NCBI GenBank assembly: GCA_030696455.1
Contig: JAUYSH010000074.1
Location: 1 to 64,000, forward strand
Origin: Elusimicrobiota bacterium
Lineage (GTDB): Bacteria > Elusimicrobiota > Elusimicrobia > UBA1565 > UBA9628
DNA length: 64,000 nucleotides
Reading direction: 5' to 3'
Numbering within the stretch: position 1 is the first letter of the stretch; each line of letters opens with the position of its first letter. The notes below the pieces were generated by a model. That model did no database searches, was not told where the DNA came from, and saw nothing but the letters and a program-made list of their open reading frames with translations. Of this stretch, positions 1 through 64,000 are shown piece after piece. Position numbers and translations under genes: made by a program.

Positions 1-32
1 GGGCCGGCCTTCCTGCGTGATATCGGGTGAGG

Positions 33-515
33 CTACTTCGCGAGCATCTTGGACAGGAAGAAACCGCCGAGCCCGCCCAGGAGTCCGCCGATGAGGGCGC
101 CGACGGGACCGCCGACGAGGAAGCCGACCCCGGCTCCCGCCGCCGCGCCGCCGAGGCCGTACATCAGGCCTTTGCCGCTCATGAGATTCTTGAAGAAGCC
201 GGGCTTGTCCTTGGCTCCGGGCGCGTCGTCCTTGAGGTCGGGGGCGGGGACCTCGGCGATCATGGTCGAGCGAGGGCCGCCGTCCGGGGCCACGACGAGG
301 CCCCCCGTCTTGAGAGCGCCCTGGGAGGCGGCGTTGATCCGGCAGGACTCTCCTACGCAGGCGGTCGCTTCGGCGCCGCACGAGCCGGTGACGCAGCCGC
401 CGTCATACGCGCCGAGATTGCGGGCCGCTCCCCGGGCGTCCTGAAGAGCCGTGTTCGCCCAAGAGGGGGCCGCCAGCGCCAGGAGCAGGGCGGTCAGACC
501 TATTCGATTCACCAT
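33..515 (-). CDS. small secreted/membrane protein with C-terminal glycine-zipper-like hydrophobic segment
   Basis: In-frame ATG at 515 (MVNRIGLTALLLALAAPSWA signal peptide); C-term GLGGAAAGAGVGFLVGGPVGALIGGLLGGLGGFF; TATACT 6 nt upstream of ATG. The longer ORF to 1334 is antisense to a better gene. Confidence 0.75.
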   Translation of the reverse strand: MVNRIGLTALLLALAAPSWANTALQDARGAARNLGAYDGGCVTGSCGAEATACVGESCRINAASQGALKTGGLVVAPDGGPRSTMIAEVPAPDLKDDAPGAKDKPGFFKNLMSGKGLMYGLGGAAAGAGVGFLVGGPVGALIGGLLGGLGGFFLSKMLAK

Positions 516-590
516 AAAACCAGTATAGTCGCTCCGGCTCGGGCCGACCTGATGCATACGACCCGAGCCGGTCTGGGCCCAAAGACCTAG

Positions 591-1475
591 GTGACAAAAA
601 CGCCCCCCGCCCTGCTCCTGACCGGCGCCACCGGCTACATCGGAAGGCGCCTGGCCCCGGCGTTCCAGGGGGCCTGGAAGGTGTTCCGGGCCTCCCGGAC
701 CGCCGCGGGGGAGGGGGCGCTCGACCTGGACCTGGGCGAGCCCGACACCATCCGCCGGGCCTTCGACGCCGCCGCCCCGGCCGTCGTCATCCATGCCGGG
801 GCCGAGTCCGATCCCGACGCCTGCGAAAAGGACCCCGAGCGCGCCCGCCGCGTCAACGTGGACGCGGTGAAGGCCTTGGCCGCGCTGTGCGGAGCCTCGG
901 GGGCGCGGCTGATTTATTTTTCGACCGACCTCGTCTTCGACGGCGAGCGCGGCTGGTACTCCGAGAACGACGCCCCCTCTCCGAGCGGCGTCTACGCGCG
1001 CGGCAAGCTCGCCGGCGAGGAGGCCGCTCTCGTCCGCGCCCCCGGTGCCGTCGTCCTGCGCATCTCGACCGCCTACGGCCGGCCGCTGGGCGGCCGCCCC
1101 GGCTTCATCGACCGCCTGCGCGAGAAGCTCTTCCGGGGCGAGCCCGTCTCCGCCTTCACCGACCAGTGGCGCACCTCGACCGCCGCCGACCAGCTCCCCG
1201 AGGTCCTCTCCAGGCTTCTCGCCGACCCCGACCTCGCGGGCGTCTTCCACTGGGGCGGCGCCGAACGCGCGACGCGGTATGAAACGGCGATGACGTTCGC
1301 GCGCGTGATGGGTTTCGACGAGCGCCTGGTCCATCCGTCCCGCGCCGTGGACGCGAAGTTCGCTTCTCCACGTCCACGCGACAGCTCTTTGGACTCGTCG
1401 CGCCTGGCCGCCGCGATCGGGGTGGCTCCGTTGACCAATGAGGTTGGATTTAAGGCGTTACGGGGCGCTTGGTGA
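591..1475 (+). CDS. NAD-dependent sugar epimerase / dTDP-4-dehydrorhamnose reductase (RmlD-like)
   Basis: TGATGYIGRRL Rossmann motif, STDLVFDG, YARGKLAGEE (YxxxK). Confidence 0.85.
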   Translation: MTKTPPALLLTGATGYIGRRLAPAFQGAWKVFRASRTAAGEGALDLDLGEPDTIRRAFDAAAPAVVIHAGAESDPDACEKDPERARRVNVDAVKALAALCGASGARLIYFSTDLVFDGERGWYSENDAPSPSGVYARGKLAGEEAALVRAPGAVVLRISTAYGRPLGGRPGFIDRLREKLFRGEPVSAFTDQWRTSTAADQLPEVLSRLLADPDLAGVFHWGGAERATRYETAMTFARVMGFDERLVHPSRAVDAKFASPRPRDSSLDSSRLAAAIGVAPLTNEVGFKALRGAW

Positions 1476-2620
1476 AGGAACGAACCGGCCGAGGCCGGGT
1501 GATTTTTGCCTGTGTATTTTTATCGTTGTCTTTGTTAGCCGTTTTCCGCGCCCCCACCTATCACCTCTGGATGTTGTCGATCATAATAACGGAGTGGGGT
1601 CACTACCTAGCCGTCTTGTCTTTATTGCCGTTCGCTCCAGGTTGGAATACAACACGCGGCGGCCAATACTCAGTCGTCATAAGCCTAGCCGCGTCATTTC
1701 TATTCCTCACCCCATTACTCCGCTCGTTGCCCGTTGCTTCAGGCCTACCGCAAAGCATGGAGGCCGCTTTCGGTCCGTCGGATGTCTCCTCCAAGCCGTT
1801 GTCGTTAAAAAACCTGTTCATGGGCGTGCCGTTGGCGCCCGTTCGCGTCTCCACCGAGCAATACGCCCGTTCCTGCGGCGAGGTCCTCTCGCTCGAGTTG
1901 TACCGTCCGTCATCCTCCCTCACCCCCTCTCCCCTAATCATCGTCGTCCACGGCGGCTCGTGGCAAAGCGGCTCCCGCCTCGAGCTCGACCCCCTCTCCC
2001 GCCGTCTCGCCTCCCTCGGCCACGCCGTCGCCTCCGTCGACTACGGCCTCGCCCCGCGCTCCATCTTCCCCGGCCCCGTCGAGGACCTCCGCGACGCGCT
2101 GTCGTTTCTCAGGAAAAACTCCTCTTCCCTGCACCTCGACCCCTCCCGCGTCATCCTCCTCGGCCGCTCCGCCGGCGCCCAGATCGCGCTCGCCGCCGCT
2201 CACGACCCCGAGCCGTTCCCCGGCCTCAAGGGCGCCGTCGTCTTCTACGGCCCCAACGATCTGCTGCTCGCCTGGCGCGTCCCCGGCCCCAAGCGCATGC
2301 TCGACTCGCGCAGGCTCCTGCGCCAGTACCTCGGCGGCTCGCCTGCCGAGGAGCCCGAGCGCTACGCCCAGGCCTCCCCGATCCTGCGTGCCGGGAAATA
2401 TTCGCCGCCCACATTGATGATCCACGGCGGCCGCGACGAGATGGTCTGGCCCCTGCACGAGCACCGCCTGGCGGAGAAGCTCAAGGCCGCGGGCGTGCCG
2501 CATTACTTCCTCGAGCTCCCTTGGGCCACGCACGGCTGCGACTACAACTTCAACGGCCCGTGCGGGCAGCTGTCGACTTACGCCGTCGAACGCTTCCTCG
2601 GCTTCGCTCTCGCCCGCTAG
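1469..2620 (+). CDS. alpha/beta hydrolase (esterase/lipase-like) with N-terminal hydrophobic segments
   Basis: VVHGGSWQSG oxyanion motif, GRSAGAQIA nucleophile elbow, HGGRDEMVWPLHEHRL, ATHGCDY. Confidence 0.8.
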   Translation: MVKERTGRGRVIFACVFLSLSLLAVFRAPTYHLWMLSIIITEWGHYLAVLSLLPFAPGWNTTRGGQYSVVISLAASFLFLTPLLRSLPVASGLPQSMEAAFGPSDVSSKPLSLKNLFMGVPLAPVRVSTEQYARSCGEVLSLELYRPSSSLTPSPLIIVVHGGSWQSGSRLELDPLSRRLASLGHAVASVDYGLAPRSIFPGPVEDLRDALSFLRKNSSSLHLDPSRVILLGRSAGAQIALAAAHDPEPFPGLKGAVVFYGPNDLLLAWRVPGPKRMLDSRRLLRQYLGGSPAEEPERYAQASPILRAGKYSPPTLMIHGGRDEMVWPLHEHRLAEKLKAAGVPHYFLELPWATHGCDYNFNGPCGQLSTYAVERFLGFALAR

Positions 2621-3093
2621 GGACCGAGCTCGGCGAAGTAGGCGCGGATGCGCTCCGCGTTGGCCCCGAAGTCGGAGCGTCCGACGCGCGACTTGGAGCG
2701 CACGTGCACCGCGGAGCCGGTCCCGTTCGGGCGCACCTCGATGACGACATCGTCCTTGAAGCGCAGCGCCCCCGTCGTCGCGACGGCCTCGATGACGCGC
2801 GCGGCGGCGTCGGCGGCGAGGACGCTCCAGCGGGGCATGCGCCGGGCGGCGGCGAGCGCCGCCTCATAGGCGGCCTCGGGCGCGTCGGCGCGGGCGAGCG
2901 GCTTGAGGTCGGGGTAGGCCTTGCGCTGGGGGCCGATGTTGGAGATCGCGTAGGTCATGTCGCGGCCGCGGTTCTCGGGCAGCAGCGCCGCGCGACGGAA
3001 GCTCGGCGGGTCGTCGGGCGTCGTCGTGATGTCGTTGATGCGCGGAGCGCAGGCCGCGGCGAGCAGCGCGAATACGGCGAGGAGCTTCTTCAT
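2617..3093 (-). CDS. DUF1499 family lipoprotein
   Basis: MKKLLAVFALLAAAC lipobox; VRSKSRVGRSDFGANAERIRAYF typical of DUF1499. Confidence 0.75.
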   Translation of the reverse strand: MKKLLAVFALLAAACAPRINDITTTPDDPPSFRRAALLPENRGRDMTYAISNIGPQRKAYPDLKPLARADAPEAAYEAALAAARRMPRWSVLAADAAARVIEAVATTGALRFKDDVVIEVRPNGTGSAVHVRSKSRVGRSDFGANAERIRAYFAELGP

Positions 3094-3116
3094 GGAGCCA
3101 TCTTATATAATCGTCC

Positions 3117-3467
3117 ATGCTCCGCCGCGCCTTTCTCGCCGTGCTGGCCCTCGCCGCCGTCGCCGCCGCGGCGCCGGCCGGGCTGACGCTGAGCGAGCGG
3201 GCGGAGCGGCACGTGCGCGAGAGCCATTTCGCCGAGGGCCGCCGCAGCCGGGGAAAAAGCCTTTTCCTTCCGGGCACCGACCTGCGCGAGCTGCTGAAAG
3301 CCGCGGAGAAGGCCAGGCCCGTCCGCCAGAAGAACGGACGCGACAAGCGCGTGACCGGCGGCCGGGAGGTCATCGGGACCGACGGGCGCACGGGCGAGCC
3401 GGTGAAGACCTGCGTCGTGATCGCCGAGCCGGACGGGCGGGTCGTGACGATGTATCCGGGGAGGTAG
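3117..3467 (+). CDS. small secreted protein, possible BECR-fold RNase-like effector
   Basis: Signal peptide MLRRAFLAVLALAAVAAAAPA; RHVRESHF...KSLFLPGTDLRELL...VIGTDGRTG...VVIAEPDGRVVTMYPGR. Confidence 0.5.
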   Translation: MLRRAFLAVLALAAVAAAAPAGLTLSERAERHVRESHFAEGRRSRGKSLFLPGTDLRELLKAAEKARPVRQKNGRDKRVTGGREVIGTDGRTGEPVKTCVVIAEPDGRVVTMYPGR

Positions 3468-3468
3468 C

Positions 3469-3771
3469 ATGGGACTCGACGCGTATCTCGAAGACGAATT
3501 CGGCGGGGAGCTGGACCTGTTCATCGACGACGGGGGCATGCTCGCCGCGGCGATCCCCAACGGAAACCCCGATTACCCGATGCTCCGCTACGTGGACGTC
3601 GAGGGCGTGACGGCCTTCAACCGTCTTCAGCTCGCCGTCGTCATCCCCGAGCTCGAGAAGCTCTCGGAGAACGCCGGGGCGAACACCAAGCACGCGCTCT
3701 CCCGCGTGCTCAAGATGGCGCGCAAGGCCGTCTCCGAGCCCCACCTCTATTTGAGCCTGCTGGGAGACTAG
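3469..3771 (+). CDS. small cytosolic acidic protein, candidate partner/immunity protein
   Basis: Starts 1 nt after the stop of the secreted ORF; no signal peptide; acidic N-terminus. Confidence 0.5.
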   Translation: MGLDAYLEDEFGGELDLFIDDGGMLAAAIPNGNPDYPMLRYVDVEGVTAFNRLQLAVVIPELEKLSENAGANTKHALSRVLKMARKAVSEPHLYLSLLGD

Positions 3772-3792
3772 CGCGACCGTTTCCGGAAAAAG

Positions 3793-4230
3793 TCAGGCGG
3801 GCACCACGTTCGCCTCGAGGGTCGGCGCGGTCTTCAGCGAGTTCGCGATGATGCAGTATTTTTTGGCCGTGTCGAGCAGGCGCCGGGCTTCGTCGATCCG
3901 GTCGGCGTCGGTCGTGAGGGTGACCGAGAGCTTGAACGAGGTGAAGACCAGGCCCTCCTTCGTCTTCTCGAGCACGCTCTCGCCCTTCGACTCCCAGCCT
4001 TTGAGCGGGATCTGTGAGCGCTTATTGAGCGAGATCCAGGTGAGCATCAGGCACTGCGTCAGCGCGGCCAACATGAGATGCTCAGGACTCCAGCGCCTCT
4101 CGTCGGTTCCGTCGAACTGCGCGGGCGGGCCGCCGGGGAGGACCGGGCGCGGGCCGGAGGAGAGCTCGCTCGTCTCGCCGGCCTTCCAGGTCAGGGCGAC
4201 TTCATAATGATGGGGAAATGGCTGGGGCAT
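3793..4230 (-). CDS. OsmC/Ohr family protein
   Basis: SPEHLMLAALTQCLMLTW and AKKYCIIANSL motifs; TAAACT 6 nt upstream of ATG. Confidence 0.8.
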   Translation of the reverse strand: MPQPFPHHYEVALTWKAGETSELSSGPRPVLPGGPPAQFDGTDERRWSPEHLMLAALTQCLMLTWISLNKRSQIPLKGWESKGESVLEKTKEGLVFTSFKLSVTLTTDADRIDEARRLLDTAKKYCIIANSLKTAPTLEANVVPA

Positions 4231-4277
4231 GGGGCCAGTTTATCATTTCGTCCGTGATCGGCTTTCAGCCCGCCGAC

Positions 4278-4330
4278 TATCCTTAAGGACATAGCCGTCG
4301 GTTAACCGGACGGCTATGTCCTTAAGGATA
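4278..4330. terminator. long perfect inverted repeat (22-bp stem, 9-nt loop) just after the S9 peptidase stop
   Basis: tatccttaaggacatagccgtc / gacggctatgtccttaaggata, loop ggttaaccg. Confidence 0.75.
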
Positions 4331-4331
4331 A

Positions 4332-6179
4332 TCAGCGCGGAGCGAGCTTCTCCGAGAAGAACGCGACGGTGCGCTCGTAGTAGTCGGTCAGGTTCTTGCG
4401 CCGCGTGAAGCCGTGGCCCTCGTCGGGATACACGACGAGCCCGACGTCGCGGCCGAGCTTCTTGAGCCGGTCGCGGACCAGCTCGGCCTCGGCCAGCGGC
4501 ACGTTCGTGTCGTTGGCGCCTTGAAAGAGAAGCAGCGGGGCCTTCAGCTCGTCCAAGTAGGTGATCGCCGAGCGTTCCTTGAAGAGCGCGGCGTCGTCCT
4601 TGGGGTTGCCCATCTGCGTCTCGTACCAGGTCGCGAAGCGGCTCTTAGACAATTCGTAGTCCAGAACCAGATCGGGCATGCCGTAGGAGGCGACCCCCGC
4701 GGCCCAGTCGCCCTCGTTGCGCGCCAGCGCGTACAAGGTCGAGTAGCCGCCGTAGCTTCCGCCGGTGATGCCGGCCCGCTTCGCGTCGGCCTCGCCGCGG
4801 GCGGCGAGGAAGCGCGCGCCCGCGATCATGTCCTTGCGGTCCCCGCCGCCCCAGTCCTTGCGGTTGGCGTCGAGGAAGGCGCGGCCGAAGCCGGTCGAGC
4901 CCCGGTAGTTGGGGGCGAGCACGGCGAAGCCCGCCTCGGCGAGGGCCTGGCGCATCGGGTGGAAGTCGTCGAAGCTCTGCCAGTCCGGGCCGCCGTGGAC
5001 CATCACGACGACGGGCGGGGGCGTGCCCAGGCGAGCGACCGGGGGCTTGAGGTAAACGGCGCTGATTTTTTTCCCGTCGAAGGACGGATACGTGATGATC
5101 TCGCCCTGGGCGAGCTCCTCGGCCTTCACCCCGCCGAGCATCGAGCGCGTCAGCTGGGTCCGCTTGCCGGTGGCCAGCTCGAGCTTCCAGGCGTCGGGGG
5201 CGCGGGAGGAGTCGCTCCAGTCGTAGAACGCGAATCTGCCCGCGTCGTCGAGGGCGAAGCCCTCGATGCGGCCCTTCGCCGGCGTCAGGCGCTCGAGCTT
5301 GGCGCCGGGGGAGCGCAGGCGGTACAGCGCGGAGGCGCCGCCTTCGTTGCGCGTGAAGACGATGCCCGCGCTTTTGTGCCAGTCGGCGTCCTCGACGTCC
5401 CAGCCCGAGGGTCCGATGAAGCGGCCCTTCCCGCCGTCGCCGATCAGGTACAGGCGGTGGAAGCCCTTCTCGTCCTCCGCGGCGGTCAGCAGGCTCTTGC
5501 CGTCGGGGGACCAGGCCTGCGGGATGACGATGCCGCCCTTGACCGGCGGCTCGGCGTACTCGACCATCCGCCCGTCGGCCGAGGCGAGGACGAGGTCGCC
5601 GGAGCGGTCGTCTCCGGTGCGGGTCGCGGCGATCATCTTCCCGTCGGGGGACCAGACGGGGAAGAAGACGTTGACGGCCTCGTGGGTCAGCTGACGCTCC
5701 TTGCGGGTCGCCAGGTCCATGACGAAGAGCTGGAAGACGAACGGCTCGCCGGGATCGGCGGTGAAGGCGATCATCTTGCCGTCGGGCGAATACGCGGGCG
5801 AGGTCTCCGCGCGCGTGGACTTGGTCAGGTTCTCCGCCGGGCCGCCCGCCGCGGGAAGAAGAAAAAGGTCCGGGCGCTCGTCGCCGCCGTAGTCGGACGC
5901 AATAATAATATTTTTGCCGTCAGGCGAAACGTCGACCGAAACCACTTGCTCCGAAAGGTCGGTCAATTGCGTCGGCCAGCCTCCCGACGCCGGGACGCTC
6001 CATAGTTCCATGGCGCCCGTAATGTCCGTCGTAAAGAACGCCTCTTTGCCGTTCGGCGCGGCGTCCACGCTCGTCATTTGGCGCACAAGCGCCAGCCGTT
6101 TCGGAGAATACGCGGGCCGGTCCGCCGCCGTCGCGGCGCCGGCCGATAGAAGCACGAGCAAGAGCGTTCTCATATTCAT
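4332..6179 (-). CDS. secreted S9 family prolyl oligopeptidase-like peptidase with WD40-like N-terminus
   Basis: ATG at 6179 (MNMRTLLLVLLSAGAATA); PDGK beta-propeller repeats; GGSYGGYS nucleophile, DEGHGF; ATGA overlap with upstream M20 gene. Confidence 0.9.
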   Translation of the reverse strand: MNMRTLLLVLLSAGAATAADRPAYSPKRLALVRQMTSVDAAPNGKEAFFTTDITGAMELWSVPASGGWPTQLTDLSEQVVSVDVSPDGKNIIIASDYGGDERPDLFLLPAAGGPAENLTKSTRAETSPAYSPDGKMIAFTADPGEPFVFQLFVMDLATRKERQLTHEAVNVFFPVWSPDGKMIAATRTGDDRSGDLVLASADGRMVEYAEPPVKGGIVIPQAWSPDGKSLLTAAEDEKGFHRLYLIGDGGKGRFIGPSGWDVEDADWHKSAGIVFTRNEGGASALYRLRSPGAKLERLTPAKGRIEGFALDDAGRFAFYDWSDSSRAPDAWKLELATGKRTQLTRSMLGGVKAEELAQGEIITYPSFDGKKISAVYLKPPVARLGTPPPVVVMVHGGPDWQSFDDFHPMRQALAEAGFAVLAPNYRGSTGFGRAFLDANRKDWGGGDRKDMIAGARFLAARGEADAKRAGITGGSYGGYSTLYALARNEGDWAAGVASYGMPDLVLDYELSKSRFATWYETQMGNPKDDAALFKERSAITYLDELKAPLLLFQGANDTNVPLAEAELVRDRLKKLGRDVGLVVYPDEGHGFTRRKNLTDYYERTVAFFSEKLAPR

Positions 6180-7546
6180 TTCCCCGCCGTCCTCACCACG
6201 ATGTCCCGCAGATACGTCGCGTACCAGTCCAGCCCCGCCAGCGGCAGCCGCTCGTCCTCGCCGTGCACGCGCTCGAGGTCCTCGCGCGTCATCGGCGGGT
6301 CGATGCCGTAGACGATGGTGCCCGTGCCCCGGATGTCCTGCGAATCCGTGGTCCAGGCGGCCATGTAGGGCATCACCCGCACGCCCGGGGCGGCGGCGAC
6401 CGCGGCGCGAAACAGGTCGGTGTCGACGGGCATGGCGCCGACCGGCTTGCGCGTCGGCGGCTCGAAGGCGAACTCGATCAAGGGGTCGCCGACGACGCGC
6501 TTGATGTCGGCGATCATATCCGCCGCCTCGCGCCCCGGCAGCAGGCGCGCGTTGAAGGTCGCCGTCGCGTCGGCGGGGATAACGTTGCTCTTGTAGCCCG
6601 CCTTGAGCATGGTCGGCGTCACGGTGTCGCGCAGCATGGCTCCGAGCTCCGGGGCCAGGACCGCCAGCGCAGTGGCCGCCCGCTCGCGCCGGGGGCCGGC
6701 GGGGGCGGCGAGCAGGGCCTTGACCGCGGCGGCGACCGCGGGCTCGCCCGTCTCGGCCTGGCGCTCGAGGAAGCCGCGCGTGACCGCGTTCAAGGCCACG
6801 GGGAATTCGTGAGCGGCGAGGCGCGCCACCGCGCCGGCCAGGCGCGCGAGGGCGTTGTCCGCGGTGGGGACCGAGGAGTGGCCGGGCTTGCCCTTGGCGG
6901 TCAAGGTCAGGTCCATGTACTCCTTCTCGGCGGCCTCGACGCGCACCTCGCGGATCTTCCCGTCCTTCCAGAGCGAGTTGCCGCCCTCGTTGATCGCGAA
7001 CTCGGCGGCGACGAGGTCGGGCCGCTCCCGGAGGAGGTGGTCGATGTGGCGCACGGGCGCGCCGCTTTCCTCGTCGGCCTCGGCGAAGAAGATGACGTCG
7101 CGCACCAGCGGCGCGCCGGTCCGCTTGAGCCAGGACATGACCGCCATCTGCGCGCCGCACATGCCCTTGACGTCGGCCGTCCCGCGGCCGTACAGGTAGC
7201 CGTCCTTCTCGACCGGCACGAAGGGCGGGGTTTTCCAGCCGGCCGGATCGGCGGGCACCACGTCGGTGTGGCACATGAGCAGCAGCGGGCGCTTGGAGCC
7301 GTCGCCCTTGAGGCGCGCGACGAGGCTCGTGCGCGTGCCGGTCGAGGTGTACAGCTCCGAGGTTATCCCGTCCTTCCTGAGCGCCGCCTCGATGTAGCGC
7401 GCGGCGATGATCTCGTTGCCGGGCGGGTTCGAGGTGTCGAGCGCCACCAGGGCCTTGGTGTGGGCCAGCGTGTCGCGCTTGAGGTCCGCGTCGGCGTCGG
7501 CGGCGCGCAGGGGCGCGGCGAGGAGCAGGAGCAGGAGGGGGATCAT
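6176..7546 (-). CDS. M20 family metallopeptidase, secreted
   Basis: CHTDVVPAD, GRGTADVKG, EADEESG motifs; signal peptide MIPLLLLLLAAPLRAA; TAGAAT 6 nt upstream of ATG 7546. Confidence 0.9.
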   Translation of the reverse strand: MIPLLLLLLAAPLRAADADADLKRDTLAHTKALVALDTSNPPGNEIIAARYIEAALRKDGITSELYTSTGTRTSLVARLKGDGSKRPLLLMCHTDVVPADPAGWKTPPFVPVEKDGYLYGRGTADVKGMCGAQMAVMSWLKRTGAPLVRDVIFFAEADEESGAPVRHIDHLLRERPDLVAAEFAINEGGNSLWKDGKIREVRVEAAEKEYMDLTLTAKGKPGHSSVPTADNALARLAGAVARLAAHEFPVALNAVTRGFLERQAETGEPAVAAAVKALLAAPAGPRRERAATALAVLAPELGAMLRDTVTPTMLKAGYKSNVIPADATATFNARLLPGREAADMIADIKRVVGDPLIEFAFEPPTRKPVGAMPVDTDLFRAAVAAAPGVRVMPYMAAWTTDSQDIRGTGTIVYGIDPPMTREDLERVHGEDERLPLAGLDWYATYLRDIVVRTAGK

Positions 7547-7574
7547 GGACAAATTCTAGCCAAAGTAGGGCTCC

Positions 7575-7594
7575 AACTGTTTCCGGAAACAGTT
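7575..7594. repeat. dispersed 20-bp palindrome AACTGTTTCCGGAAACAGTT (copy 1)
   Basis: Perfect palindrome; core also at 3780, 22083, 25119. Confidence 0.85.
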
Positions 7595-7621
7595 CATGTG
7601 AAATTCCGTTCTATAAAAGGT

Positions 7622-7656
7622 GAAGGCCCGCGCGATTCGTCGTCGCGCGGGCCTTC
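7622..7656 (-). terminator. Rho-independent terminator of the triplicated PspA-like gene
   Basis: 14-bp stem gaaggcccgcgcga/tcgcgcgggccttc, followed on minus strand by cTTTTatag. Confidence 0.85.
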
Positions 7657-7677
7657 GGGGGTCCGAAAGAATGCCGA

Positions 7678-10600
7678 TTACAGGAAGAGGATGAGCGAGC
7701 CGAGCCCGCCGATCGCCGCGCCCAGGAGGCCGTAGCCGATCACCGCGAAGAACAGCTTGTCCATGTCCAGCTTGGCCTTCTTGATGTGATCGAGGTAGAC
7801 GTACGAACCGACGGCGAACGCGACGAAGCCGGCCGCCGCTCCCAGCGCGAGCCAGCCGATCGCGGCCAGGCCGGCCAGCGACGCCAGCGGCAGCAGCCCG
7901 AGCGACGAGAGCATCCCGCCCGCCGAGCCCTTGGCCTTCTTCGCCGCCTCGATGTGGGCCTTGCGCTTGGCGAGCTCGTCGGCGATCTCCTGGGTGCGCA
8001 GGGAGTCCTTGGCCTTCTTCAAGACCTGGTCGGGGTTGGACTCGACGGCGTCCGTGGTCCCTTTCGCGTCGGCGACCTTGTCGTTGACCGCGCCGTCGAA
8101 GCGGTCGAGGTTGTCCTTGAGGTCCCCGATCTGGAAGCCGCCCTTGAGCTCGGCGATCTGCTTCTGGATGTCGGCGGCCTTGGACTTGGTCAGGCCGGCC
8201 TGGATCTTCGCCAAGGTCTCCTCGCGCTCGGAGAAGAAGCGCGCGCGCTCGTCCTTGATGTCCTCCAGCGCCTTCTCGGAGGAAGCGAGCTGCTGCCGGC
8301 TCGCGGCGACGGACGCCTCGAGGGTCTTCTGGCTGTTGAGCAGGCCCGCGGCCATGATGTCGTTGGCCGGGTCGTTGTCCGACAGGAGCGCGGTGATCGT
8401 CTTGTCGAAGTCGGCGATCTTCGCCTGCTCGCCGGCGATCTGCTGGCGCAGCTTCTCGACCAAGGTCGAGGCCTCCTGCACCTTGCGGTTGTAGACGGGC
8501 TTGGCGTCGTTCAATTGATCGATGAGGCGCTGGGCCAGGATCTCGGGCGTCTCCAGCTTCTTGACGCCCATGCCGAACAGGCCGAGCAGGGCGTTCCACG
8601 CGCGGGCGAGCAGGTTCAGCAGCGGCTTGATCGAGAACGAGGACTTCGGCGCGGAGGCCGCCGGGGCCTCGACGGGCGCGGCGACGACGGAGGAGCCGGC
8701 GGGGGTGGACGCGACCGACGCCACGACGGCGCCGTCCTTCTGATTGGCGCGGATGGTCGCGATCACGCCGATGGAGAGCGCGATGCCGGCCGGGACGAGG
8801 AAGCCGAGGCCGACGCTGAACGCGCCGACCGTCAGGCCGAGCTTGGCGACCGCGAGGGAGGCGGCGCCGCCGATGACGAGCGCGCCGAGGCCGATCACGG
8901 CGAGCTGCCGGCCGAGCCAGCGGCCCTGCTCCGGGGCCATCGCGATGGCGAAGAGGCCGAGCAAGGAGAAGACGGCGGCCGAGATCCACGGGGAGATCAA
9001 GGCGAAGCCGATGCCGATGACCTTGGCGAACAGGCCCAGGGCCCGGCCCTGGGTCACGGCGCCGCCGGCGGCGCCCTTGGCCTTGCGCGCGGCCTCGATG
9101 GCGGCCTTGCGTTTGGCGAGCTCGGCCTCTATCTCTGACGACTTCAGGGAGTCCTTCGCTTTCTTTAATATCTGGTCGGGGTTGCTGTCGACGGAGTCGG
9201 CGGTGCCCTTCGCGTCGGCCACCTTGTCGTTGACCGCGTCCTCGAAGCGGTCCATGTTGTCCTTGAGATCCCCGACCTGGAAGCCGCCCTTGAGCTCGGC
9301 GATCTGCTTCTGGATCTCGGCGGACTTGGACTTGGTCAGGCCGGCCTGGATCTTGGCCAGCATCTCCTCGCGCTCGGAGAAGAAAGAGGCGCGTTCTTCT
9401 TTAATGGATATCAACGTCTTTTCGGAGATCGAGAGCTGTTCCTGGGTCATCAAGGTCGACGCGTCGACCGTCTTCTTTTGGTTGAGCAAAGACTCGGCCA
9501 TGACGTCGTTGAGGGGGTCGCTGTCGGAGAGGATCGCCGTCACGGACCGGTCGAGCTCGGCGGATTGCGCGGTCTGCTTCTCGATCTGCAGGCGGAGCTT
9601 TTCGACGAGGGTCGAGGCCTCCTGAACCTTGCGGTTGTAGATGGGCTTCTGCGCGTTCAGCTGGTCGATGATCCTTTGGGCCATCACCTCGGGCGTCTCC
9701 ATCTTCTTGACGCCGAGGCCGAAGATGCCCAAAGCCGCGTTCCACGCGCGGGCCAGGATATTGCGGAAGGGCTTGGAAACGAGCGCGATCGCGGCGACGA
9801 CCGCGGCGCCGATGCCGAGTTCCAGGATGAGTCCGCCTGCGGCGGTCTTGTCGTCGGCGGCGGGCGTCGCGGGCTTGTCCTTCTTGAAGATGTACTTGAA
9901 CGCCTCGCCGAGCAGGCTCGAGGCCAGCGCGACGCCGCCGAAGACGAGCGCGGCGGTGGTGGAGGCGACGGTGAAGCCGACGTAGCCGGCGAAGGCGACC
10001 GCGGCGACGCCGAGGCCGAAGCCGAGCACGCCGCCGAGGATGGCGATGCCCGCGGTCTTGGCGCCCGAGGTCTTCATGACCTTCTCGGCGAACACGCCCG
10101 CGGCGACGGCGCCGGCGCTGCCCAGGGGGATCACGACGCCCATCACGGAGGAGGCGGCCAGCAGGGCCGCGATCCAGCCGGTGTTGAGCCCGGCCCACAC
10201 GGCCATCGCGACGTTGACGCCGATGCTCACGGCCTTCAGCGCGCCGAAGGCGACGCCGCCGCCGGCCTGGCCCTTGTCCTGCTTCGCCTTCTCGATGGCG
10301 GCCTTGCGCTTGGCGATCTCGTCCTGCACTTCCTGGTTCTTGAGGGAGTCCTTGGCCTTCTTGAGGATCTGGTCGGGGTTGCTGTCGACGGAGTCCGCGG
10401 TGCCCTTGGCGTCGGCCACCTTGTCGTTGACCGCGTCCTCGAAGCGGTCCATGTTGTCCTTGAGATCCCCGACCTGGAAGCCGCCCTTGAGAACGGCGAT
10501 CTGCTTCTGGATGTCCGCCGCCGCGGACTTGGTCAGGCCGGCCTGGATCTTGGCGATGGTCTCCTCGCGCTCGGAGAAGAAGCGCGCGCGCTCTTCTTTA

Positions 10601-11553
10601 ATAGACGCGAGGGTCGCCTCGGCGAGGCCGATCTGCTCGTTGGTGGAGGCGATCGAGGCGCTAAGGGTCTTCTGCTGGTTGATCAGGCCCGAGGCCATGA
10701 CGTCGTTGAGCGGGTCGGAGTCGGAGAGCAGCGCGGTGATGCCCTGCTCGAGCTCGGCGACCTTGGCGGTCGCGCCTTCGACCTGGAGCTTGAGCTTTTC
10801 GACGAGGGTCGAGGCTTCCTGCACCTTGCGGTTGTACACCGGCTTGGCGGCGTTGAGCTGGTCGATGATCCTTTGCGCCATGACTTCGGGCGTTTCCAGC
10901 TTCTTGACGCCGATGCCGAGCATGCCCAAGACGGCGTTCCAGGCGCGCTTGATAAGGCTCACGATCGCGAGTTCGCCGGCGGCGGACGTCTTGGCCGCGG
11001 CCGCGCGCTCGATGGAGACGGGGGACTTGGCGGAGACCGTCTCGGAGCGGGAGAGGCCGGTTCGATTCGCCAGAGGCGAATCGCTCGCGGCGGAGCGGCC
11101 GAGGACCTCGAGGGTCGCGCGGCCTTCGGCCGACGAATTCTCGAAAAGCGCGTTCAAGGCGGCGCCCTTCTCGGCGACGCCGACATTCGCGTCCTGGGAC
11201 TTGATCACGGCCAGGGGCGAGCCCTTGACGGTCGCGGGCAGGGCCTTCGCGGCGGCGGCGACGGGCTTGACGGCGAGCGCGGCGGGGACGGGGGCGAGGG
11301 AGACGGGGGCGGCGATGGGGCTCGGGGCGGCGCTCAGGACCGGCGCGAGCATGACGCCCGGCGCCATCGTCGGCACGTTGAAGGAAGAAGCGCCGGGAAG
11401 GGGGCTGTGAAGCCCGGTGCCGATCGTCGGGGTCACGGAGATTCCCGAGACGGGTCGAGCCAAAGTCTGCGCGGCGGCGGTCAAGGTGAGGTGTCCGGGC
11501 CCGGCCACGAGAACGGCGGCCGACACGATCGAGGCGAGTGACTTCTTGAACAT
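7678..11553 (-). CDS. exported/membrane protein with three tandem PspA/IM30-like coiled-coil modules separated by hydrophobic blocks
   Basis: Signal peptide plus P/A-rich leader; three copies of RAWNALLG(M/L)FG(I/M/L)GVKK(L/M)ETPE(V/I)(M/L)AQR(I/L)IDQLN..KP(V/I)YNRKVQEASTLVEKL...LKDN(M/L)DRF(E/D)(D/G)AVNDKVADAKGT; SD-like ggaggaac. Confidence 0.8.
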   Translation of the reverse strand: MFKKSLASIVSAAVLVAGPGHLTLTAAAQTLARPVSGISVTPTIGTGLHSPLPGASSFNVPTMAPGVMLAPVLSAAPSPIAAPVSLAPVPAALAVKPVAAAAKALPATVKGSPLAVIKSQDANVGVAEKGAALNALFENSSAEGRATLEVLGRSAASDSPLANRTGLSRSETVSAKSPVSIERAAAAKTSAAGELAIVSLIKRAWNAVLGMLGIGVKKLETPEVMAQRIIDQLNAAKPVYNRKVQEASTLVEKLKLQVEGATAKVAELEQGITALLSDSDPLNDVMASGLINQQKTLSASIASTNEQIGLAEATLASIKEERARFFSEREETIAKIQAGLTKSAAADIQKQIAVLKGGFQVGDLKDNMDRFEDAVNDKVADAKGTADSVDSNPDQILKKAKDSLKNQEVQDEIAKRKAAIEKAKQDKGQAGGGVAFGALKAVSIGVNVAMAVWAGLNTGWIAALLAASSVMGVVIPLGSAGAVAAGVFAEKVMKTSGAKTAGIAILGGVLGFGLGVAAVAFAGYVGFTVASTTAALVFGGVALASSLLGEAFKYIFKKDKPATPAADDKTAAGGLILELGIGAAVVAAIALVSKPFRNILARAWNAALGIFGLGVKKMETPEVMAQRIIDQLNAQKPIYNRKVQEASTLVEKLRLQIEKQTAQSAELDRSVTAILSDSDPLNDVMAESLLNQKKTVDASTLMTQEQLSISEKTLISIKEERASFFSEREEMLAKIQAGLTKSKSAEIQKQIAELKGGFQVGDLKDNMDRFEDAVNDKVADAKGTADSVDSNPDQILKKAKDSLKSSEIEAELAKRKAAIEAARKAKGAAGGAVTQGRALGLFAKVIGIGFALISPWISAAVFSLLGLFAIAMAPEQGRWLGRQLAVIGLGALVIGGAASLAVAKLGLTVGAFSVGLGFLVPAGIALSIGVIATIRANQKDGAVVASVASTPAGSSVVAAPVEAPAASAPKSSFSIKPLLNLLARAWNALLGLFGMGVKKLETPEILAQRLIDQLNDAKPVYNRKVQEASTLVEKLRQQIAGEQAKIADFDKTITALLSDNDPANDIMAAGLLNSQKTLEASVAASRQQLASSEKALEDIKDERARFFSEREETLAKIQAGLTKSKAADIQKQIAELKGGFQIGDLKDNLDRFDGAVNDKVADAKGTTDAVESNPDQVLKKAKDSLRTQEIADELAKRKAHIEAAKKAKGSAGGMLSSLGLLPLASLAGLAAIGWLALGAAAGFVAFAVGSYVYLDHIKKAKLDMDKLFFAVIGYGLLGAAIGGLGSLILFL
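7918..8615 (-). repeat. PspA-like module 3 (approximate bounds)
   Basis: LARAWNALLGLFGMGVKKLETPEILAQRLID ... RKAHIEAAKKAKGSAGG. Confidence 0.8.
9060..9757 (-). repeat. PspA-like module 2 (approximate bounds)
   Basis: ARAWNAALGIFGLGVKKMETPEVMAQRIID ... RKAAIEAARKAKGAAGG. Confidence 0.8.
10260..10960 (-). repeat. PspA-like module 1 (approximate bounds)
   Basis: KRAWNAVLGMLGIGVKKLETPEVMAQRIID ... RKAAIEKAKQDKGQAGG; long stretches nucleotide-identical to module 2. Confidence 0.8.
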
Positions 11554-11655
11554 CGGGATGTTCCTCCGGGGTTTAGTGCGAACGATGGCTTATTCTATCG
11601 AGAAGCGTCGAAAAGGAGATGAGACCTTGGGGGTCATTTCAGGAATCTAATAGGC

Positions 11656-13101
11656 CTAGGAAATCTGGGACCCTGGCACCGGTGTCGTGGGCCCCGAGGC
11701 GAGGCGGGCGGCGACTTCGTGGGCATGGAGATGGCCGACCACGACGTGGATGGAGCGCGCTCCCGAGGCGGCGGCGCCGGCGGCGACGGCGTCGGCGATG
11801 GCGCGGGAACGAACGGAGACCGGATCGGCCGTCGCGCCCAGGGGCTGGGGCAATTCGAGCCCTCTTAAGACCTCGAGATCGGGCTTCGCGGTGAAGAAGT
11901 GACGGGCCTCGTCGGCGTACTGCTCGGCGATGTCCTCGAGGCCCTCGCCGCGGGCGCCTTCGGCGAGCAGGCGGCGCTTCCAGGCCATCAAGGGAAGCCC
12001 GCCCGAGAGCACGAGCCAAGCGAGAGCGCCCGTCAACGGCAGGAGGACCCAGGCGAAAACCGACGCGGGGGAGGCCAGCGTCCAGGCGAGGACGGCCAAC
12101 GCCGAGCCGGGGGCGACGGCCCAGTCGACGGCGCGCTTCAGGAACAGCGACGCGCGGGAGTGGCCCGGCGCGGCGGGGACGACGGCGGCGGGAGAGCCGG
12201 AGGCGGCGGCGTGATCGAGGGTCTCCAGGCCCGCCTTGTATCCATAATAAGCGGGGAGGTTCTGCTCGGAGTACAGCGCGTGGCCGGCGGCGACGGCGCT
12301 TCGGATCGTGGACAGCACCGCGCCGCGGCGCGGAGGGCCGTACTTGCCGTGGGCGACGCCGTGGACGAAGTAGGTGACGCCGTCGCGCTCCACCTTCAAG
12401 GCGGGGACGCGGAAGGTCTTGTCGACCGCGAACGCGGGAGCGACGGCGGAGGAGGTCTTGCGCCAGAGGCGGGTCAATAAGAAGCGGAACTCGTCTTCTC
12501 GAGAAACGGCAAGGGCGGATTCCTTGGAGCCGAGGACGCCTAACGCGGATAGACGGGACGCGGCGTCGGACGGGGACTGGGAATCGGAGAGAGCCTGGCC
12601 GAGAACGGCGGGGGCGACGCCGCGGGAGAGGAGTTCGGTTGAGGTGGGGAGGGAGCCGTCGAAGAGGGCGTCGAACTGAACGGACGCGGATTCCTCCGGG
12701 ACGGCGGCGCTCTGCGCGGAAACCGGAGCTTGCCGCGAGGACTTCCATGCGGCGACGGTTTTCGCCGCTTCGCGGCGGACGTCCTCGGCTTTCGAGGCCG
12801 CCGGCGTGACCGAAAACGACAACGTTAACGGCGACGGATTGTTAACGGCAACGGAAGGGTGCGCCAGGACAGGCAGGACAACGGCATTCGGCGTGGGGGA
12901 GATGGACGGCGACAGAGAGGGAGATAGCGACATGGACATCGACGGCAACGGCATGGAGGACTCGTTCAGACGGGTCATTCCGACGACCGGTGTTGAAGGC
13001 GCCGCCGGGGCGTTACGGATTATGCCGACTCGTACCTGCGCCGCGGCTGGCGCCGCGGCGGACAGAATCAATGAGAGGGCAAGAGTAAATCGGTTATCCA
13101 C
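11656..13101 (-). CDS. leader-bearing secreted/membrane protein with TraB/TIKI-like C-terminal region
   Basis: GTG at 13101 gives VDNRFTLALSLILSAAAPAAAQ; YFVHGVAHGKYGPP...ALYSEQNLPAYYGYK and C-term VVVGHLHAHEVAARL; two hydrophobic helices. Confidence 0.6.
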   Translation of the reverse strand: MDNRFTLALSLILSAAAPAAAQVRVGIIRNAPAAPSTPVVGMTRLNESSMPLPSMSMSLSPSLSPSISPTPNAVVLPVLAHPSVAVNNPSPLTLSFSVTPAASKAEDVRREAAKTVAAWKSSRQAPVSAQSAAVPEESASVQFDALFDGSLPTSTELLSRGVAPAVLGQALSDSQSPSDAASRLSALGVLGSKESALAVSREDEFRFLLTRLWRKTSSAVAPAFAVDKTFRVPALKVERDGVTYFVHGVAHGKYGPPRRGAVLSTIRSAVAAGHALYSEQNLPAYYGYKAGLETLDHAAASGSPAAVVPAAPGHSRASLFLKRAVDWAVAPGSALAVLAWTLASPASVFAWVLLPLTGALAWLVLSGGLPLMAWKRRLLAEGARGEGLEDIAEQYADEARHFFTAKPDLEVLRGLELPQPLGATADPVSVRSRAIADAVAAGAAASGARSIHVVVGHLHAHEVAARLASGPTTPVPGSQIS

Positions 13102-13127
13102 GGACTTCCAACGTTGAAAGTCCGTGG
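13098..13127. promoter_or_regulatory. 10-bp inverted repeat overlapping the GTG start of the TraB-like gene
   Basis: ccacggactt - 10 nt - aagtccgtgg; start codon (13099-13101) inside one arm. Confidence 0.6.
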
Positions 13128-13151
13128 CCGGTGTTTTGGTGGATATTTTTT

Positions 13152-16100
13152 TTACCAACCCGATGAACCGCCACCCGAGCTTGAACCGCCCCAACTTGAG
13201 CCGCCGCCGCTGGAGCCGCCGGAGGAGCGGCGAGAATCTTCCTCGCTGCGGCGGCGGCGGTCGTCCTCTTCCTGCTGGCGGCGTCGGCGCGCCTCTTCTT
13301 GACGCCGGCGCTCCTCTTCTTCCTCCCGCCTTCGGCGGGAGACTTCGGCCTCGGCGACTTGTATCGCTGAAATTGCCGCGCTGCGCGCGGCTTCCGCGTG
13401 ACGGATCGCGGTCTCGTAATCACCGTTGTTGAGCGAGGCCTTCGCCGAGTTTAAATTCCCTGAGCCGGGGGAGCCGGGAACGGACACTCCATAGGAACCG
13501 GTCCAGTTCGTGGCCTCCCGCACCTTCGACGCGGCGCTCGATATCTTTTCCGTCGCGCGGGCGGCGGCGGCTAATTCGCCTTTGAGCGACGCGGCGACTT
13601 GCGCGGCCTGGCTCGTGATCCGGTCCGCTTCGCGGTCGATCGTGGGCCATTCGCCGTGAGACGCATCCGACGCGGCTAAGGCGGAGGTGTAGGCGGACTT
13701 GAGACCGGCAAGCTCCCTTAATGCGCTGGTGATCGCCGGGCTGTCGGAGATCCCGTCCGACTGCGAGTCCCGGGCGAGGCGAGCCGCGGAATCAAGCTGC
13801 GTTTCGGCCGCCTTCAGGCTGCGCACGACTTCGTTGTAGGCGTCGCGGTCGTTGTTCACCTTGACCCAGAGCGAGTCCAGGCCCGCGGACACCGCCGCGA
13901 TCGACGCGGCGGCCTTGAAAGGATCGCCTTTCTTCATGTCGGCCGCGGCGCGGGCCGAGGAGAGCGCCTTGACGGACGTTTCGTAGGACTTGATCGTGTC
14001 CCGCATCGTGCGCTTGTCGTCGGGGATCTCGGTCTTCCAGGCGCGGGCCTTGGCCTCGAGCGTCTCGAGGAAGGCGCCGTTGTCGATCACGGCCTTGTCG
14101 AGGCGCGCGCGCTTGGCGGAGATCTCGTCGAGGCGGCCCTGGGCGATCTCCTCGTGGGCCTTGGCCTGGTCGAGCAAGGCCGCGGCCTCGAGGACCTTGG
14201 CCTCGCGGAAGGAGCGCACGGCCTTCTCGCGCTTGGACTTGGCGGCCTCGACGGCGACCGAGGCCTCGTCGATGTTGTCCTCGATCGTGCCGTTGGCGTT
14301 CGGGTGGGAGAAGTCGCCCGAGGCGAGACCCAAAACGGAGGCCGCGAAGTCGCGCTTGATCGTCTTGAGGACCTCGGCGCGCTCGGGGAGGAGGGCGTCG
14401 AGGCGTTCGGCCTCGGCGATGCGGCCGGCGACGTCGGACGCCTGCTCCTTCAGCGCCATATCAGTAGCGGCGACGATGGCGTTCGCCTGGCCGATGAGGT
14501 CCGCGCCGAGCTTCTGGGAGGCTTCCGCTTCGGCGAGCCTTCCGTCGCCGAGCTTTGAAGAAGCCTCGTCGAGCGCCACGGAGGCGGCGGTCAGGCGCTC
14601 GGTCGGGTCGTTCTGCGCTTCGCGCAGGACTTCGGAGGCCTCGAGGCCGAGGACGGAGGCGGTCCGCGCGCGCGCGGCGTCGACCGCCGCGGCCGACTTG
14701 ACGGCGTCGGCGCGCGAGGCGGCGATGCGGCCGAGGCCGTTCTTGGCCTTGGCCAGGTTCGTCGTGTGCTCCGCGTAGGCGGCCGTCAAAGCCGCCAGCC
14801 CCAAGGCCCCGTCGTTCTTGAGGAGGGAGGAGGCGAGCTCGGACGCGCTCTTGTCGAGCGCGGCGCGGCTGCCGGCGATCCACTGGGTCCCGACCGAGGC
14901 GGCGGCGAGCGCCGCGACGATGGGGTCGGTCACGGCGAGCTCGTCCTTGCGCATGGACAGCGCCAGCTCGGCGAGGGACTTGGCGTCGGAGGCCAGGCGC
15001 TCGGCGAGCGCGCCCTGGCCCTTCATCGCCCCGACGGGGTTCTTCGCGGCCTTGCCGCGCGCGGCGGCCAGGGTCTCGCGGGCCTGGGGAAGTATCGCGG
15101 CGGCGAGCGCCTCGATCTTGAAGAAGGCGCCGGCGGCGGCCTGCGAGGCCTTTTTCTCCGCGGCGGCGATCGCCGCTTCGGTCGCGTCGAACGCCGCGCC
15201 GTAGCCCGTGGACGCCTTCTCGATCTCGTCGAGGGCGGAGACGGCGGATTTAGACGTCGCGTTGAACTTGGCCATCACCGACTCGAAATTCTCCGAGACC
15301 GGCGCGTAATCCTTCGCCTCGCCGTACAGGTCGCCGCGCCAGTCGCTCGCCTTCTCGAACAAGGCGTCGAAGCCGTCCTCGGGCTTGAAGGTGAGCGGCT
15401 CGGTCGCGAGCATCTTCTCCGCCTGGAGGTAGCGCGAGGGCCAAAGCTGGTTGACGAGCCAGCCCAGGGTCATCGCCTTGGGGCGCACGAGGGCGGTCGC
15501 GCGGTCGTGGATGCTGCGAGCCATCGCGAGGTACAGCTTCGCGCGCCCGGCGTCCTTGCGGACCGAGGAGGCGGCGGCGGCGGTCTCCTCCTCCCAGCCG
15601 CGGGAAGCCGCGCCGGTGATGGGCCCGACGTAAACGTCCATGCGCTTGTCGAGCTCGTCGATGACCGCGTCGAGCTTCGTCTCGAGGATGCCGTCCCATT
15701 TCTGGAGCTCGGCCTCCGCCTTGCCGCGCGCCTTGCGGGCGCGCCAGTTGAGGAAGGCGCTGCCGCCGAGGGTCCCCAAGCCGAGCAGGACGAGGAAGAT
15801 CAAGGTCAGCATCGCGTTGCGGCTCGCGGCGGCGTCGGCGTCGGCGATGGTGCGCTCGGCGTTTGCGAGCGCGGACTTGGCGCTTTGCAGCCGCGACGCC
15901 CACGTCGAGGCGCCGAGCTCATGGGCCTCGCGGGCCTCGCGCAGGGACTGCTTGGCGGTGACGAGATCGGTGGCGGCGGAGCCGGCGCGCTCGCGGCCCT
16001 CGAGCTCTGAGAGCACGGACTCCGAGCCGGCGAGCTGATCGGCCCCGGCGGCGTGCTCGTTGAGGGCGGTCTGCACGCGGCGGACCTCGGCGGCGACGGA

Positions 16101-17795
16101 ATCGGCGGCGGACTTCGCGCCCGACGGGTTGGAGGCCACCGCAGACTCGGCGGAGGCGAGCCTCTCGCGCAGCGCGCGCAGGTCGGGGCGGGCGAGGTCG
16201 CCGGTCGCCTTGGGGTGGGCCTTGAGGAACGAGCCGGAGGCGCGCTCGAGAGCGTCCACCTCCGCCCGGACGGAGGCGATCATGGACTTGCCCGAGTCGT
16301 AGCTCGACTGATAGCTCGACATCGAGGAGGAGGCGGATCGCGCCGACGAGGTCACCGCCGCGGCGAGGCGGGCGGCCTCGGCGTGGGACTTTCCGGCGAG
16401 GGCCTTCTCGGCCGAGGCGAGCTGGCGGCCCAGCCCGGCGAGGTCGACGGCGCCGACGGTCGCGGCGGCGGCGGGATGGGCGCGCGCGAAGGCGGCGCGG
16501 GTCCGGGCGAGCTCCTCGAGCGAGGTCTTCGCCGAGGCGACCGAGGACTTCGCGTTCTGCGAGGCGGAGGCGATCGAGGTGTGGAGGCGAGCATCGATGT
16601 TGGTGACCGTCTCCTTGGCCGCGCCCATGATGTCGCCGCCGGCGCGCAGGCGGGCCTTCGCCCACTGGTCGAGGTTGCCGGGGAACTCGCGCTCGCCGTC
16701 GAGGCCGTTGACGCGCTGGGCCTCGGAGTTGCGCAAGAAGAGCTTGCGCTGCTCCATGGTGATGACGAGGATGGACCCGTCCGACAACCCCGTTTCAGTG
16801 TTTATTCGGGAAGAGAAGCCATCTTTCTTGAATATGCCCTGCCCCGCCCCGTACTCGACCGCGTCGTTGTCGCGGTGGGTGCGGCCCTCGGCGTCGCGGT
16901 AGGTCATGCCCGCGTTGCTCTGCACGATGATCACGGTCCAGTGCTTGCCCTCGAGCCAAGCGGCGAGCTGGCGCTGGGAGCCGGCGTCGAGGCCGGGGTT
17001 GCCGATGACGATCACCTTCGTCGCCGGGGTCCACTTCGCGATGGCGTCGTTGATGTCGGCGGCCTGCACGACCTGGACCTGCTGCTGTTGCGCGCCGATC
17101 TGAGCCATCATCGTCGTCGCGGGGACGTTGGGAAGTATGAGGGACTGCTGGGCGAGCGCGGGCCCGGCGACCGACATCGTCAAGGTGACGGCCATCATCG
17201 CGCCGACCGTCGCGCGCTTGAGCGCGTTCCAGGCCCGGCCGGGCGCGGCGAGCTTGGCGGGCTTCGACGCCGGGGCGGGGGAGGCGGCGACGGCGAAGGG
17301 CTGGGGGGCGCGCTCGCCGAGGGCGGCGAACTCAGCGGCCACGGTCTTGAGCGCGGCGGAGGCTTGGGCGGAGCCGGCGGTCCGCTCGGAGAAAGCTTCG
17401 ACGGCGGCCTCCAGCCGGGCGATCTCGGGCTCGCCGAGAGCTCTGACCGCCTCTGCCCGGACGGCGGGCGCCACGGGGGCCGCGATGAGCGCGCGGACAT
17501 AGCCGCCGGCGACGGTCGGGTTGGCGGCCAAGGCGCGCAGGCTCTCGGGGCGGACATCGGCCGCCTCGAGGAAAGCGATGATCGGAACGGCTCCGCCCGT
17601 GAGCGCGCCCGTCAGGCCGGGAACGCCGCCGGGCAGGCCGGGCAAGGCCGCGTTCAGCCCCTGGCTCGCCGCGGCGGCGCCGGCGGTGTTGAGCTGTCCT
17701 CCCTTGCCGGCGTTGGCGGCTTCCTGCACCTGGGCGGCCGCGGGGCCGGCGGCCAGAAATAGAGCGATACAAAGGGAGAGGGCGTGCTTGATCAT
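13152..17795 (-). CDS. very large TPM-domain-like membrane protein with long Ala-rich coiled coils and Gly/Ser/Trp C-terminal tail
   Basis: ATG 17795 (MIKHALSLCIALFLAAGPAAAQ); N-terminal alpha/beta region; TM MLTLIFLVLLGLGTLGGSAFL; tail SGGSSGGGSSWGGSSSGGGSSGW as in many TPM/YgcG proteins. Confidence 0.65.
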   Translation of the reverse strand: MIKHALSLCIALFLAAGPAAAQVQEAANAGKGGQLNTAGAAAASQGLNAALPGLPGGVPGLTGALTGGAVPIIAFLEAADVRPESLRALAANPTVAGGYVRALIAAPVAPAVRAEAVRALGEPEIARLEAAVEAFSERTAGSAQASAALKTVAAEFAALGERAPQPFAVAASPAPASKPAKLAAPGRAWNALKRATVGAMMAVTLTMSVAGPALAQQSLILPNVPATTMMAQIGAQQQQVQVVQAADINDAIAKWTPATKVIVIGNPGLDAGSQRQLAAWLEGKHWTVIIVQSNAGMTYRDAEGRTHRDNDAVEYGAGQGIFKKDGFSSRINTETGLSDGSILVITMEQRKLFLRNSEAQRVNGLDGEREFPGNLDQWAKARLRAGGDIMGAAKETVTNIDARLHTSIASASQNAKSSVASAKTSLEELARTRAAFARAHPAAAATVGAVDLAGLGRQLASAEKALAGKSHAEAARLAAAVTSSARSASSSMSSYQSSYDSGKSMIASVRAEVDALERASGSFLKAHPKATGDLARPDLRALRERLASAESAVASNPSGAKSAADSVAAEVRRVQTALNEHAAGADQLAGSESVLSELEGRERAGSAATDLVTAKQSLREAREAHELGASTWASRLQSAKSALANAERTIADADAAASRNAMLTLIFLVLLGLGTLGGSAFLNWRARKARGKAEAELQKWDGILETKLDAVIDELDKRMDVYVGPITGAASRGWEEETAAAASSVRKDAGRAKLYLAMARSIHDRATALVRPKAMTLGWLVNQLWPSRYLQAEKMLATEPLTFKPEDGFDALFEKASDWRGDLYGEAKDYAPVSENFESVMAKFNATSKSAVSALDEIEKASTGYGAAFDATEAAIAAAEKKASQAAAGAFFKIEALAAAILPQARETLAAARGKAAKNPVGAMKGQGALAERLASDAKSLAELALSMRKDELAVTDPIVAALAAASVGTQWIAGSRAALDKSASELASSLLKNDGALGLAALTAAYAEHTTNLAKAKNGLGRIAASRADAVKSAAAVDAARARTASVLGLEASEVLREAQNDPTERLTAASVALDEASSKLGDGRLAEAEASQKLGADLIGQANAIVAATDMALKEQASDVAGRIAEAERLDALLPERAEVLKTIKRDFAASVLGLASGDFSHPNANGTIEDNIDEASVAVEAAKSKREKAVRSFREAKVLEAAALLDQAKAHEEIAQGRLDEISAKRARLDKAVIDNGAFLETLEAKARAWKTEIPDDKRTMRDTIKSYETSVKALSSARAAADMKKGDPFKAAASIAAVSAGLDSLWVKVNNDRDAYNEVVRSLKAAETQLDSAARLARDSQSDGISDSPAITSALRELAGLKSAYTSALAASDASHGEWPTIDREADRITSQAAQVAASLKGELAAAARATEKISSAASKVREATNWTGSYGVSVPGSPGSGNLNSAKASLNNGDYETAIRHAEAARSAAISAIQVAEAEVSRRRREEEEERRRQEEARRRRQQEEDDRRRRSEEDSRRSSGGSSGGGSSWGGSSSGGGSSGW

Positions 17796-17866
17796 AGCCC
17801 GCAGTATAACCGGAGAGGGGGGTCCGGCGAATGAGCCATCGGGGCCCAAAGCCGCCAGGTAAGGGG

Positions 17867-17905
17867 ACTAGGAGTAATTGGGACTTTGATGACAATAATT
17901 GGGAC
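17867..17905. promoter_or_regulatory. upstream box actaggagtaattg plus direct repeats TAATTGGGAC 21 bp apart
   Basis: TAATTGGGAC at 17875-17884 and 17896-17905 in the divergent TPM/M1 promoter region. Confidence 0.5.
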
Positions 17906-17972
17906 GAAAGACTAACGGTTTCGGGCCCGTAGGTCCCATAAGAATGATTATTTCTTTGGATAAAATTGCGTG

Positions 17973-20954
17973 ATGACGAAGTTTGTCGGTATGGCCGTGG
18001 CATTATCGTTGCCGTCATCGTCCATGGCTCAAGTGAAAGCCGGTCTTCCTTCGAGTCCTCGACAAGTCTCTTTGCCGTTCCAATCCGTCGGTTCCAATTT
18101 ATATTCCCCTTCCGTCTTAATCTCACACGTCGCGTTGACCGTTCCCACTTTGACCTCCGTTCCTTCTATAATGCCCTCGCCGGTCGCCGTTCCCATCGCC
18201 GCCGCCCCCATCATGAAGAACCCCCAAAAAATCACCGCGGCCAAGCCCGCTCTCGACGCCCTGACCGCCGGTCTCGCCAAGACCCCCGCTGCCGCGGCGG
18301 AAACCTTGAACCTCCATTTCGACGCCGCGAAGGGACATGCCTGCGCCGCTTGCGCCGGCGACGAGGTCCCCTCCGGCGCGCCGTCGGCTCAAGCCCCGCT
18401 GCCGCCGTCCTCCTCCGGCCGCCTGTCGAAGACCGTGCTCCCGAGCAAATACGACCTCCGCCTGAGGCTCGACCCGGAGAACGCCGCGTTTTGGGGCCGC
18501 GTCAAGATTTCTCTGGAATCGAAATCCCCCGTCAAACAGCTCGTCCTTCATGCCCTCGACTTGTCGTTGACGTCCGTCGTCGTCGCCGGCCGCCGTCTCG
18601 ATCCCTCGAAGATCGTCATCGACGCCAAGGCCGAGACCGTGACGTTGCTCCTGGATAAGCCGTTGAAAGGCCGTGCCGACGTCGAGATCGAGTACTCGGG
18701 AAAGATGAACGAGTTGATGCGCGGTCTGTACAAGTCTCGCGGTAAGAATGGAGCGAAGGACGAGGCGTGGGCGTTCACCCATCTCGAGCCGACGCACGCC
18801 AGACGGGTCCTGCCGTCTTTTGATGAGCCGGCATTCAAAGCGATTTTTAAACTGACGCTCGACGTTCCGTCCGGCCTGACGCCGCTCTCCAACATGCCGC
18901 CGGTCTCGGACACGATCCTCGACGGCCGCCGGACCGTCGTTTTTCAAGACACCCCGAAGATGTCCTCCTATCTGTTGGCCGTCTTCGCCGCCCGCCTCGA
19001 GTCCCGGTCTCGCAAGGTGGGCAAAACCGTCCTCACCGTCTGGGCCGCCCCGGAGCAGATCGCGCAGGCCGATTTCGCCCTCGACGCTGGTGAAAAGGCG
19101 CTCGCCTACCTGAACAAGTATTTCGGCGTGCCGTACATGCTGCCCAAGCTCGACATGGTCGCCGCGCCCGACTTCGCCTCCGGGGCGATGGAGAACTGGG
19201 GCGCGATCCTTTATCGCGATACGTCCCTGCTCATCGATCCGAGATTGTCCTCCGACGCCGCCAAGCGCCGCGTCGCCGAGGTCGTCAGCCACGAGATCGT
19301 GCACCAGTGGTTCGGCAACCTCGTGACGATGGGCTGGTGGAACGACCTGTGGCTCAACGAGGCCTTCGCGACCTGGCTCGCCTACAAGGTCGTCGACTCC
19401 TGGAAGCCGGCGTGGAAGGTCTGGGACGAGTTCGACCAGGGGAAGCGCTCGCCCTTGTCGATCGACGCCCTGCCGGGCACGCGCCCCGTGCGCTCCGACG
19501 CCGCCACGCCGGCCGAGATCCAGGCGCAGTTCGATCCCATGTCGTATCAGAAGGGCGGGGCGCTGCTGAGGATGATCGAGAGGTATATCGGTGAAGGGGC
19601 TTTCCGCAAGGGCGTGCAGGGCTACATGAGGCGCTTCGCGTATAAGAACGCGGAAGCGAAGGATCTCGCGAAGGAGTTCGAGCGCGCGTCGGGCAAGCCC
19701 GTGCGGAAGATGATGGATAAGTGGCTGAGCCAAGGGGGAGTACCTGTCGTGTCGGTTACGGCCGAAGGCCGGGTGGTCACTTTGACGCAGGAACGATTCT
19801 CCGCTTTCAACCTGAAGGCCGACACCCGATGGTCCATCCCCGTCGTGGTGCGCTATCGTCTCAAAGGAGAAAAGAAAACGCGCGTCGTAACGACCCTTTT
19901 GGAAACGGCAACGAAGAGTGTGACCTTGCCGGGCGCGGGCGAAATACTTTGGGTGTACCCGAACGCGAACGAGACCGGGTATTACCGCTTCGCGCTGTCC
20001 CCCGAGCTGTTGTCCGCGGCGCTGTCGCGCCGCGGGGACCTGTCACCGGTCGAGAGAGCGGGGCTTCTGAACAATTCATGGGCCCAAGTCCGCGCCGGAC
20101 AAATGCCGGTCGATTCTTTTCTCGATTCGCTCGCCGCGTTCCGCGGCGACGCTTCGCGTCTGATCGTCGAGGACGCGTTCGGGTACCTGAAGACGATCCG
20201 CCAGGAATTGGCCGGATCCGACGCCGAGCGCGACGCGCTCGGCGTTTTTGCGGCGGATTTCTTCGGGCCGCTCGAAAAACAGCTCGGGTGGGATAAGAAG
20301 AAAGGCGAGAGCCAGGAAAGCACTCTCACCCGCCCGACGGTCCTCAACGCGCTCGCCCTTCTCGCGCCGAAGGCGCTCGACCAGGACCAGGTCTCGGCGC
20401 GGCTTAAAAAATACCTCGCCGACCCGTCCTCGATCGACTCATCCCTCTCCGCCGTCATTCTGACCGCCGCTGCGCGGCGGAATGATCCGGCGTTGTTCGA
20501 GGCGTTCCGAACGAGGCTCGCCGCGCCCAAGACGCCCGAGCAGAAAAGCCTGATGCTGCGCGCCCTCGCGGAATTCTCCGAGCCGGCGCTTCTCGACCGC
20601 TATCTCGCGATGACTTTGTCTGACGAGATCCGCGCGCAGGACGCCTGGATGCCCTATATCTGGATGCTGTCGAATCCCGCGACGCGCGAGCGCTCGTGGA
20701 CGTTCGTGAAGGCGAACTGGAAGGCGCTGTCGGCCAAGCTCGGGCCCCGCGGCGGCACGCGCGTGATCGGCGCCGCCGGCGGCCTCGTCTCGCCCGCGCT
20801 CAAGGCCGAGGTCGAGGCCTTCTTCCGCGCCCCCGAGAACGAGATCGAGATGGCGCGCAAGACCCTCGACCAGACCCTCGAGTCCATCGGCCTCGGCCTG
20901 CGCTTCAAGGAAGGCCAGACCTCTTCATTCGCGGGCTGGTCCTCCAGGCGTTGA
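17973..20954 (+). CDS. M1 family aminopeptidase with long P/S-rich N-terminal leader
   Basis: GAMENWG, HEIVHQWFGNLVTMGWWNDLWLNEAFA; TAAAAT 6 nt upstream of ATG 17973. Confidence 0.9.
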   Translation: MTKFVGMAVALSLPSSSMAQVKAGLPSSPRQVSLPFQSVGSNLYSPSVLISHVALTVPTLTSVPSIMPSPVAVPIAAAPIMKNPQKITAAKPALDALTAGLAKTPAAAAETLNLHFDAAKGHACAACAGDEVPSGAPSAQAPLPPSSSGRLSKTVLPSKYDLRLRLDPENAAFWGRVKISLESKSPVKQLVLHALDLSLTSVVVAGRRLDPSKIVIDAKAETVTLLLDKPLKGRADVEIEYSGKMNELMRGLYKSRGKNGAKDEAWAFTHLEPTHARRVLPSFDEPAFKAIFKLTLDVPSGLTPLSNMPPVSDTILDGRRTVVFQDTPKMSSYLLAVFAARLESRSRKVGKTVLTVWAAPEQIAQADFALDAGEKALAYLNKYFGVPYMLPKLDMVAAPDFASGAMENWGAILYRDTSLLIDPRLSSDAAKRRVAEVVSHEIVHQWFGNLVTMGWWNDLWLNEAFATWLAYKVVDSWKPAWKVWDEFDQGKRSPLSIDALPGTRPVRSDAATPAEIQAQFDPMSYQKGGALLRMIERYIGEGAFRKGVQGYMRRFAYKNAEAKDLAKEFERASGKPVRKMMDKWLSQGGVPVVSVTAEGRVVTLTQERFSAFNLKADTRWSIPVVVRYRLKGEKKTRVVTTLLETATKSVTLPGAGEILWVYPNANETGYYRFALSPELLSAALSRRGDLSPVERAGLLNNSWAQVRAGQMPVDSFLDSLAAFRGDASRLIVEDAFGYLKTIRQELAGSDAERDALGVFAADFFGPLEKQLGWDKKKGESQESTLTRPTVLNALALLAPKALDQDQVSARLKKYLADPSSIDSSLSAVILTAAARRNDPALFEAFRTRLAAPKTPEQKSLMLRALAEFSEPALLDRYLAMTLSDEIRAQDAWMPYIWMLSNPATRERSWTFVKANWKALSAKLGPRGGTRVIGAAGGLVSPALKAEVEAFFRAPENEIEMARKTLDQTLESIGLGLRFKEGQTSSFAGWSSRR

Positions 20955-22078
20955 TGATGGTGTCAGGCATATCGTTCTTTGCATTGCTGCTCCTGCTCGG
21001 AGCGCCTGCGCCCGCCCAGGTCCGGACCTCGCTTCGGACGAGCGCCGCTCCGGTCCCCAGCTTCGCGGCTTCGGCGCTGATCTCACCCGCCGGGCTCCCG
21101 TCCCCGGTCCTCGCTCTCTCCGTTCCGGCCTTGGCACCGGCCTTGGCGGCCCCCTCGGTCGCGCTCCCCGCGTCCGTCGCCGTGCCCGCGTCCCTGCGTC
21201 CCGTCGCGGCCCCCGCTTCTCCCGAGCGCCCGAACCCGCTCGGGCAGCTGCGGGGCGTCCTCACCGATTGGCTCAAGCCCGACGTCTCGGCCGAAGACGC
21301 CTCCGCCGCGGCGCCAGTCACCGCCTACGTCCTCGACCTCGACGGCAACGCCTTCGGCCCGGGCTTCCCGACCAAGATCATCCTGTTCCGGAAGGGCGGC
21401 GATCGGGAGCTTCCGGTTCCCACGGCGCATTTCGCGGTCATCGAGAAGAGCATCGGCGAGGATTTCGCCTACGGCGGCGCCAACCTCAAGGACTATGAGC
21501 TTCGCGGCGACGCGTCGTTCCGGGAGTTCTTCGGCCCGCAGTTCACGGCCGACCTGAAGTACGCCGTCGAGAACCTGCCCGCCTCCCAGTGGCAGGGTCC
21601 GAGCTGGGGGGCGCTGGTGCGCGCGCTCGGCGACCCGGTTCTCGCCGCTCATACCTATGTGCTGACCGCGCGCCAGCATACCTCCGAGCAGCTCCTCGAC
21701 GGCTTCCGCTATCTCCAGGCCGCCGGCTACATCCGCTATCTGCCGAAGGTCGAGAACCTCCACGGCGTCGGGGGGACCCATCGCACCGCGCAGCGCAAGG
21801 CCGAGCTCATGGCGGAGTTCGTCGATTCCCTGCAAGCGGCGCCTCTCGGCGCGGACGGCGGGCGCCACGCGATCGGCTTTTCCGACGACACCTGGGCCAA
21901 CCACGAGAGGATGCGCGACTCGTTGAGCGCGATCCTGCGCCGCGAGCCGGGGCGCTGGAGCAAGGTCAAGATCGTGCTGTTCTTCACCGGCACGAACGAG
22001 GTCGCCCGGCGGCCCGAGGCGATCGTGCTCCTCCCCGGCGGCGGAACCCGGCCGTACGTTCCCGGCGAGCCGCGCTGA
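20954..22078 (+). CDS. secreted HAD-superfamily-like protein with P/A-rich leader
   Basis: ATGA overlap with M1 gene; signal peptide; YVLDLDGN, LTARQHTSE, GFSDDTWANHERM. Confidence 0.65.
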   Translation: MMVSGISFFALLLLLGAPAPAQVRTSLRTSAAPVPSFAASALISPAGLPSPVLALSVPALAPALAAPSVALPASVAVPASLRPVAAPASPERPNPLGQLRGVLTDWLKPDVSAEDASAAAPVTAYVLDLDGNAFGPGFPTKIILFRKGGDRELPVPTAHFAVIEKSIGEDFAYGGANLKDYELRGDASFREFFGPQFTADLKYAVENLPASQWQGPSWGALVRALGDPVLAAHTYVLTARQHTSEQLLDGFRYLQAAGYIRYLPKVENLHGVGGTHRTAQRKAELMAEFVDSLQAAPLGADGGRHAIGFSDDTWANHERMRDSLSAILRREPGRWSKVKIVLFFTGTNEVARRPEAIVLLPGGGTRPYVPGEPR

Positions 22079-22082
22079 CGAA

Positions 22083-22096
22083 TGTTTCCGGAAACA
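22083..22096. repeat. dispersed palindrome core TGTTTCCGGAAACA (copy 2)
   Basis: 14-bp palindrome between convergent genes. Confidence 0.8.
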
Positions 22097-22102
22097 GTCG
22101 GA

Positions 22103-22465
22103 TCAGGCCGCGTCGCGGTTGACGGTGTCGGGAGAGAAGGCGGGCACGCACACGGCCACGTATTCGCACGGGCCGTTCGGCGTCGAGTAGCGGACCCACT
22201 CGCCCTTCGGCGTGATGACGGCCTGGCCGGCGGCGACGTCGAAGGTCTTCGCCTTGGTCTCGACGCGCAGGGAGCCGGAGAGCACGACGGTGTACTCATC
22301 GAACGCCGGCGTCTGCCCCGGCTCCACCCAGCCTTCGGGGCTTGTCATGCGCGCGACGCTGGCCTGGGCGGTCCCGGTGTTCACGCCTCCGACGAATTCG
22401 CGGATGATCTTGGGCTTGTTGCCGGCGGCCTCGATGATCGAGGGCTTCTCGATGAAGGTCGCCAC
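22103..22465 (-). CDS. cupin domain protein
   Basis: GTG start 22465; EYTVVLSGSLRVE...GQAVITPKGEWVRYS. Confidence 0.75.
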   Translation of the reverse strand: MATFIEKPSIIEAAGNKPKIIREFVGGVNTGTAQASVARMTSPEGWVEPGQTPAFDEYTVVLSGSLRVETKAKTFDVAAGQAVITPKGEWVRYSTPNGPCEYVAVCVPAFSPDTVNRDAA

Positions 22466-22467
22466 GC

Positions 22468-23697
22468 TCAGGCCGCCTTCGGCCCCGGGAAGTGCCGGGC
22501 GGCGAGGTAGTCGTAGCGCGCGGAGACCGACTTCACGAAGGCCCTCTTCTGCTCGAAGGTGCCGTGGAAGAACGCGCCCTTGAAGCCGGCGACGATGAGG
22601 CGCTTGAGCTCGACGCGGGTGACCTTCGCGTGCTTGACCACGAGCTCGACCTCGCGCGACACGGTCGTGTTCGACACGAGCCGGTTGTCGGTGCAGATCG
22701 ACACCGACAGGCCGTGGTCGATCATCTGGCGGATCGGGTGCCGGTCGAGGGACTTCAGCGAAGGGATCGTCTGCAGGTTGCTCGTGACGCAGACCTCGAT
22801 GCCGATGCGCTGGCTGGCGAGGTAGTTCGCGAGGTCCTCGACGTACTTCTTGCGGTCCACGATCTTCGGGTCCTGGATCATGTCCTGCGCGAAGAGGAAG
22901 GTGCCGTGGCCGATGCGGTTGGCGTGGCACTGCGTGATCGCCTGCCAGATGGACTCGGGGCCGTAGGCCTCGCCGGCGTGGACGGTCTTGCGCACGAAGT
23001 GGTTGTGGGCGTACTGGTAGGCGGCCCAGTGGTCGGCCGGCGGATAGCCGGCCTCTTCTCCCGCAAGGTCGAAGCCGACGACGGGCAGGCCTTCCTGCGC
23101 GAGCTCCACGCCCGCGCGCGCCAGCTCGAGCGACGCGGCCGCGTAAACCTCGTCCTTGGGGGCGTGCTCCATGAGGCGCAGCATGTCGGCGTAGTAGGGC
23201 GACATGCCCTTCTTGAAGCGGCGCATCGCGCACAGGATCATGCCGAAGTGAAAGGGGACGTCCTCTCCGGATTTAACGGCCTTGGAGTTGTTGTGGGCCT
23301 TGGCGCCGGCCGCGAGGCCCGCGGCGACGGCGCGCACGACGTCGCGCACGTTGGTATCGGACGTCACGTGCAGTTGGGGCGCGAAGCGCACCTCGATGTA
23401 GCGCACGCCCTCGGCCGCGTTGTCCTCGATGAGCTCCTGCGCCACTCGGGTCAGGTTCTCGAGGTCGGGGAGCACCGCGCAGGTGTACATGAACCCGTGA
23501 AGGTAATCGGGCAGATCCTTGTAGGACTCCTTAAAAACGAGCTTCCGCAGGCCCGCTTCGGAGTACGAGGGCAGCTTCACCTTGGCCTCGCGGGCCATCT
23601 CGATCAAGGTCTTCAGGCGCAGGGAGCCGTCGAGGTGGAGGTGCAGGTCGGACTTGGGGATGGCGGCGATGAATTCGGGGGTGATTCGGTCTTTCAT
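22468..23697 (-). CDS. adenosine deaminase family protein
   Basis: KSDLHLHLDGSL, HAGEAYGPESI, IGHGTFL, STD-like SICTDNRLVSNT. Confidence 0.9.
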   Translation of the reverse strand: MKDRITPEFIAAIPKSDLHLHLDGSLRLKTLIEMAREAKVKLPSYSEAGLRKLVFKESYKDLPDYLHGFMYTCAVLPDLENLTRVAQELIEDNAAEGVRYIEVRFAPQLHVTSDTNVRDVVRAVAAGLAAGAKAHNNSKAVKSGEDVPFHFGMILCAMRRFKKGMSPYYADMLRLMEHAPKDEVYAAASLELARAGVELAQEGLPVVGFDLAGEEAGYPPADHWAAYQYAHNHFVRKTVHAGEAYGPESIWQAITQCHANRIGHGTFLFAQDMIQDPKIVDRKKYVEDLANYLASQRIGIEVCVTSNLQTIPSLKSLDRHPIRQMIDHGLSVSICTDNRLVSNTTVSREVELVVKHAKVTRVELKRLIVAGFKGAFFHGTFEQKRAFVKSVSARYDYLAARHFPGPKAA

Positions 23698-23794
23698 GCG
23701 CGATACACTACCAAAATCCGCAGAGAGGTTATCCACCGGCGGCGCTCCAGCTGTTGTTGACAACAGTTAAGCCGCAACCCGGGGACTTTCGGTT

Positions 23795-25069
23795 TCAGCT
23801 CGTTTTAAGGGAAGCCCTCAACGCGGCCTCGATGGCGTCGCACGCAAGCAAAACGCCGTTCTCGGTCCGTATGGCGGCCCCGATGCGAGCCGCCTGATCT
23901 TTTATCTCGTCGTCGTCCAATAGCCGCGACAAAGTCGCGGCAAGCTCCCGGCCCGTCGGATTTCTTGATTCGAGTGCCTCACCCGCGCCCATGCGCGCGA
24001 CCCTCGCCGCGTTGTCGAACTGGTCGTGCGCGAACGGCACGATCATCTGCGGAACCCCCGCCCGCAGCGCCTGCGCCGTCGTCCCGATGCCCCCCGAATG
24101 CACCACCGCCGCGCACCTCGGGAACAGGTCGTGATAAGGGGCCGATTCGAACGCCTCCACGCCGTTGGGCAGATCCGTCAGTTCCTTCGCCGCCGGTCCC
24201 GCCAGCAGGATCGCGCGTACCCCGTGGCCTTTGACGGCCGCGGCCGCGTTGCGAAAGAAATCCCCCGCGATCATCACCGCCGCGGAGCCGAGCGTGAACA
24301 CGACGGGGGGCGTGCCGGCGCCCAGGAAGGCCTCGAGCCCCGGGTCCAGCCCCTTTCCGCCGATGTCCGAGTCCAGGAACGGAAACCCGCACGCGAGCGT
24401 GTTCTCGGGCCAGTCGAGCTGCGGCGGACCGTACAGCGGCGAGAAAAGCGCGAGCGTGCCGTACGGCGAATACTGCCCGTCGAAGAGCGGGTCCGCGCCG
24501 CGCGGCAGGCCGAGCTCCGCTCGCAGCGCGCGCACGGGGTCCCCCCAGCGCGAAGCCGCGAGCTTCACGAGCAGAAGCAGCGCGCGGTTGAACGCGGGGC
24601 CCAGCGGCCGCAGCGCCCCGAGCCAGGGGGCCGGCGCCAGGACGGGCGGGTCCTCCGCCGAGAGGAACATCAGCGGCTGCAGCACGACGGATAGCCAGAT
24701 CATGTTCCTCTTCTCGGCGAGCACGGGGGCCGCGTAGGTCAGGGAGTGGGAGAGCAGAAGGTCCGCGCCGGCGGCCGCGCGCTCGAGGTCCGAATAGCTC
24801 TCGCGCACTCTTGGTGTAAGAATCTCGCGGATGATGACCTCCGGGCCCTTCACCCGGTCGAGCGCGCGCGCGAAGAGGGCGAGGTCCCCGCGGTCCAGGT
24901 CGGGGCGCACCGGCGCGAAGCCGAGCCCGCGGCCCTCGACGTCGCGCCGGTAGACCTCCGACGTCGCGACGACAGGGTCGTGGCCGCGGCGCTTGAGCTC
25001 GAGGCCGAGCGCCAGGAAGGGGTTGAGGTCGCCGTACGAGCCGAAGGTGGCGAGGATGATCCGGGCCAT
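23795..25069 (-). CDS. GT1/MGT-like glycosyltransferase (UDP-glucuronosyl/sterol glucosyltransferase-like)
   Basis: FGSYGDLNPFLALGLELKRRGH; VVHSGGIGTTAQALRAGVPQMIVPFAHDQFDNA. Confidence 0.9.
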   Translation of the reverse strand: MARIILATFGSYGDLNPFLALGLELKRRGHDPVVATSEVYRRDVEGRGLGFAPVRPDLDRGDLALFARALDRVKGPEVIIREILTPRVRESYSDLERAAAGADLLLSHSLTYAAPVLAEKRNMIWLSVVLQPLMFLSAEDPPVLAPAPWLGALRPLGPAFNRALLLLVKLAASRWGDPVRALRAELGLPRGADPLFDGQYSPYGTLALFSPLYGPPQLDWPENTLACGFPFLDSDIGGKGLDPGLEAFLGAGTPPVVFTLGSAAVMIAGDFFRNAAAAVKGHGVRAILLAGPAAKELTDLPNGVEAFESAPYHDLFPRCAAVVHSGGIGTTAQALRAGVPQMIVPFAHDQFDNAARVARMGAGEALESRNPTGRELAATLSRLLDDDEIKDQAARIGAAIRTENGVLLACDAIEAALRASLKTS

Positions 25070-25118
25070 GACCTCAGAATATCAATATTGGCTCGCAGCG
25101 GACCGGCCGGGGCGCCGA

Positions 25119-25136
25119 ACTGTTTCCGGAAACAGT
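25119..25136. repeat. dispersed palindrome ACTGTTTCCGGAAACAGT (copy 3)
   Basis: 18-bp perfect palindrome 17 nt after a stop codon. Confidence 0.85.
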
Positions 25137-25152
25137 CGAGCCGCGCAAAAAT

Positions 25153-26205
25153 CTAACGCGCGTGGGCGAGCTTGGCCAGGTTCTCGAGGCGGGAGACCAT
25201 CGCGTCGTCGGCCTGCGCGGACGGCGGGTCCTGGAAGAACAGGGAGAAGATCGCGTAGGAGCCCCAGGAGAGGACGAGCGTGCCGGTCGTCAGCAGGAAG
25301 TAGAAGTACTGGTAGCCGAAGCTCGCGAACAGGCCGAACTGCATCGTCAGGCTCGAGAGCTGATAGAAGTGCATCATCGTCGAGTGGCTGATCACGCCCG
25401 CGCGGCGCATCTTGTTGATGGCGGGGATCAGCGGACCTCCGGAGATCATGCCTTGGATGATGTTGATGAAAATGAGGCCCATGCCGTGCCAGGTGTAGAC
25501 CAGCGGGTTCATGCCCAGAGGTCCGAGCACAAGTCGATTGAGAAATTCAAAAAAACAAAGCTGTACGTATACAAATGTAAAATCGCCGATGTAGGCGGGG
25601 CCCACGCGGAGCATGCCGGTCATGCGGCCGAGGAACTTCATGTAGGTCTGGCCGAAGACGGTGAAGACGGTGTCCTGGAGCTGATACCAGGCGAGCGCGA
25701 GAGCCGCGCGCAGGAGGTTGAGGCCGCCGGTGCGCACGGGCAGGATCATGAAGATCACCCGCACGACGAGGTTGAGGCCGAAGGTCTTCGTGGCCAGGTA
25801 CGCGTAGTCCTGGCGGTTGGGACGGGTCCAGCAGTCGCGCAGGAGCTGGGGCGCCCGGCGCAGCATCTCGGGCTTGAACTCGATGAAGCCCTTCGGGCCG
25901 GAGCCGCCCGATTCCTTGGAGCCGCCCATGAGCACGACGGTGGTGCGCCCGGAGAAGCGCGACGAGATCGAGCGGGTGAGCGCGCGGTCCTCGGGGGAGC
26001 GCTCGCTGCCGCCCCCGCCCATGCCCTCGGAATAGGTCTTGGTCGAAAACAGGGCGATGACGACGCGCTCGGCGTCGGGCAGCTCGGAGGCGCGGGAGAA
26101 CCGGGTCGCGGCCTCCGAGGTCTTCGCGTGGAAAAAATAATAGGCGCGCTCGGTGTCGCTGCGGTCGAGGGCGAGGACGACGAGGTCTTCGGCGGAAAAG
26201 GTCAT
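25153..26205 (-). CDS. polytopic membrane protein of unknown function
   Basis: Multiple hydrophobic helices in C-terminal two thirds; resembles C-terminus of ORF 30674-32302. Confidence 0.7.
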   Translation of the reverse strand: MTFSAEDLVVLALDRSDTERAYYFFHAKTSEAATRFSRASELPDAERVVIALFSTKTYSEGMGGGGSERSPEDRALTRSISSRFSGRTTVVLMGGSKESGGSGPKGFIEFKPEMLRRAPQLLRDCWTRPNRQDYAYLATKTFGLNLVVRVIFMILPVRTGGLNLLRAALALAWYQLQDTVFTVFGQTYMKFLGRMTGMLRVGPAYIGDFTFVYVQLCFFEFLNRLVLGPLGMNPLVYTWHGMGLIFINIIQGMISGGPLIPAINKMRRAGVISHSTMMHFYQLSSLTMQFGLFASFGYQYFYFLLTTGTLVLSWGSYAIFSLFFQDPPSAQADDAMVSRLENLAKLAHAR

Positions 26206-26212
26206 TCGGGGC

Positions 26213-28669
26213 TCACAGGTCGAGGAGGATATGATCGTAAATTTTGGGAGCGTCGAGCGGGCCGCCGTCGGCGACGGAGAAGGTCCAGTCCTCGGGCGTG
26301 GCGGACACGGCGCGCAGCTCGCCGAGGTAGCCGTCCCAGGTGGTGACGAGCACCTTCGCGCCGGCGAAGGTCTTCAGCTTGCCGAAGCAGCGCTCCGAAA
26401 AAAGGAAGTTGACGGTGCGCCGGGCGGGGTTGGCGCTTTGCTTGACCTCGCCGGGCAGGGGCGGGCCGTAGGCGTCGGCGCCCGAGCCCTTGGCCGAGAA
26501 CGAGCGGGAGCCCCAGCCGTACAGCAGGAAGCCGGCGTCCCAGCGGAAGCCGGGGACCTTGGCGCCCATCATGGGCAGCGCCTCGATGCCGGGGCGGCCG
26601 GGGAGCTGGAAGAACACGCCGAAGTAGGCGTGGTCGTAGCCCTCGGGCGGGTTCCAGGAATCGGTGACCCGGCTCATGAGCAATTCCATCTTGAGATCGC
26701 GGCCGCGGGAGCAGACGCGGACGCGTTCAAGCGATAATTGGCCGTCGTAAGAGGCTTCGGTCGGCGCGCGAAGGCGGCGTCCGCCGAAGCCGCCTTTATT
26801 CGCGGGCGGTACGCCGCGCTCGACAAGAAGCCTATCGCAACACCGGAGATCCACATTTATGGCCGTGGACAGAGTCCTCGATCCGTTCGACGCCGTTGAT
26901 AAAAGGCGAAGTGTGCGCTTGCCGCCGCCGAGATTCTCCGGGTCGGCAGTAAGCACGCCGGCCTTCAGGTCGCGCACGGGCCGGCGGCGCTCCAGGTCGT
27001 CGTCGCACAGGAGCTCGAGCTTCGCCGGCTTGGGGCCGCGAGGTAATTTAAATCTTAGCGGGAAAGGTTCCTTGTAAGGTCCGTCGTTTGCGACGCTCAA
27101 CTTCGGCGCCGAAGGCGCCGCGGTCCTCGCGGGAGAACGGCTCTCATCGAGAATCAGGAAGGATTCGGGGGCGAGAGACAGGACCGACGACAACGGAAGG
27201 GGATCCGATGAGAGAAGGACCTTCACGCCCTTGCCTGCGTTGGCCAAGGCGTAAGCACGGCGTTCGGGTGCGGTGTTGAAGATCACGCGATAGCGGCTTT
27301 TGCCGTTCACGACAACGTAGGAAAGTATCCCGCATGACGCCCCGGAATGCTCCACGGTCGCCTCGCCTGCGGCGAGGCTCGCATGTTCTTTGCGTAGGGA
27401 AATCAGCTTGCGTAAAAACTTGTTTTCCGGACGCTTCGCGTCCGTTAAGGACTCGTCGAACATCTGCTGGCGCGCCCCGGTGAGACCGGCCTCCGTCCCA
27501 TAGTACACGCAGGGCAAGCCCGGCAAGGTGAACAACGCCGCCAAACATTGCCGCGCTGCGCGCGGCGTGCCGCGGGCATAGACCCGTTCGACATCGTGGT
27601 TGTCCGCGAAGGTGACCCACAATTCGGGATTGCGTTTGCGCGCCGCAAGCGGCGCGCGGAGTGCGTCGGTCGCGGACTTTCTGAAAAATACTTGATTGAG
27701 TGCCTCGTTCAAAGGCAGATCGACGGCGGAGTCCAAGCGCGGACCCTTCGGACCGTCAAGATATTTCCCTATCGCCTTGTAATCGTAACTCCACACCTCG
27801 CCGAAGACCAGGAACTCCTTGTTGCCGCGTTCCGCGGCGAACGGCTTGAGACCTGGATCCTGCGGATCCGTCTTTTTCAAGAAATCGTCGTAGAAGCCCT
27901 CGGGCGTATAGTACACGGTGTCGACCCGAAACCCATCGATGCCGACTTGTTCTATCCAAAACCGGTAGATCTCGCGCATGCGCCGCGCGGCGAGGGCGTT
28001 GTCGAGGTTGATGTCGTCCAGGTCGCCCATGGCATGGGTCAACGTCTGACGTCTGTCGCGGTAGTCGTCGATATTCGGCGTGAAATTATACACGGCGGCT
28101 TTTCTGTGCGCCGGATCTCGCGGATCGTTCATCTTGAACACGGGATCGTTGGGCGCTTTCGGCTCCCCGTCGGGGGGGTAGGTGCCGGGCAGGGCGCGCC
28201 AGCTGCGCTCGGGGTGCTTGGGGTCGTAGCCCTCGGCGGTCACGGTGAAGAAGTTCGCGGTGTGGTTGACGACGATGTCCTGGATCACCTTCATGCCCAG
28301 GGCGTGGGCGTCGGCGACCATGCGCCGGTAGTCCTCGATCGTGCCGAAGTGCGGGTCGACGGCGGTGAAGTCGTAGGGCCAGTAGCCGTGATAGCCGCGC
28401 GTGGCGATCGTCGGATTGACCCATTGGCCGTGGGTCGGAGGGGTCAGCCAGACGGCGTCGATGCCCAGGCGCTTGAGCCCCGGCAGGCGGCGGCGCAGGC
28501 CCTCGAGGTCGCCGCCCTGGAACTTCTCGGGGTCGGTCGGGGAGTACTCGTCGCGGCCGAAGTCGTTGCGCGAGGGGTCCCCGTCGGCGAAGCGGTCGAG
28601 GAGGACGAGATAGAGGATCTTGCCCGACCAGGCGGGCAAGCTCCGCTTGCCCAGGTTATTTCGCGTCAC
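26213..28669 (-). CDS. GH13 alpha-amylase family enzyme with C-terminal glucodextranase-type (DOMON-like) domain
   Basis: DIVVNHTANF, GFRVDTVYY, FGEVW, FADNHDVER; C-term DSWNPPEGYDHAYFGVFFQLPG. Confidence 0.85.
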   Translation of the reverse strand: MTRNNLGKRSLPAWSGKILYLVLLDRFADGDPSRNDFGRDEYSPTDPEKFQGGDLEGLRRRLPGLKRLGIDAVWLTPPTHGQWVNPTIATRGYHGYWPYDFTAVDPHFGTIEDYRRMVADAHALGMKVIQDIVVNHTANFFTVTAEGYDPKHPERSWRALPGTYPPDGEPKAPNDPVFKMNDPRDPAHRKAAVYNFTPNIDDYRDRRQTLTHAMGDLDDINLDNALAARRMREIYRFWIEQVGIDGFRVDTVYYTPEGFYDDFLKKTDPQDPGLKPFAAERGNKEFLVFGEVWSYDYKAIGKYLDGPKGPRLDSAVDLPLNEALNQVFFRKSATDALRAPLAARKRNPELWVTFADNHDVERVYARGTPRAARQCLAALFTLPGLPCVYYGTEAGLTGARQQMFDESLTDAKRPENKFLRKLISLRKEHASLAAGEATVEHSGASCGILSYVVVNGKSRYRVIFNTAPERRAYALANAGKGVKVLLSSDPLPLSSVLSLAPESFLILDESRSPARTAAPSAPKLSVANDGPYKEPFPLRFKLPRGPKPAKLELLCDDDLERRRPVRDLKAGVLTADPENLGGGKRTLRLLSTASNGSRTLSTAINVDLRCCDRLLVERGVPPANKGGFGGRRLRAPTEASYDGQLSLERVRVCSRGRDLKMELLMSRVTDSWNPPEGYDHAYFGVFFQLPGRPGIEALPMMGAKVPGFRWDAGFLLYGWGSRSFSAKGSGADAYGPPLPGEVKQSANPARRTVNFLFSERCFGKLKTFAGAKVLVTTWDGYLGELRAVSATPEDWTFSVADGGPLDAPKIYDHILLDL

Positions 28670-30677
28670 GGACCAGCACGCGCACGCTCAGCGGCGGCAC
28701 GGAGACGGTGATTTGCGAGCCGACCGCGAGGACGAGGTCGAGGGTCTCGACGCGGTAGGATTCTTCGAGCGCGTCCTTGAACACGGCTCCCTTGGGGCTC
28801 AGCGTGGCGTCCACCCACATTGTCTGCGTGCTTTCTTTCGTGCCGAAGTTGATCGCGACGACGACCTCCTGGCCGTCGTATATGCGCGAGAAGGCGAACA
28901 GGCCGGTGCCGGCGGGTTCCGACCAGCGCACCCACTGGGCGCCGCGGCGCAGGGCCGCGTACGCGATGCGCACGTCGGCGAGCCGCTTCATGAACTGGTA
29001 GGTCGGGTTGCTCGTGTCGAACTTGTCGCCCTTGGAGCTCTCCGACTTGAACTGCCCGTCGGCGAACTGGTCCTCGCGGTTGCGGGGATCGGCGGGATGG
29101 TCCGGGCCTTCGGGGTCGAGGCGGTCGGTGTCCTGGCGGAAGCCCTGCTCGGTCCCATAATAAGTCATCGGGATGCCGACGGAGAACAGCAGATAGGCGA
29201 GCGCCACCTTGAGCTGGGCCTCGGGTTCGCCCAGGCGCAGGAAGCGGTACACGTCGTGGTTGTCGATGAAGCGCAGGAGCCGGTCGGCCAGGGGGCCCAG
29301 GACCTGGTTGGTGCGGTGCATGCTGTCCTCGAGCACGCGCGTCGGGGCCTTGCCGTGCAGGGCGTAGGTCTCGCGGCGGTAGGCGGGGTAGGAGAACGCG
29401 CTGTCCATGCCGTCGGTGGTCAGGTGCGGGATCAGGTCGGAGTCGATGCCGGTCGAGTTCTCGCCGACGAGGAAGAAGTTCTTCTTGCCGATCGAGGCGG
29501 CGTACTCCTTGATCGCCTTGGAGAACACCGGCACGAAGCCGGGGGCGATGTGGCGCACCGCGTCGACGCGGAAGCCGTCGATGTCCGTTTCTTGAATCCA
29601 CCACTTCGCGATGTGGATCAGGGCGTCCGCGGTCTCTTTCTTGTCGGACGCGTAGTGGCGATAGTTCGGAGGGAAGTCGCCGTTCGTCGCCTGCGCGTGG
29701 TCGCTCCAGTTGTCGATGACGCCGCGGCGCGTGAAGTGCTTCGGATCCTTGAGGTCGCTGGGCAGGAGCGACTCGGTCCACTCGCCGATCTCCTTGGGCT
29801 CGCCCTCGAGGCCGCGCCACTGGGAGCCCTCGGTGTACTCGAAGACGGGGCCGCTGTGGTTGAGCACCCAGTCGAGCACGACCCGCATGCCGCGTTGGTG
29901 CGCTCCGAGCACCAACTCTTTGAAATCCGCCATGGTGCCGAGATGCGGGTCGATCGCCAGCAGGTGCACCGGGGCGTAGCCGTGGTAGGAGTCGGCCTGG
30001 TTCTGGTTCACCGGTGAGAGCAGCAAGGTCGTGACGCCCGAGTTCTTCAGATAGTCGAGCTGCTCGATGACGCCGCGCAGGTTGCCGCCGTGGCGCGAGC
30101 CGCCCTTCGTCGGGTCGCCGTGGGTGCGGACCTTGCCGGCGCGGGCGAAGCGGTCGAGGAGCATGAAATGGAGGATCTCGTCGCGCCAGTCGGCGGGGGA
30201 GGCCGTGTACGCGCGAAGGGGCTCGGCCGAGATCGGCGCCTCGGCCAGGGTCTGCGGCGCGTCCGGGACGTCCTCGACGAGCGCGTGCGCGGTCTGCCAG
30301 GCCTGGCGCAGCGCGGCGATCTGGGCCGGGGTGCGGCCTTCGGTCGAGGGGGCGGCGGGGAGCGCGGCCTTCGCGGCGGCCGGCGCCGCCGCCTTGGCCG
30401 GCGCGACCGGCTTGGCGGCCGCCGGTATGGCCGAGGCGGCCAAGGCCGGGGCGAGCGAGGGGGCCGCGAGCGCCGGAGCCAGAGAAGAATCGAGCGAGAG
30501 CGCGGACGGGCCGGTGAGCGGCGAGAGCGCGGGGGCGGAGAGCGTCGTGCCGAGGGTGCCGCTGATGCGGGGGACCGCGGCGTTGGCGCCCCGGGAGACG
30601 ACCTGGGCGCGCAGCTCGGGCGCGCCTGAGAGCGCGACGAGCAAAGACAGCGAAAGGGCGAAAATTCGCCGGATCAC
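28656..30677 (-). CDS. secreted GH13 alpha-amylase family enzyme with P/A-rich leader
   Basis: GTGA overlap with upstream gene; signal peptide; DWVLNHSG, GFRVDAVRH, VGENS, FIDNHDVYR. Confidence 0.85.
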   Translation of the reverse strand: MIRRIFALSLSLLVALSGAPELRAQVVSRGANAAVPRISGTLGTTLSAPALSPLTGPSALSLDSSLAPALAAPSLAPALAASAIPAAAKPVAPAKAAAPAAAKAALPAAPSTEGRTPAQIAALRQAWQTAHALVEDVPDAPQTLAEAPISAEPLRAYTASPADWRDEILHFMLLDRFARAGKVRTHGDPTKGGSRHGGNLRGVIEQLDYLKNSGVTTLLLSPVNQNQADSYHGYAPVHLLAIDPHLGTMADFKELVLGAHQRGMRVVLDWVLNHSGPVFEYTEGSQWRGLEGEPKEIGEWTESLLPSDLKDPKHFTRRGVIDNWSDHAQATNGDFPPNYRHYASDKKETADALIHIAKWWIQETDIDGFRVDAVRHIAPGFVPVFSKAIKEYAASIGKKNFFLVGENSTGIDSDLIPHLTTDGMDSAFSYPAYRRETYALHGKAPTRVLEDSMHRTNQVLGPLADRLLRFIDNHDVYRFLRLGEPEAQLKVALAYLLFSVGIPMTYYGTEQGFRQDTDRLDPEGPDHPADPRNREDQFADGQFKSESSKGDKFDTSNPTYQFMKRLADVRIAYAALRRGAQWVRWSEPAGTGLFAFSRIYDGQEVVVAINFGTKESTQTMWVDATLSPKGAVFKDALEESYRVETLDLVLAVGSQITVSVPPLSVRVLVRDAK

Positions 30678-32302
30678 TTTTTGCCTCCGCGAACCAGCTT
30701 CCACAGCGCGCGGGCGGGCCAGGTCATCACGCGCACGAGAGGGTTGTCGAAGACGGCCTTGACGGCCTGTCGCAGCGGGGGCTCGATGAAGACGCCTTCG
30801 ACCGGGTACTTGGCCTTGAACTCGGCGCTCTCGGCCAGCGCGGCGCTGGTGACGAAGACGATCTCGCGCGCCTTCGCCCGCCCGGCCCAGAGAGCGATGG
30901 CGAGGTCGAGCGACTGCTGGAAGAGGAAGATGGCCCAGAACAAGGTCATCGAGCCGGAGGCGAAGAAGGGCGCGGCGAGGAGGAAGCTCAGGTCGCGGAC
31001 CTGCTGGATGCCGGAGTGCTGCCAGCGGTTGATCGCGCCCTTCGCATACAGCGCGTTGAGGGCGTTGTAGCCGAGCACGCCGAAGAAGTTGCCGATGACG
31101 GACATGAGGGCCATGTCCTTCCAGTAGTTCGCGCTCCACGGGGGCGTCACGCTCGAAGGGTTCGCGGTCCACGTCAGGAAGCGATAGATCGTGCCCGCGC
31201 CCTGCATATAGGCGAGGTTGAAGAACATCTGGTAGTTGAAGCCGCGCGCCTTGACCAGGCTTTCCTGGAAGTTGTTCCAGCTCTTCAGAAAGAAGCCGTG
31301 GAAGACCTGCTGGGCCACGCTCAAGGTGATCAGGCCGGCGAGGGCGATCGGGTGGGCCAGGCCGGCCGCGGCCCAGTAGACGCCGATCGAAGTGACGAGA
31401 GGGAAGGTCTTGGTCGCCAGCCCGCCGATGATCTCGCTCGGCAGGGGCTTGACCAAAGAGTCCTTGAACATCTTGCCGAGGAACCGGGCCTCGCGGAAGG
31501 GCGCGAGAAGCTTCGAGCCGATCGAGGAGGAGATCTTCGACGCACCCGCCGCGGCCGCCGGCGACGTCTGCGCCGCCGCGGAGGGCTTCGGCGCCCAGTC
31601 CACGGCGAGCTTTTCCTGCTCGATCTTGCCCTTCGCGGTGACGCCCAGCAGCGCGCCGACCTGCGCCGCGTTCTTCTCGCTCAGGCCCGAGGGGTCGTTC
31701 TTCGCGGTGAGCAGGCGGACCTGGCCTTTGCGCGAGGCCGCCTCGGCCAAGGTGATCTCCGTCATGGGCTGGCCGTGGCGGACGACGAAGGCTTTCAGAT
31801 TACCGGTGTCGATGGGAGCCTGATCGACGGGCTTCTTCGCGCCGCCGTCGAACATCGCGGCGAGCTTCTCGGTCCACGTCCGGGACGCCGCCTCATCCTT
31901 GGCGGGCGCCGAGGGAGCGGCGAGAAGGGCCGCGGGCGAGGCCGGCGAGGGCTTGAGAGCCTGGGCGGCGGCGGGGCGGGCGGCGGCGAGGGCCGCGGGC
32001 AAGGCCGGCAGAGCGCCGACGGCGTGGGCGGCCGCGGGCGCGGCCTGAACCTGAGGCGCGGCGGCGATGGGTGCCGGGGCGACCCCGGGGGTGGGGGTCA
32101 GGCTCGGGGTCATCGACGGGAGAGAGAGAGAGAGAGGGGCCAAGGCCCCGTGAGCGGCGGGGACGATGGAGACGGCCCCGGCGGCGGCGGAAACGGAGGA
32201 TTGAGCGGAGGCGCCGGCCCGCGCGGCGGAGAGATTCTGGGCAAAAGAGGAGGTCGGGATCGAGGCTGAAAGGAGAACTGCGATTACCCCTGAGGGTCTC
32301 AT
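30674..32302 (-). CDS. leader-bearing polytopic membrane protein of unknown function
   Basis: Signal peptide, LSLPSMTPSLTPTPG leader, multiple TM helices; TACAAT upstream. Confidence 0.7.
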   Translation of the reverse strand: MRPSGVIAVLLSASIPTSSFAQNLSAARAGASAQSSVSAAAGAVSIVPAAHGALAPLSLSLPSMTPSLTPTPGVAPAPIAAAPQVQAAPAAAHAVGALPALPAALAAARPAAAQALKPSPASPAALLAAPSAPAKDEAASRTWTEKLAAMFDGGAKKPVDQAPIDTGNLKAFVVRHGQPMTEITLAEAASRKGQVRLLTAKNDPSGLSEKNAAQVGALLGVTAKGKIEQEKLAVDWAPKPSAAAQTSPAAAAGASKISSSIGSKLLAPFREARFLGKMFKDSLVKPLPSEIIGGLATKTFPLVTSIGVYWAAAGLAHPIALAGLITLSVAQQVFHGFFLKSWNNFQESLVKARGFNYQMFFNLAYMQGAGTIYRFLTWTANPSSVTPPWSANYWKDMALMSVIGNFFGVLGYNALNALYAKGAINRWQHSGIQQVRDLSFLLAAPFFASGSMTLFWAIFLFQQSLDLAIALWAGRAKAREIVFVTSAALAESAEFKAKYPVEGVFIEPPLRQAVKAVFDNPLVRVMTWPARALWKLVRGGKK

Positions 32303-32406
32303 AGCCTAATGAGATTGTAGCCCGGGAGGAGAAAGGCCCCCAGGGGCATGGGACCTACTAGGAAGTGGGCCTTGGGCCTATAGCCGGCGTCACAGACCTA
32401 CACCTG

Positions 32407-32730
32407 TTATCGGCGCACGGACCAGACGAAGCCGTCGTACCAGAAGTGCATCAGGGAGACCACCAAGGTGACCGCCAGGGCCTTGCTCGAAAGCTCCCCG
32501 AGCACGCCGAACACGCTTCCGTACAGGAACCCCGAGCCGATGAAAAGGCGAAGGCCAAAGACCGGCCGCGGACCTCCGGATTCGCGTGTGAGCGGAAGAA
32601 CACGATCGCGAGGTGGGCCATGATGAACGCACCGAGGAACGCGTCCACCGGAGAGCCCGAACGCCGAGAGCTTCCAACTCGCGAGCGGCGTCAGGCCGAG
32701 GGCGAGCCCGAGGGCCAGCGCCCACACGGG
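32407..32730 (-). pseudogene. frameshifted remnant of a small integral membrane protein
   Basis: Hydrophobic coding signal jumps frame: LASWKLSAFGLSG (frame of 32407..32727), then DAFLGAFIMAHLAIVFFRSHANPEV (32451..32648), then LFIGSGFLYGSVFGVLGELSSKALAVTLVVSLMHFWYDGFVWSVRR (first frame). Confidence 0.45.
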
Positions 32731-32824
32731 GGCCAGGACGAGGTGTATCCAGTCCTGCGGCGGCTATCGCGGATTATAGATACATAATACCGGCGCGGGT
32801 GAAAACCTGTTAAACTTGAGGGGC

Positions 32825-32895
32825 GCCCCCTTAGCTCAGTGGTAGAGCAGCAGTTTTGTAAACTGCCTACCCCAGTTCGATTCTGGGAGGGGGCT
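32825..32895 (+). tRNA. tRNA-Thr (anticodon TGT)
   Basis: Acceptor GCCCCCT/AGGGGGC, D-arm GCTC..GAGC, anticodon stem GCAGT-TTTGTAA-ACTGC, T-arm CCCAG-TTCGATT-CTGGG; CCA not encoded. Confidence 0.93.
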
Positions 32896-32913
32896 CCGAT
32901 TTTCCCCAGCCCC

Positions 32914-33297
32914 TCAGCTCCTCCTCTTATTGCGCGCGGACTCGGCCAGGCGCTTCCTGCGTTCGGCGCACAGCGGCCCCACCGACTTAAGCCGGTCCAT
33001 GTCGCGCCTGAGCACGGCCACCTCGTCGAAACAGTCCTTCAGGCAGTGGATGGCGCGTGCCTGAAAGCGGGTCGTCGGCTCGGCCAGGCTGTACAGGCGC
33101 CACTGTCCTTGGGTGTGGGAGACAACGAGCCCCGAGTTCCTTAAGTAGGCCAGGTGCCGGGAGACTTTTGACTGAGGAACGCCCATCGTCGCCATGATCT
33201 CGCAGACGGAGAGATCGCGGCGCGCGAGCAGGTGAAGGATGCGCAGGCGCGTGACGTCCGCGAACGCGCGGAACATGCTGTCTACGGAATTCTTCAT
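32914..33297 (-). CDS. ArsR family transcriptional regulator
   Basis: FADVTRLRILHLLARRDLSVCEIMATMGVPQSKVSRHLAYLRNSGLV. Confidence 0.9.
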   Translation of the reverse strand: MKNSVDSMFRAFADVTRLRILHLLARRDLSVCEIMATMGVPQSKVSRHLAYLRNSGLVVSHTQGQWRLYSLAEPTTRFQARAIHCLKDCFDEVAVLRRDMDRLKSVGPLCAERRKRLAESARNKRRS

Positions 33298-33352
33298 CGC
33301 TCAGATGGTAACACTCCTTCCCGGCGGATTCAAGGCGCGGGCTCGCGGAATT

Positions 33353-33419
33353 ATATATCTGGTTATGTAGATATAATTGGCGATTGTGTTGCATTGTAAA
33401 TATGCGTAGCCAGATATAT
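33353..33419. promoter_or_regulatory. inverted pair of 15-bp sites atatatctggYtaYg, candidate ArsR operators
   Basis: 33353-33367 atatatctggttatg and 33405-33419 cgtagccagatatat (reverse complement atatatctggctacg) in the divergent ArsR/porin intergenic region. Confidence 0.65.
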
Positions 33420-33456
33420 TTAAAAATTGTCGGAAAGGCCTCACCTAGGAGGATTT

Positions 33457-34959
33457 ATGAATCGATTCAGCCGAAGCCTGCGCGCAATCGCGCTCGCGTT
33501 GGGCGTTTTCGCCCCGGCGCTGACGGCGCGCGCGCAGCAGACGCCGGAGGCCCGCCTCGACGCCATGACGCGGGAGCTCGAGGCCGTCAAGAAGGAGGTC
33601 CAAGGCCTGAAAGGCGGCGCCGTCAAGGAATCTCCGATGTCCTGGTTGACGATCGGCGGGGACTTCCGCACCCGCCACGACAAGCTCGTCGCCCACCTGC
33701 CTTCCTACACCCAGTTCCTGGGGACCTTCACCGGCGCGGTGCCTAATACCGCGGCCGTGCCCGCGAAGACCATCCGCAACGACTCGCTGTTCACCAACCG
33801 CTTCGGGCTGGACCTCAAGGCGCGCGTGGCGGAGAACGTCACGATGACGACGCGGCTGCTCATGTACAAGACCTTCGGCATGACGACCTCGGCCCCGACG
33901 CAAGCCGGCTACTTCGCCGACCGGAGCAACGCCAGCGGCGTCTTCGACGGCACCCGCGGACGCATACCCGCCGACAACAGCCTCCTCGTCGATCAGGCCT
34001 ACGCCAGCTGGAACTCGATCGCCGGCCGGCCGGTGTGGTTCTCCGCGGGGCGGCGGCCTTCGACCGGCGGCGCGCCGGGCAACGTGCGTCAGAACTTCGA
34101 CATCTCGGGCTCGGCGGGCACGCCGGCCCTTCTCGTCGATTACGCCTTCGACGGCTTCACCCTGGGGGCGGCGCCCGACGTCGATGCCCTTCCCGGCCTC
34201 GCCGCGAAGGTCTGCTACGGCCGGGCTTTCGAGGCGGGCTATCGCGAGTCGGGCGGCCCTTCGCTGGCCGACACCGACATGCTGGGCCTGGCGCTCATCC
34301 CCTATGAGACCGACGACTGGCGCGTCGACGCTCAGTACCAGCGCGGCTTCGGGATCATGGACACGATCCCCGGCCCGAACGTGCGCGCCAACCTGGGCGA
34401 CCTCGAGGAGTACGGCCTCAACGTGATGCGCACGGTCCGCCAAGTCGGTCCCGGAGAACTGCGCTTGTTCGCCGCGGGGGCCATGAGCCGCGCGCTGCCG
34501 AGCGGCGACCGCTACAACGCGGGCTTCGGAACCGGAAACCCCGGGCTCATGTTCGCGGGCACGGACCAGAAGAACAACGCCGGCTACGCCGCCTACGTGG
34601 GCACGCGCTACGACTTCACGAAGACCGGCACGAAGCTCGGGGCCGAGTACAACCACGGCTCGAAATACTGGGTGACGTTCACGCCCGCCGCCGACGACAT
34701 CTGGACGAGCAAGCTCGGGACCCGCGGCCAGGTCTACGAGCTCTACCTCGTCCAGGAGCTCATGAGCAAGCCGGTCTCGCCCCGCGGGCGCGCGTTCTTC
34801 CGCGTGGGCTGGCAGTACTACAACTTCGACTACACCCAGTCGAATTCCTGGGTGGGCGCCCCGCAGCGGATCAGCAGCCTGACAGCCGCCGACATGCAGT
34901 TCATGGCGCCGATCAAGCAGGCGTACGACATCTACACGACGTTCGAGGTCCGCTTCTAG
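33457..34959 (+). CDS. DUF3373-like outer-membrane porin/beta-barrel protein
   Basis: Signal peptide, short coiled coil, then beta-barrel pattern (FRTRHDKL..TNRFGLDLKARVAENVTMTTRLLMYKTFG); aggagg RBS. Confidence 0.75.
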   Translation: MNRFSRSLRAIALALGVFAPALTARAQQTPEARLDAMTRELEAVKKEVQGLKGGAVKESPMSWLTIGGDFRTRHDKLVAHLPSYTQFLGTFTGAVPNTAAVPAKTIRNDSLFTNRFGLDLKARVAENVTMTTRLLMYKTFGMTTSAPTQAGYFADRSNASGVFDGTRGRIPADNSLLVDQAYASWNSIAGRPVWFSAGRRPSTGGAPGNVRQNFDISGSAGTPALLVDYAFDGFTLGAAPDVDALPGLAAKVCYGRAFEAGYRESGGPSLADTDMLGLALIPYETDDWRVDAQYQRGFGIMDTIPGPNVRANLGDLEEYGLNVMRTVRQVGPGELRLFAAGAMSRALPSGDRYNAGFGTGNPGLMFAGTDQKNNAGYAAYVGTRYDFTKTGTKLGAEYNHGSKYWVTFTPAADDIWTSKLGTRGQVYELYLVQELMSKPVSPRGRAFFRVGWQYYNFDYTQSNSWVGAPQRISSLTAADMQFMAPIKQAYDIYTTFEVRF

Positions 34960-34973
34960 CGGAGGAGGCCGTC

Positions 34974-35312
34974 ATGAATTGGACAACGCTGGCGTTGACG
35001 GGGGCGCTCGCCTTGAGCGCGGGGGCCTCGTCTCCCGCGCCGGAGGCGGCGCTCCCGGCCGCCGAGACCGTCGTCGGCAAACTCACGGGACCGGTCGTCA
35101 GCATCACCCCGGCCGAGGACTGGAAAAGCGCGGTGGCCGTGCTCAAGGACTCCAAGACGGATGAGGAGGTGGAGATCCTCGTCGACGACCAGCTCACGCT
35201 CGAGAAGTTCAAGGACAAGCGCATCTCGGTGGGCGACGACATCCGCTGCAAGTACGAACTGAAGGACGGCAAGAAGCGCAGCACCTACTTCCGCAAGGTG
35301 GGAGGCTGCTGA
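34974..35312 (+). CDS. small periplasmic protein
   Basis: Signal peptide; compact beta-rich domain; co-directional between porin and cytochrome. Confidence 0.55.
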   Translation: MNWTTLALTGALALSAGASSPAPEAALPAAETVVGKLTGPVVSITPAEDWKSAVAVLKDSKTDEEVEILVDDQLTLEKFKDKRISVGDDIRCKYELKDGKKRSTYFRKVGGC

Positions 35313-35313
35313 C

Positions 35314-36672
35314 ATGAGAACGCTCCTCTGCGCCGCCCTGTTCGTCCCATGGGCCGCGCTCGTCGTCGGGGCGGCCGAGCATCCCGGCCGCGCGCAGATG
35401 GAGCAAAGCGGCTACGCCGGGACCGAGACCTGCCTCTCCTGCCATCCGGACGCGGGAAGGCAGGTCGTGGGCTCGGTTCACTGGACTCACGCCTCGAAGG
35501 TGGACAACGTCGAGGGGATCGACAAGAAGGCCGAGCACGGTATGCTCAACCGTATCTACACCATGTGCAACGGCAATGACATCATCAATGATATGAAGGA
35601 GGTCCGCTCCGCGTCGGGGAAGACCAAGTTCACCGGCTGCAACACCTGCCATCCCGGCAACCACATCCAAGGCGTCGGCAGCAAAGGCCCCGCGGCGGAG
35701 AAGGCGGTGGACTGTCTCCTCTGCCACTCCTCCGAGTACGACTTCCGGGCGCGCAAAGGCTTCCTGGACGAGCAGGGGCGCGTGGTGATGGGGCGAGACT
35801 CGAGCCTTAAGGCGGCGCTGGCGGTGGGCAAGCCCGGAGTCAATAACTGCATGGCCTGCCATGAGGGGGCGGGCGGGGGGCAGTACAATAAGCGAGGTTT
35901 CGAATTCAGAGCGGAGACGGATGCTCATGCCGCCAAGGGCATGGTGTGCGTGGACTGCCATAAGGGCAAGGAGCACCGCATACCCACCGGCTTCGACCCG
36001 AATCTGTGGGCCAACGACGGCCTGCGCATTTCTTGCGCGGGTTGCCATACCGAGAAGCCGCACAAGGACGAGGACTACAACCGCCACACCGCGCGGCTGG
36101 CCTGCCAGACCTGTCACACACCGCGCACCGGCGGCGCCTCGGCCAAGGATTTCACCCAGTGGGAGAAACAGCCGGACGGCTTCTGGGAGCCCTCGACCTT
36201 GAAGCATGAGCCCAACGAAACACGCGCGGTCTACGCCTGGTTCAACGGCACGGTGAAAAACGAGCCGCATCTGATCGCTCCAAAGGGGGATCGCCGGGAC
36301 CCGAAGAGCCGGATATTCCCGTTCAAGGTATTCGAGGGCAAAGCCTACTTCGACAAGAAGACGGGGAAGCTCCTGGGCATGGACTTCGCCCCGCCCATGC
36401 AGACGGGCGACACGCTCGCGGGCGTGGCCGCGGCGGCCAAGATACAAGGCATCAAGGACTACGAGCCGGTCCCGGGCTGGCAGCGCATCTACTTCGCCAA
36501 CAGCCACCTCGTCACGAAGACGAAGGCCTTAAAGTGCGCGGACTGCCACTCGCCGGGGGGCATCCTTCCTTTCGCGCAGCTGGGCTACTCGCCGGCCGAA
36601 GTCGGGAGGCTGACCTCGAGCCGCGCGCATTTCGAGAAGAGCCTGGAAAAGCAGCGCGCGGAGTGGGACTGA
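35314..36672 (+). CDS. octaheme c-type cytochrome
   Basis: Eight CXXCH motifs: CLSCH, CNTCH, CLLCH, CMACH, CVDCH, CAGCH, CQTCH, CADCH. Confidence 0.88.
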   Translation: MRTLLCAALFVPWAALVVGAAEHPGRAQMEQSGYAGTETCLSCHPDAGRQVVGSVHWTHASKVDNVEGIDKKAEHGMLNRIYTMCNGNDIINDMKEVRSASGKTKFTGCNTCHPGNHIQGVGSKGPAAEKAVDCLLCHSSEYDFRARKGFLDEQGRVVMGRDSSLKAALAVGKPGVNNCMACHEGAGGGQYNKRGFEFRAETDAHAAKGMVCVDCHKGKEHRIPTGFDPNLWANDGLRISCAGCHTEKPHKDEDYNRHTARLACQTCHTPRTGGASAKDFTQWEKQPDGFWEPSTLKHEPNETRAVYAWFNGTVKNEPHLIAPKGDRRDPKSRIFPFKVFEGKAYFDKKTGKLLGMDFAPPMQTGDTLAGVAAAAKIQGIKDYEPVPGWQRIYFANSHLVTKTKALKCADCHSPGGILPFAQLGYSPAEVGRLTSSRAHFEKSLEKQRAEWD

Positions 36673-36769
36673 CGATTGACGGACGGCGCAGGCCTGAAGG
36701 CCCCGCGGGAAGCGCGGCTCCTCCCAGGAGTCTTCCCGTGGGAGTCTTCGGGCCTGCCCTGCGTCCCGG

Positions 36770-38149
36770 CTACAGAGCCTTCATGAACGCCGTGACGTCC
36801 GCCTCTTCCTCGGGCGTGAGCTTGGTCTCGAGCACGAGGTTGAAGAAGCGCACCGTGTCGTCGAGCGTCAGCAGGCGGCCGTCGTGCAGGTACGGCGGGG
36901 TATCCTTGATGCCGCGCAGAGGGAAGTTCTTGATCGGCCCGTCGGCCGACATCATCATGCCCCGGGAGCTCCTCGGCTTGTAGAAGCGCTCGGCCTTCAG
37001 GTCGTGCATCGTGTTGTCGGTGTAGTACGGCGGCGCGTGGCAATCCGCGCACTTCGCCTTGCCGAAGAACAAGGCCTGGCCGCGCAGCTCGGCGGGGGAG
37101 GCCTTCGCCTCGATCAGCCTCCCGTTCACGCCGAGCTTCGGCGCGGGCGGGAAATTGAGCAGATTCTGAAGCTCCGCCATGTGGTGGACCTGGGACTGCC
37201 GGTCGGGTACGTGGACGCCCTTCTTCGCCGCGAGCGTGATGTCCCCGTCGAAGTAGGCGGCGCGCTGCTCGAACTCGGTGAAATCCTCGACGGACTTCAG
37301 AGCGCGCTGGGAGCCGAAGAGCCGCTGGACGTTCACGCCGCGCAGCGCCGGCGTCTCGATCCGATGCCGGAACTCCTGGGGGCGGATGTCGCCGACGAGG
37401 TGCGTCGCGCCGTTGGTGCCGCCGTTGGCGTGGCAGTCGAAGCAGGTCACGCCGAGGCTCGGACGCCTGACGCGGCGGTCGTCGGTCGCGTTGAACTGCT
37501 GCTGGGGGAACGGCGTCAGCAGCAGGCGAAGGCCGTCGAGCTGCTTCGGATTCAGGACGCCGTCGAAGAGCTCGTAGTAGTTGTCGAGCGTGACGAGCCG
37601 GCCTTTGGACACGTCGCCGAGGTCCGGCCGCGTGGTCAGGAACATCGCGGGCGGGAACTCGGGGAGAAAATGCTCGGGAAGGTCGAAGTCGAGGTCGAAG
37701 CGCTCGAGGTCGCGGCCTTCCTGCTTCTTGATCTCCTCGATGTGCATGCGCGGAAACAGCATCCCGCCCTCGGGATGGTTCGGGTGGGGCAGGGGCATGA
37801 AGCCCTCCGGGAAGGCGTCGCGCCGGCGGATCTCCTCCGGGGTCATCTTCGCGAGGTCCTCCCAGGTGACGCCGGCGGGCAGTTTCGCGCGCACGCCCTG
37901 CTGGATCTTTTTTCCGCGGAACATCGCGCCGTCCGCCGCGGCCTTGTCCGAGAGGTCGTAGCGTTTTTGAAGAAGCCGGGCCTGGCCCTCGTTGAACTCC
38001 TTGCGGCGCGCGGAGTACCAGCGCTGGATGTCCGCGAAGCCCGTCAGGCCCTTGGGCGTCGGCGGGGCCGCGTCGACGTCGGCGCCGAGGGCGGGGGCGG
38101 CGATCGCGGCAAGAAGCAGGAGGAGCAGGAGTCGCGCGTGGATATTCAT
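36770..38149 (-). CDS. di-heme cytochrome c / cytochrome c peroxidase-like protein
   Basis: Two CXXCH (CFDCHANGG, CADCHAPPYYTDN), C-term PPYLHDGRLLTLDDTVRFF; signal peptide. Confidence 0.85.
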   Translation of the reverse strand: MNIHARLLLLLLLAAIAAPALGADVDAAPPTPKGLTGFADIQRWYSARRKEFNEGQARLLQKRYDLSDKAAADGAMFRGKKIQQGVRAKLPAGVTWEDLAKMTPEEIRRRDAFPEGFMPLPHPNHPEGGMLFPRMHIEEIKKQEGRDLERFDLDFDLPEHFLPEFPPAMFLTTRPDLGDVSKGRLVTLDNYYELFDGVLNPKQLDGLRLLLTPFPQQQFNATDDRRVRRPSLGVTCFDCHANGGTNGATHLVGDIRPQEFRHRIETPALRGVNVQRLFGSQRALKSVEDFTEFEQRAAYFDGDITLAAKKGVHVPDRQSQVHHMAELQNLLNFPPAPKLGVNGRLIEAKASPAELRGQALFFGKAKCADCHAPPYYTDNTMHDLKAERFYKPRSSRGMMMSADGPIKNFPLRGIKDTPPYLHDGRLLTLDDTVRFFNLVLETKLTPEEEADVTAFMKAL

Positions 38150-38213
38150 GCGCATAGCATAGACAACCGCGCCGCGCGAAGCCCATGACGGGCGGGTGAA
38201 AGTAATTTGAGGC

Positions 38214-38510
38214 TTACTTGCGCAGGGCAACGGTAAAGCGCCTTGGAGTGGAGCCGATGGCGGACCCGTCTCGGTTCTGGCCGCGCGCGACGACGACGTG
38301 CTCGCCGCTGCCGTAGCCCGACCAGTCGTACCACCAGTAGCCGCAGGCGCGGCGGCAGGCGTGCCACGGGCCCCGATCGATGGAGACCTCGAGCGACGCG
38401 AGGGTCTCCGGGGCGTCGACGCGGATCGTGTAGATCGCCGAGGTCACGGTCTGGTCCTGCTGGGGACGGTCGACTTCGAGTTTATGCATAGGCGGGTGGA
38501 GCGCGCTCAC
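38214..38510 (-). CDS. small protein with Ig-like/Fn3-like beta domain
   Basis: VTSAIYTIRVDAPETLASLEVSIDRGPWHACRR...GEHVVVARGQNRDG. Confidence 0.5.
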   Translation of the reverse strand: MSALHPPMHKLEVDRPQQDQTVTSAIYTIRVDAPETLASLEVSIDRGPWHACRRACGYWWYDWSGYGSGEHVVVARGQNRDGSAIGSTPRRFTVALRK

Positions 38511-38573
38511 GCCATAGTCTTACAATAACGCGCCCTCGCGAGGCCAGCGTTAAATCGGCCGCGAGGCCGCCTA

Positions 38574-40844
38574 TTACAGGTGGGTGGAAAGGATCGAGTT
38601 CGGCCCGTGGTGGTCGCCGGCGTTCGGCTTGGCGTGCGCGGGCGGCGCGGGCGGCTCCGGCGGCGGGGGAGCCTTGCGGGACTCCTTGCTGAAGGACAGG
38701 AAGGGGGCGGCCAGGCGCAGCAGGCCCATCACGCCGGTCGCGATCGCGGCGATCGTCAGCGAGGTCGCGATCGAGATGTCCTTGAGGACGAAGCCGTAGA
38801 CGTAGGTCGAGAGGATCGCGGCGGCGATGCCGAGAAGGGACTGCGCGGCCAGGATCTTGTTGACGTTCTCGTCCTTGTGGCGGCCGAGCGTCTTCTGGTA
38901 AAGGCCCGAGATCGCGATGCCGACGAAGCCGACGGAGAGCGCCTGCAGGCCGTACAGCGCCACCGCGCCGAGCATGGTCGGGGTGTTGATCATCAGCAGG
39001 AATAGCGGAGCCTCCAACGCGGCCAGAATGAAAAACGGGATCGTCAGCGCCTCGTCCGTCTTGAAGCCGAACTTCTGGAACAGCCGCGTCAGCGGCTTGA
39101 TGAGCAGGGAGGCCACGATGGAGCCGACGCTCGCCATCACCATCATCATCGCGAAATTTCCCATCGGCGTCGCGGCCAGCGACCTGAGGAACCACCCGAG
39201 AACCGGCACGTTCATGATCGCGCCCATCGAGCCGGGGTTGCTCGCCACGAGGCCCTCGATATACTCGGGGAGCACGTTGAAGACGAGGGGGTCCGAGAAC
39301 AGCGATGTCACCATCGACATCAGCAGGAGCGTGCGCAGGAAGCGGTCCTTGAAGACGAGCTTCGTGCCGTCCTTGATCGACGACCAGAGGCTCTTGAGCG
39401 TGCCGCCGATCCCCTTCGAGGCGGGGGCCGCCGCTTCTTCGCCGGGCTTCCCGGCCGACTCGGCCTTTTTGGGGCCGCCGATGATCTTGATCGAGGCGTA
39501 CACCAAAGCGGCCAACGCGATGGCGCCGGCGTAGATCGAGTAGATCACGGCGCCGCCGACGCCGGTCTTGTCCATCACCGGGCCGATCTGCGCGATCTGG
39601 CCCGCGATCACGGGAGCGATGATCGCGAACAGCGCGGCGACGAAGGTCAGGATCGAGTTGGCCTTGGTGCGCTCCTCGCTGGTGACGGTCGAGTCGCCCA
39701 TGATGCGCGTCGTCGCCGCGCCCTCGAAGGTCACGGCGATGCCTTGGAAGAAGGACTGCAGGGCGACGAGGCCCAGGAACACCCAGAGCGCCCCGGTGAC
39801 GCTGAGCAGGCCGGTCGCGAAGAACAGGCCGGCGACGCCCGCGAGCGTGGCGGCGCGGACCATCATGGAGCGGACGAGCCATTTTTTAGGACCGTCATCC
39901 GCGATGCCGCGCGTGAAGAGGGGGATGGTCGCGTAGCTCACGCCCTGCGCCACCCAGTGCGCGATGCGGGCCAGCGAGCGATTGGAGCGGATCATCGACT
40001 TGAGGGTCTCTTCGTTGGCGGCGCGCGCGTCGTGGTTCTCGGTGAGGGAGTTGCGGGTGATCGCGGAGATCAGGTAGGGGAGGCCGACGACGTACATCTG
40101 GTAGCCGAAGAGGAAGATGGAGTAGCCCGCGACGTAGCGCCAGAAGGACTTGTTGCGCTCGGGGTCCTTGAAGACCAAAGTGATGCCGGACTTTTTGGGG
40201 GAAGGGGGGGCGGCTTTCTCGTCGACGGAGGGAGCGGATTCCGTGGCCGTGCCGAGGAGTTTCGAGGAGAGGCCGGAAGGCGTGAGGGCGGCCATGCGGC
40301 CGCCGAGGGGAGCGAGGGAGGAGCCGGAGCGGGACGGGGAGGCGAGGGTCTCGGAGACGAGCGTGGAGAATTGGGTCGAGGCTTTGGAGCTGGCCGAATC
40401 GCCGGAGGCCTTTGATAAACCTTCAACGGCTTTCGCGGCTGCGGCTTGGGCTGAAGCTAACGCCGCGGCCGTTGCGAGAACGGGCTTCGGGGCGGCCGCT
40501 GATTTGGAGGCCTGAACGGAAAACGGCTTGAGGGCCGATGGGGTCGGGGAGACGGCAACGGCAATGTTTGGAGCGATTCCCAGAGAGACCGGCGTCAGGT
40601 TGGGGGAGATGGACGGCGAAGCAAGGGAAGGAGTTAACGACAACGACGTTAACGGCAACGTATTGGGGATCGTGCCGAAGACCGGCGTTCCGGGAAGCGA
40701 GGGGTTGGAGCTTGCGCCTGCGGCGCTGTATGCGCCGATGGACGAGGGAACCGAGACGCGGACGGATTGGACTTGGGCGAGGGCGGGTGAGGAGCCTAAC
40801 GATATGGACAGAAGGAGAGCAAGCGTCTGTCGCATGAGCCTCAT
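38574..40844 (-). CDS. MFS-like polytopic membrane transporter with ~200-aa secreted-type P/S/A-rich N-terminal leader
   Basis: Signal peptide MRLMRQTLALLLSISLGSSPALAQ, leader LPLTSLSLTPSLASPSISPNLTP, then ~12 TM helices. Confidence 0.75.
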   Translation of the reverse strand: MRLMRQTLALLLSISLGSSPALAQVQSVRVSVPSSIGAYSAAGASSNPSLPGTPVFGTIPNTLPLTSLSLTPSLASPSISPNLTPVSLGIAPNIAVAVSPTPSALKPFSVQASKSAAAPKPVLATAAALASAQAAAAKAVEGLSKASGDSASSKASTQFSTLVSETLASPSRSGSSLAPLGGRMAALTPSGLSSKLLGTATESAPSVDEKAAPPSPKKSGITLVFKDPERNKSFWRYVAGYSIFLFGYQMYVVGLPYLISAITRNSLTENHDARAANEETLKSMIRSNRSLARIAHWVAQGVSYATIPLFTRGIADDGPKKWLVRSMMVRAATLAGVAGLFFATGLLSVTGALWVFLGLVALQSFFQGIAVTFEGAATTRIMGDSTVTSEERTKANSILTFVAALFAIIAPVIAGQIAQIGPVMDKTGVGGAVIYSIYAGAIALAALVYASIKIIGGPKKAESAGKPGEEAAAPASKGIGGTLKSLWSSIKDGTKLVFKDRFLRTLLLMSMVTSLFSDPLVFNVLPEYIEGLVASNPGSMGAIMNVPVLGWFLRSLAATPMGNFAMMMVMASVGSIVASLLIKPLTRLFQKFGFKTDEALTIPFFILAALEAPLFLLMINTPTMLGAVALYGLQALSVGFVGIAISGLYQKTLGRHKDENVNKILAAQSLLGIAAAILSTYVYGFVLKDISIATSLTIAAIATGVMGLLRLAAPFLSFSKESRKAPPPPEPPAPPAHAKPNAGDHHGPNSILSTHL

Positions 40845-40965
40845 GAACTCATTATAAGGATGCCGGCGGATTATGAAAGGCGGCATTGGGCCCTATTTTG
40901 ACCGGGTCCGATGGCCTAGGAATAATTGTCGCTTGGAGCGGGCGGGATACCGGGTCTTTCGCGGT

Positions 40966-41445
40966 CTAATCGGTGAGCTTGAGAATGATGTCTTTCGCGT
41001 CCGGAAACCGCGCGAGCAAGGTCGCGCGGGGACCCAGATCGAAGTCGTCGAAGTCGAAGCCGGGGGCGACCGTGCAGCCGACGAAGCAGAAGCCCGAGCC
41101 GGGCTCGGGCAAGGCGCCGAACCAGTGGCGCGCGGGGACGACGTGCTGAAGGCGGTGGCCCTGCTTGAAGTCCGGGCCGAGGACGACCTCGGTGACCGCG
41201 CCCTCCGGAGCGATCTGCGTCAGGCGCAAGGGGCCGCCGAGGTGGAAGTGCCAGAGCTCGTCGGACTTGATGCGGTGCAGGCGGGACTTTTGCCCTTCGG
41301 GCAAAAGAAACAATATGCCCGTCGAGATCGGGCGCTTGACGCCGCCGCGCGTGGTCATCTTCTCGGCGCTGCGGTAGGTTTCCTTGTAGAAGCCGCCCTC
41401 GGGATGGGGCTCGAGGCCGTACGCCGCGATGAGCTCCTTGTTCAA
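40966..41445 (-). CDS. cupin_5 / DUF985 family protein
   Basis: TTG start 41445; PHPEGGFYKETYRS, LWHFHLGGPLRL, RHWFGALPEPGSGFCFVGCTVAPGFDFDDFDL. Confidence 0.85.
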   Translation of the reverse strand: MNKELIAAYGLEPHPEGGFYKETYRSAEKMTTRGGVKRPISTGILFLLPEGQKSRLHRIKSDELWHFHLGGPLRLTQIAPEGAVTEVVLGPDFKQGHRLQHVVPARHWFGALPEPGSGFCFVGCTVAPGFDFDDFDLGPRATLLARFPDAKDIILKLTD

Positions 41446-42593
41446 CAGCCGATCGCCCGGGAAATCACGAGGCGCTGGATCTCCGACGTGCCCTCGCCGA
41501 TCTGGAGCAGGCGCTGGTCGCGGTAGAAGCGCTCGACGTCGAATTCCTTCATCAGGCCATAGCCGCCGTGGATCTGAACGGCTTCGTTGGCGACCCACTG
41601 GGCGACCTCGGAGCAATACAATTTCGCCATGGCCGATTCTTTCCCAAACGGCTTTTTCTGATCTCTGAGCCAGCACGCCTTATACAGGAAGACGCGGGCG
41701 TGCTCGATCTTCATGGCCATGTCGGCGAGCTTGAAGGCGATGGCTTGGAAGCGGGAGAGCGGCTTGCCGAACTGGACGCGCTTCTGCGCGTAGGCCAGGG
41801 CGGCCTCGTAGGCGCCCTGGGCGCAGCCGAGGCCCATCGCGGCGATGGACAGGCGGCCGGAGTCCAGGGTCTTGAGCATCTGGCGCGAGCCGGTGCCGCG
41901 CTTGCCCAGGATGGAGGAATCGGGCACGACGACCTTGTCGAAATAGAGCTCGGCGGTGTCGCTGGCGCGCCACATCAGCTTCTTGTGCATGCGCTTGGAG
42001 GTGAAGCCGGGGGTGCCCTTGGGCACGATGAAGCATGTGAACTCGGGATCGCCGGCCGCGTTGCGGTCGCTGACGGCCTGCACGATCACGCCGCCGGTCA
42101 GCTCGTTGGAGCCGTTGGTGATGAAGATCTTGGCGCCGTCGATCGTCCACGTGCCGTCGGCGTTCTTGACCGCCTTCGTGCGCGAGCCGCGCGAGTCGGA
42201 GCCGGCATCGGGTTCGGTGAGACCGAAGGCGAACAACAGCTCCCCCGCCGCGAGGCGGGGGAGCCACTCTTTTTTCTGCTCTTCGGTTCCGAAATAGAGG
42301 ATGGGGGCCACGCCGAGGGAAACGCCGGCGGCGACCGTGGCGGCCTGGGAGCCGTCGACGCGCGCGAGCTCCTCGACGGCGATGCAGTAGGAGGTGTAAT
42401 CGAGGCCGGAGCCGCCGAACTCCTCAGGGACGATGAGCCCGAACACGCCCAGCTCGCCGAGCTGACGGGTCAGCTCGACCGAGAATTCCTCTTTCTCATC
42501 GAGGTCGTGAGCGAGGGGCTTGATCTTGGCCTCCGCGAATTTTCGGACCGTGTCCCGGATGTCCTTCTGCGCGTCGCTGAGCTCGAAATCCAT
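41442..42593 (-). CDS. acyl-CoA dehydrogenase
   Basis: GLTEPDAGSDS, RVQFGKPLSRFQAIAFKLADM, VQIHGGYGLMKEFDVERFYRD. Confidence 0.95.
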   Translation of the reverse strand: MDFELSDAQKDIRDTVRKFAEAKIKPLAHDLDEKEEFSVELTRQLGELGVFGLIVPEEFGGSGLDYTSYCIAVEELARVDGSQAATVAAGVSLGVAPILYFGTEEQKKEWLPRLAAGELLFAFGLTEPDAGSDSRGSRTKAVKNADGTWTIDGAKIFITNGSNELTGGVIVQAVSDRNAAGDPEFTCFIVPKGTPGFTSKRMHKKLMWRASDTAELYFDKVVVPDSSILGKRGTGSRQMLKTLDSGRLSIAAMGLGCAQGAYEAALAYAQKRVQFGKPLSRFQAIAFKLADMAMKIEHARVFLYKACWLRDQKKPFGKESAMAKLYCSEVAQWVANEAVQIHGGYGLMKEFDVERFYRDQRLLQIGEGTSEIQRLVISRAIGC

Positions 42594-42644
42594 TGTATTT
42601 CTCCCTGAAACGCATTGTAGCCGATTTTGTAGGATAGCCGCGTC

Positions 42645-44516
42645 ATGAAGCAAGGCGCTCACCCGCACGAAAAGCCGCACCACCCCCACTGGCCTCTCGA
42701 GACCTTGCTCTTCGCGTTCGTCTTCGCGCTCGGCTGGCGCTCCGTGCACGCCCCCGAAACCTGGATCCACCTGAAGACCGGCGCGAAGATGCTCGCCGAG
42801 CACGCTCTCCCCATGACGGATCCGTTCAGCTACGGCTCCTCGGGAGGGGCGTGGACGACGGACTCCTGGCTGTTCGACGCCGTCGCGGCCAAGCTCGACG
42901 CGCTCGGCGGCGTGAAGGCCGTGGTGTTCCTTAAGAGCCTCGTCGCGGGCGCCGCCTTCGCGCTGCTCCTGCCGATCAACCATGGCAGTCCGCTGGCGGC
43001 GGCGTCGCTGCTGGCGCTCGGCGCGTGCGCGGGCTGGGCGGGCCTGGTCGAGACGCCGGCGATCTTCGATCTTTTGTTCTTCTCGCTGTTCATTCGCCTG
43101 CTGCGCCCGCGCCATCGCTTCCAATGGTGGCAGGGCGCGGCCGCCGCGGCGCTCACCGCGCTGTGGGCGAACACGCACGGCGCGTCGGCGCTGCTCGCGC
43201 TTTGGCTTGTCGGGCTCAAGGTGTTCAAGGCGTCCCTGCGCACGGCCGCGCGCGAGCGCCTCGGCTACTGGGCGACGTTCGGGGCCTGCATCGTGACGCT
43301 CTCCTGGAACCCGCTCGGCTGGGCGGTCCTGGGCCGGACGTTCGCCGACGCGATCGCCGTCCCCGGCGGCTGGCCGGCGGACTGGGTCTCGCTTTATACG
43401 CTCTTCGCGGTCGCGGGCCTCGTCTCGTGCTGGTACACGTTGCAGCAGGAGTTCGTCACCACGGTGGCCGCCGCGGCGATCATCGCGCTGTCGACGGTCC
43501 TCCCGGGCCTGCGCCCGCTGGCGATCCTGGCGGCCTGCCCGGTGATCGCCCTGGCGCTCGGACATTGGCTCAAGCCCCGTTCCGACACCTGGCCGCGCGT
43601 GATGCGCTGGGCGGTGTTCGCCGGCTTCCTGCTCGCCGGCTACCAGCACTTCATCGTCAAGCCGCTGTCGCGCGAGCGGGGCTACGGCGCTCCGGCGCTC
43701 GCGGGCGCCGCTCATTATCTGGAGTCGAACGGAGTGCACGGGCGCATGTTCAACGAGCCGGACGCCGGCGCCGAGCTCATCGGCCTGACCGGCCGTTCCG
43801 TCTTCGTGGACTTGCGCCCGGGCGTGTATCCCGCGTCGTTCAAGAGCGAGGCCGCCGCCTGGCCGCGTCTGTTTCGTCAACTCGACATGGTCTACCGTTT
43901 CGACTACGCGGTGCTGCACAATCACCGCGCGGACGCTCCCGCGCGCGTCATCGACGAGGACCCGAATTGGGTTCTGGGCTACGCCGACGACCGGGCGCTG
44001 GTTTATCTCAAGAAGGTCGGAGAGAACGCGTTGGTCTTGCCGCGCGAGCCGCGCCTCGTCTCCCCCAACCGCATGTGGCCCGGCGAGCTCGACGCGCTGC
44101 TCGCCGACAAGCGCAAGGCCGGCAAGGTCCTCGAGGAGCTCGACCGGTGGCTGGTCCAGGCCCCGGACTCCGTGCAGGCGCTGCTATGGAAGGCCTACGC
44201 CCTGGGCCGCCTCGGCCTGCAGGACAAGGCCGACCGCCATCTCCAGCTCGCGCGCGAGCGGCCGCGTCTGAGGCGCGATCCGGAGCTGCGCGCCGCCTAC
44301 GCCTTCGCGCTCGAGGCCCGGGGACGCGCCCAGGAGGCCCGCGAGGAATATCGCGGGGCTCTCGAGTCGGCCCGGCGCCTTGGCCGGCCGCGGGTGCAGG
44401 CCGAGATCCTGCCCCGCCTGGCCGCCGTGCATCGAGCCCTCGGCAACGAGGGCGCGGCCCGAGAGGCCGAGGACCAGGTCAAAGCGATTCCAGCGCCGGT
44501 CGAGCCCGAGGAATGA
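42645..44516 (+). CDS. polytopic membrane protein (GT-C-like) with C-terminal TPR-like repeats
   Basis: TWIHLKTGAKMLAEHALPMTDPFSY; ~10 TM helices; helical-repeat C-terminus. Confidence 0.7.
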   Translation: MKQGAHPHEKPHHPHWPLETLLFAFVFALGWRSVHAPETWIHLKTGAKMLAEHALPMTDPFSYGSSGGAWTTDSWLFDAVAAKLDALGGVKAVVFLKSLVAGAAFALLLPINHGSPLAAASLLALGACAGWAGLVETPAIFDLLFFSLFIRLLRPRHRFQWWQGAAAAALTALWANTHGASALLALWLVGLKVFKASLRTAARERLGYWATFGACIVTLSWNPLGWAVLGRTFADAIAVPGGWPADWVSLYTLFAVAGLVSCWYTLQQEFVTTVAAAAIIALSTVLPGLRPLAILAACPVIALALGHWLKPRSDTWPRVMRWAVFAGFLLAGYQHFIVKPLSRERGYGAPALAGAAHYLESNGVHGRMFNEPDAGAELIGLTGRSVFVDLRPGVYPASFKSEAAAWPRLFRQLDMVYRFDYAVLHNHRADAPARVIDEDPNWVLGYADDRALVYLKKVGENALVLPREPRLVSPNRMWPGELDALLADKRKAGKVLEELDRWLVQAPDSVQALLWKAYALGRLGLQDKADRHLQLARERPRLRRDPELRAAYAFALEARGRAQEAREEYRGALESARRLGRPRVQAEILPRLAAVHRALGNEGAAREAEDQVKAIPAPVEPEE

Positions 44517-44563
44517 ACTGGACAACCAGGCGCGGTCCTGTTATACTCGAATTTCGTGAAAGG

Positions 44564-45289
44564 ATGAAAAACAAGCTTCTTCGCCGTCTCTCCGCGGTCC
44601 TCCTTCTGGCGTTGGCCGCCGGCTGCAACCCCCCCAAGTACGCCGTGTACGAGTCGATCAATAAGGACTACACCGCCTCCGTGCCGTGGGGCTGGCAGGT
44701 GATGACCGATCAGCAGGACAACGATTTCGCGCAGACCACGTTCATCGGGCCTTTCGATCCCGATTTTTACCTGGGCGCGCCGAGCCTCAGCGTGCGCTGG
44801 TACCGCCGCTATCGCCCGCACCGGCTTTCGGGCGGACGCCTGGAGATGTACTCCGGGGCCGACGACTTCATCAAGCAGACCTTGAGCCAGGTTTACGGCC
44901 CCGAATACGTGCTGATGACGCTTCCCGGCCAGCTTTCCTACAAGCCCGGCCCCAGGAACGAGCCCGTCGAAGTCCTCCCCGAGGTGACGCTCAAGCAGTC
45001 CGGGCTGAAGGGCAACGGCTTCATCGTCGAGTCCGCGACCCCCGCCCCGGAAGCCAACAAGTGGGGCATCAGCGAGCAAGCGGGGACCGGCAAGCCCTAC
45101 GTCCTGCGCAAGCACGCCTACGTCGTCGTTCCCGTCGAGGATGGATTTTACGTGCTGACCTACCCCGCCACCGAGCGGGGCTACCCGAACCATCTGGACA
45201 AATTCGCCGGGCTGATGGGCTCCTTCATGCCGCGCACCGCCGGCCCCGGAGGCGCGAAGATCCGGGTCCCCGGCCCCCGAGCCTCCTAA
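44564..45289 (+). CDS. lipoprotein of unknown function
   Basis: MKNKLLRRLSAVLLLALAAGC lipobox; TATACT promoter at 44542. Confidence 0.7.
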   Translation: MKNKLLRRLSAVLLLALAAGCNPPKYAVYESINKDYTASVPWGWQVMTDQQDNDFAQTTFIGPFDPDFYLGAPSLSVRWYRRYRPHRLSGGRLEMYSGADDFIKQTLSQVYGPEYVLMTLPGQLSYKPGPRNEPVEVLPEVTLKQSGLKGNGFIVESATPAPEANKWGISEQAGTGKPYVLRKHAYVVVPVEDGFYVLTYPATERGYPNHLDKFAGLMGSFMPRTAGPGGAKIRVPGPRAS

Positions 45290-45338
45290 AGGCTCTCGAC
45301 CCCTGGCCTGTTCGCGGGCCCTCTGCTACACTGAAACG

Positions 45339-45881
45339 ATGCCGTCCGCCGAAACGACACGCCTCTCCACCCGCGACATCCGCCTCACCGCGACGATCCG
45401 CGCCAAGCCGGAGCTGGTCTACCGCAGCCTGACCTCCGCTCGCGAGCTGACGCGCTGGTGGCTGGAGGGTGCCGAGACCGATGCCCGCAACGCGGGTCGC
45501 CTGCGCATGATCTGGCCGCGCCCGCGGGCCAAGGGCGGCTCGCGCTGCCCCGGCTTCGGCGAACGCGAGGGCGTCTTCGTGGATCTCGAGCCCGCGCGCA
45601 AGGTCGCCTGGCTGTGGAAGCCCGCGCGCGGCGAGAAGGGCGTGCCCGCCCTCGCCTCGATCTTCATCCTGCCCGCCCGGGGAGGCAAGAGCGAGGTGAC
45701 CTTGCTTCACGCCGGCTTCGCGGCGGCCGCGCGGGTCGACGCGCTCTACGATGCCTACGCGCGCGCCTGGGAGGACGGCCTCGCCAAGGTGAAGCTGTAT
45801 CTCGAGACGGGACGCACCTGCAAGCTCGAGTGCCTCGACCTCGAGGCGGTGCGGATAATCACGACGAGGTCCCGCCGATGA
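45339..45881 (+). CDS. SRPBCC/AHSA1 domain protein
   Basis: TIRAKPELVYRSLTSARELTRWWLEGAE; TACACT 6 nt upstream of ATG. Confidence 0.75.
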   Translation: MPSAETTRLSTRDIRLTATIRAKPELVYRSLTSARELTRWWLEGAETDARNAGRLRMIWPRPRAKGGSRCPGFGEREGVFVDLEPARKVAWLWKPARGEKGVPALASIFILPARGGKSEVTLLHAGFAAAARVDALYDAYARAWEDGLAKVKLYLETGRTCKLECLDLEAVRIITTRSRR

Positions 45882-46990
45882 GCGTTTTGACGATTTTGCT
45901 GGCCGTCGTCTCGGGCGCGGCCGTGGCCGTCGTCATCTGTTATCTCGTCTTCTTCTCTTCCCGCAAGAACGAGGATGCCGGCCGCGTGCAGATGCGCGAG
46001 GACTTTCGCGCGCTTCTCGAGCTGGCCGAGCAGAAATTCGAGACGGAGCGCGTCAAGCAGAAGGGAGAGCTCGACGAGAAGAAGGCCGCCGTCGAGAACA
46101 CGGTGGACAAGCTGTCCGAGCGCCTGAAGAACTACGAAGAGCTCGTCCGCAAGTTCGAGGCTGACCGGGCGACCAAGTACGGCTCGCTGGAGAAGGGCCT
46201 CAAAGACGCGACCGAGCAGACCGCCAAGCTCGCCTCCTCGACCGAGGGCCTGCGCGCGCTGATGGACAACTCCCGCGCCCGCGGTCAGTGGGGCGAGCGC
46301 ATGGCCGACGACATCCTGCGCGCCTCGGGCCTGCAGGACGGGGTTCAGTACCGCAAGAACCGCGCCCTCGACACCGCCGCCACTCGCCCCGATTTCACCT
46401 TCCTGCTCCCCGAAGGCAAGAAGCTCAACATGGACGTGAAGTTCCCGCTCGACAACTGGCTCAAGATGCTGCACGCCGCCGGAGACGAGGAGCGCGCCAA
46501 GCTCAAGAAGGATTTCGAGCGCGACGTTAAGAACCGGATCAAGGAGCTCCAGGGACGCGGCTACATCAGCGTCGAGGAGGGCACGCTCGACTACGTCCTG
46601 CTGTTCATCCCCAACGAGCAGGTCTACGGCTTCATCCAGGAGAATTATCCCGGGCTGGTGGACGAGGCGCTCTCGCAGAAGGTCGTGCTCTGCTCGCCGT
46701 TCACCCTGTACGCCGTGCTCGGTGTGATCCGCCAGTCATTCGACAACTTCCACTTCGCGCAGGCGACCCAGGAGGTCCTCAAGCTGATCTCCCACTTTTC
46801 GGCCACCTACGAGACCTTCAAGGCACGGTTCGTCAAGCTCGGCGAGCAGGTCGGGAAGGTCGGCGAGCTCTACCACGACATCGAGCAGACCTCGTTCAAG
46901 CGGCTCGACGCCTCCGTCGCCAAGATCGACCGCGTCCGCAAAGGCGAGGAAAAGCCCGAGGCCCCGCAGCTGCCCGCGGACCTGGGGTAG
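45878..46990 (+). CDS. rmuC: DNA recombination protein RmuC
   Basis: GQWGERMADDILRASGL, RPDFTFLLPEGKKLNMDVKFPLDNW, VLLFIPNEQVYGFI. Confidence 0.93.
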   Translation: MSVLTILLAVVSGAAVAVVICYLVFFSSRKNEDAGRVQMREDFRALLELAEQKFETERVKQKGELDEKKAAVENTVDKLSERLKNYEELVRKFEADRATKYGSLEKGLKDATEQTAKLASSTEGLRALMDNSRARGQWGERMADDILRASGLQDGVQYRKNRALDTAATRPDFTFLLPEGKKLNMDVKFPLDNWLKMLHAAGDEERAKLKKDFERDVKNRIKELQGRGYISVEEGTLDYVLLFIPNEQVYGFIQENYPGLVDEALSQKVVLCSPFTLYAVLGVIRQSFDNFHFAQATQEVLKLISHFSATYETFKARFVKLGEQVGKVGELYHDIEQTSFKRLDASVAKIDRVRKGEEKPEAPQLPADLG

Positions 46991-47105
46991 GCCGGAGCAG
47001 GGCCAACGGCGAGGCATTCCGCGGAAAGAAGGCTTTCGGCCGGGCTAGAAGCTCATCCAGGTAGCGTTTCATGACCGTTTGGTCGCAACGCACCCGCCAA
47101 AAGAG

Positions 47106-47139
47106 AGCCCCCCGGCCCTCTTTAAGGGTCCGGGGGGCT
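47106..47139 (-). terminator. Rho-independent terminator downstream of cold-shock gene
   Basis: agccccccgg...ccggggggct stem with TTTT tract on minus strand. Confidence 0.8.
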
Positions 47140-47164
47140 GCGGTTGACCTGCGGGGGCTCTAGG

Positions 47165-47374
47165 TCAGAGCTTGACCACGCCAGCGGCCTTCGGGCCCTT
47201 ATCGGTCTGAAGGAGATCGTACTGGACGGCCTGGTTCTCGCTCAAGGAGCGGAATCCGTCGGACTGGATCGCGCTGTGATGCACGAACACGTCCGCGCTG
47301 CCGTCGTCGGGGGTGATGAACCCGAAGCCCTTCTGGTCGTTGAACCACTTCACTTTACCTTGCATGCTGTACAC
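47165..47374 (-). CDS. cold-shock protein (CspA family)
   Basis: [31 protein letters not shown]. Confidence 0.95.
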
Positions 47375-47443
47375 CTCGTATTGCGACTTGTGCGGGCCTC
47401 TCGGCGAGGCCTTCTCGACGACGAATCGGCGAGAACCGCCAAA

Positions 47444-47471
47444 ATTATACCACGAGCCTTTCGTCCGTCAA
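47444..47471 (-). promoter_or_regulatory. sigma70-type promoter of cold-shock gene
   Basis: TTGACG - 16 nt - TATAAT on minus strand, leaving a ~65-nt 5' leader. Confidence 0.75.
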
Positions 47472-47617
47472 GTACCATTTGTTACTGATTGGGGGGGGTA
47501 TTTTGGCACCCTCCGTAGGGCCTAGAAAAGACCTATAAGCGCCGTCATAATGAGCCTAAACAACGCTTAATGGACGCATGTAGGCGCGCGGAGGCGCTGG
47601 AAACGTCCAAGAGCCGG

Positions 47618-48112
47618 TTATTTCGAGCCGGAGCGGGCTTTGCGGCGAGCTTCGGCGGCCGCCCAGCGCTTCTTCTCGTCCGGGGTTTCGACGAGCAGGG
47701 GCGGGATGGGGGCGGGGCGGCCGTGTTCGTCCACGGCGACCATGGTGACGAGGCAGGTGTTGGTGTGGACCCGGTTGCCGCCGGGCATGTCCTCGGCGTA
47801 GACCTCGACGCCGACCTCCATCGAGCTGCGGCCGGTGTGGTTGACCTGGGCCTTGGCGATGAGGAAGGTGCCCACGTGGATGGGGACCAGGAACTCGACT
47901 CGCTCCATGGCCACGGTCACGCAGGGCTTGCGCGAGTGACGCATGGCGCACACCGAGGCGGCTTTGTCCACCATCTGCAGGACCTTGCCGCCGAAGACGG
48001 TGCCGTGCATGTTGGCGTCCGGCGGGAACATCAGGTCGGCGACGTCGGAGATGGAGTCTCGCGAGGGGCGCGGCGCCAGGCGGCGCTCGACCTTGGGGGA
48101 TTTAGCGGCCAT
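47618..48112 (-). CDS. acyl-CoA thioesterase (hotdog fold, YciA-like)
   Basis: DANMHGTVFGGKVLQMVDKAAS, VEFLVPIHVGTFL. Confidence 0.85.
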   Translation of the reverse strand: MAAKSPKVERRLAPRPSRDSISDVADLMFPPDANMHGTVFGGKVLQMVDKAASVCAMRHSRKPCVTVAMERVEFLVPIHVGTFLIAKAQVNHTGRSSMEVGVEVYAEDMPGGNRVHTNTCLVTMVAVDEHGRPAPIPPLLVETPDEKKRWAAAEARRKARSGSK

Positions 48113-48878
48113 AGTACCGGGGCCGCCGGTCCTCGAACAGGTCGCAGGCGGGATGGACCTTCTTGTTCTTGGCGGTCCAGGCGTCGATCGTGACCACCGC
48201 GGCGGCCGGCTGCTCGGGCCCGAGACGGACGAGCAAGGTTCCGTTGGGGGAGACCATCTGGGACTGGCCGATATAGCGCAGGCCGCGCTCGACGCCGACC
48301 CGGTTGGCGGTCGCGGAAAAGACCCGGTTCTCGAGCGAGCGGATCTTCATGCCCTCGGGGGCCCACGGGAGGACCAGGTTGGAGGGATGGGCGATGATCT
48401 CCGCCCCCTTGAGGGCCAAGGTCCGGGCCGCTTCCGGGAAGAACCAGTCGAAGCAGACCATCACGCCGACCGACACGCCCTTGACCTTCTCCGTCCAGAA
48501 GCCGGTGTCGCCGGGCGCGAAGAACTTCTTCTCGCCGCCGAAAAGGTGGGTTTTGCGGTACACGCGGCTCTTGCCGCCCTGCGCCAGGACCGCCGAGTTG
48601 AACAGCTTCGAGCCGGCTTTCTCGGGGAAGCCGGCGACGATCGCGCAGTCGCGGCTCGCGGCGTAGGCGCGCAGCAAGGTCACGAGGGGTCCGCGCGCGG
48701 TTTCGGCGCACTTGGCCGCTTCCTTCTTGTTCTTGAAATTGTAGCCGGAGGCGAAGAACTCGGGCAGGACCCAGAGGTCGGCCTCCTGGCGGTCCATCAG
48801 CTCGAAGCACGCCTTGAGGTTCTGGGGCGCCTTGAGGAACTTGGGGGAGTTTTGGACGACGCCGAGCCTGAATTCCAT
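48102..48878 (-). CDS. carbon-nitrogen hydrolase (nitrilase superfamily)
   Basis: LPEFFASGYNF, RKTHLFGGEKKFFAPGD, VGVMVCFDWFFPE. Confidence 0.9.
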   Translation of the reverse strand: MEFRLGVVQNSPKFLKAPQNLKACFELMDRQEADLWVLPEFFASGYNFKNKKEAAKCAETARGPLVTLLRAYAASRDCAIVAGFPEKAGSKLFNSAVLAQGGKSRVYRKTHLFGGEKKFFAPGDTGFWTEKVKGVSVGVMVCFDWFFPEAARTLALKGAEIIAHPSNLVLPWAPEGMKIRSLENRVFSATANRVGVERGLRYIGQSQMVSPNGTLLVRLGPEQPAAAVVTIDAWTAKNKKVHPACDLFEDRRPRYYGR

Positions 48879-48930
48879 GGCGGGCATCGTATCAAAAATA
48901 GGGGTCTCCTAAAATTTATAGAATCCGCGG

Positions 48931-49752
48931 GTGAGCAAGAAAGAGGCGCTGTCCTGGTGGCGGATGCACCTCGAAGACGACCCCCGGCGCCCCCACTCCC
49001 AGGTCAAGACGCAGATCGACGGCGTGGAGCGCTTCATGCGCCTGGAGCCGCGCTCGCGCGTCCTCGACCTCGGCTGCGGATCGGGCCGGCGCACGATCGA
49101 GCTCGCTCGCCGGGGCCACCGCGTCCTCGGAGTCGATCCCGACGAGCGCGCGCTCGCGGTCGCGCGCGCCTCGGCCAAGGGGGAGAAGCTCAACGTCCAC
49201 TTCATGAAGGCGGACACGCGCGCGATCCCCTACCGCAGCGAGATCGACGCCGTGGTCAGCCTCGACGGCGCCTTCGGCCAGCTGCCCAACGACCGCGACG
49301 ACCTGCGCTGCCTCGAGGCCGCGCGCAAGGCGCTGAAGCCCTCCGGCCTGCTGCTGCTCGACACTCTCAGCAAGGAGTGGCTGATGCGCCATTTCGAGCC
49401 GAATTACTGGGAGCAGGGCGAGGAGCGCAAAAGCTCCGTCGTGCTCGATCAGATCGGCTTCGATTTCGAGCGCGGACGCCTCGACAACCGCCGCGTCATC
49501 GTGGACGCCGACGGCACGCGAACCCCTTCCTTCATCAGCGTGCGGGTTTACACGCTGACCGAGCTCAAGGCCCAGCTCGAGCGCGCCGGCCTGAACTATC
49601 TCCAGAGCTGGGGCGCCTTCGACGGCTCGGCCTACGGCATGGACAGCCCCCGGACGATCGTGCTGGCCGAGCGTCCCCCGGAGAGATCGGCGAAGCCCGT
49701 CGACCCGGACGAACCGCCGTCCGCGCTCCGCATCAAGGGACGCAAAAGGTGA
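48931..49752 (+). CDS. class I SAM-dependent methyltransferase
   Basis: VLDLGCGSGRRTIELARRGHRVLGVDPD; TAGAAT 6 nt before GTG. Confidence 0.9.
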   Translation: MSKKEALSWWRMHLEDDPRRPHSQVKTQIDGVERFMRLEPRSRVLDLGCGSGRRTIELARRGHRVLGVDPDERALAVARASAKGEKLNVHFMKADTRAIPYRSEIDAVVSLDGAFGQLPNDRDDLRCLEAARKALKPSGLLLLDTLSKEWLMRHFEPNYWEQGEERKSSVVLDQIGFDFERGRLDNRRVIVDADGTRTPSFISVRVYTLTELKAQLERAGLNYLQSWGAFDGSAYGMDSPRTIVLAERPPERSAKPVDPDEPPSALRIKGRKR

Positions 49753-51068
49753 GGTGCGCGGCGCCCGCGCTCGGCGCCGGAGCGGCGCTGGCGGCGATGC
49801 TCTTCGCCTCCCGCCTGCCCATCACGCTCGACTTCATCCTGCCGCGCCGCGCCGGCTGGGCTTTGTTTTCTCTCGCGCATGAGGCGCTCTCGCGTCCCGG
49901 CCGGCGAGCGGCCTTCACCGGGGTCATCGTCCTCCTCCTGCTCGGCTCCTTGGCGCGGTTCGTATGGCTGCTCGCCGCAGCGGTCCGCGGACGGCGCTGG
50001 TCCGGGAGGGAATTCCTCGCGCGGGGCCTGCATCTCGCGCTCGTCCTGCTGTTGGCGCGGTGGTCCTTCGTGATCTGGTTCGAGGTGTCCCAGAAGGTCT
50101 GGTTCCCCTACGGCTCGATGAACGCCCTCGAGCCGGTCGCGAACCTTCTGGTCTGCTCCGCGATCCTGTTTTGCGCGATGACCGCCTCGCTGGCGAGCCT
50201 TTCGCCCGGACCGGCGCCGCTTCGGGCGGCGGCGGCGTGGACCGCGGCCAACGCCTTGGCCGCCTTCGCGGCGGTCTCTCTCTACGGCGCGTGGTCGCCC
50301 GTGGCCGCTTCCGCGGAGACCCGCCGGTTGTTCGTCGTCCTGACCGAGACGGAGGGGCGGCCGGATCAGACCGCGTACGATCTGCCGGTGGCGGCCGAAC
50401 GGGACGTCGAGAAGTCCGGGGTGCGCCGGCTCGGGTCGCTGCGCGCGCTGTATGAGCGGCGGGCGAAGCTCATGGATCCCGCCGGGCTGCGCAGCGCCCT
50501 TATGCTCGGCGTCAAATATCAGGACGACCTCTCGCGCGCGCTTCTGCTCGATCATCTCTCCGTCGCGCCGCCCTCTCCCGGCGCGCTCGGGGCCTTGGGA
50601 GCGCTCGCCGACGAGGCCGCGCACCGCATCGGGCCGATGGGCGCCTCGCGCATCGCCGTGGCCTATGCCCGCCTCGGCGACGCGGCACAGGCCGCGGTCT
50701 GGGCGCGGCGCGGGGCCGAGGGTCCGCGCGGCATACCGGCGGGGTTGCTCGACCTGACGGGGGGCGGCGCGCTGGGGCCGGGGCGCCTCTCGGGGAGGAT
50801 CGAGGGCCTTAAGCCCCTGAGGATCGCTTTGTACCGTAAAACCGACCCCGCCGCGCCCTACCTGCTGGACGCCGCCGCCCTGGTGGCGTCCACGGAGCCG
50901 GATTCCCGCGGGCGCTTCGCGTTCGACGGGCTCCAGGCGGGGCGCTATTACCTCGCCTTCGCGTTCGAACCTCCGGGCCGGGAGTTGCGCGTGCGCGGCC
51001 ATCGCGGGGATCTGACGCTCGCCGCCCGCAAGACCGCCCTCGCGCTTCCCCCATTGTCCATCCAATAG
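49749..51068 (+). CDS. membrane protein with C-terminal carboxypeptidase-regulatory-like beta domain
   Basis: GTG at 49749 overlapping upstream stop; 4-5 TM helices then soluble domain PDSRGRFAFDGLQAGRYYLAF. Confidence 0.6.
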   Translation: MRCAAPALGAGAALAAMLFASRLPITLDFILPRRAGWALFSLAHEALSRPGRRAAFTGVIVLLLLGSLARFVWLLAAAVRGRRWSGREFLARGLHLALVLLLARWSFVIWFEVSQKVWFPYGSMNALEPVANLLVCSAILFCAMTASLASLSPGPAPLRAAAAWTAANALAAFAAVSLYGAWSPVAASAETRRLFVVLTETEGRPDQTAYDLPVAAERDVEKSGVRRLGSLRALYERRAKLMDPAGLRSALMLGVKYQDDLSRALLLDHLSVAPPSPGALGALGALADEAAHRIGPMGASRIAVAYARLGDAAQAAVWARRGAEGPRGIPAGLLDLTGGGALGPGRLSGRIEGLKPLRIALYRKTDPAAPYLLDAAALVASTEPDSRGRFAFDGLQAGRYYLAFAFEPPGRELRVRGHRGDLTLAARKTALALPPLSIQ

Positions 51069-51120
51069 AGGGCCGAAGTGCCCATGACGGAGCGGTCCGC
51101 CCTGCCCTATAATGATGGCC

Positions 51121-52791
51121 ATGGCTACCCCTCTCTCCGCGTTCGCGTTGGCCGTCCTGCTCTCCGTGCCGTCCGCCGCGGGCGTCGTGGGCCGCGCTCC
51201 CCTTTCCTCGGCGCTCAGCATGGCCCAGGCCTCCCCGGCCTTCCAAGCGTCGATCCTCGCCCAGGTCCAGCAGGTCGCCTCGTTGAGCGGCCAGCCCGCG
51301 GCCACCATATCCCTCTCGCCGCTGACCGCCGCGGTCGCCGCCCCCGCTCCCGCCGCCGATCTCTGGCGCCCCGAGGCCGCCCGCCTGGTGGCCGCCCTCG
51401 TCGCCCAGCCGCAGGTCCTGTCCCGGCATAAAGAGGATATCCGCGCCGCGCTCGGCGAGCAGGCCTACGAGCGCCTGACGCGGTCCGCGAGCCGCTTCGC
51501 CGCGAAGGCCCCGGCCAGCCCCGCGCTCCAGGAGCAGCTGGCCGGCGTCCGCCGGGAGCTCGACTTTGAGAATCCCGCGTCCGTGGAAGGGCTCGCCTCG
51601 CGCCTCAACTCCCTTTTCGAGAATACCCGCGCCCAGCCCGGGGCCGCGGAGGCCGGTCCCGTCGCCGCCGGTGAAGGCGGGACGCGCAAGCCGCTCGTCT
51701 CCTTGGTCCGCCCGGGGGAAACGCCGGCCATGTCCCCGTCCGAGCTCGAGGGGTATGTCGCCGAGCGTTCGGTGGTCACGCCTCGCGGCATGAAGCGCGT
51801 GAACTTCGCCTCCGGCGATTACAAGCCCGCCTACGACGCCGCCCTCCGGCGCCTGGGGGTCGACCTCGTCGTCATCAAGGCTCCGTCCCGCGCCGAGCTG
51901 GCCTCTTTCAAGGAAGAGGACGGCTATCACTTCAAATCCGAGTACCAGCGCTGGGTGATGACCACGCGCACCCTCGAGGAGCACAAGACCGCCTTGGGCA
52001 AGGCCCAGCGCGTGCGCCAGTTCGAGAACCAGCTCGCCGCCAGCGCGAACATCCCCACCCGGATCGTCCCGCTGACGGTCGAGGATTACGAGCGCTGGTA
52101 TCCGGTGTACGAGGACGAAGTGGTCGGCAAGCCCGGCGGCAAGCGCAACGTGGCGCTCGATTTCGCGCGCAAGCAGGCCGAGAAGGGAACGCTCGAGGGT
52201 TGGTACGGCCTGTTCTACTACGACTCCGTCGACCCGACGAAGATCGTCGGCGGGGTGATCATGAAGGCCTGGCCGGAGCGCGGGATGTTCGTGCTGGGCT
52301 ACGCGGCCTACCGTCCCGCGCTCAAGGACGTCAACCCCTCGGTGCGCACCTTCGCCGAGTCGATGGGGCTGGCCCGGCGCCTGGGCTTCCCGGTCCTCAG
52401 CTTCGGCCAGGACACCAATTTCTTCGGCTACGACTACAGCCTCGGACTGATGTCGAACAAGGCGGGCTTCCTGCTCACGCCCTATCCCGAGGACGAGCTC
52501 GTCCTGATGAAGGTCCTCGACGGGTCCAAGCCGGCCTCGGTCAAGAACGGCCAGGGCAAGACCGGCGGCTACTTCTTCTTCGGCGTCAAGCGGGACAGCC
52601 CGGTCGTCGAGCGCTACCTCCAGTCGAAGGAGTCGGGGGCTCCGAAGGAAGCCCAGGACCTGCTCGGCTCTCAGCGATATTTCGACGGCGCGGTCGTTCC
52701 CGCGGGCGAGACGGTCGTCGGCTGGCACTACAAGGGCGACGACCCGAACCCCTTGCGCGTGCCCGTCGGCATCGACGTCAACGAGCTCTGA
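51121..52791 (+). CDS. secreted leader-bearing protein with GNAT/FemAB-like C-terminal domain
   Basis: Signal peptide, A/P-rich region; RIVPLTVEDYERWYPVYEDEV...GTLEGWYGLFYYDSVDPTKIVGGVIMKAW; TATAAT 7 nt before ATG 51121. Confidence 0.55.
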   Translation: MATPLSAFALAVLLSVPSAAGVVGRAPLSSALSMAQASPAFQASILAQVQQVASLSGQPAATISLSPLTAAVAAPAPAADLWRPEAARLVAALVAQPQVLSRHKEDIRAALGEQAYERLTRSASRFAAKAPASPALQEQLAGVRRELDFENPASVEGLASRLNSLFENTRAQPGAAEAGPVAAGEGGTRKPLVSLVRPGETPAMSPSELEGYVAERSVVTPRGMKRVNFASGDYKPAYDAALRRLGVDLVVIKAPSRAELASFKEEDGYHFKSEYQRWVMTTRTLEEHKTALGKAQRVRQFENQLAASANIPTRIVPLTVEDYERWYPVYEDEVVGKPGGKRNVALDFARKQAEKGTLEGWYGLFYYDSVDPTKIVGGVIMKAWPERGMFVLGYAAYRPALKDVNPSVRTFAESMGLARRLGFPVLSFGQDTNFFGYDYSLGLMSNKAGFLLTPYPEDELVLMKVLDGSKPASVKNGQGKTGGYFFFGVKRDSPVVERYLQSKESGAPKEAQDLLGSQRYFDGAVVPAGETVVGWHYKGDDPNPLRVPVGIDVNEL

Positions 52792-52794
52792 GCG

Positions 52795-54696
52795 TCAGTA
52801 CAGCGCGGTGTAGGAGTAGCTTTCCTTGGGGTACTTGCGCAGGCGCGCCTGCACCGTGTCGAGGCGCATCAACGCCGCGTCGGTCCCGTCGACGAACCCG
52901 CCCACGAGCGCCTTGGCGCCCGCGACGTCTCCCGAGGCCTTGATGCGGACGATCTTCTTCATCAGGCCCTCCACCGCCGCCGGCAGCTTGGCGTAATCGA
53001 CGGCGAAGCGCTCGATCCCGTCGGGCCCCGCCTTCCATTCGAGCACGCCGGCCTTGACGAAGGTTCCGATCTGCACGGCGGCGAGCTGGCTGTAAGGCTT
53101 GGGCGCGCCGCCGTCGGTGGTCATGCCGTTGGAGATGTGGCCGAAGCACCAGGCGAGCTCGTGGGTGTAGATCTCGCGCGCGAGGCGGTCGGAGACCAGT
53201 CCCTTGCGGCGCAGGAGCTCGACATACCACAACGCCCCGGTCTGCGCCTTGAGCTCCTCGAGCACGCCCTCCAGGCGCCCGCCGAAGATCTCGGCCGCGG
53301 TCTTGCCTTTGAGGCGCGAGTCGCTGTGCGGCCCGAGGTTGTGGGTCGCCTCGTGGAGGATGACCCCGATCAGCCCCGCCTCCTTGTCGGAGGAATAGCT
53401 CTCCAAGGCCTTGGCATCGAGCATCTCGCCCGCCTTCAAGCGGGCCGTCTTCTTGGAGTCGGCGTCCTCGAACAGGTTGGTCATGACCACGGTGCGCCGG
53501 CGGTTCTCCTCGGCGACTTTTCCCCAGTTGGGCAGGGACTGGCCGACGGTCGCGCCCAGCGGAGGCTTGGAGTCGCCGCTGTTGAGCACGATCTCGATGA
53601 AATCGGGCAGGGCGAAGGCGACCGAGCGGGCCTCGTAAGCGCCGCCGGAGAGCTTGGCCAGCGCGTCCTCCATCTCCTGGCGCAGGGGCGTGAGCTTGTC
53701 CTGCCAGGACAGCGAGGCCGCGTCGATGCGCGCGAAGGAGACGTGAAAGCCCGCCTTCTCCTGGCACGGGTCGAACTCGACCTCGTCGGGGGCGACGCGC
53801 AGGTACCACTTGCTGTTGCGGCCGTTCATGCGCGACCAGGCCTCGTCCGCCTCAGCCCAGTCCCCGGTCTCGAAGCCGTCGGCGGCGGCGAAAAGGTAGG
53901 ACCTCAGGGCGGCTTCGTCGTCTCCCTGCGCCTCGGCCGCGCCGCGAAGCTCGGCGGCGACGAGCGCCATCTGCGGCCCGTACGCCTCGACCAACGGCGC
54001 GGCGGCGAGCTTGCCGTTTTTCTCGCGCACGACCGTGAACGGGTTCAGCAGGTCCTTGCCGTCGCGGCGCGACTTGAGCTCGTCGCACATCGCGCCGTCC
54101 TGGGCGAGCTTCTCCGGATAGGCGTCGGACTTGCGCGCCGGGAAGGAAGGCACGGCGCTGCAGAAGGGATCGCTTTGGGTCGCGGGCGCCTCGCACCACG
54201 GCCCGTGGTTGCGCTCGTATAGCGCCAGCGACGCCGCGTCTCCGGGAATCAGGGAGGCGAGCCAGCGTCGCCCGCCCTTTTGAACGGCATAGAGCTCGTC
54301 GATGATCCTTCCGGCGGCGACGATCCGGCGCACGAGCTCGCGCTCGGATTCGGGCGCCGAGCGGAAGTCGCTCAGAATGAGGTTGGGACGCCCCTGATCG
54401 AGTTCCTTTCGCACGGCCTCGCGGCGGCGCTCCTCCACCAGGAACTTGTAGGCGTGCTCGAACTCGGCGGTGAACTTCCCGTCCGCGACGAAGCGGGCCA
54501 ACGCCTCGGCGTCGCCGACCCCCGCGAGATCGGTCGGACGCAAGGTCGTCGTGGCCTGCTCCGCCGGCAGCCAGAATAGCGGCACGCCCGTCTGCGCGGC
54601 CAGGCGGTTGAAGTCCGCGCGGGGCAAAGAGGGCGCGGCGAGGGCGGCGAGGGGGAACGCGGCGGCCAGGAGGAAGAACGCGAGGGGCTTGATCAT
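52795..54696 (-). CDS. secreted M49 (dipeptidyl-peptidase III)-like metallopeptidase
   Basis: HEATHNLGPH plus GVLEELKAQTGALWYVELL; HELAWCFGHI; signal peptide. Confidence 0.65.
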   Translation of the reverse strand: MIKPLAFFLLAAAFPLAALAAPSLPRADFNRLAAQTGVPLFWLPAEQATTTLRPTDLAGVGDAEALARFVADGKFTAEFEHAYKFLVEERRREAVRKELDQGRPNLILSDFRSAPESERELVRRIVAAGRIIDELYAVQKGGRRWLASLIPGDAASLALYERNHGPWCEAPATQSDPFCSAVPSFPARKSDAYPEKLAQDGAMCDELKSRRDGKDLLNPFTVVREKNGKLAAAPLVEAYGPQMALVAAELRGAAEAQGDDEAALRSYLFAAADGFETGDWAEADEAWSRMNGRNSKWYLRVAPDEVEFDPCQEKAGFHVSFARIDAASLSWQDKLTPLRQEMEDALAKLSGGAYEARSVAFALPDFIEIVLNSGDSKPPLGATVGQSLPNWGKVAEENRRRTVVMTNLFEDADSKKTARLKAGEMLDAKALESYSSDKEAGLIGVILHEATHNLGPHSDSRLKGKTAAEIFGGRLEGVLEELKAQTGALWYVELLRRKGLVSDRLAREIYTHELAWCFGHISNGMTTDGGAPKPYSQLAAVQIGTFVKAGVLEWKAGPDGIERFAVDYAKLPAAVEGLMKKIVRIKASGDVAGAKALVGGFVDGTDAALMRLDTVQARLRKYPKESYSYTALY

Positions 54697-54746
54697 GACC
54701 GAAGGTTAGCACTGTTGGGCGGAATTTGGCAAAAAAATACGCCCCG

Positions 54747-54779
54747 GCCGGCGCTGGAGGCGGATTCTCCAGCGCCGGC
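54747..54779 (-). terminator. Rho-independent terminator
   Basis: 13-bp stem gccggcgctggag/ctccagcgccggc followed on minus strand by TTTTTTT. Confidence 0.85.
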
Positions 54780-54790
54780 GGGACGAAGGC

Positions 54791-55474
54791 CTAGCGGCTT
54801 TCCTGCTCCATATCCTGACGGGTGTCCGGGGTCATGTCCATATCCGGGGTCTCGATGGGCGGCTGAGCGCCGTTCTGCATCGTGAAGATCAGCCCGTCCA
54901 GATAGGGCGAGGACTTCCCGGCCTTCTCGAGCGCTTGCACCTGCTTGGCGAAGGAGCGGGCGTCCGCCGCGGTTCGCTGACCCTTCACGATGTCGTCGGC
55001 CAGGTTCAGGGTCAGGAAGTTCATGCGCTCGCTGTCCGACCGGGAGGACAGCTCGCCCGCCGCCCGGTCCACCTTGATGCGCTTGTCGAATTTCTCGAGC
55101 TCCGCGACCTTGTCCTCGGGAACCTCCCGGCTGATGACCTGCTCCAGGTGATCCCGGTTCTTTCCGATCATGGGGCGCGTCATGCCCTCCCGGTGCATGA
55201 CGGTCCTCTTCCAGGGGCCGTTATCCTCCCAGACGAGCCGGTTTTCCTCGACCGTGCCCGGCTGACCGTAGCGGTCGATGAGCATCCTCGCCTCGGTCTG
55301 GACGCTCTTCGGCCATTTTTGAATGACCATCTCAGCCGACCCGCTCTCGACGGCGGCCTCGGACGCGGTCTCGACGTTGCTTTGCGCGTAAACGATACCG
55401 GCCGCGGACGCCAGAACCGCGGCGAAGCCCAGGCCCGCGATACGGCTCCGGGTCAAGCCTTCGAATTTGATCAT
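54791..55474 (-). CDS. exported protein of unknown function
   Basis: Signal-anchor-like N-terminus; SD ggaggtaatgc. Confidence 0.6.
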   Translation of the reverse strand: MIKFEGLTRSRIAGLGFAAVLASAAGIVYAQSNVETASEAAVESGSAEMVIQKWPKSVQTEARMLIDRYGQPGTVEENRLVWEDNGPWKRTVMHREGMTRPMIGKNRDHLEQVISREVPEDKVAELEKFDKRIKVDRAAGELSSRSDSERMNFLTLNLADDIVKGQRTAADARSFAKQVQALEKAGKSSPYLDGLIFTMQNGAQPPIETPDMDMTPDTRQDMEQESR

Positions 55475-55585
55475 TGCATTACCTCCTCAGAAAATTTTCA
55501 GCCGAAGCGCATTATATCCCGGCCCCGTGGGCCCGGCCATGGAGGCAGGGCAACCGTTTGTGGACGGACGTGTGGCGGGGTTCGC

Positions 55586-57364
55586 CTAAGCGGGGTATTG
55601 CGCCATGACGGCGCCCGCCGCCCGGCGGGTCAGGGCGTGGTAGGACGGTGCGGCCTCGGCGAAGACCTGCCGGGCGAGCGCGCGGCCGGAGGGGGTCTTG
55701 CCCAGCGCCTGATAGAGGGGCCGCACGTACTTCATGCGCCCGACGCGCATCAGGAGCAGGCGGGCGCGTTCGTAGGCGGGTTCGTAGCCGTTGGCGGAGG
55801 CCAGGCATAGCCAGGCGGTCAAGATCTCGTAATTGCCCCGCCCGGTGAGGCTCAGGGCGGCGTCGAGCCGCGCGCAGTCTTCCGGGCCGAGCTCTCGCGG
55901 CAGCTGTTGAAGAAAAACGAGGATCTCGTCGGGCCGCCACTTGGCCATCGCGGCGTCCCCGGTCGCCGGGGCCGTCCTCCACGAGCGCGCGAGCCCGGTC
56001 AGCTCCTCGAGCCGGGCGGACACGAAGCGCGGCGCGCTTTCGGGCAGGCCGGGCTGGTCGAGCCAGGCGGGGGCGTCGACCTGGGCCAGCAGGCCGGGGA
56101 AGCTCGATTCGACGAAGGCGCAGAACCGCTCGGTGGTGACGCTCTGGAAGCGGAAGGCCTTCATGTAGGACTTCACGAACCGGTCGAACGCCTCCTCGCC
56201 GGCGGCCCGTTCCAGGGCGACGACGAAGCGCGCTCCTTTCTCGTAAGGCACGACGCTGAAGGCGTCATCGGGGTCGATGCCTTCGAGGCGCGTGCGCAGG
56301 CGGGTCAGCTCCGGCTTATCGTGAAAACGCTCGAGGGCCTCCTCGAGCTCCCGCTGGCCGATGCCCCAGGCCAGCGCGGCCGCCTCCTCGCCGTGCAGGG
56401 CCTTCAGGATACGCCTCTCGGCCCAGACCGTGAAGCCCTCGTTGAGCCAGAAGTGCTCGGCCGTCGCGTTGGACACCAGGTTGCCGGTCCAGCTGTGGGC
56501 CAGTTCGTGGGCCACGACGTCGACGAGGCTGCGGTCGCCGGCGAGCACGGTCGGCGTCAGGAAGGTCATGCGCGGGTTCTCCATTCCTCCATAGGGGAAT
56601 GACGGGGGGAGAACGAGCATGTCGTAGCGGTCCCAGTCGTAGGGCCCGAACAGGGCCTCGGCGCGCGCGATCATCGATTCGGTGCCGGCGAACTCCCACG
56701 CGGCGGCGGCGATGGTCGCGGGCTCGGCCCAGACCCGGCAGCGATGCGAAAGATCGCGTCCCTCGAGCTCGCCGACGGCGAGCGCGAACAGGTAGCTCGG
56801 GATCGGCTGGGGCATGCGGAACTTGAACGTACGGCGGCCCGCCTCGGCCGGGGCGTCGCCCTCGGGCCCGGCGCCCATCACGGCGGTGAGGCCCTCGGGG
56901 ACGTTCACTTCCGCCGCGTAGCTCACGCGCGCGATCGCGCTGTCCTGGCAGGGCAGCACGCTGCGGGCGTGAATGGCCTGGCACTGGCTAAAGAGGAAGG
57001 GGAGGCGCTTGCCTTCGGTCTGCTCGGGCGACAGCCACTGCAGGCCGGCGGCCGCGGGGCTCGTCTCGTAGGTCAAGGTCACCGACTTGGTGCCCGGGGG
57101 AAAGCTTAGGCGCAGGCGGCGGCCGAGTATGGGCTCCTCGGGCCCGAGTTCGAAGGGCACCGGCGCGCCCGCGTCGGTGACGGCGCGCTCGACGCTCAGG
57201 CCCTTGGTGTCGAGGTCGAGCGTCCCCTTGGCGGGCGAGTCGAAGACCATGGTCGCCTCGCCCCCGAGAACCCTCCGTTCGAAGTCCGCCCGCAGGCGCA
57301 GGCGCCAGCTGCGGGTCCGGGGCTGGGCGTCGTCGAAATAGGAGTGCGGGTCGACCCGGGCCAT
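55586..57364 (-). CDS. M1 family aminopeptidase (leukotriene A4 hydrolase-like)
   Basis: YGGMENPRMTFL, HELAHSWTGNLVSNATAEHFWLNEGFTVWAER. Confidence 0.92.
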   Translation of the reverse strand: MARVDPHSYFDDAQPRTRSWRLRLRADFERRVLGGEATMVFDSPAKGTLDLDTKGLSVERAVTDAGAPVPFELGPEEPILGRRLRLSFPPGTKSVTLTYETSPAAAGLQWLSPEQTEGKRLPFLFSQCQAIHARSVLPCQDSAIARVSYAAEVNVPEGLTAVMGAGPEGDAPAEAGRRTFKFRMPQPIPSYLFALAVGELEGRDLSHRCRVWAEPATIAAAAWEFAGTESMIARAEALFGPYDWDRYDMLVLPPSFPYGGMENPRMTFLTPTVLAGDRSLVDVVAHELAHSWTGNLVSNATAEHFWLNEGFTVWAERRILKALHGEEAAALAWGIGQRELEEALERFHDKPELTRLRTRLEGIDPDDAFSVVPYEKGARFVVALERAAGEEAFDRFVKSYMKAFRFQSVTTERFCAFVESSFPGLLAQVDAPAWLDQPGLPESAPRFVSARLEELTGLARSWRTAPATGDAAMAKWRPDEILVFLQQLPRELGPEDCARLDAALSLTGRGNYEILTAWLCLASANGYEPAYERARLLLMRVGRMKYVRPLYQALGKTPSGRALARQVFAEAAPSYHALTRRAAGAVMAQYPA

Positions 57365-57366
57365 TT

Positions 57367-57516
57367 CTAGTGCTTGTGGCCCCGGGGGCCGTGGATGACG
57401 ACGGGCATGCAGCCGCCGCAGGCGACGGCGTCCGCGCCTTTGACGATGAGCCTGACGAAGGTGGTGTCAGGCTTGTCGTTGCCGCAGATGACGCACTTCA
57501 ATTCGGGGATGGGCAT
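57367..57516 (-). CDS. tiny zinc-ribbon-like protein (49 aa)
   Basis: MPIPELKCVICGNDKPDTTF...CGGCMPVVIHGPRGHKH: CxxC...CxxC. Confidence 0.55.
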   Translation of the reverse strand: MPIPELKCVICGNDKPDTTFVRLIVKGADAVACGGCMPVVIHGPRGHKH

Positions 57517-57545
57517 GGGGTGACCTCTCAGGAGATTCGGGGCGA

Positions 57546-57749
57546 TCAGGACGGGCAGCTGCCGCCGCCGCAAGGGCCGCGGCGACCGCAGGGGAGTTCG
57601 GGGGAAGCGCTCTTGCCTTTCGAGGAGACCTTGGGCACGCGGTCGCTGACGCGGACGATCTCGCCGGTCTCCTTGTCGTAGCGGTAGGTGCCGGTGGCGG
57701 CCGTGTCCGTCGGGGGCTTGCGCGCGCGCTTCGTGGTCTTGGGCGGCAT
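57546..57749 (-). CDS. tiny Cys/Gly-tailed protein (67 aa)
   Basis: TYRYDKETGEIVRVSDRVPKV ... CGRRGPCGGGSCPS. Confidence 0.5.
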   Translation of the reverse strand: MPPKTTKRARKPPTDTAATGTYRYDKETGEIVRVSDRVPKVSSKGKSASPELPCGRRGPCGGGSCPS

Positions 57750-57780
57750 GTTGGTTATACCTCGGACATGGAAAGACGTA

Positions 57781-57810
57781 GGGCATGTTTATCTTAAGAT
57801 AAACATGCCC
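57781..57810. terminator. perfect 30-bp palindrome gggcatgtttatcttaagataaacatgccc
   Basis: Zero-loop palindrome 22 nt beyond VIT/vWA stop codon. Confidence 0.65.
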
Positions 57811-57832
57811 CGTCCGGCCATGAAGCCGCGGT

Positions 57833-60175
57833 TTATTCCGCGCTGACCTTGTAGACGATCCCGCGATGCAGCACCGTCACCTCGGAGCCGAGTGCTAAGT
57901 AGCGCGCGAGGCCGGGGTCCTTGGACAGCAGGTCGAAATACGCGGCGCTGCGCGCCGCCACCGTCACCGTGCGCCGCGACGCGGCCTCCGGCGCCTCGGC
58001 GTCCGCGTCCACCCAGGTTTCGCCGCGCTTGTAGAAGGTCTTGCCGCCGATCGTGCGGATCTCCACCGAGGCGAAGCCCTTGCTCTTGTTCTCCGCGCGG
58101 GCGTCCCTCTCGAGCTTGGCCAGCATCACCCCGGGAGCCGCCGGGGCGGCCCCGCGCACCGAGGCGACGGAGGAGGCCGCACCCTTCATCGAGCCGAACA
58201 CCATCGAGTCGGACTGCGCCTCGGCCGCCGCTCCCGCGCCGCCGGAGAAGCCGCTGCGCGCCGCGTTGGCCGACATCCTGTCGAAGCGCCGCCGCCCCTC
58301 GCGTTCGGCTAAGCGCATGTCCGTGCCTTCCTCGGTGACGAGGAACGAGGTGTATGGCGTCACGATGCCGTGCTTCTTGGCCAGGCGCACGATGGAGGAG
58401 ACGACCTCCGGGTCGGCCGGGCGCCCCGAGAGGCGGATCATATCGAGCTCATGGCCGATCTTCTGCGACGCCCACAGACGGGGCAGGAAGGCGTGGCGCG
58501 AAGCCTCGGCGGGCAGGTCCACGGGGAACTCGAAGCGCATGGCCTTGCCGTTGGCCGTGCCCGTCACCACGACGGTCCCTTTGCCGCCGGCGCGAAAGCG
58601 GCCGTACACCGCCAGCTCGCCGCCGTGAAAGAGGTCGGGGACCGGTCTCGGAAAGACTTGATCGATTTCCAGGCCCTGCCATTCGATCTTCACGTCGGTC
58701 AGCGCCGGGCGGGAGACCTTCTGGTAGAGGGAAGAGACCTTGGCTTCGATGTCTTCATTGGGAGCGACGTAGTCGCGAGCCCCGCGGCCGGCCTCGGCCA
58801 ATTTGTCGAGGAGCAAGGTGTTCACGTCCGAGCCGACGCCGAAGGAGAAGACGCGGGCGCGCAAAGACGCGTTGTCCGCGGCGGCCTTGCGCAGCAAGGC
58901 GCCGGGGTCGGTCTGGCCGATCGTCGGCACGCCGTCGGTCAGGAAGAACAGCATCGGCGTGAGCCCGCCCGCCATATTGAGGAGCTTGAGCCCCCGGTCG
59001 AGGCCGGCCTCGATGTTGGTGCCGCCGGCGGCCTCGATGCGCTCGATGTAGCGCTTGGCGCGGGCCTTGTTCTCCGGCGTCGCCGCGAGCAGGGCGCCCT
59101 CGTCGAGCGCGTTCCAGTCGGTCGCGAAGTCCACGACGCCGAAGCGGTCCTGAGGATTGAGGCGGTCGACGCACCAAGCCAGCGCCTTCTTGGCCTGATC
59201 CATCTTGCCGCCCTCGGTCATCGAGCCGGAGCGGTCCACGACGAACACGACGGCCTTCGGCGCGGCCTTGGCCTCGGCCTCGATCTTGGGCGACAAGGTC
59301 AGCAGGAAGGTGCCGTCCTCGCCGCTCTCGCGGTAGGCGAGCACGCCGGCCGCGAGCGGGTCCTCGCGCATGGAGAAGGTGAGAGCCAGGTCCTGCGGGC
59401 CCGCCGAGCCTTCTTCAAAGGAAACCATGGCTTTGTGTTCGCCCTCGCGGACGATGCGCGTCTCGGCGTTGGAGGAAAGGATGGTGCGCAGCGGGCGCGT
59501 CGTGGTCACGGCGATGCGCGCCGAGGCCTTGCCGCCCTCGCCCTGGGTGAAGCGCGCCGAGCGCATCGGCACGGACAGGGAGACCAGGCCGCCGTTCTTG
59601 GCCATAGTCTGAGTCATCTTGAGCGTCGCGACGATCTCGCCGCGGGGCTCGATGGGGAACACCTTCGCGCGGAACATGCGCTCGCCGATGAGCTCGAGCA
59701 GCCCAGGGTCGATGGCGCGGCTGACGATGCTCTGATAGATAGAGGCCGCCTGAGCCGCCTCGAGCAGTTCGCCCTTGGTCTCCTTGCCTCCGATGACCAT
59801 GGAGAACCCCGAGAGCGAGGCGTCGGCGGGCAGGGGCACCATCAGCACGCCCTCGAGGCGGCGGTCGGTGGGGTTGCGGAAGACGATGCGGTAGGACAGC
59901 TCGGCGACCTGGTCGGTGATCGTGCCTTCGACGTGATAGGCGGCCATGGTCACCGGCGAGGCCTCGGGGGGAAGCACCGGCGAGGGGCGCGGGCCGGGGA
60001 TGGGCATCGGATGGGGACGGGGCCCGGGCAGGAGCGGGTGGGGCATGGGCATGCCCGGCAGGAAGGAGCGCAGGGCGGCATTGGCGGCGCCGATGGGCCA
60101 GGCGAGCAGCTGCTGGGACGAGGCGGGCACGGCGAGGACGAGAACGAGCAGGGCGGACAGGGCGTGGCGTTTCAT
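57833..60175 (-). CDS. secreted VIT + von Willebrand A domain protein
   Basis: VIT-type N-term (YRIVFRNPTDRRLEGVLMVPLPADASLSGF), VFVVDRSGSMTEGGKMDQAKKAL MIDAS. Confidence 0.88.
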   Translation of the reverse strand: MKRHALSALLVLVLAVPASSQQLLAWPIGAANAALRSFLPGMPMPHPLLPGPRPHPMPIPGPRPSPVLPPEASPVTMAAYHVEGTITDQVAELSYRIVFRNPTDRRLEGVLMVPLPADASLSGFSMVIGGKETKGELLEAAQAASIYQSIVSRAIDPGLLELIGERMFRAKVFPIEPRGEIVATLKMTQTMAKNGGLVSLSVPMRSARFTQGEGGKASARIAVTTTRPLRTILSSNAETRIVREGEHKAMVSFEEGSAGPQDLALTFSMREDPLAAGVLAYRESGEDGTFLLTLSPKIEAEAKAAPKAVVFVVDRSGSMTEGGKMDQAKKALAWCVDRLNPQDRFGVVDFATDWNALDEGALLAATPENKARAKRYIERIEAAGGTNIEAGLDRGLKLLNMAGGLTPMLFFLTDGVPTIGQTDPGALLRKAAADNASLRARVFSFGVGSDVNTLLLDKLAEAGRGARDYVAPNEDIEAKVSSLYQKVSRPALTDVKIEWQGLEIDQVFPRPVPDLFHGGELAVYGRFRAGGKGTVVVTGTANGKAMRFEFPVDLPAEASRHAFLPRLWASQKIGHELDMIRLSGRPADPEVVSSIVRLAKKHGIVTPYTSFLVTEEGTDMRLAEREGRRRFDRMSANAARSGFSGGAGAAAEAQSDSMVFGSMKGAASSVASVRGAAPAAPGVMLAKLERDARAENKSKGFASVEIRTIGGKTFYKRGETWVDADAEAPEAASRRTVTVAARSAAYFDLLSKDPGLARYLALGSEVTVLHRGIVYKVSAE

Positions 60176-60234
60176 GTGAGCTCCTCCGTATCGGGGAGTA
60201 CGACCCCCGGCCTCATGAAAAGGTTCCCGGGGTG

Positions 60235-61425
60235 CTATTCGGCGAGCTTGAGGAGGACGGGCTTGGAGGACAGCGCCACGGCCCGCACGCGCGCGGCGGG
60301 CTCGTCGAAGCCCTCGCTCTTATAAAGGACCAGGAGGGTGTTCTTGCGGCTGCGGACCGAGACGATGCCGCAGCCCTCGGGCCCGGCGAGGAAGACCGCC
60401 ATCTGCTCGGGGAAATTCACCGCGGGAGGGTCGCCCGCCAGACCGGCGCCGGCCCAGGCGGCCGCGAGCGCCTCGGGGCTCTTGAGCGTGAGGGCTTTCA
60501 CGGCCGGGACGGCCGGAGCGCCGGCCTTGGACCGGGCGGCGCCCCGCACGGAGCCGATGGAGGCGCGGCCGCCGTCGACTCGGGCCGCCTCGGGGGAGGC
60601 CTGCAGGGCCATGAACTCGCGCCCGCCGGTGGATAGCTTGTCCGATTCTTCGTCGCGTTCCATGATCTTGGCGATGCCCATGCGCTTCTTTTCTTCCTCG
60701 AAGCCCTTGTAGAGCCGCTCGTTGATGGCGGAGCGCTCCTCCTCGTTGCGGGCGATCATCGCGCCGCCGCCCGCGCCCGTGGCGTCGGGGAGATTGTCCA
60801 GGACGTCGGATTGCTCCTTCGAGAGCGCCCCGTCGGGGATGAGGCGGGAGGGAGCGGCCGCGGGAGCCGAAGGCGCCCGGTCTTCGGCGATCTCGAGGGG
60901 CTTGCCCGGGGCGCTGAGCTGCTTTCCGAGGGTGGAGGGCATGGCGGCCTCCTCCTTCTTCGCCGCGAGCTCCTGGGGCTGCCCCGCGTTCTCGGCGGAG
61001 ACCGCGCCGGTGACGTCGATCGAGGGAGGCGCGTCGGCGGCGCTCTTCACGGAGACGACCTCGCTGTCCCAGCCCGCGCGCGGCGCCATGACGTCCGGCT
61101 TGGTCACGGTCCGGTCCCAGACGACGAGGGCGACGACCGCGGTCGACAGCGCGAAGGCCAGCGGGCGGTAGGCGGGCGGGAGGATGAAGTATTCGCGCTC
61201 GGGGGCGCCTTCGCGGGCGCGGCGGGCGTCGAGGCGCGCGGCGAAGCCGACGGGAAGGGGCTCCTTGGGCAGGCCCTTGACCGCCGCGGAGACGGCGCGC
61301 AGGGCCTCGAGCTCTAGGCGCATCTCCTCCGAGCGCGACAGTTCCCCCTCGAGGGTCTTGCGCTCCAAGTCGGAGAGCGCGCCGTCGAGATAGGCGGACA
61401 GCTTTTCGCGGATGTCGTCGTTCAT
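60235..61425 (-). CDS. anti-sigma factor-like single-pass membrane protein
   Basis: MNDDIREKLSAYLDGALSDLERKTLEGEL, one TM helix; ATGA overlap with sigma gene. Confidence 0.75.
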   Translation of the reverse strand: MNDDIREKLSAYLDGALSDLERKTLEGELSRSEEMRLELEALRAVSAAVKGLPKEPLPVGFAARLDARRAREGAPEREYFILPPAYRPLAFALSTAVVALVVWDRTVTKPDVMAPRAGWDSEVVSVKSAADAPPSIDVTGAVSAENAGQPQELAAKKEEAAMPSTLGKQLSAPGKPLEIAEDRAPSAPAAAPSRLIPDGALSKEQSDVLDNLPDATGAGGGAMIARNEEERSAINERLYKGFEEEKKRMGIAKIMERDEESDKLSTGGREFMALQASPEAARVDGGRASIGSVRGAARSKAGAPAVPAVKALTLKSPEALAAAWAGAGLAGDPPAVNFPEQMAVFLAGPEGCGIVSVRSRKNTLLVLYKSEGFDEPAARVRAVALSSKPVLLKLAE

Positions 61426-61952
61426 GCGGGTGCCTTGTCGAGCAGAATCTTTAGCTTGGCGCGGGCGCGGAACAGGCGCGACTTGACGGTGCCCTCCGCG
61501 AGGCCGAGGACCTCGCCGATCTCGGCGTAAGAACGGTCCTCGATCTCGCGCAGGACGACGATGGCCCGGTCGTCCGCGTCGAGCTGCAGCAAGGCTTTTT
61601 GCACCACGGCGTTCGTGCCCTCCTTTTCGAGTTCCGAATCGAGCGGGGCGTCGTCGCCTTTCGGCTCGTACACCGGCTCGTCGTCTTCCTTGTTCCCGAA
61701 CGCCCCGAACGAGATCGTCTTCCAGAATCCCCGGCTCTTCTCGGCCCTCACCCGGTTCTTCCAGGTGTTGACCGTGATGGTGTACACCCACGTCGACAGC
61801 TTGCTGTCGCCCCGGAATTTGGGGAGGGCCCGCAGGGCGCGGATCAGAGCGTCCTGCGCCAGATCCTCCGCGTCGGAGCGGTTGCCCGTGAGCCGCAGCG
61901 CCACGTTGAACACGAGCTGGCTATGTTCTTCGAGGAACTGAGACTCCGGCAT
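61422..61952 (-). CDS. ECF-type RNA polymerase sigma factor
   Basis: DAEDLAQDALIRALRALPKFRGDSKLSTWVYTITVN; SYAEIGEVLGLAEGTVKSRLFRARAKL. Confidence 0.95.
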   Translation of the reverse strand: MPESQFLEEHSQLVFNVALRLTGNRSDAEDLAQDALIRALRALPKFRGDSKLSTWVYTITVNTWKNRVRAEKSRGFWKTISFGAFGNKEDDEPVYEPKGDDAPLDSELEKEGTNAVVQKALLQLDADDRAIVVLREIEDRSYAEIGEVLGLAEGTVKSRLFRARAKLKILLDKAPA

Positions 61953-61988
61953 CGGTTGATAAGACCCGGGGGCGGTCAGGATGTTCCT

Positions 61989-62654
61989 TTAGAGGGCGTA
62001 GGTTTTGAGGTCGGAGGCGGTTTTGAACGGCGCGCCCGTCAACGCCTTGACGGCGTCGACGGAGGTGTCCGGCGAGATCGCCGTCATCACGAGGCCGTCC
62101 TTGGTCAGGTCGAAGGTCGCGAGCTCGGTGACGATGGTGTTGACCACTGCCTTGCCGGTCAAGGGCAAGGTGCAGCTCTTGAGGATCTTGGGCTTGCCGT
62201 CCTTGGTCGCGTGCTCCATCGCGACGATGACGCGCTTAGCACCCGCGACCATGTCCATGGCCCCGCCCATGCCCTTGACCTTCTTGCCCGGGATCATCCA
62301 GTTGGCGAGGTCCCCGTTCTCGGCGACTTCCATCGCGCCGAGCACGGTCGCGTCGAGGTGCCCGCCGCGGACGATCGCGAAGGAGTCGTGCGAGCCGAAG
62401 TAGGAGCAGCCGGGGAGCTCGGTGACGGTCTCCTTGCCGGCGTTGATCAGGTCGGGGTCCTGCTCGCCCTCGTGCGGGTAGGGGCCGTAGCCGAGCATGC
62501 CGTTCTCGGTGTGTAAGGTGACCTCGACGCCGGGCTTAAGGAAGCTCGGGATGAGCGTCGGGATGCCGATCCCGAGGTTGACGTAGGAGCCGTCCTCGAG
62601 CAAAGAGGCGGCCTGGCGGGCGATGACGACGCGGGAGTCCTTGGGATCAGACAT
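61989..62654 (-). CDS. scoB: 3-oxoacid CoA-transferase subunit B
   Basis: [43 protein letters not shown]. Confidence 0.93.
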
Positions 62655-63354
62655 GGGCGGCGGCCTTCCTTATGGTCAGTTTCTCGATCGGCTTCTTGTA
62701 CGACAGGCCCCGGAGGACCGCGTCGACGTAGATGCCGGGCGTGTGGATGTGCTCGGGGTGCAGGCCGCCGATGTCGGTGAGATGCTCGACCTCGGCGACG
62801 ACATAATCGGCGGCGGTGGCCATGACCTGGTTGAAGTTGCGGGCGGTCTTGCGGTACTCGAGGTTGCCGAGCACGTCGCCCTTATAAGCCTTGATGAAGG
62901 CGAAGTCGCCCTTGAGGGGCTTCTCGAACACCATCCAGCGACCGTCGATCTGGCGGGTCTCCTTGCCCTCGGCGACGGGCGTGCCGTAGCCGGTCGGGGT
63001 GAAGAAGCCGCCGATGCCGGCGCCGCCGGCGCGCAGGCGCTCCGCCAGGGTCCCTTGAGGGTTCCACTCGACCTCGATCTGCTTGGTGAGCGTCATCTCC
63101 TCGAAGGCCTTGCACTCGCCGCCGTAGGACATGATCATCTTGCGCACGAGGCCGGCGCGCAGCAACGTGCCGATGCCGAAGTCGTCGAGACCTGCGTTAT
63201 TGGAGACCAAGGTGAGATTCTTGGCGCCGCCGTCGAGCAAGGCGGGAATGAGATTCTCGGCGAGGCCGCAGACGCCGAAGCCCCCGAGCAGGATGGTCGC
63301 GCCGTCCTTGACGCGCGAAACCGCCTCGGCGGCGGTGGCGATGGTCTTGTTCAT
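62647..63354 (-). CDS. scoA: 3-oxoacid CoA-transferase subunit A
   Basis: [41 protein letters not shown] 6 nt before ATG. Confidence 0.93.
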
Positions 63355-63376
63355 GGCCCCATTCTACAAAAGAGAA

Positions 63377-63402
63377 GCCCGCGCCGGTGAACCGGCGCGG
63401 GC
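63377..63402 (-). terminator. Rho-independent terminator downstream of metK
   Basis: gcccgcgccggt-ga-accggcgcgggc with cTTTT tract on minus strand. Confidence 0.85.
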
Positions 63403-63422
63403 CCTCTTTAAGCGGAGTCTTT

Positions 63423-64000
<578 letters not shown>

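Follow-up and report, generated by a model that had tools for sequence, protein, structure and literature searches.

The window analyzed here, the whole stretch of 64,000 nucleotides (positions 1 to 64,000 of contig JAUYSH010000074.1), comes from a draft Elusimicrobiota genome. Its minus strand carries a locus of three genes in the same orientation, in which a 1565-aa coiled-coil membrane protein (13152..17849) and an exported protein of about 500 aa (512 aa; 11656..13194) are followed by a 1291-aa open reading frame (7678-11553) that begins with an ATG at 11553, has no stop before 7678, and contains three copies of a module resembling PspA/IM30. A sequence-only reading had described this frame as carrying a signal peptide, a leader, three repeats of ~230 aa, and hydrophobic segments after each repeat; all of these features were recovered, and the strand is added here.

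Layout of the array protein and its neighbors

The array protein starts with a signal peptide recognized from the sequence (residues 1-28; 11470..11553, minus strand, as are all features below), with a predicted cut at MFKKSLASIVSAAVLVAGPGHLTLTAAA/Q. The N-terminus, MFKKSLASIVSAAVLVAGPGHLTLTAAAQ/TLARP, combines a charged n-region, a hydrophobic core, and an AxA site, and ends of the same AxA-Q type occur in the orthologs of four relatives (G010, G036, G006, and G047) as well as on other exported proteins and secreted enzymes of the window. Next comes a Pro/Ala/Val/Ser-rich leader of ~170 aa (residues 29-196; 10966..11469). A search over 58 relatives located this leader in 10 genomes, all of the same genus, and several of the matching proteins have no PspA module and are otherwise unrelated.

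Each of the three modules (~232 aa) is opened by RAWNA, at residues 203, 601, and 983, and modules 2 and 3 are 75% and 72% identical to module 1, respectively. Module 1 (residues 197-428; 10270..10965) is supported by its match to PF04012 and by the helices of an AlphaFold (AF2) model; module 2 (9073..9771) and module 3 (7927..8625) are supported by PF04012 and by the A1 profile, against which they score 379.7 and 383.1 bits. Hydropathy, a TM scan, and a full-chain AF2 model place a hydrophobic, predicted alpha-helical membrane block behind every module. Block A (residues 432-570; 9844..10260; low confidence in AF2) and block C (residues 834-940; 8734..9054) would each have ~4 hydrophobic helices, counts that are uncertain given the approximate scale parameters of the scan, and a C-terminal block (residues 1211-1291; 7681..7923) closes the protein. 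The same three approaches point to a hydrophobic segment B (residues 571-593; 9775..9843) immediately ahead of the alpha0 helix of module 2; this segment also precedes module 1 in G036 and the modules in G006.

Both neighboring genes adjoin the array in G003, G006, G010, G016, G036, and G047. Among 56 relatives, the 1565-aa gene is confined to array-bearing genomes and G043, in which the contig stops shortly into the third gene, itself starting with a signal peptide. The ~500-aa protein, whose ortholog likewise adjoins the array in relatives, matched no family in Pfam or NCBIfam, and a by-eye impression that it was TraB-like was dropped, as no profile supports it. The 1565-aa protein has a signal peptide, a weak TPM-like alpha/beta domain, one TM segment, a long coiled coil, and a Gly/Ser-rich tail, a shape (including its GSSGGGSSW-like end) that we take to resemble that of TPM proteins. 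The TPM_phosphatase profile (PF04536) did not match the window gene and had no match above cut-off in its own genome; one of five orthologs matched weakly (E 0.037). There is thus a hint of a TPM domain in this neighbor. Such a domain, if real, would fit the PspA-TPM association recorded in the main text of a published survey (PMC11237479) and the case of Bacillus subtilis, where YdjH binds PspA and serves as its anchor (PMC8581546). By analogy, the two co-inherited neighbors are likely to be membrane partners of the array.

Identity of the repeated modules

The Pfam family PspA_IM30 (PF04012) matches the whole protein in three stretches at 72.2 bits (E 6.1e-20; curated cut-off 33.9 bits), and the runner-up family reaches E 0.002. 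Taken singly, module 1 scores 38.9 bits (E 9.2e-10; profile positions 2-216 of 220), and modules 2 and 3, slightly below the cut-off when alone, score 32.1 bits (E 1.1e-7; positions 1-216) and 32.5 bits (E 8.5e-8; positions 2-216). Alignment of the module with three canonical single-domain Elusimicrobiota PspAs by hhalign gave a probability of 96% over 182 columns. An NCBIfam search returned nothing relevant, and the PspA/Vipp1 matches from a sequence-only search of the PDB were no more than marginal (4whe, E 0.093; 8qbr, E 0.083), so the case rests on Pfam, hhalign, and the fold search. The hydrophobic moment of alpha0 is 0.44-0.48 in the modules vs 0.49 in Escherichia coli PspA, and an ETPE turn lies directly after alpha0, matching the E-D/T-P turn of PspA-type proteins.

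An AF2 model of module 1 (mean pLDDT 73.9), built from an alignment that excluded the three canonical PspAs, has helices at 2-22, 26-81, 85-143, 146-161, 168-189, and 198-231, and these predicted helices follow the alpha0-alpha5 order of PspA/Vipp1. The pLDDT is mostly 80-89 in the two hairpin helices (26-81 and 85-143) and mostly 43-79 in the last three, which would make up the alpha4/alpha5 region, the source of the polymer contacts in PspA/IM30. Foldseek against 350,542 PDB chains put Vipp1 at ranks 1-3 and Vipp1 or PspA in many of the next places, with modest E-values (best 1.6e-3, none reaching 1e-3); 4whe aligns to the module hairpin with an rmsd of 2.6 Å over 121 columns. In the full-chain model, each of the three modules forms these hairpins (pLDDT about 70-85 there), but with an overall pLDDT of 50.9 the model says nothing on module packing and is too uncertain for topology.

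We consider it very probable that the modules are members of the PspA fold. The sequence-only reading had proposed as much, naming a lack of PspA similarity in profile and structure searches as what would count against it, and both kinds of search returned that similarity. That the modules are instead generic coiled coils resembling PspA by convergence seems extremely improbable. Weak matches to other coiled-coil families (MAP65, LAMB1) do exist, and SMC and designed bundles are also found in the Foldseek list. However, the E-value of PF04012 is ahead of that of the next family by about 3-7 orders of magnitude for single modules and by about 16 for the whole protein, its match runs end to end with alpha0 and alpha5 included, and reversed modules, searched against Pfam as controls, matched nothing relevant.

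Relatives, selection, and membrane side

In a profile search of 341 genomes of the phylum Elusimicrobiota, seven members of this genus had the module, as did G036 from the same order and G047 from the same class; a further match in G242 is marginal (E 3e-4) and partial, and the protein around it looks, by eye, like a different one. The repeated architecture recurs with 2, 3, or 4 modules in relatives within the genus and order. There are four modules in G010 (CP096137.1, a complete circular chromosome of the same genus, GTDB order UBA1565, described as diderm), the fourth beyond a frame break; probably four in G016, spread over two contigs; at least three in G003; three diverged copies, past detection by PF04012, in a 1933-residue frame of G006; and two in G036. 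The protein of G047, read across two contigs with an exact 119-base overlap, has a signal peptide and one module and no membrane blocks. Contigs of other draft genomes often end within this repeated gene. In a tree of modules, firsts cluster with firsts and thirds with thirds across genomes, the three G006 copies form a cluster, and copies 2 and 4 of G010 hardly differ; the array appears to be old within the genus, with independent re-expansions.

Comparison of species within the genus gave dN/dS values of 0.19-0.32 for the modules, 0.39-0.49 for the leader, and 0.77-0.87 for membrane block A. This contrast suggests that the modules are the carriers of function and that the block, nearly free to change, needs little beyond hydrophobicity. 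Several other genomes, one of them the complete circular chromosome, share this architecture, and the modules are under purifying selection; the three-module array is therefore neither a product of chance nor an assembly artifact. Five other members of the order have a canonical PspA (about 250 aa, without a signal peptide), one of them only as a contig-end fragment, and no genome was seen to hold both a canonical PspA and the exported array. A 1188-aa frame elsewhere in the source genome (C69), considered as a possible PspA, was set aside as a probable generic coiled coil, as PF04012 matched it at 21.5 bits over positions 36-142 only, a part of the hairpin.

The N-terminus of the array protein is most probably exported. 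For the modules themselves we lean toward the periplasm; a location in the cytoplasm has a distinctly smaller chance, and a mixed arrangement a smaller one still. The periplasm is favored by the recurrence of the signal peptides, by the lack of any clear membrane helix between signal peptide and module 1 in the TM scan of the window protein, and by G047, in which the only hydrophobic segment besides the signal peptide is the amphipathic alpha0; a protein of exported type without membrane blocks also indicates that export of the module is independent of the blocks. With modules facing the cytoplasm, the protein would be a tethered version of an ordinary cytosolic PspA, anchored by its N-terminal hydrophobic stretch or by the B segments. 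Loops of the membrane blocks have three, five, and two K/R residues on the module side vs none and none on the far side (TM scan), which by the positive-inside rule points to a cytoplasmic module side, and the hydrophobic segment between signal peptide and module 1 in G036 would return that module to the cytoplasm. Such a tethered form sits poorly with AxA-Q ends that the array shares with secreted enzymes of its own window. Segment B bears on the mixed arrangement: if it spans the membrane, modules 1 and 2 would be separated by an odd number of helices and so lie on opposite sides, and if it merely dips in, all modules would be on one side. Thus, of the earlier suggestion of an inner-membrane or periplasm-facing protein, the signal peptide keeps the periplasmic orientation plausible, but the loop charges speak for the cytoplasm.

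The chain could also be a precursor, cut by a protease at the D/K-rich ...GG junction ahead of the membrane blocks and so freeing single PspA modules. The family has 21 such junctions (for example, DDKGxAGG or KKDGANGG) vs 1.9 expected in shuffles, a count inflated by copies partly related by descent, and nearly all of them are right before a hydrophobic block, even where the blocks are dissimilar. The motif is missing, as written, from G036, however, and could be a mere flexible linker, and we regard processing of this kind as quite improbable. It is also very unlikely that the array belongs to a fast-shuffling family of envelope proteins of this genus, exported and leader-bearing, in which the PspA module is interchangeable and its remodeling activity lost, as in a surface or filament protein. 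Leader and membrane blocks are indeed shared with proteins that lack PspA modules, and the G006 modules have drifted beyond the Pfam profile, but the low dN/dS of the modules beside a nearly free membrane block and the constancy of the gene neighbors argue against this reading.

Proposed mechanism and comparison with known systems

Sequence and model together point to a set of components: three full modules, a signal peptide, alpha-helical membrane blocks, a conserved locus, and selection focused on the modules. We propose that the product is one exported, membrane-anchored PspA/IM30 chain whose three protomers form a membrane scaffold, a proposal whose chances we see as evenly balanced. The amphipathic alpha0 helix of each module would lie along the membrane. 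Hairpins of adjacent modules and chains would be packed next to one another, and alpha5 would reach across the tip of a hairpin close by, an arrangement known from Vipp1/PspA polymers (PMC8281802). The membrane blocks would serve as non-specific anchors and as spacers, keeping two to four protomers at the membrane surface, and this anchoring would favor a curved or flat scaffold by which the envelope membrane is stabilized or reshaped. With protomers covalently linked and anchored, the local concentration would rise and the polymer would stay at the membrane; the repeated expansion of the module number is in keeping with selection for linked protomers. More tentatively, the scaffold may be an ESCRT-III-type remodeling polymer of the periplasmic face, with protomers pre-linked in twos to fours and self-anchored, needing neither a cytosolic pool nor an ATPase in the same compartment.

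The bacterial ESCRT-III proteins PspA and Vipp1 are understood as soluble subunits whose polymers form on membranes, at the cytosolic or stromal face. If the anchored scaffold is real, the ESCRT-III fold could also serve as a scaffold fixed in place, and at a different face of the membrane. The array would be a naturally occurring single-chain multimer in which subunit contacts could be tested, and it is a candidate envelope-shaping system of uncultured diderm Elusimicrobiota.

The sequence-only reading had taken known PspA proteins to be single-module and cytosolic, and a triplicated, exported version to be new. As the usual state, the former is correct: canonical PspA is single, ~220-250 aa, and cytosolic, as in G028, G040, and G045, unlike the array with its three modules. 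It does not hold as a rule, since tandem PspA_IM30 repeats are part of <2% of homologs and fused paralogs occur in cyanobacteria (main text of PMC11237479). The array is like these in having more than one PspA_IM30 domain per chain, and repetition alone is therefore already reported; for such tandem repeats, that main text describes neither a signal peptide nor interleaved membrane blocks. The claim of novelty stands for export and membrane interleaving: we found no description of an exported PspA interleaved with membrane blocks in open-licence papers and the main text of one large survey, and none of the open-licence papers searched covers both Elusimicrobiota and PspA.

The B. subtilis pspA-ydjGHI operon (PMC8581546) is similar in that PspA is encoded beside a membrane protein (YdjH), but PspA there is separate and cytosolic, whereas here it is exported with its own anchors and the TPM match of the neighbor is weak. 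BdpA of Shewanella oneidensis (PMC8687657) is also a coiled-coil protein proposed to shape envelope extensions and vesicles; it is BAR-like, not PspA, and its likeness to the array lies in the proposed role only. With PspA/IM30/Vipp1 (PF04012), the array shares the full-length profile match, the predicted alpha0-alpha5 order, the hairpin length, the E-T/D-P turn after alpha0, and the F/E-rich alpha4 stretch, and it differs in being exported, headed by a leader, repeated, and joined by membrane blocks. Judged by its sequence, the array is a real variant of PspA/IM30, apparently new in its predicted export and membrane interleaving.

A leader shared among exported proteins

The signal peptide and Pro/Ala-rich leader of the PspA array protein (window 10966-11553) are common to quite different proteins within the genus, including those encoded at four positions in loci of related genomes (L047:3130-6435, L057:3755-6868, L057:6872-7669 and L056:4228-6579), and the leader search detected the leader in 10 of 58 relatives, all 10 belonging to one genus. 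In this it resembles a mobile element of protein export. Elsewhere in the window, several more exported proteins (11659-13047, 13155-17741, 21008-22075 and 38577-40784) open with a signal peptide ending in AxAQ and then a long, low-complexity stretch rich in Pro, Ala, Val and Ser, and the M1 peptidase (17970-20954) has a similar start.

Junctions ahead of hydrophobic blocks

A D/K-rich junction ending in GG (for example, DDKGxAGG or KKDGANGG) recurs in the window array (7681-11553) and in loci L047, L052, L054 and L055, immediately ahead of nearly every hydrophobic block, even where the blocks are mutually dissimilar. Across this set, 21 junctions were observed versus 1.9 in shuffles, and the junction may be a linker or processing site.

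PspA modules and canonical PspA in relatives

In genome G006, an open frame of 1933 residues (L047:9697-15495) contains three PspA-like modules, nearly identical to one another and diverged beyond recognition by Pfam, with additional soluble domains between its membrane blocks. The 469-residue frame in G018 (L048:3964-5370) comprises the leader and a shortened module with ~124 residues of hairpin, apparently a decayed or trimmed copy. Canonical, single-domain PspA lies directly behind a gene for an exported protein, labelled VWA-like from a domain read by eye, in three order relatives (L020, L021 and L027 in G028, G040 and G045).

Follow-up and report, generated by a model that had tools for sequence, protein, structure and literature searches.

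Three co-directional genes on the minus strand, at 7678–17795 (−) of the 64-kb window (by which we mean the whole stretch of DNA analysed here), form a unit encoding, in this order, a TPM-like protein, a TraB-like protein and a protein with several PspA domains on one chain, hereafter poly-PspA. On present evidence the unit is real, conserved and, as far as searched, restricted to the Elusimicrobiota, a single close-relative scan having extended beyond that phylum. The interpretation that we prefer, and to which we give roughly an even chance, is that the operon encodes a Psp-type machine for membrane maintenance, concatenated and tethered to the membrane: the TPM-like and poly-PspA proteins look like a distant, rebuilt version of the Bacillus subtilis pair of PspA and YdjH, the TPM membrane protein that anchors it, with PspA concatenated and provided with membrane segments of its own. 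PspA normally acts as single units shoring up damaged membranes, whereas here two to four of them share a single membrane-bound chain, next to a very large partner that resembles a sensor; this suggests an unusual, permanently tethered membrane-repair machine.

Gene layout and distribution

The genes are closely spaced, with intergenic gaps of ~50 bp (TPM-like/TraB-like) and ~100 bp (TraB-like/poly-PspA), and they are the only ones lying between a divergent gene for a predicted secreted M1 aminopeptidase (17970–20954 (+), start at 17970) on one side and a terminator-like hairpin on the other (Table 1). The hairpin is the sole long stem in the region; it has a T-rich tail and begins ~22 bases past the last stop codon. 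All three proteins start with a predicted signal peptide ending in AAAQ or similar, as judged by eye and from hydropathy. The preliminary description had reported three tandem minus-strand genes, and their coordinates are upheld; it had also spoken of very large fusion proteins, of which the size holds, being due to the PspA repeats with their membrane cassettes and to a long helical region, but not the joining of partners. Indeed, a TPM–PspA fusion is ruled out, as the TPM-like and PspA proteins are encoded by separate genes. A sigma-70 promoter scan found none; additionally, a TATACT hexamer is located ~8 bases upstream of the TPM-like ATG (window 17795–17815 (−)), and, therefore, the transcript could be leaderless. 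The downstream flank in the window, which is contig 59 of a 4.0-Mb genome, carries M20 and S9 peptidase genes. The divergent M1 gene also adjoins the TPM-like gene in three relatives (G003, G010 and G016; loci L066, L067 and L069), and does not do so in G036 or G018.

Table 1. Features of the three-gene unit, in window coordinates
Feature	Position	Strand	Basis
TPM-like gene, 1547 aa	13152..17795	-	ATG start at 17795
Signal peptide of TPM-like protein, MIKHALSLCIALFLAAGPAAAQ	17730..17795	-	by eye and hydropathy
Second signal-peptide-like segment, KRATVGAMMAVTLTMSVAGPALAQ, right before the TPM domain	17145..17219	-	sequence and hydropathy
TPM-fold domain	16632..17072	-	AlphaFold2 model and Foldseek
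Single TM segment, then RARKARGK (predicted cytoplasmic side)	15753..15809	-	hydropathy
G/S-rich C-terminal tail, ending SGW	13155..13223	-	sequence
TraB-like gene, 481 aa	11656..13101	-	GTG start
TraB-like segment 1, VHGVAHG and YSEQ (invariant His, Glu)	12175..12429	-	homolog alignment
Predicted TM hairpin separating the motif segments	12007..12156	-	hydropathy
TraB-like segment 2, SVRSRAIAD...VVVGHLH (invariant Arg, near-invariant GxxH)	11695..11823	-	homolog alignment
Poly-PspA gene, 1291 aa	7678..11553	-	Pfam and repeat comparison
Leader: signal peptide and P/A-rich region, LNALFENSS motif	10963..11553	-	sequence
PspA repeat 1	10270..10962	-	Pfam and repeat alignment
Membrane cassette linking repeat 1 to repeat 2: four TMs, a fifth just before repeat 2	9772..10239	-	hydropathy
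PspA repeat 2	9073..9765	-	repeat alignment
Membrane cassette linking repeat 2 to repeat 3: 3-4 TMs	8746..9006	-	hydropathy
PspA repeat 3	7927..8619	-	repeat alignment
C-terminal membrane segments, 2-3 TMs	7681..7899	-	hydropathy
Terminator-like hairpin, 14-bp stem, end of unit	7622..7656	-	consensus scan

The TPM–TraB–PspA block is present, in the same order, in 12 of 341 Elusimicrobiota genomes belonging to several families. Full-length searches of 58 relatives picked out one and the same set of 12 for the TPM-like and the TraB-like gene, the one exception being a weak match to the leader region of the TraB-like protein in G013; across the 341 genomes of the phylum, the TraB-like protein was recovered from 12, the TPM domain from nine and the PspA repeats from nine, every set falling within the same 12. 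Where a module genome is missing a component, the contig ends inside or beside the unit. The preliminary description had proposed gene order as a check, and the order proves to be conserved in every relative whose contig permits a view, including a second family (G036) in which the flanks are different. Hypergeometric values for the co-occurrence are tiny; they are blind to shared descent and linkage, and for this reason we do not count them as evidence. Canonical PspA was seen in three members of the 58-genome sample (G028, G040 and G045), all of which lack the module. A scan for close relatives across 84,980 species genomes returned Elusimicrobiota alone, the nearest being Elusimicrobiota MAGs, among them the complete chromosome CP096137. 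In G006, there is a second copy of the TraB-like gene, together with further leader proteins.

The three proteins

The PspA homology of the 1291-aa protein is, at the level of sequence, secure. The Pfam model PspA_IM30 matches it with an E-value of 6.1e-20 in three stretches, each spanning approximately positions 2–216 of 220, which bears out the earlier call of a triple PspA protein. Across the relatives, 18 of the 21 repeats match PspA_IM30, and do so above other coiled-coil models; a profile of these 21 repeats aligns colinearly with single-domain PspA of the canonical kind from other Elusimicrobiota (hhalign probability 96, E 4e-9). Invariant residues mark the first amphipathic helix (R-W-N..G..G) as well as an E-x-P motif that matches the EDP of canonical PspA. 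Searches of the three unit proteins with Pfam, NCBIfam and PADLOC gave nothing useful besides PspA, and the weak matches to defence families look like coiled-coil noise. The sole other PspA match in the window's own genome, on contig C69, is weak and covers part of the model only; we did not count it.

Repeats alternate with TM cassettes, and their number varies: there are three in the window, two in G036, three in G006 and four, over two frames, in G010, these counts being limited by the contigs of the other module genomes, which break within the array. The two repeats of G036 are 86% alike and only ~61% like repeat 1 of the window; those of G006 are 94–100% alike and ~35% like the window repeats; and repeats 2 and 4 of G010 are identical. 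As repeats are alike within an array and less alike between lineages, amplification or homogenisation of the arrays must have proceeded separately across lineages, and this in turn suggests that PspA multiplicity itself matters. This last array shows an apparent change of frame, due either to a sequencing error or to a genuine break: in the complete genome CP096137, the poly-PspA frame shifts after repeat 3 (L069:12364-17426), and repeat 4, in another frame, is identical to repeat 2.

For the 1547-aa protein, a TPM identity is confirmed at the level of the modelled fold. An AlphaFold2 model of the domain, made from nine homologs, has a core pLDDT of ~90, and the six top matches that it gave in a Foldseek search of the PDB are all TPM proteins (best match 7tbr, E 2.5e-4, probability 1.00), with Psb32, PG_0361, BA41 and TLP18.3 among them. 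The sequence profile is colinear with that of a canonical Elusimicrobial TPM protein, with an hhalign probability of 5%, yet it scores above 150 of 150 column shuffles. Pfam has no match in the protein, and PF04536 has none in the genome or at the locus; against the nine homologs, PF04536 picks out one at E 0.071, below the Pfam cut-off. Searches against PDB sequence profiles with the TPM-like domain, the TraB-like protein and the PspA repeats gave no relevant matches. The TPM call in the preliminary description stands at the level of fold, though PF04536 itself is silent. The protein comprises a signal peptide, the TPM fold, a helical stalk, one TM, a largely helical region of ~870 aa, predicted to be cytoplasmic, and a G/S-rich tail with a terminal Trp; YgcG-type TPM proteins have similar tails. 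Fold, export and the order of signal peptide, TPM domain, TM and glycine-rich tail are therefore shared with the wider TPM family (YgcG, Psb32 and TLP18.3), from which the protein differs in being below Pfam detection, in lacking the signature loop and in being several times longer. Given that the GYGLEG..PD signature of canonical TPM is not kept, a role for the domain as a scaffold or sensor would be likelier than catalysis.

That the 481-aa protein is related to TraB is plausible but unproven. After its signal peptide, it presents the arrangement GxxH-E-[TM hairpin]-R-GxxH: in 12 homologs, one His, the Glu and the Arg are invariant and the second GxxH is nearly so, whilst the Gly of the first GxxH is replaced by Pro in some. 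The order of these motifs is that of the clan comprising TraB/PrgY/GumN-TIKI and ChaN/EreA-like proteins, and the spacing is alike (26/24 versus 28/28 residues); the TM hairpin in mid-motif sets the protein apart from the clan, as does the lack of a significant profile or fold match. Two independent TraB-clan profiles align best, and in the same register, at the R...GxxH segment (hhalign E 0.04–0.06, probability ~1%), with scores matched by 0 of 150 and 3 of 150 column shuffles, respectively. Pfam gave no match for the protein, PF01963 did not exceed its cut-off at the locus, and a PDB fold search with the model found nothing significant; in a search of viral folds, a viral TraB protein ranked second, non-significantly. 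The motif order thus favours the TraB-like assignment made earlier, whereas the silence of PF01963 and of the fold searches does not. A distinct family of the ChaN/TraB clan, marked by GENHG...VGQAHV motifs (L101–L111), is, within the 58-genome sample, confined to this genus, the window's own genome (C111) included.

Possible function and alternative readings

In Bacillus subtilis, PspA depends on both YdjG and YdjH for its recruitment to the membrane, and YdjH interacts with PspA (PMC8581546). PMC11237479 presents the TPM protein YdjH as the conserved PspA partner in Firmicutes, in which TPM is followed by a low-complexity region or a long coiled coil, and puts tandem PspA_IM30 repeats at <2% of PspA homologs. 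The precedent given in the preliminary description, TPM beside PspA in ydjFGHI, is, therefore, a real one (PMC11237479 and PMC8581546). Elusimicrobiota are not mentioned in the main text of PMC11237479, nor did we find exported tandem repeats there; a literature search gave no relevant paper joining Elusimicrobiota and PspA. Like the B. subtilis pspA(ydjF)-ydjG-ydjH-ydjI operon, the Elusimicrobial unit has a PspA gene beside that of a membrane-anchored TPM protein, and the TPM-like protein resembles YdjH in its order of signal peptide, TPM, TM, long helical region and G-rich tail. It differs in that PspA is present in two to four copies per chain, with TMs and a signal peptide of its own; in that the TPM signature residues are lost and the gene order is TPM–TraB–PspA; and in that a TraB-like gene takes the place of an SPFH (YdjI-like) or zinc-ribbon (YdjG-like) gene, neither of which is among the three genes of the unit. 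Other tandem PspA_IM30 proteins also carry two or more PspA domains on a chain; poly-PspA is distinguished from these by the TM cassettes between its repeats, its exported leader and the linked TPM-like and TraB-like genes.

A Psp-type machine of this kind might work as follows. The exported TPM-fold domain and helical stalk would lie at the outer surface of the inner membrane, held by one TM, whilst the long helical region inside the cell could engage or organise PspA. The two to four PspA (ESCRT-III-superfamily) domains, with TM cassettes as joints, would constitute a ready-made array residing permanently in the membrane, so that nucleating or stabilising a coat may take little recruitment. 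The TraB-like protein, secreted and with a membrane hairpin, might be a metal-dependent hydrolase or protease that regulates the other two. Of this scheme, the gene content and order, the co-occurrence of the genes, the PspA repeats and the TPM fold are demonstrated here; the topology, contacts between the proteins, membrane repair as their task and the chemistry of the TraB-like protein are inferred. A TPM-type (YdjH-like) partner is encoded beside PspA, as judged from the fold match and conserved adjacency, and no PspF, PspBC or Lia regulator was seen adjacent to the unit. Hence, the divergent Psp-like system of the preliminary description gains from the conserved order, the TPM fold and the B. 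subtilis precedent, and loses from the want of an adjacent Psp regulator and an SPFH partner; from the families only, we infer an envelope-stress response. If this reading is right, evolution has made PspA arrays that are covalently linked and carry their own membrane anchors, a natural counterpart of the linked-subunit constructs for nucleation of ESCRT-III-type polymers, and the PspA–TPM partnership has been kept in a deep, uncultured phylum, where it offers a fixed-stoichiometry system for what TPM domains do for PspA and tests whether PspA can function outside the cytoplasm.

The last point bears on the most serious alternative, which we regard as possible but rather improbable: an extracytoplasmic membrane-remodelling device, in which exported PspA repeats coat either the inner or the outer membrane on its periplasmic side, with the TPM domain and TraB-like protein also outside. 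The signal peptides on all three proteins are in keeping with this, and a crude hydropathy scan, the source of all our TM calls and itself a point against relying on them here, places no TM between the leader and repeat 1 of the window protein. In G036 and G006, the scan finds one TM there, which would return repeat 1 to the cytoplasm. Counting the TMs between repeats 1 and 2 in the window protein (G000), G036 and G006 gives an odd number where the TM just before a repeat is taken to span fully, and an even one otherwise; under either count, at least one PspA domain would be extracytoplasmic, provided that the signal peptide works, an arrangement that would be unusual and is unproven. Conversely, within the hairpins, positive charge is carried by loops on the same side as PspA, favouring PspA inside, and known PspA works at the inner leaflet. 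Moreover, if all PspA domains were exported, they would have no contact with the predicted cytoplasmic helical region of the TPM-like protein. A tandem array of exported, concatenated PspA/ESCRT-III domains on one inner-membrane protein, acting extracytoplasmically or alternating between faces, with exported TPM-like and TraB-like partners, is accordingly something that we propose only tentatively.

We consider it unlikely that the unit serves, in chaperone-like fashion, the assembly of a particular complex. Such a function of TPM with PspA is favoured in PMC11237479, the TPM relatives in the PDB include photosystem II factors and a mycobacterial respiratory supercomplex, and the patchy distribution of the unit could track a particular complex; however, no genes for respiratory or other complexes are linked to it, its flanks being M1, M20 and S9 peptidases in the window and different in other families. 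Still less credible are surface or adhesion proteins with incidental PspA-like coiled coils, that is, a secreted low-complexity cluster devoid of Psp function: low-complexity leaders, coiled coils, modular linkers such as KKDGANGG and the weak scores of other coiled-coil families are outweighed, in our view, by the full-length, colinear PspA matches, by the conservation of W, N and G in the amphipathic first helix and of E-x-P, and by the TPM fold encoded next door.

Recurring linkers and leaders

The G006 poly-PspA (L068:9697-15495 (-)) has six copies of a KKDGA/V/I-NGG linker, set between its TM and PspA cassettes, and relatives use DDKTAAGG- or DDKGAVGG-like linkers in the same place; the recurrence of such linkers suggests that cassettes have been shuffled in the poly-PspA genes. 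The N-terminal leader likewise appears to be mobile between proteins. In the window, it combines the signal peptide and P/A-rich stretch with a motif like SPLAVIxSQDAxVGVAEKGAALNALFENS, and the same leader heads otherwise unrelated large proteins in the genus, including in genomes that lack the PspA module (L017, L020, L022, L031, L032 and L068:3130-6435).
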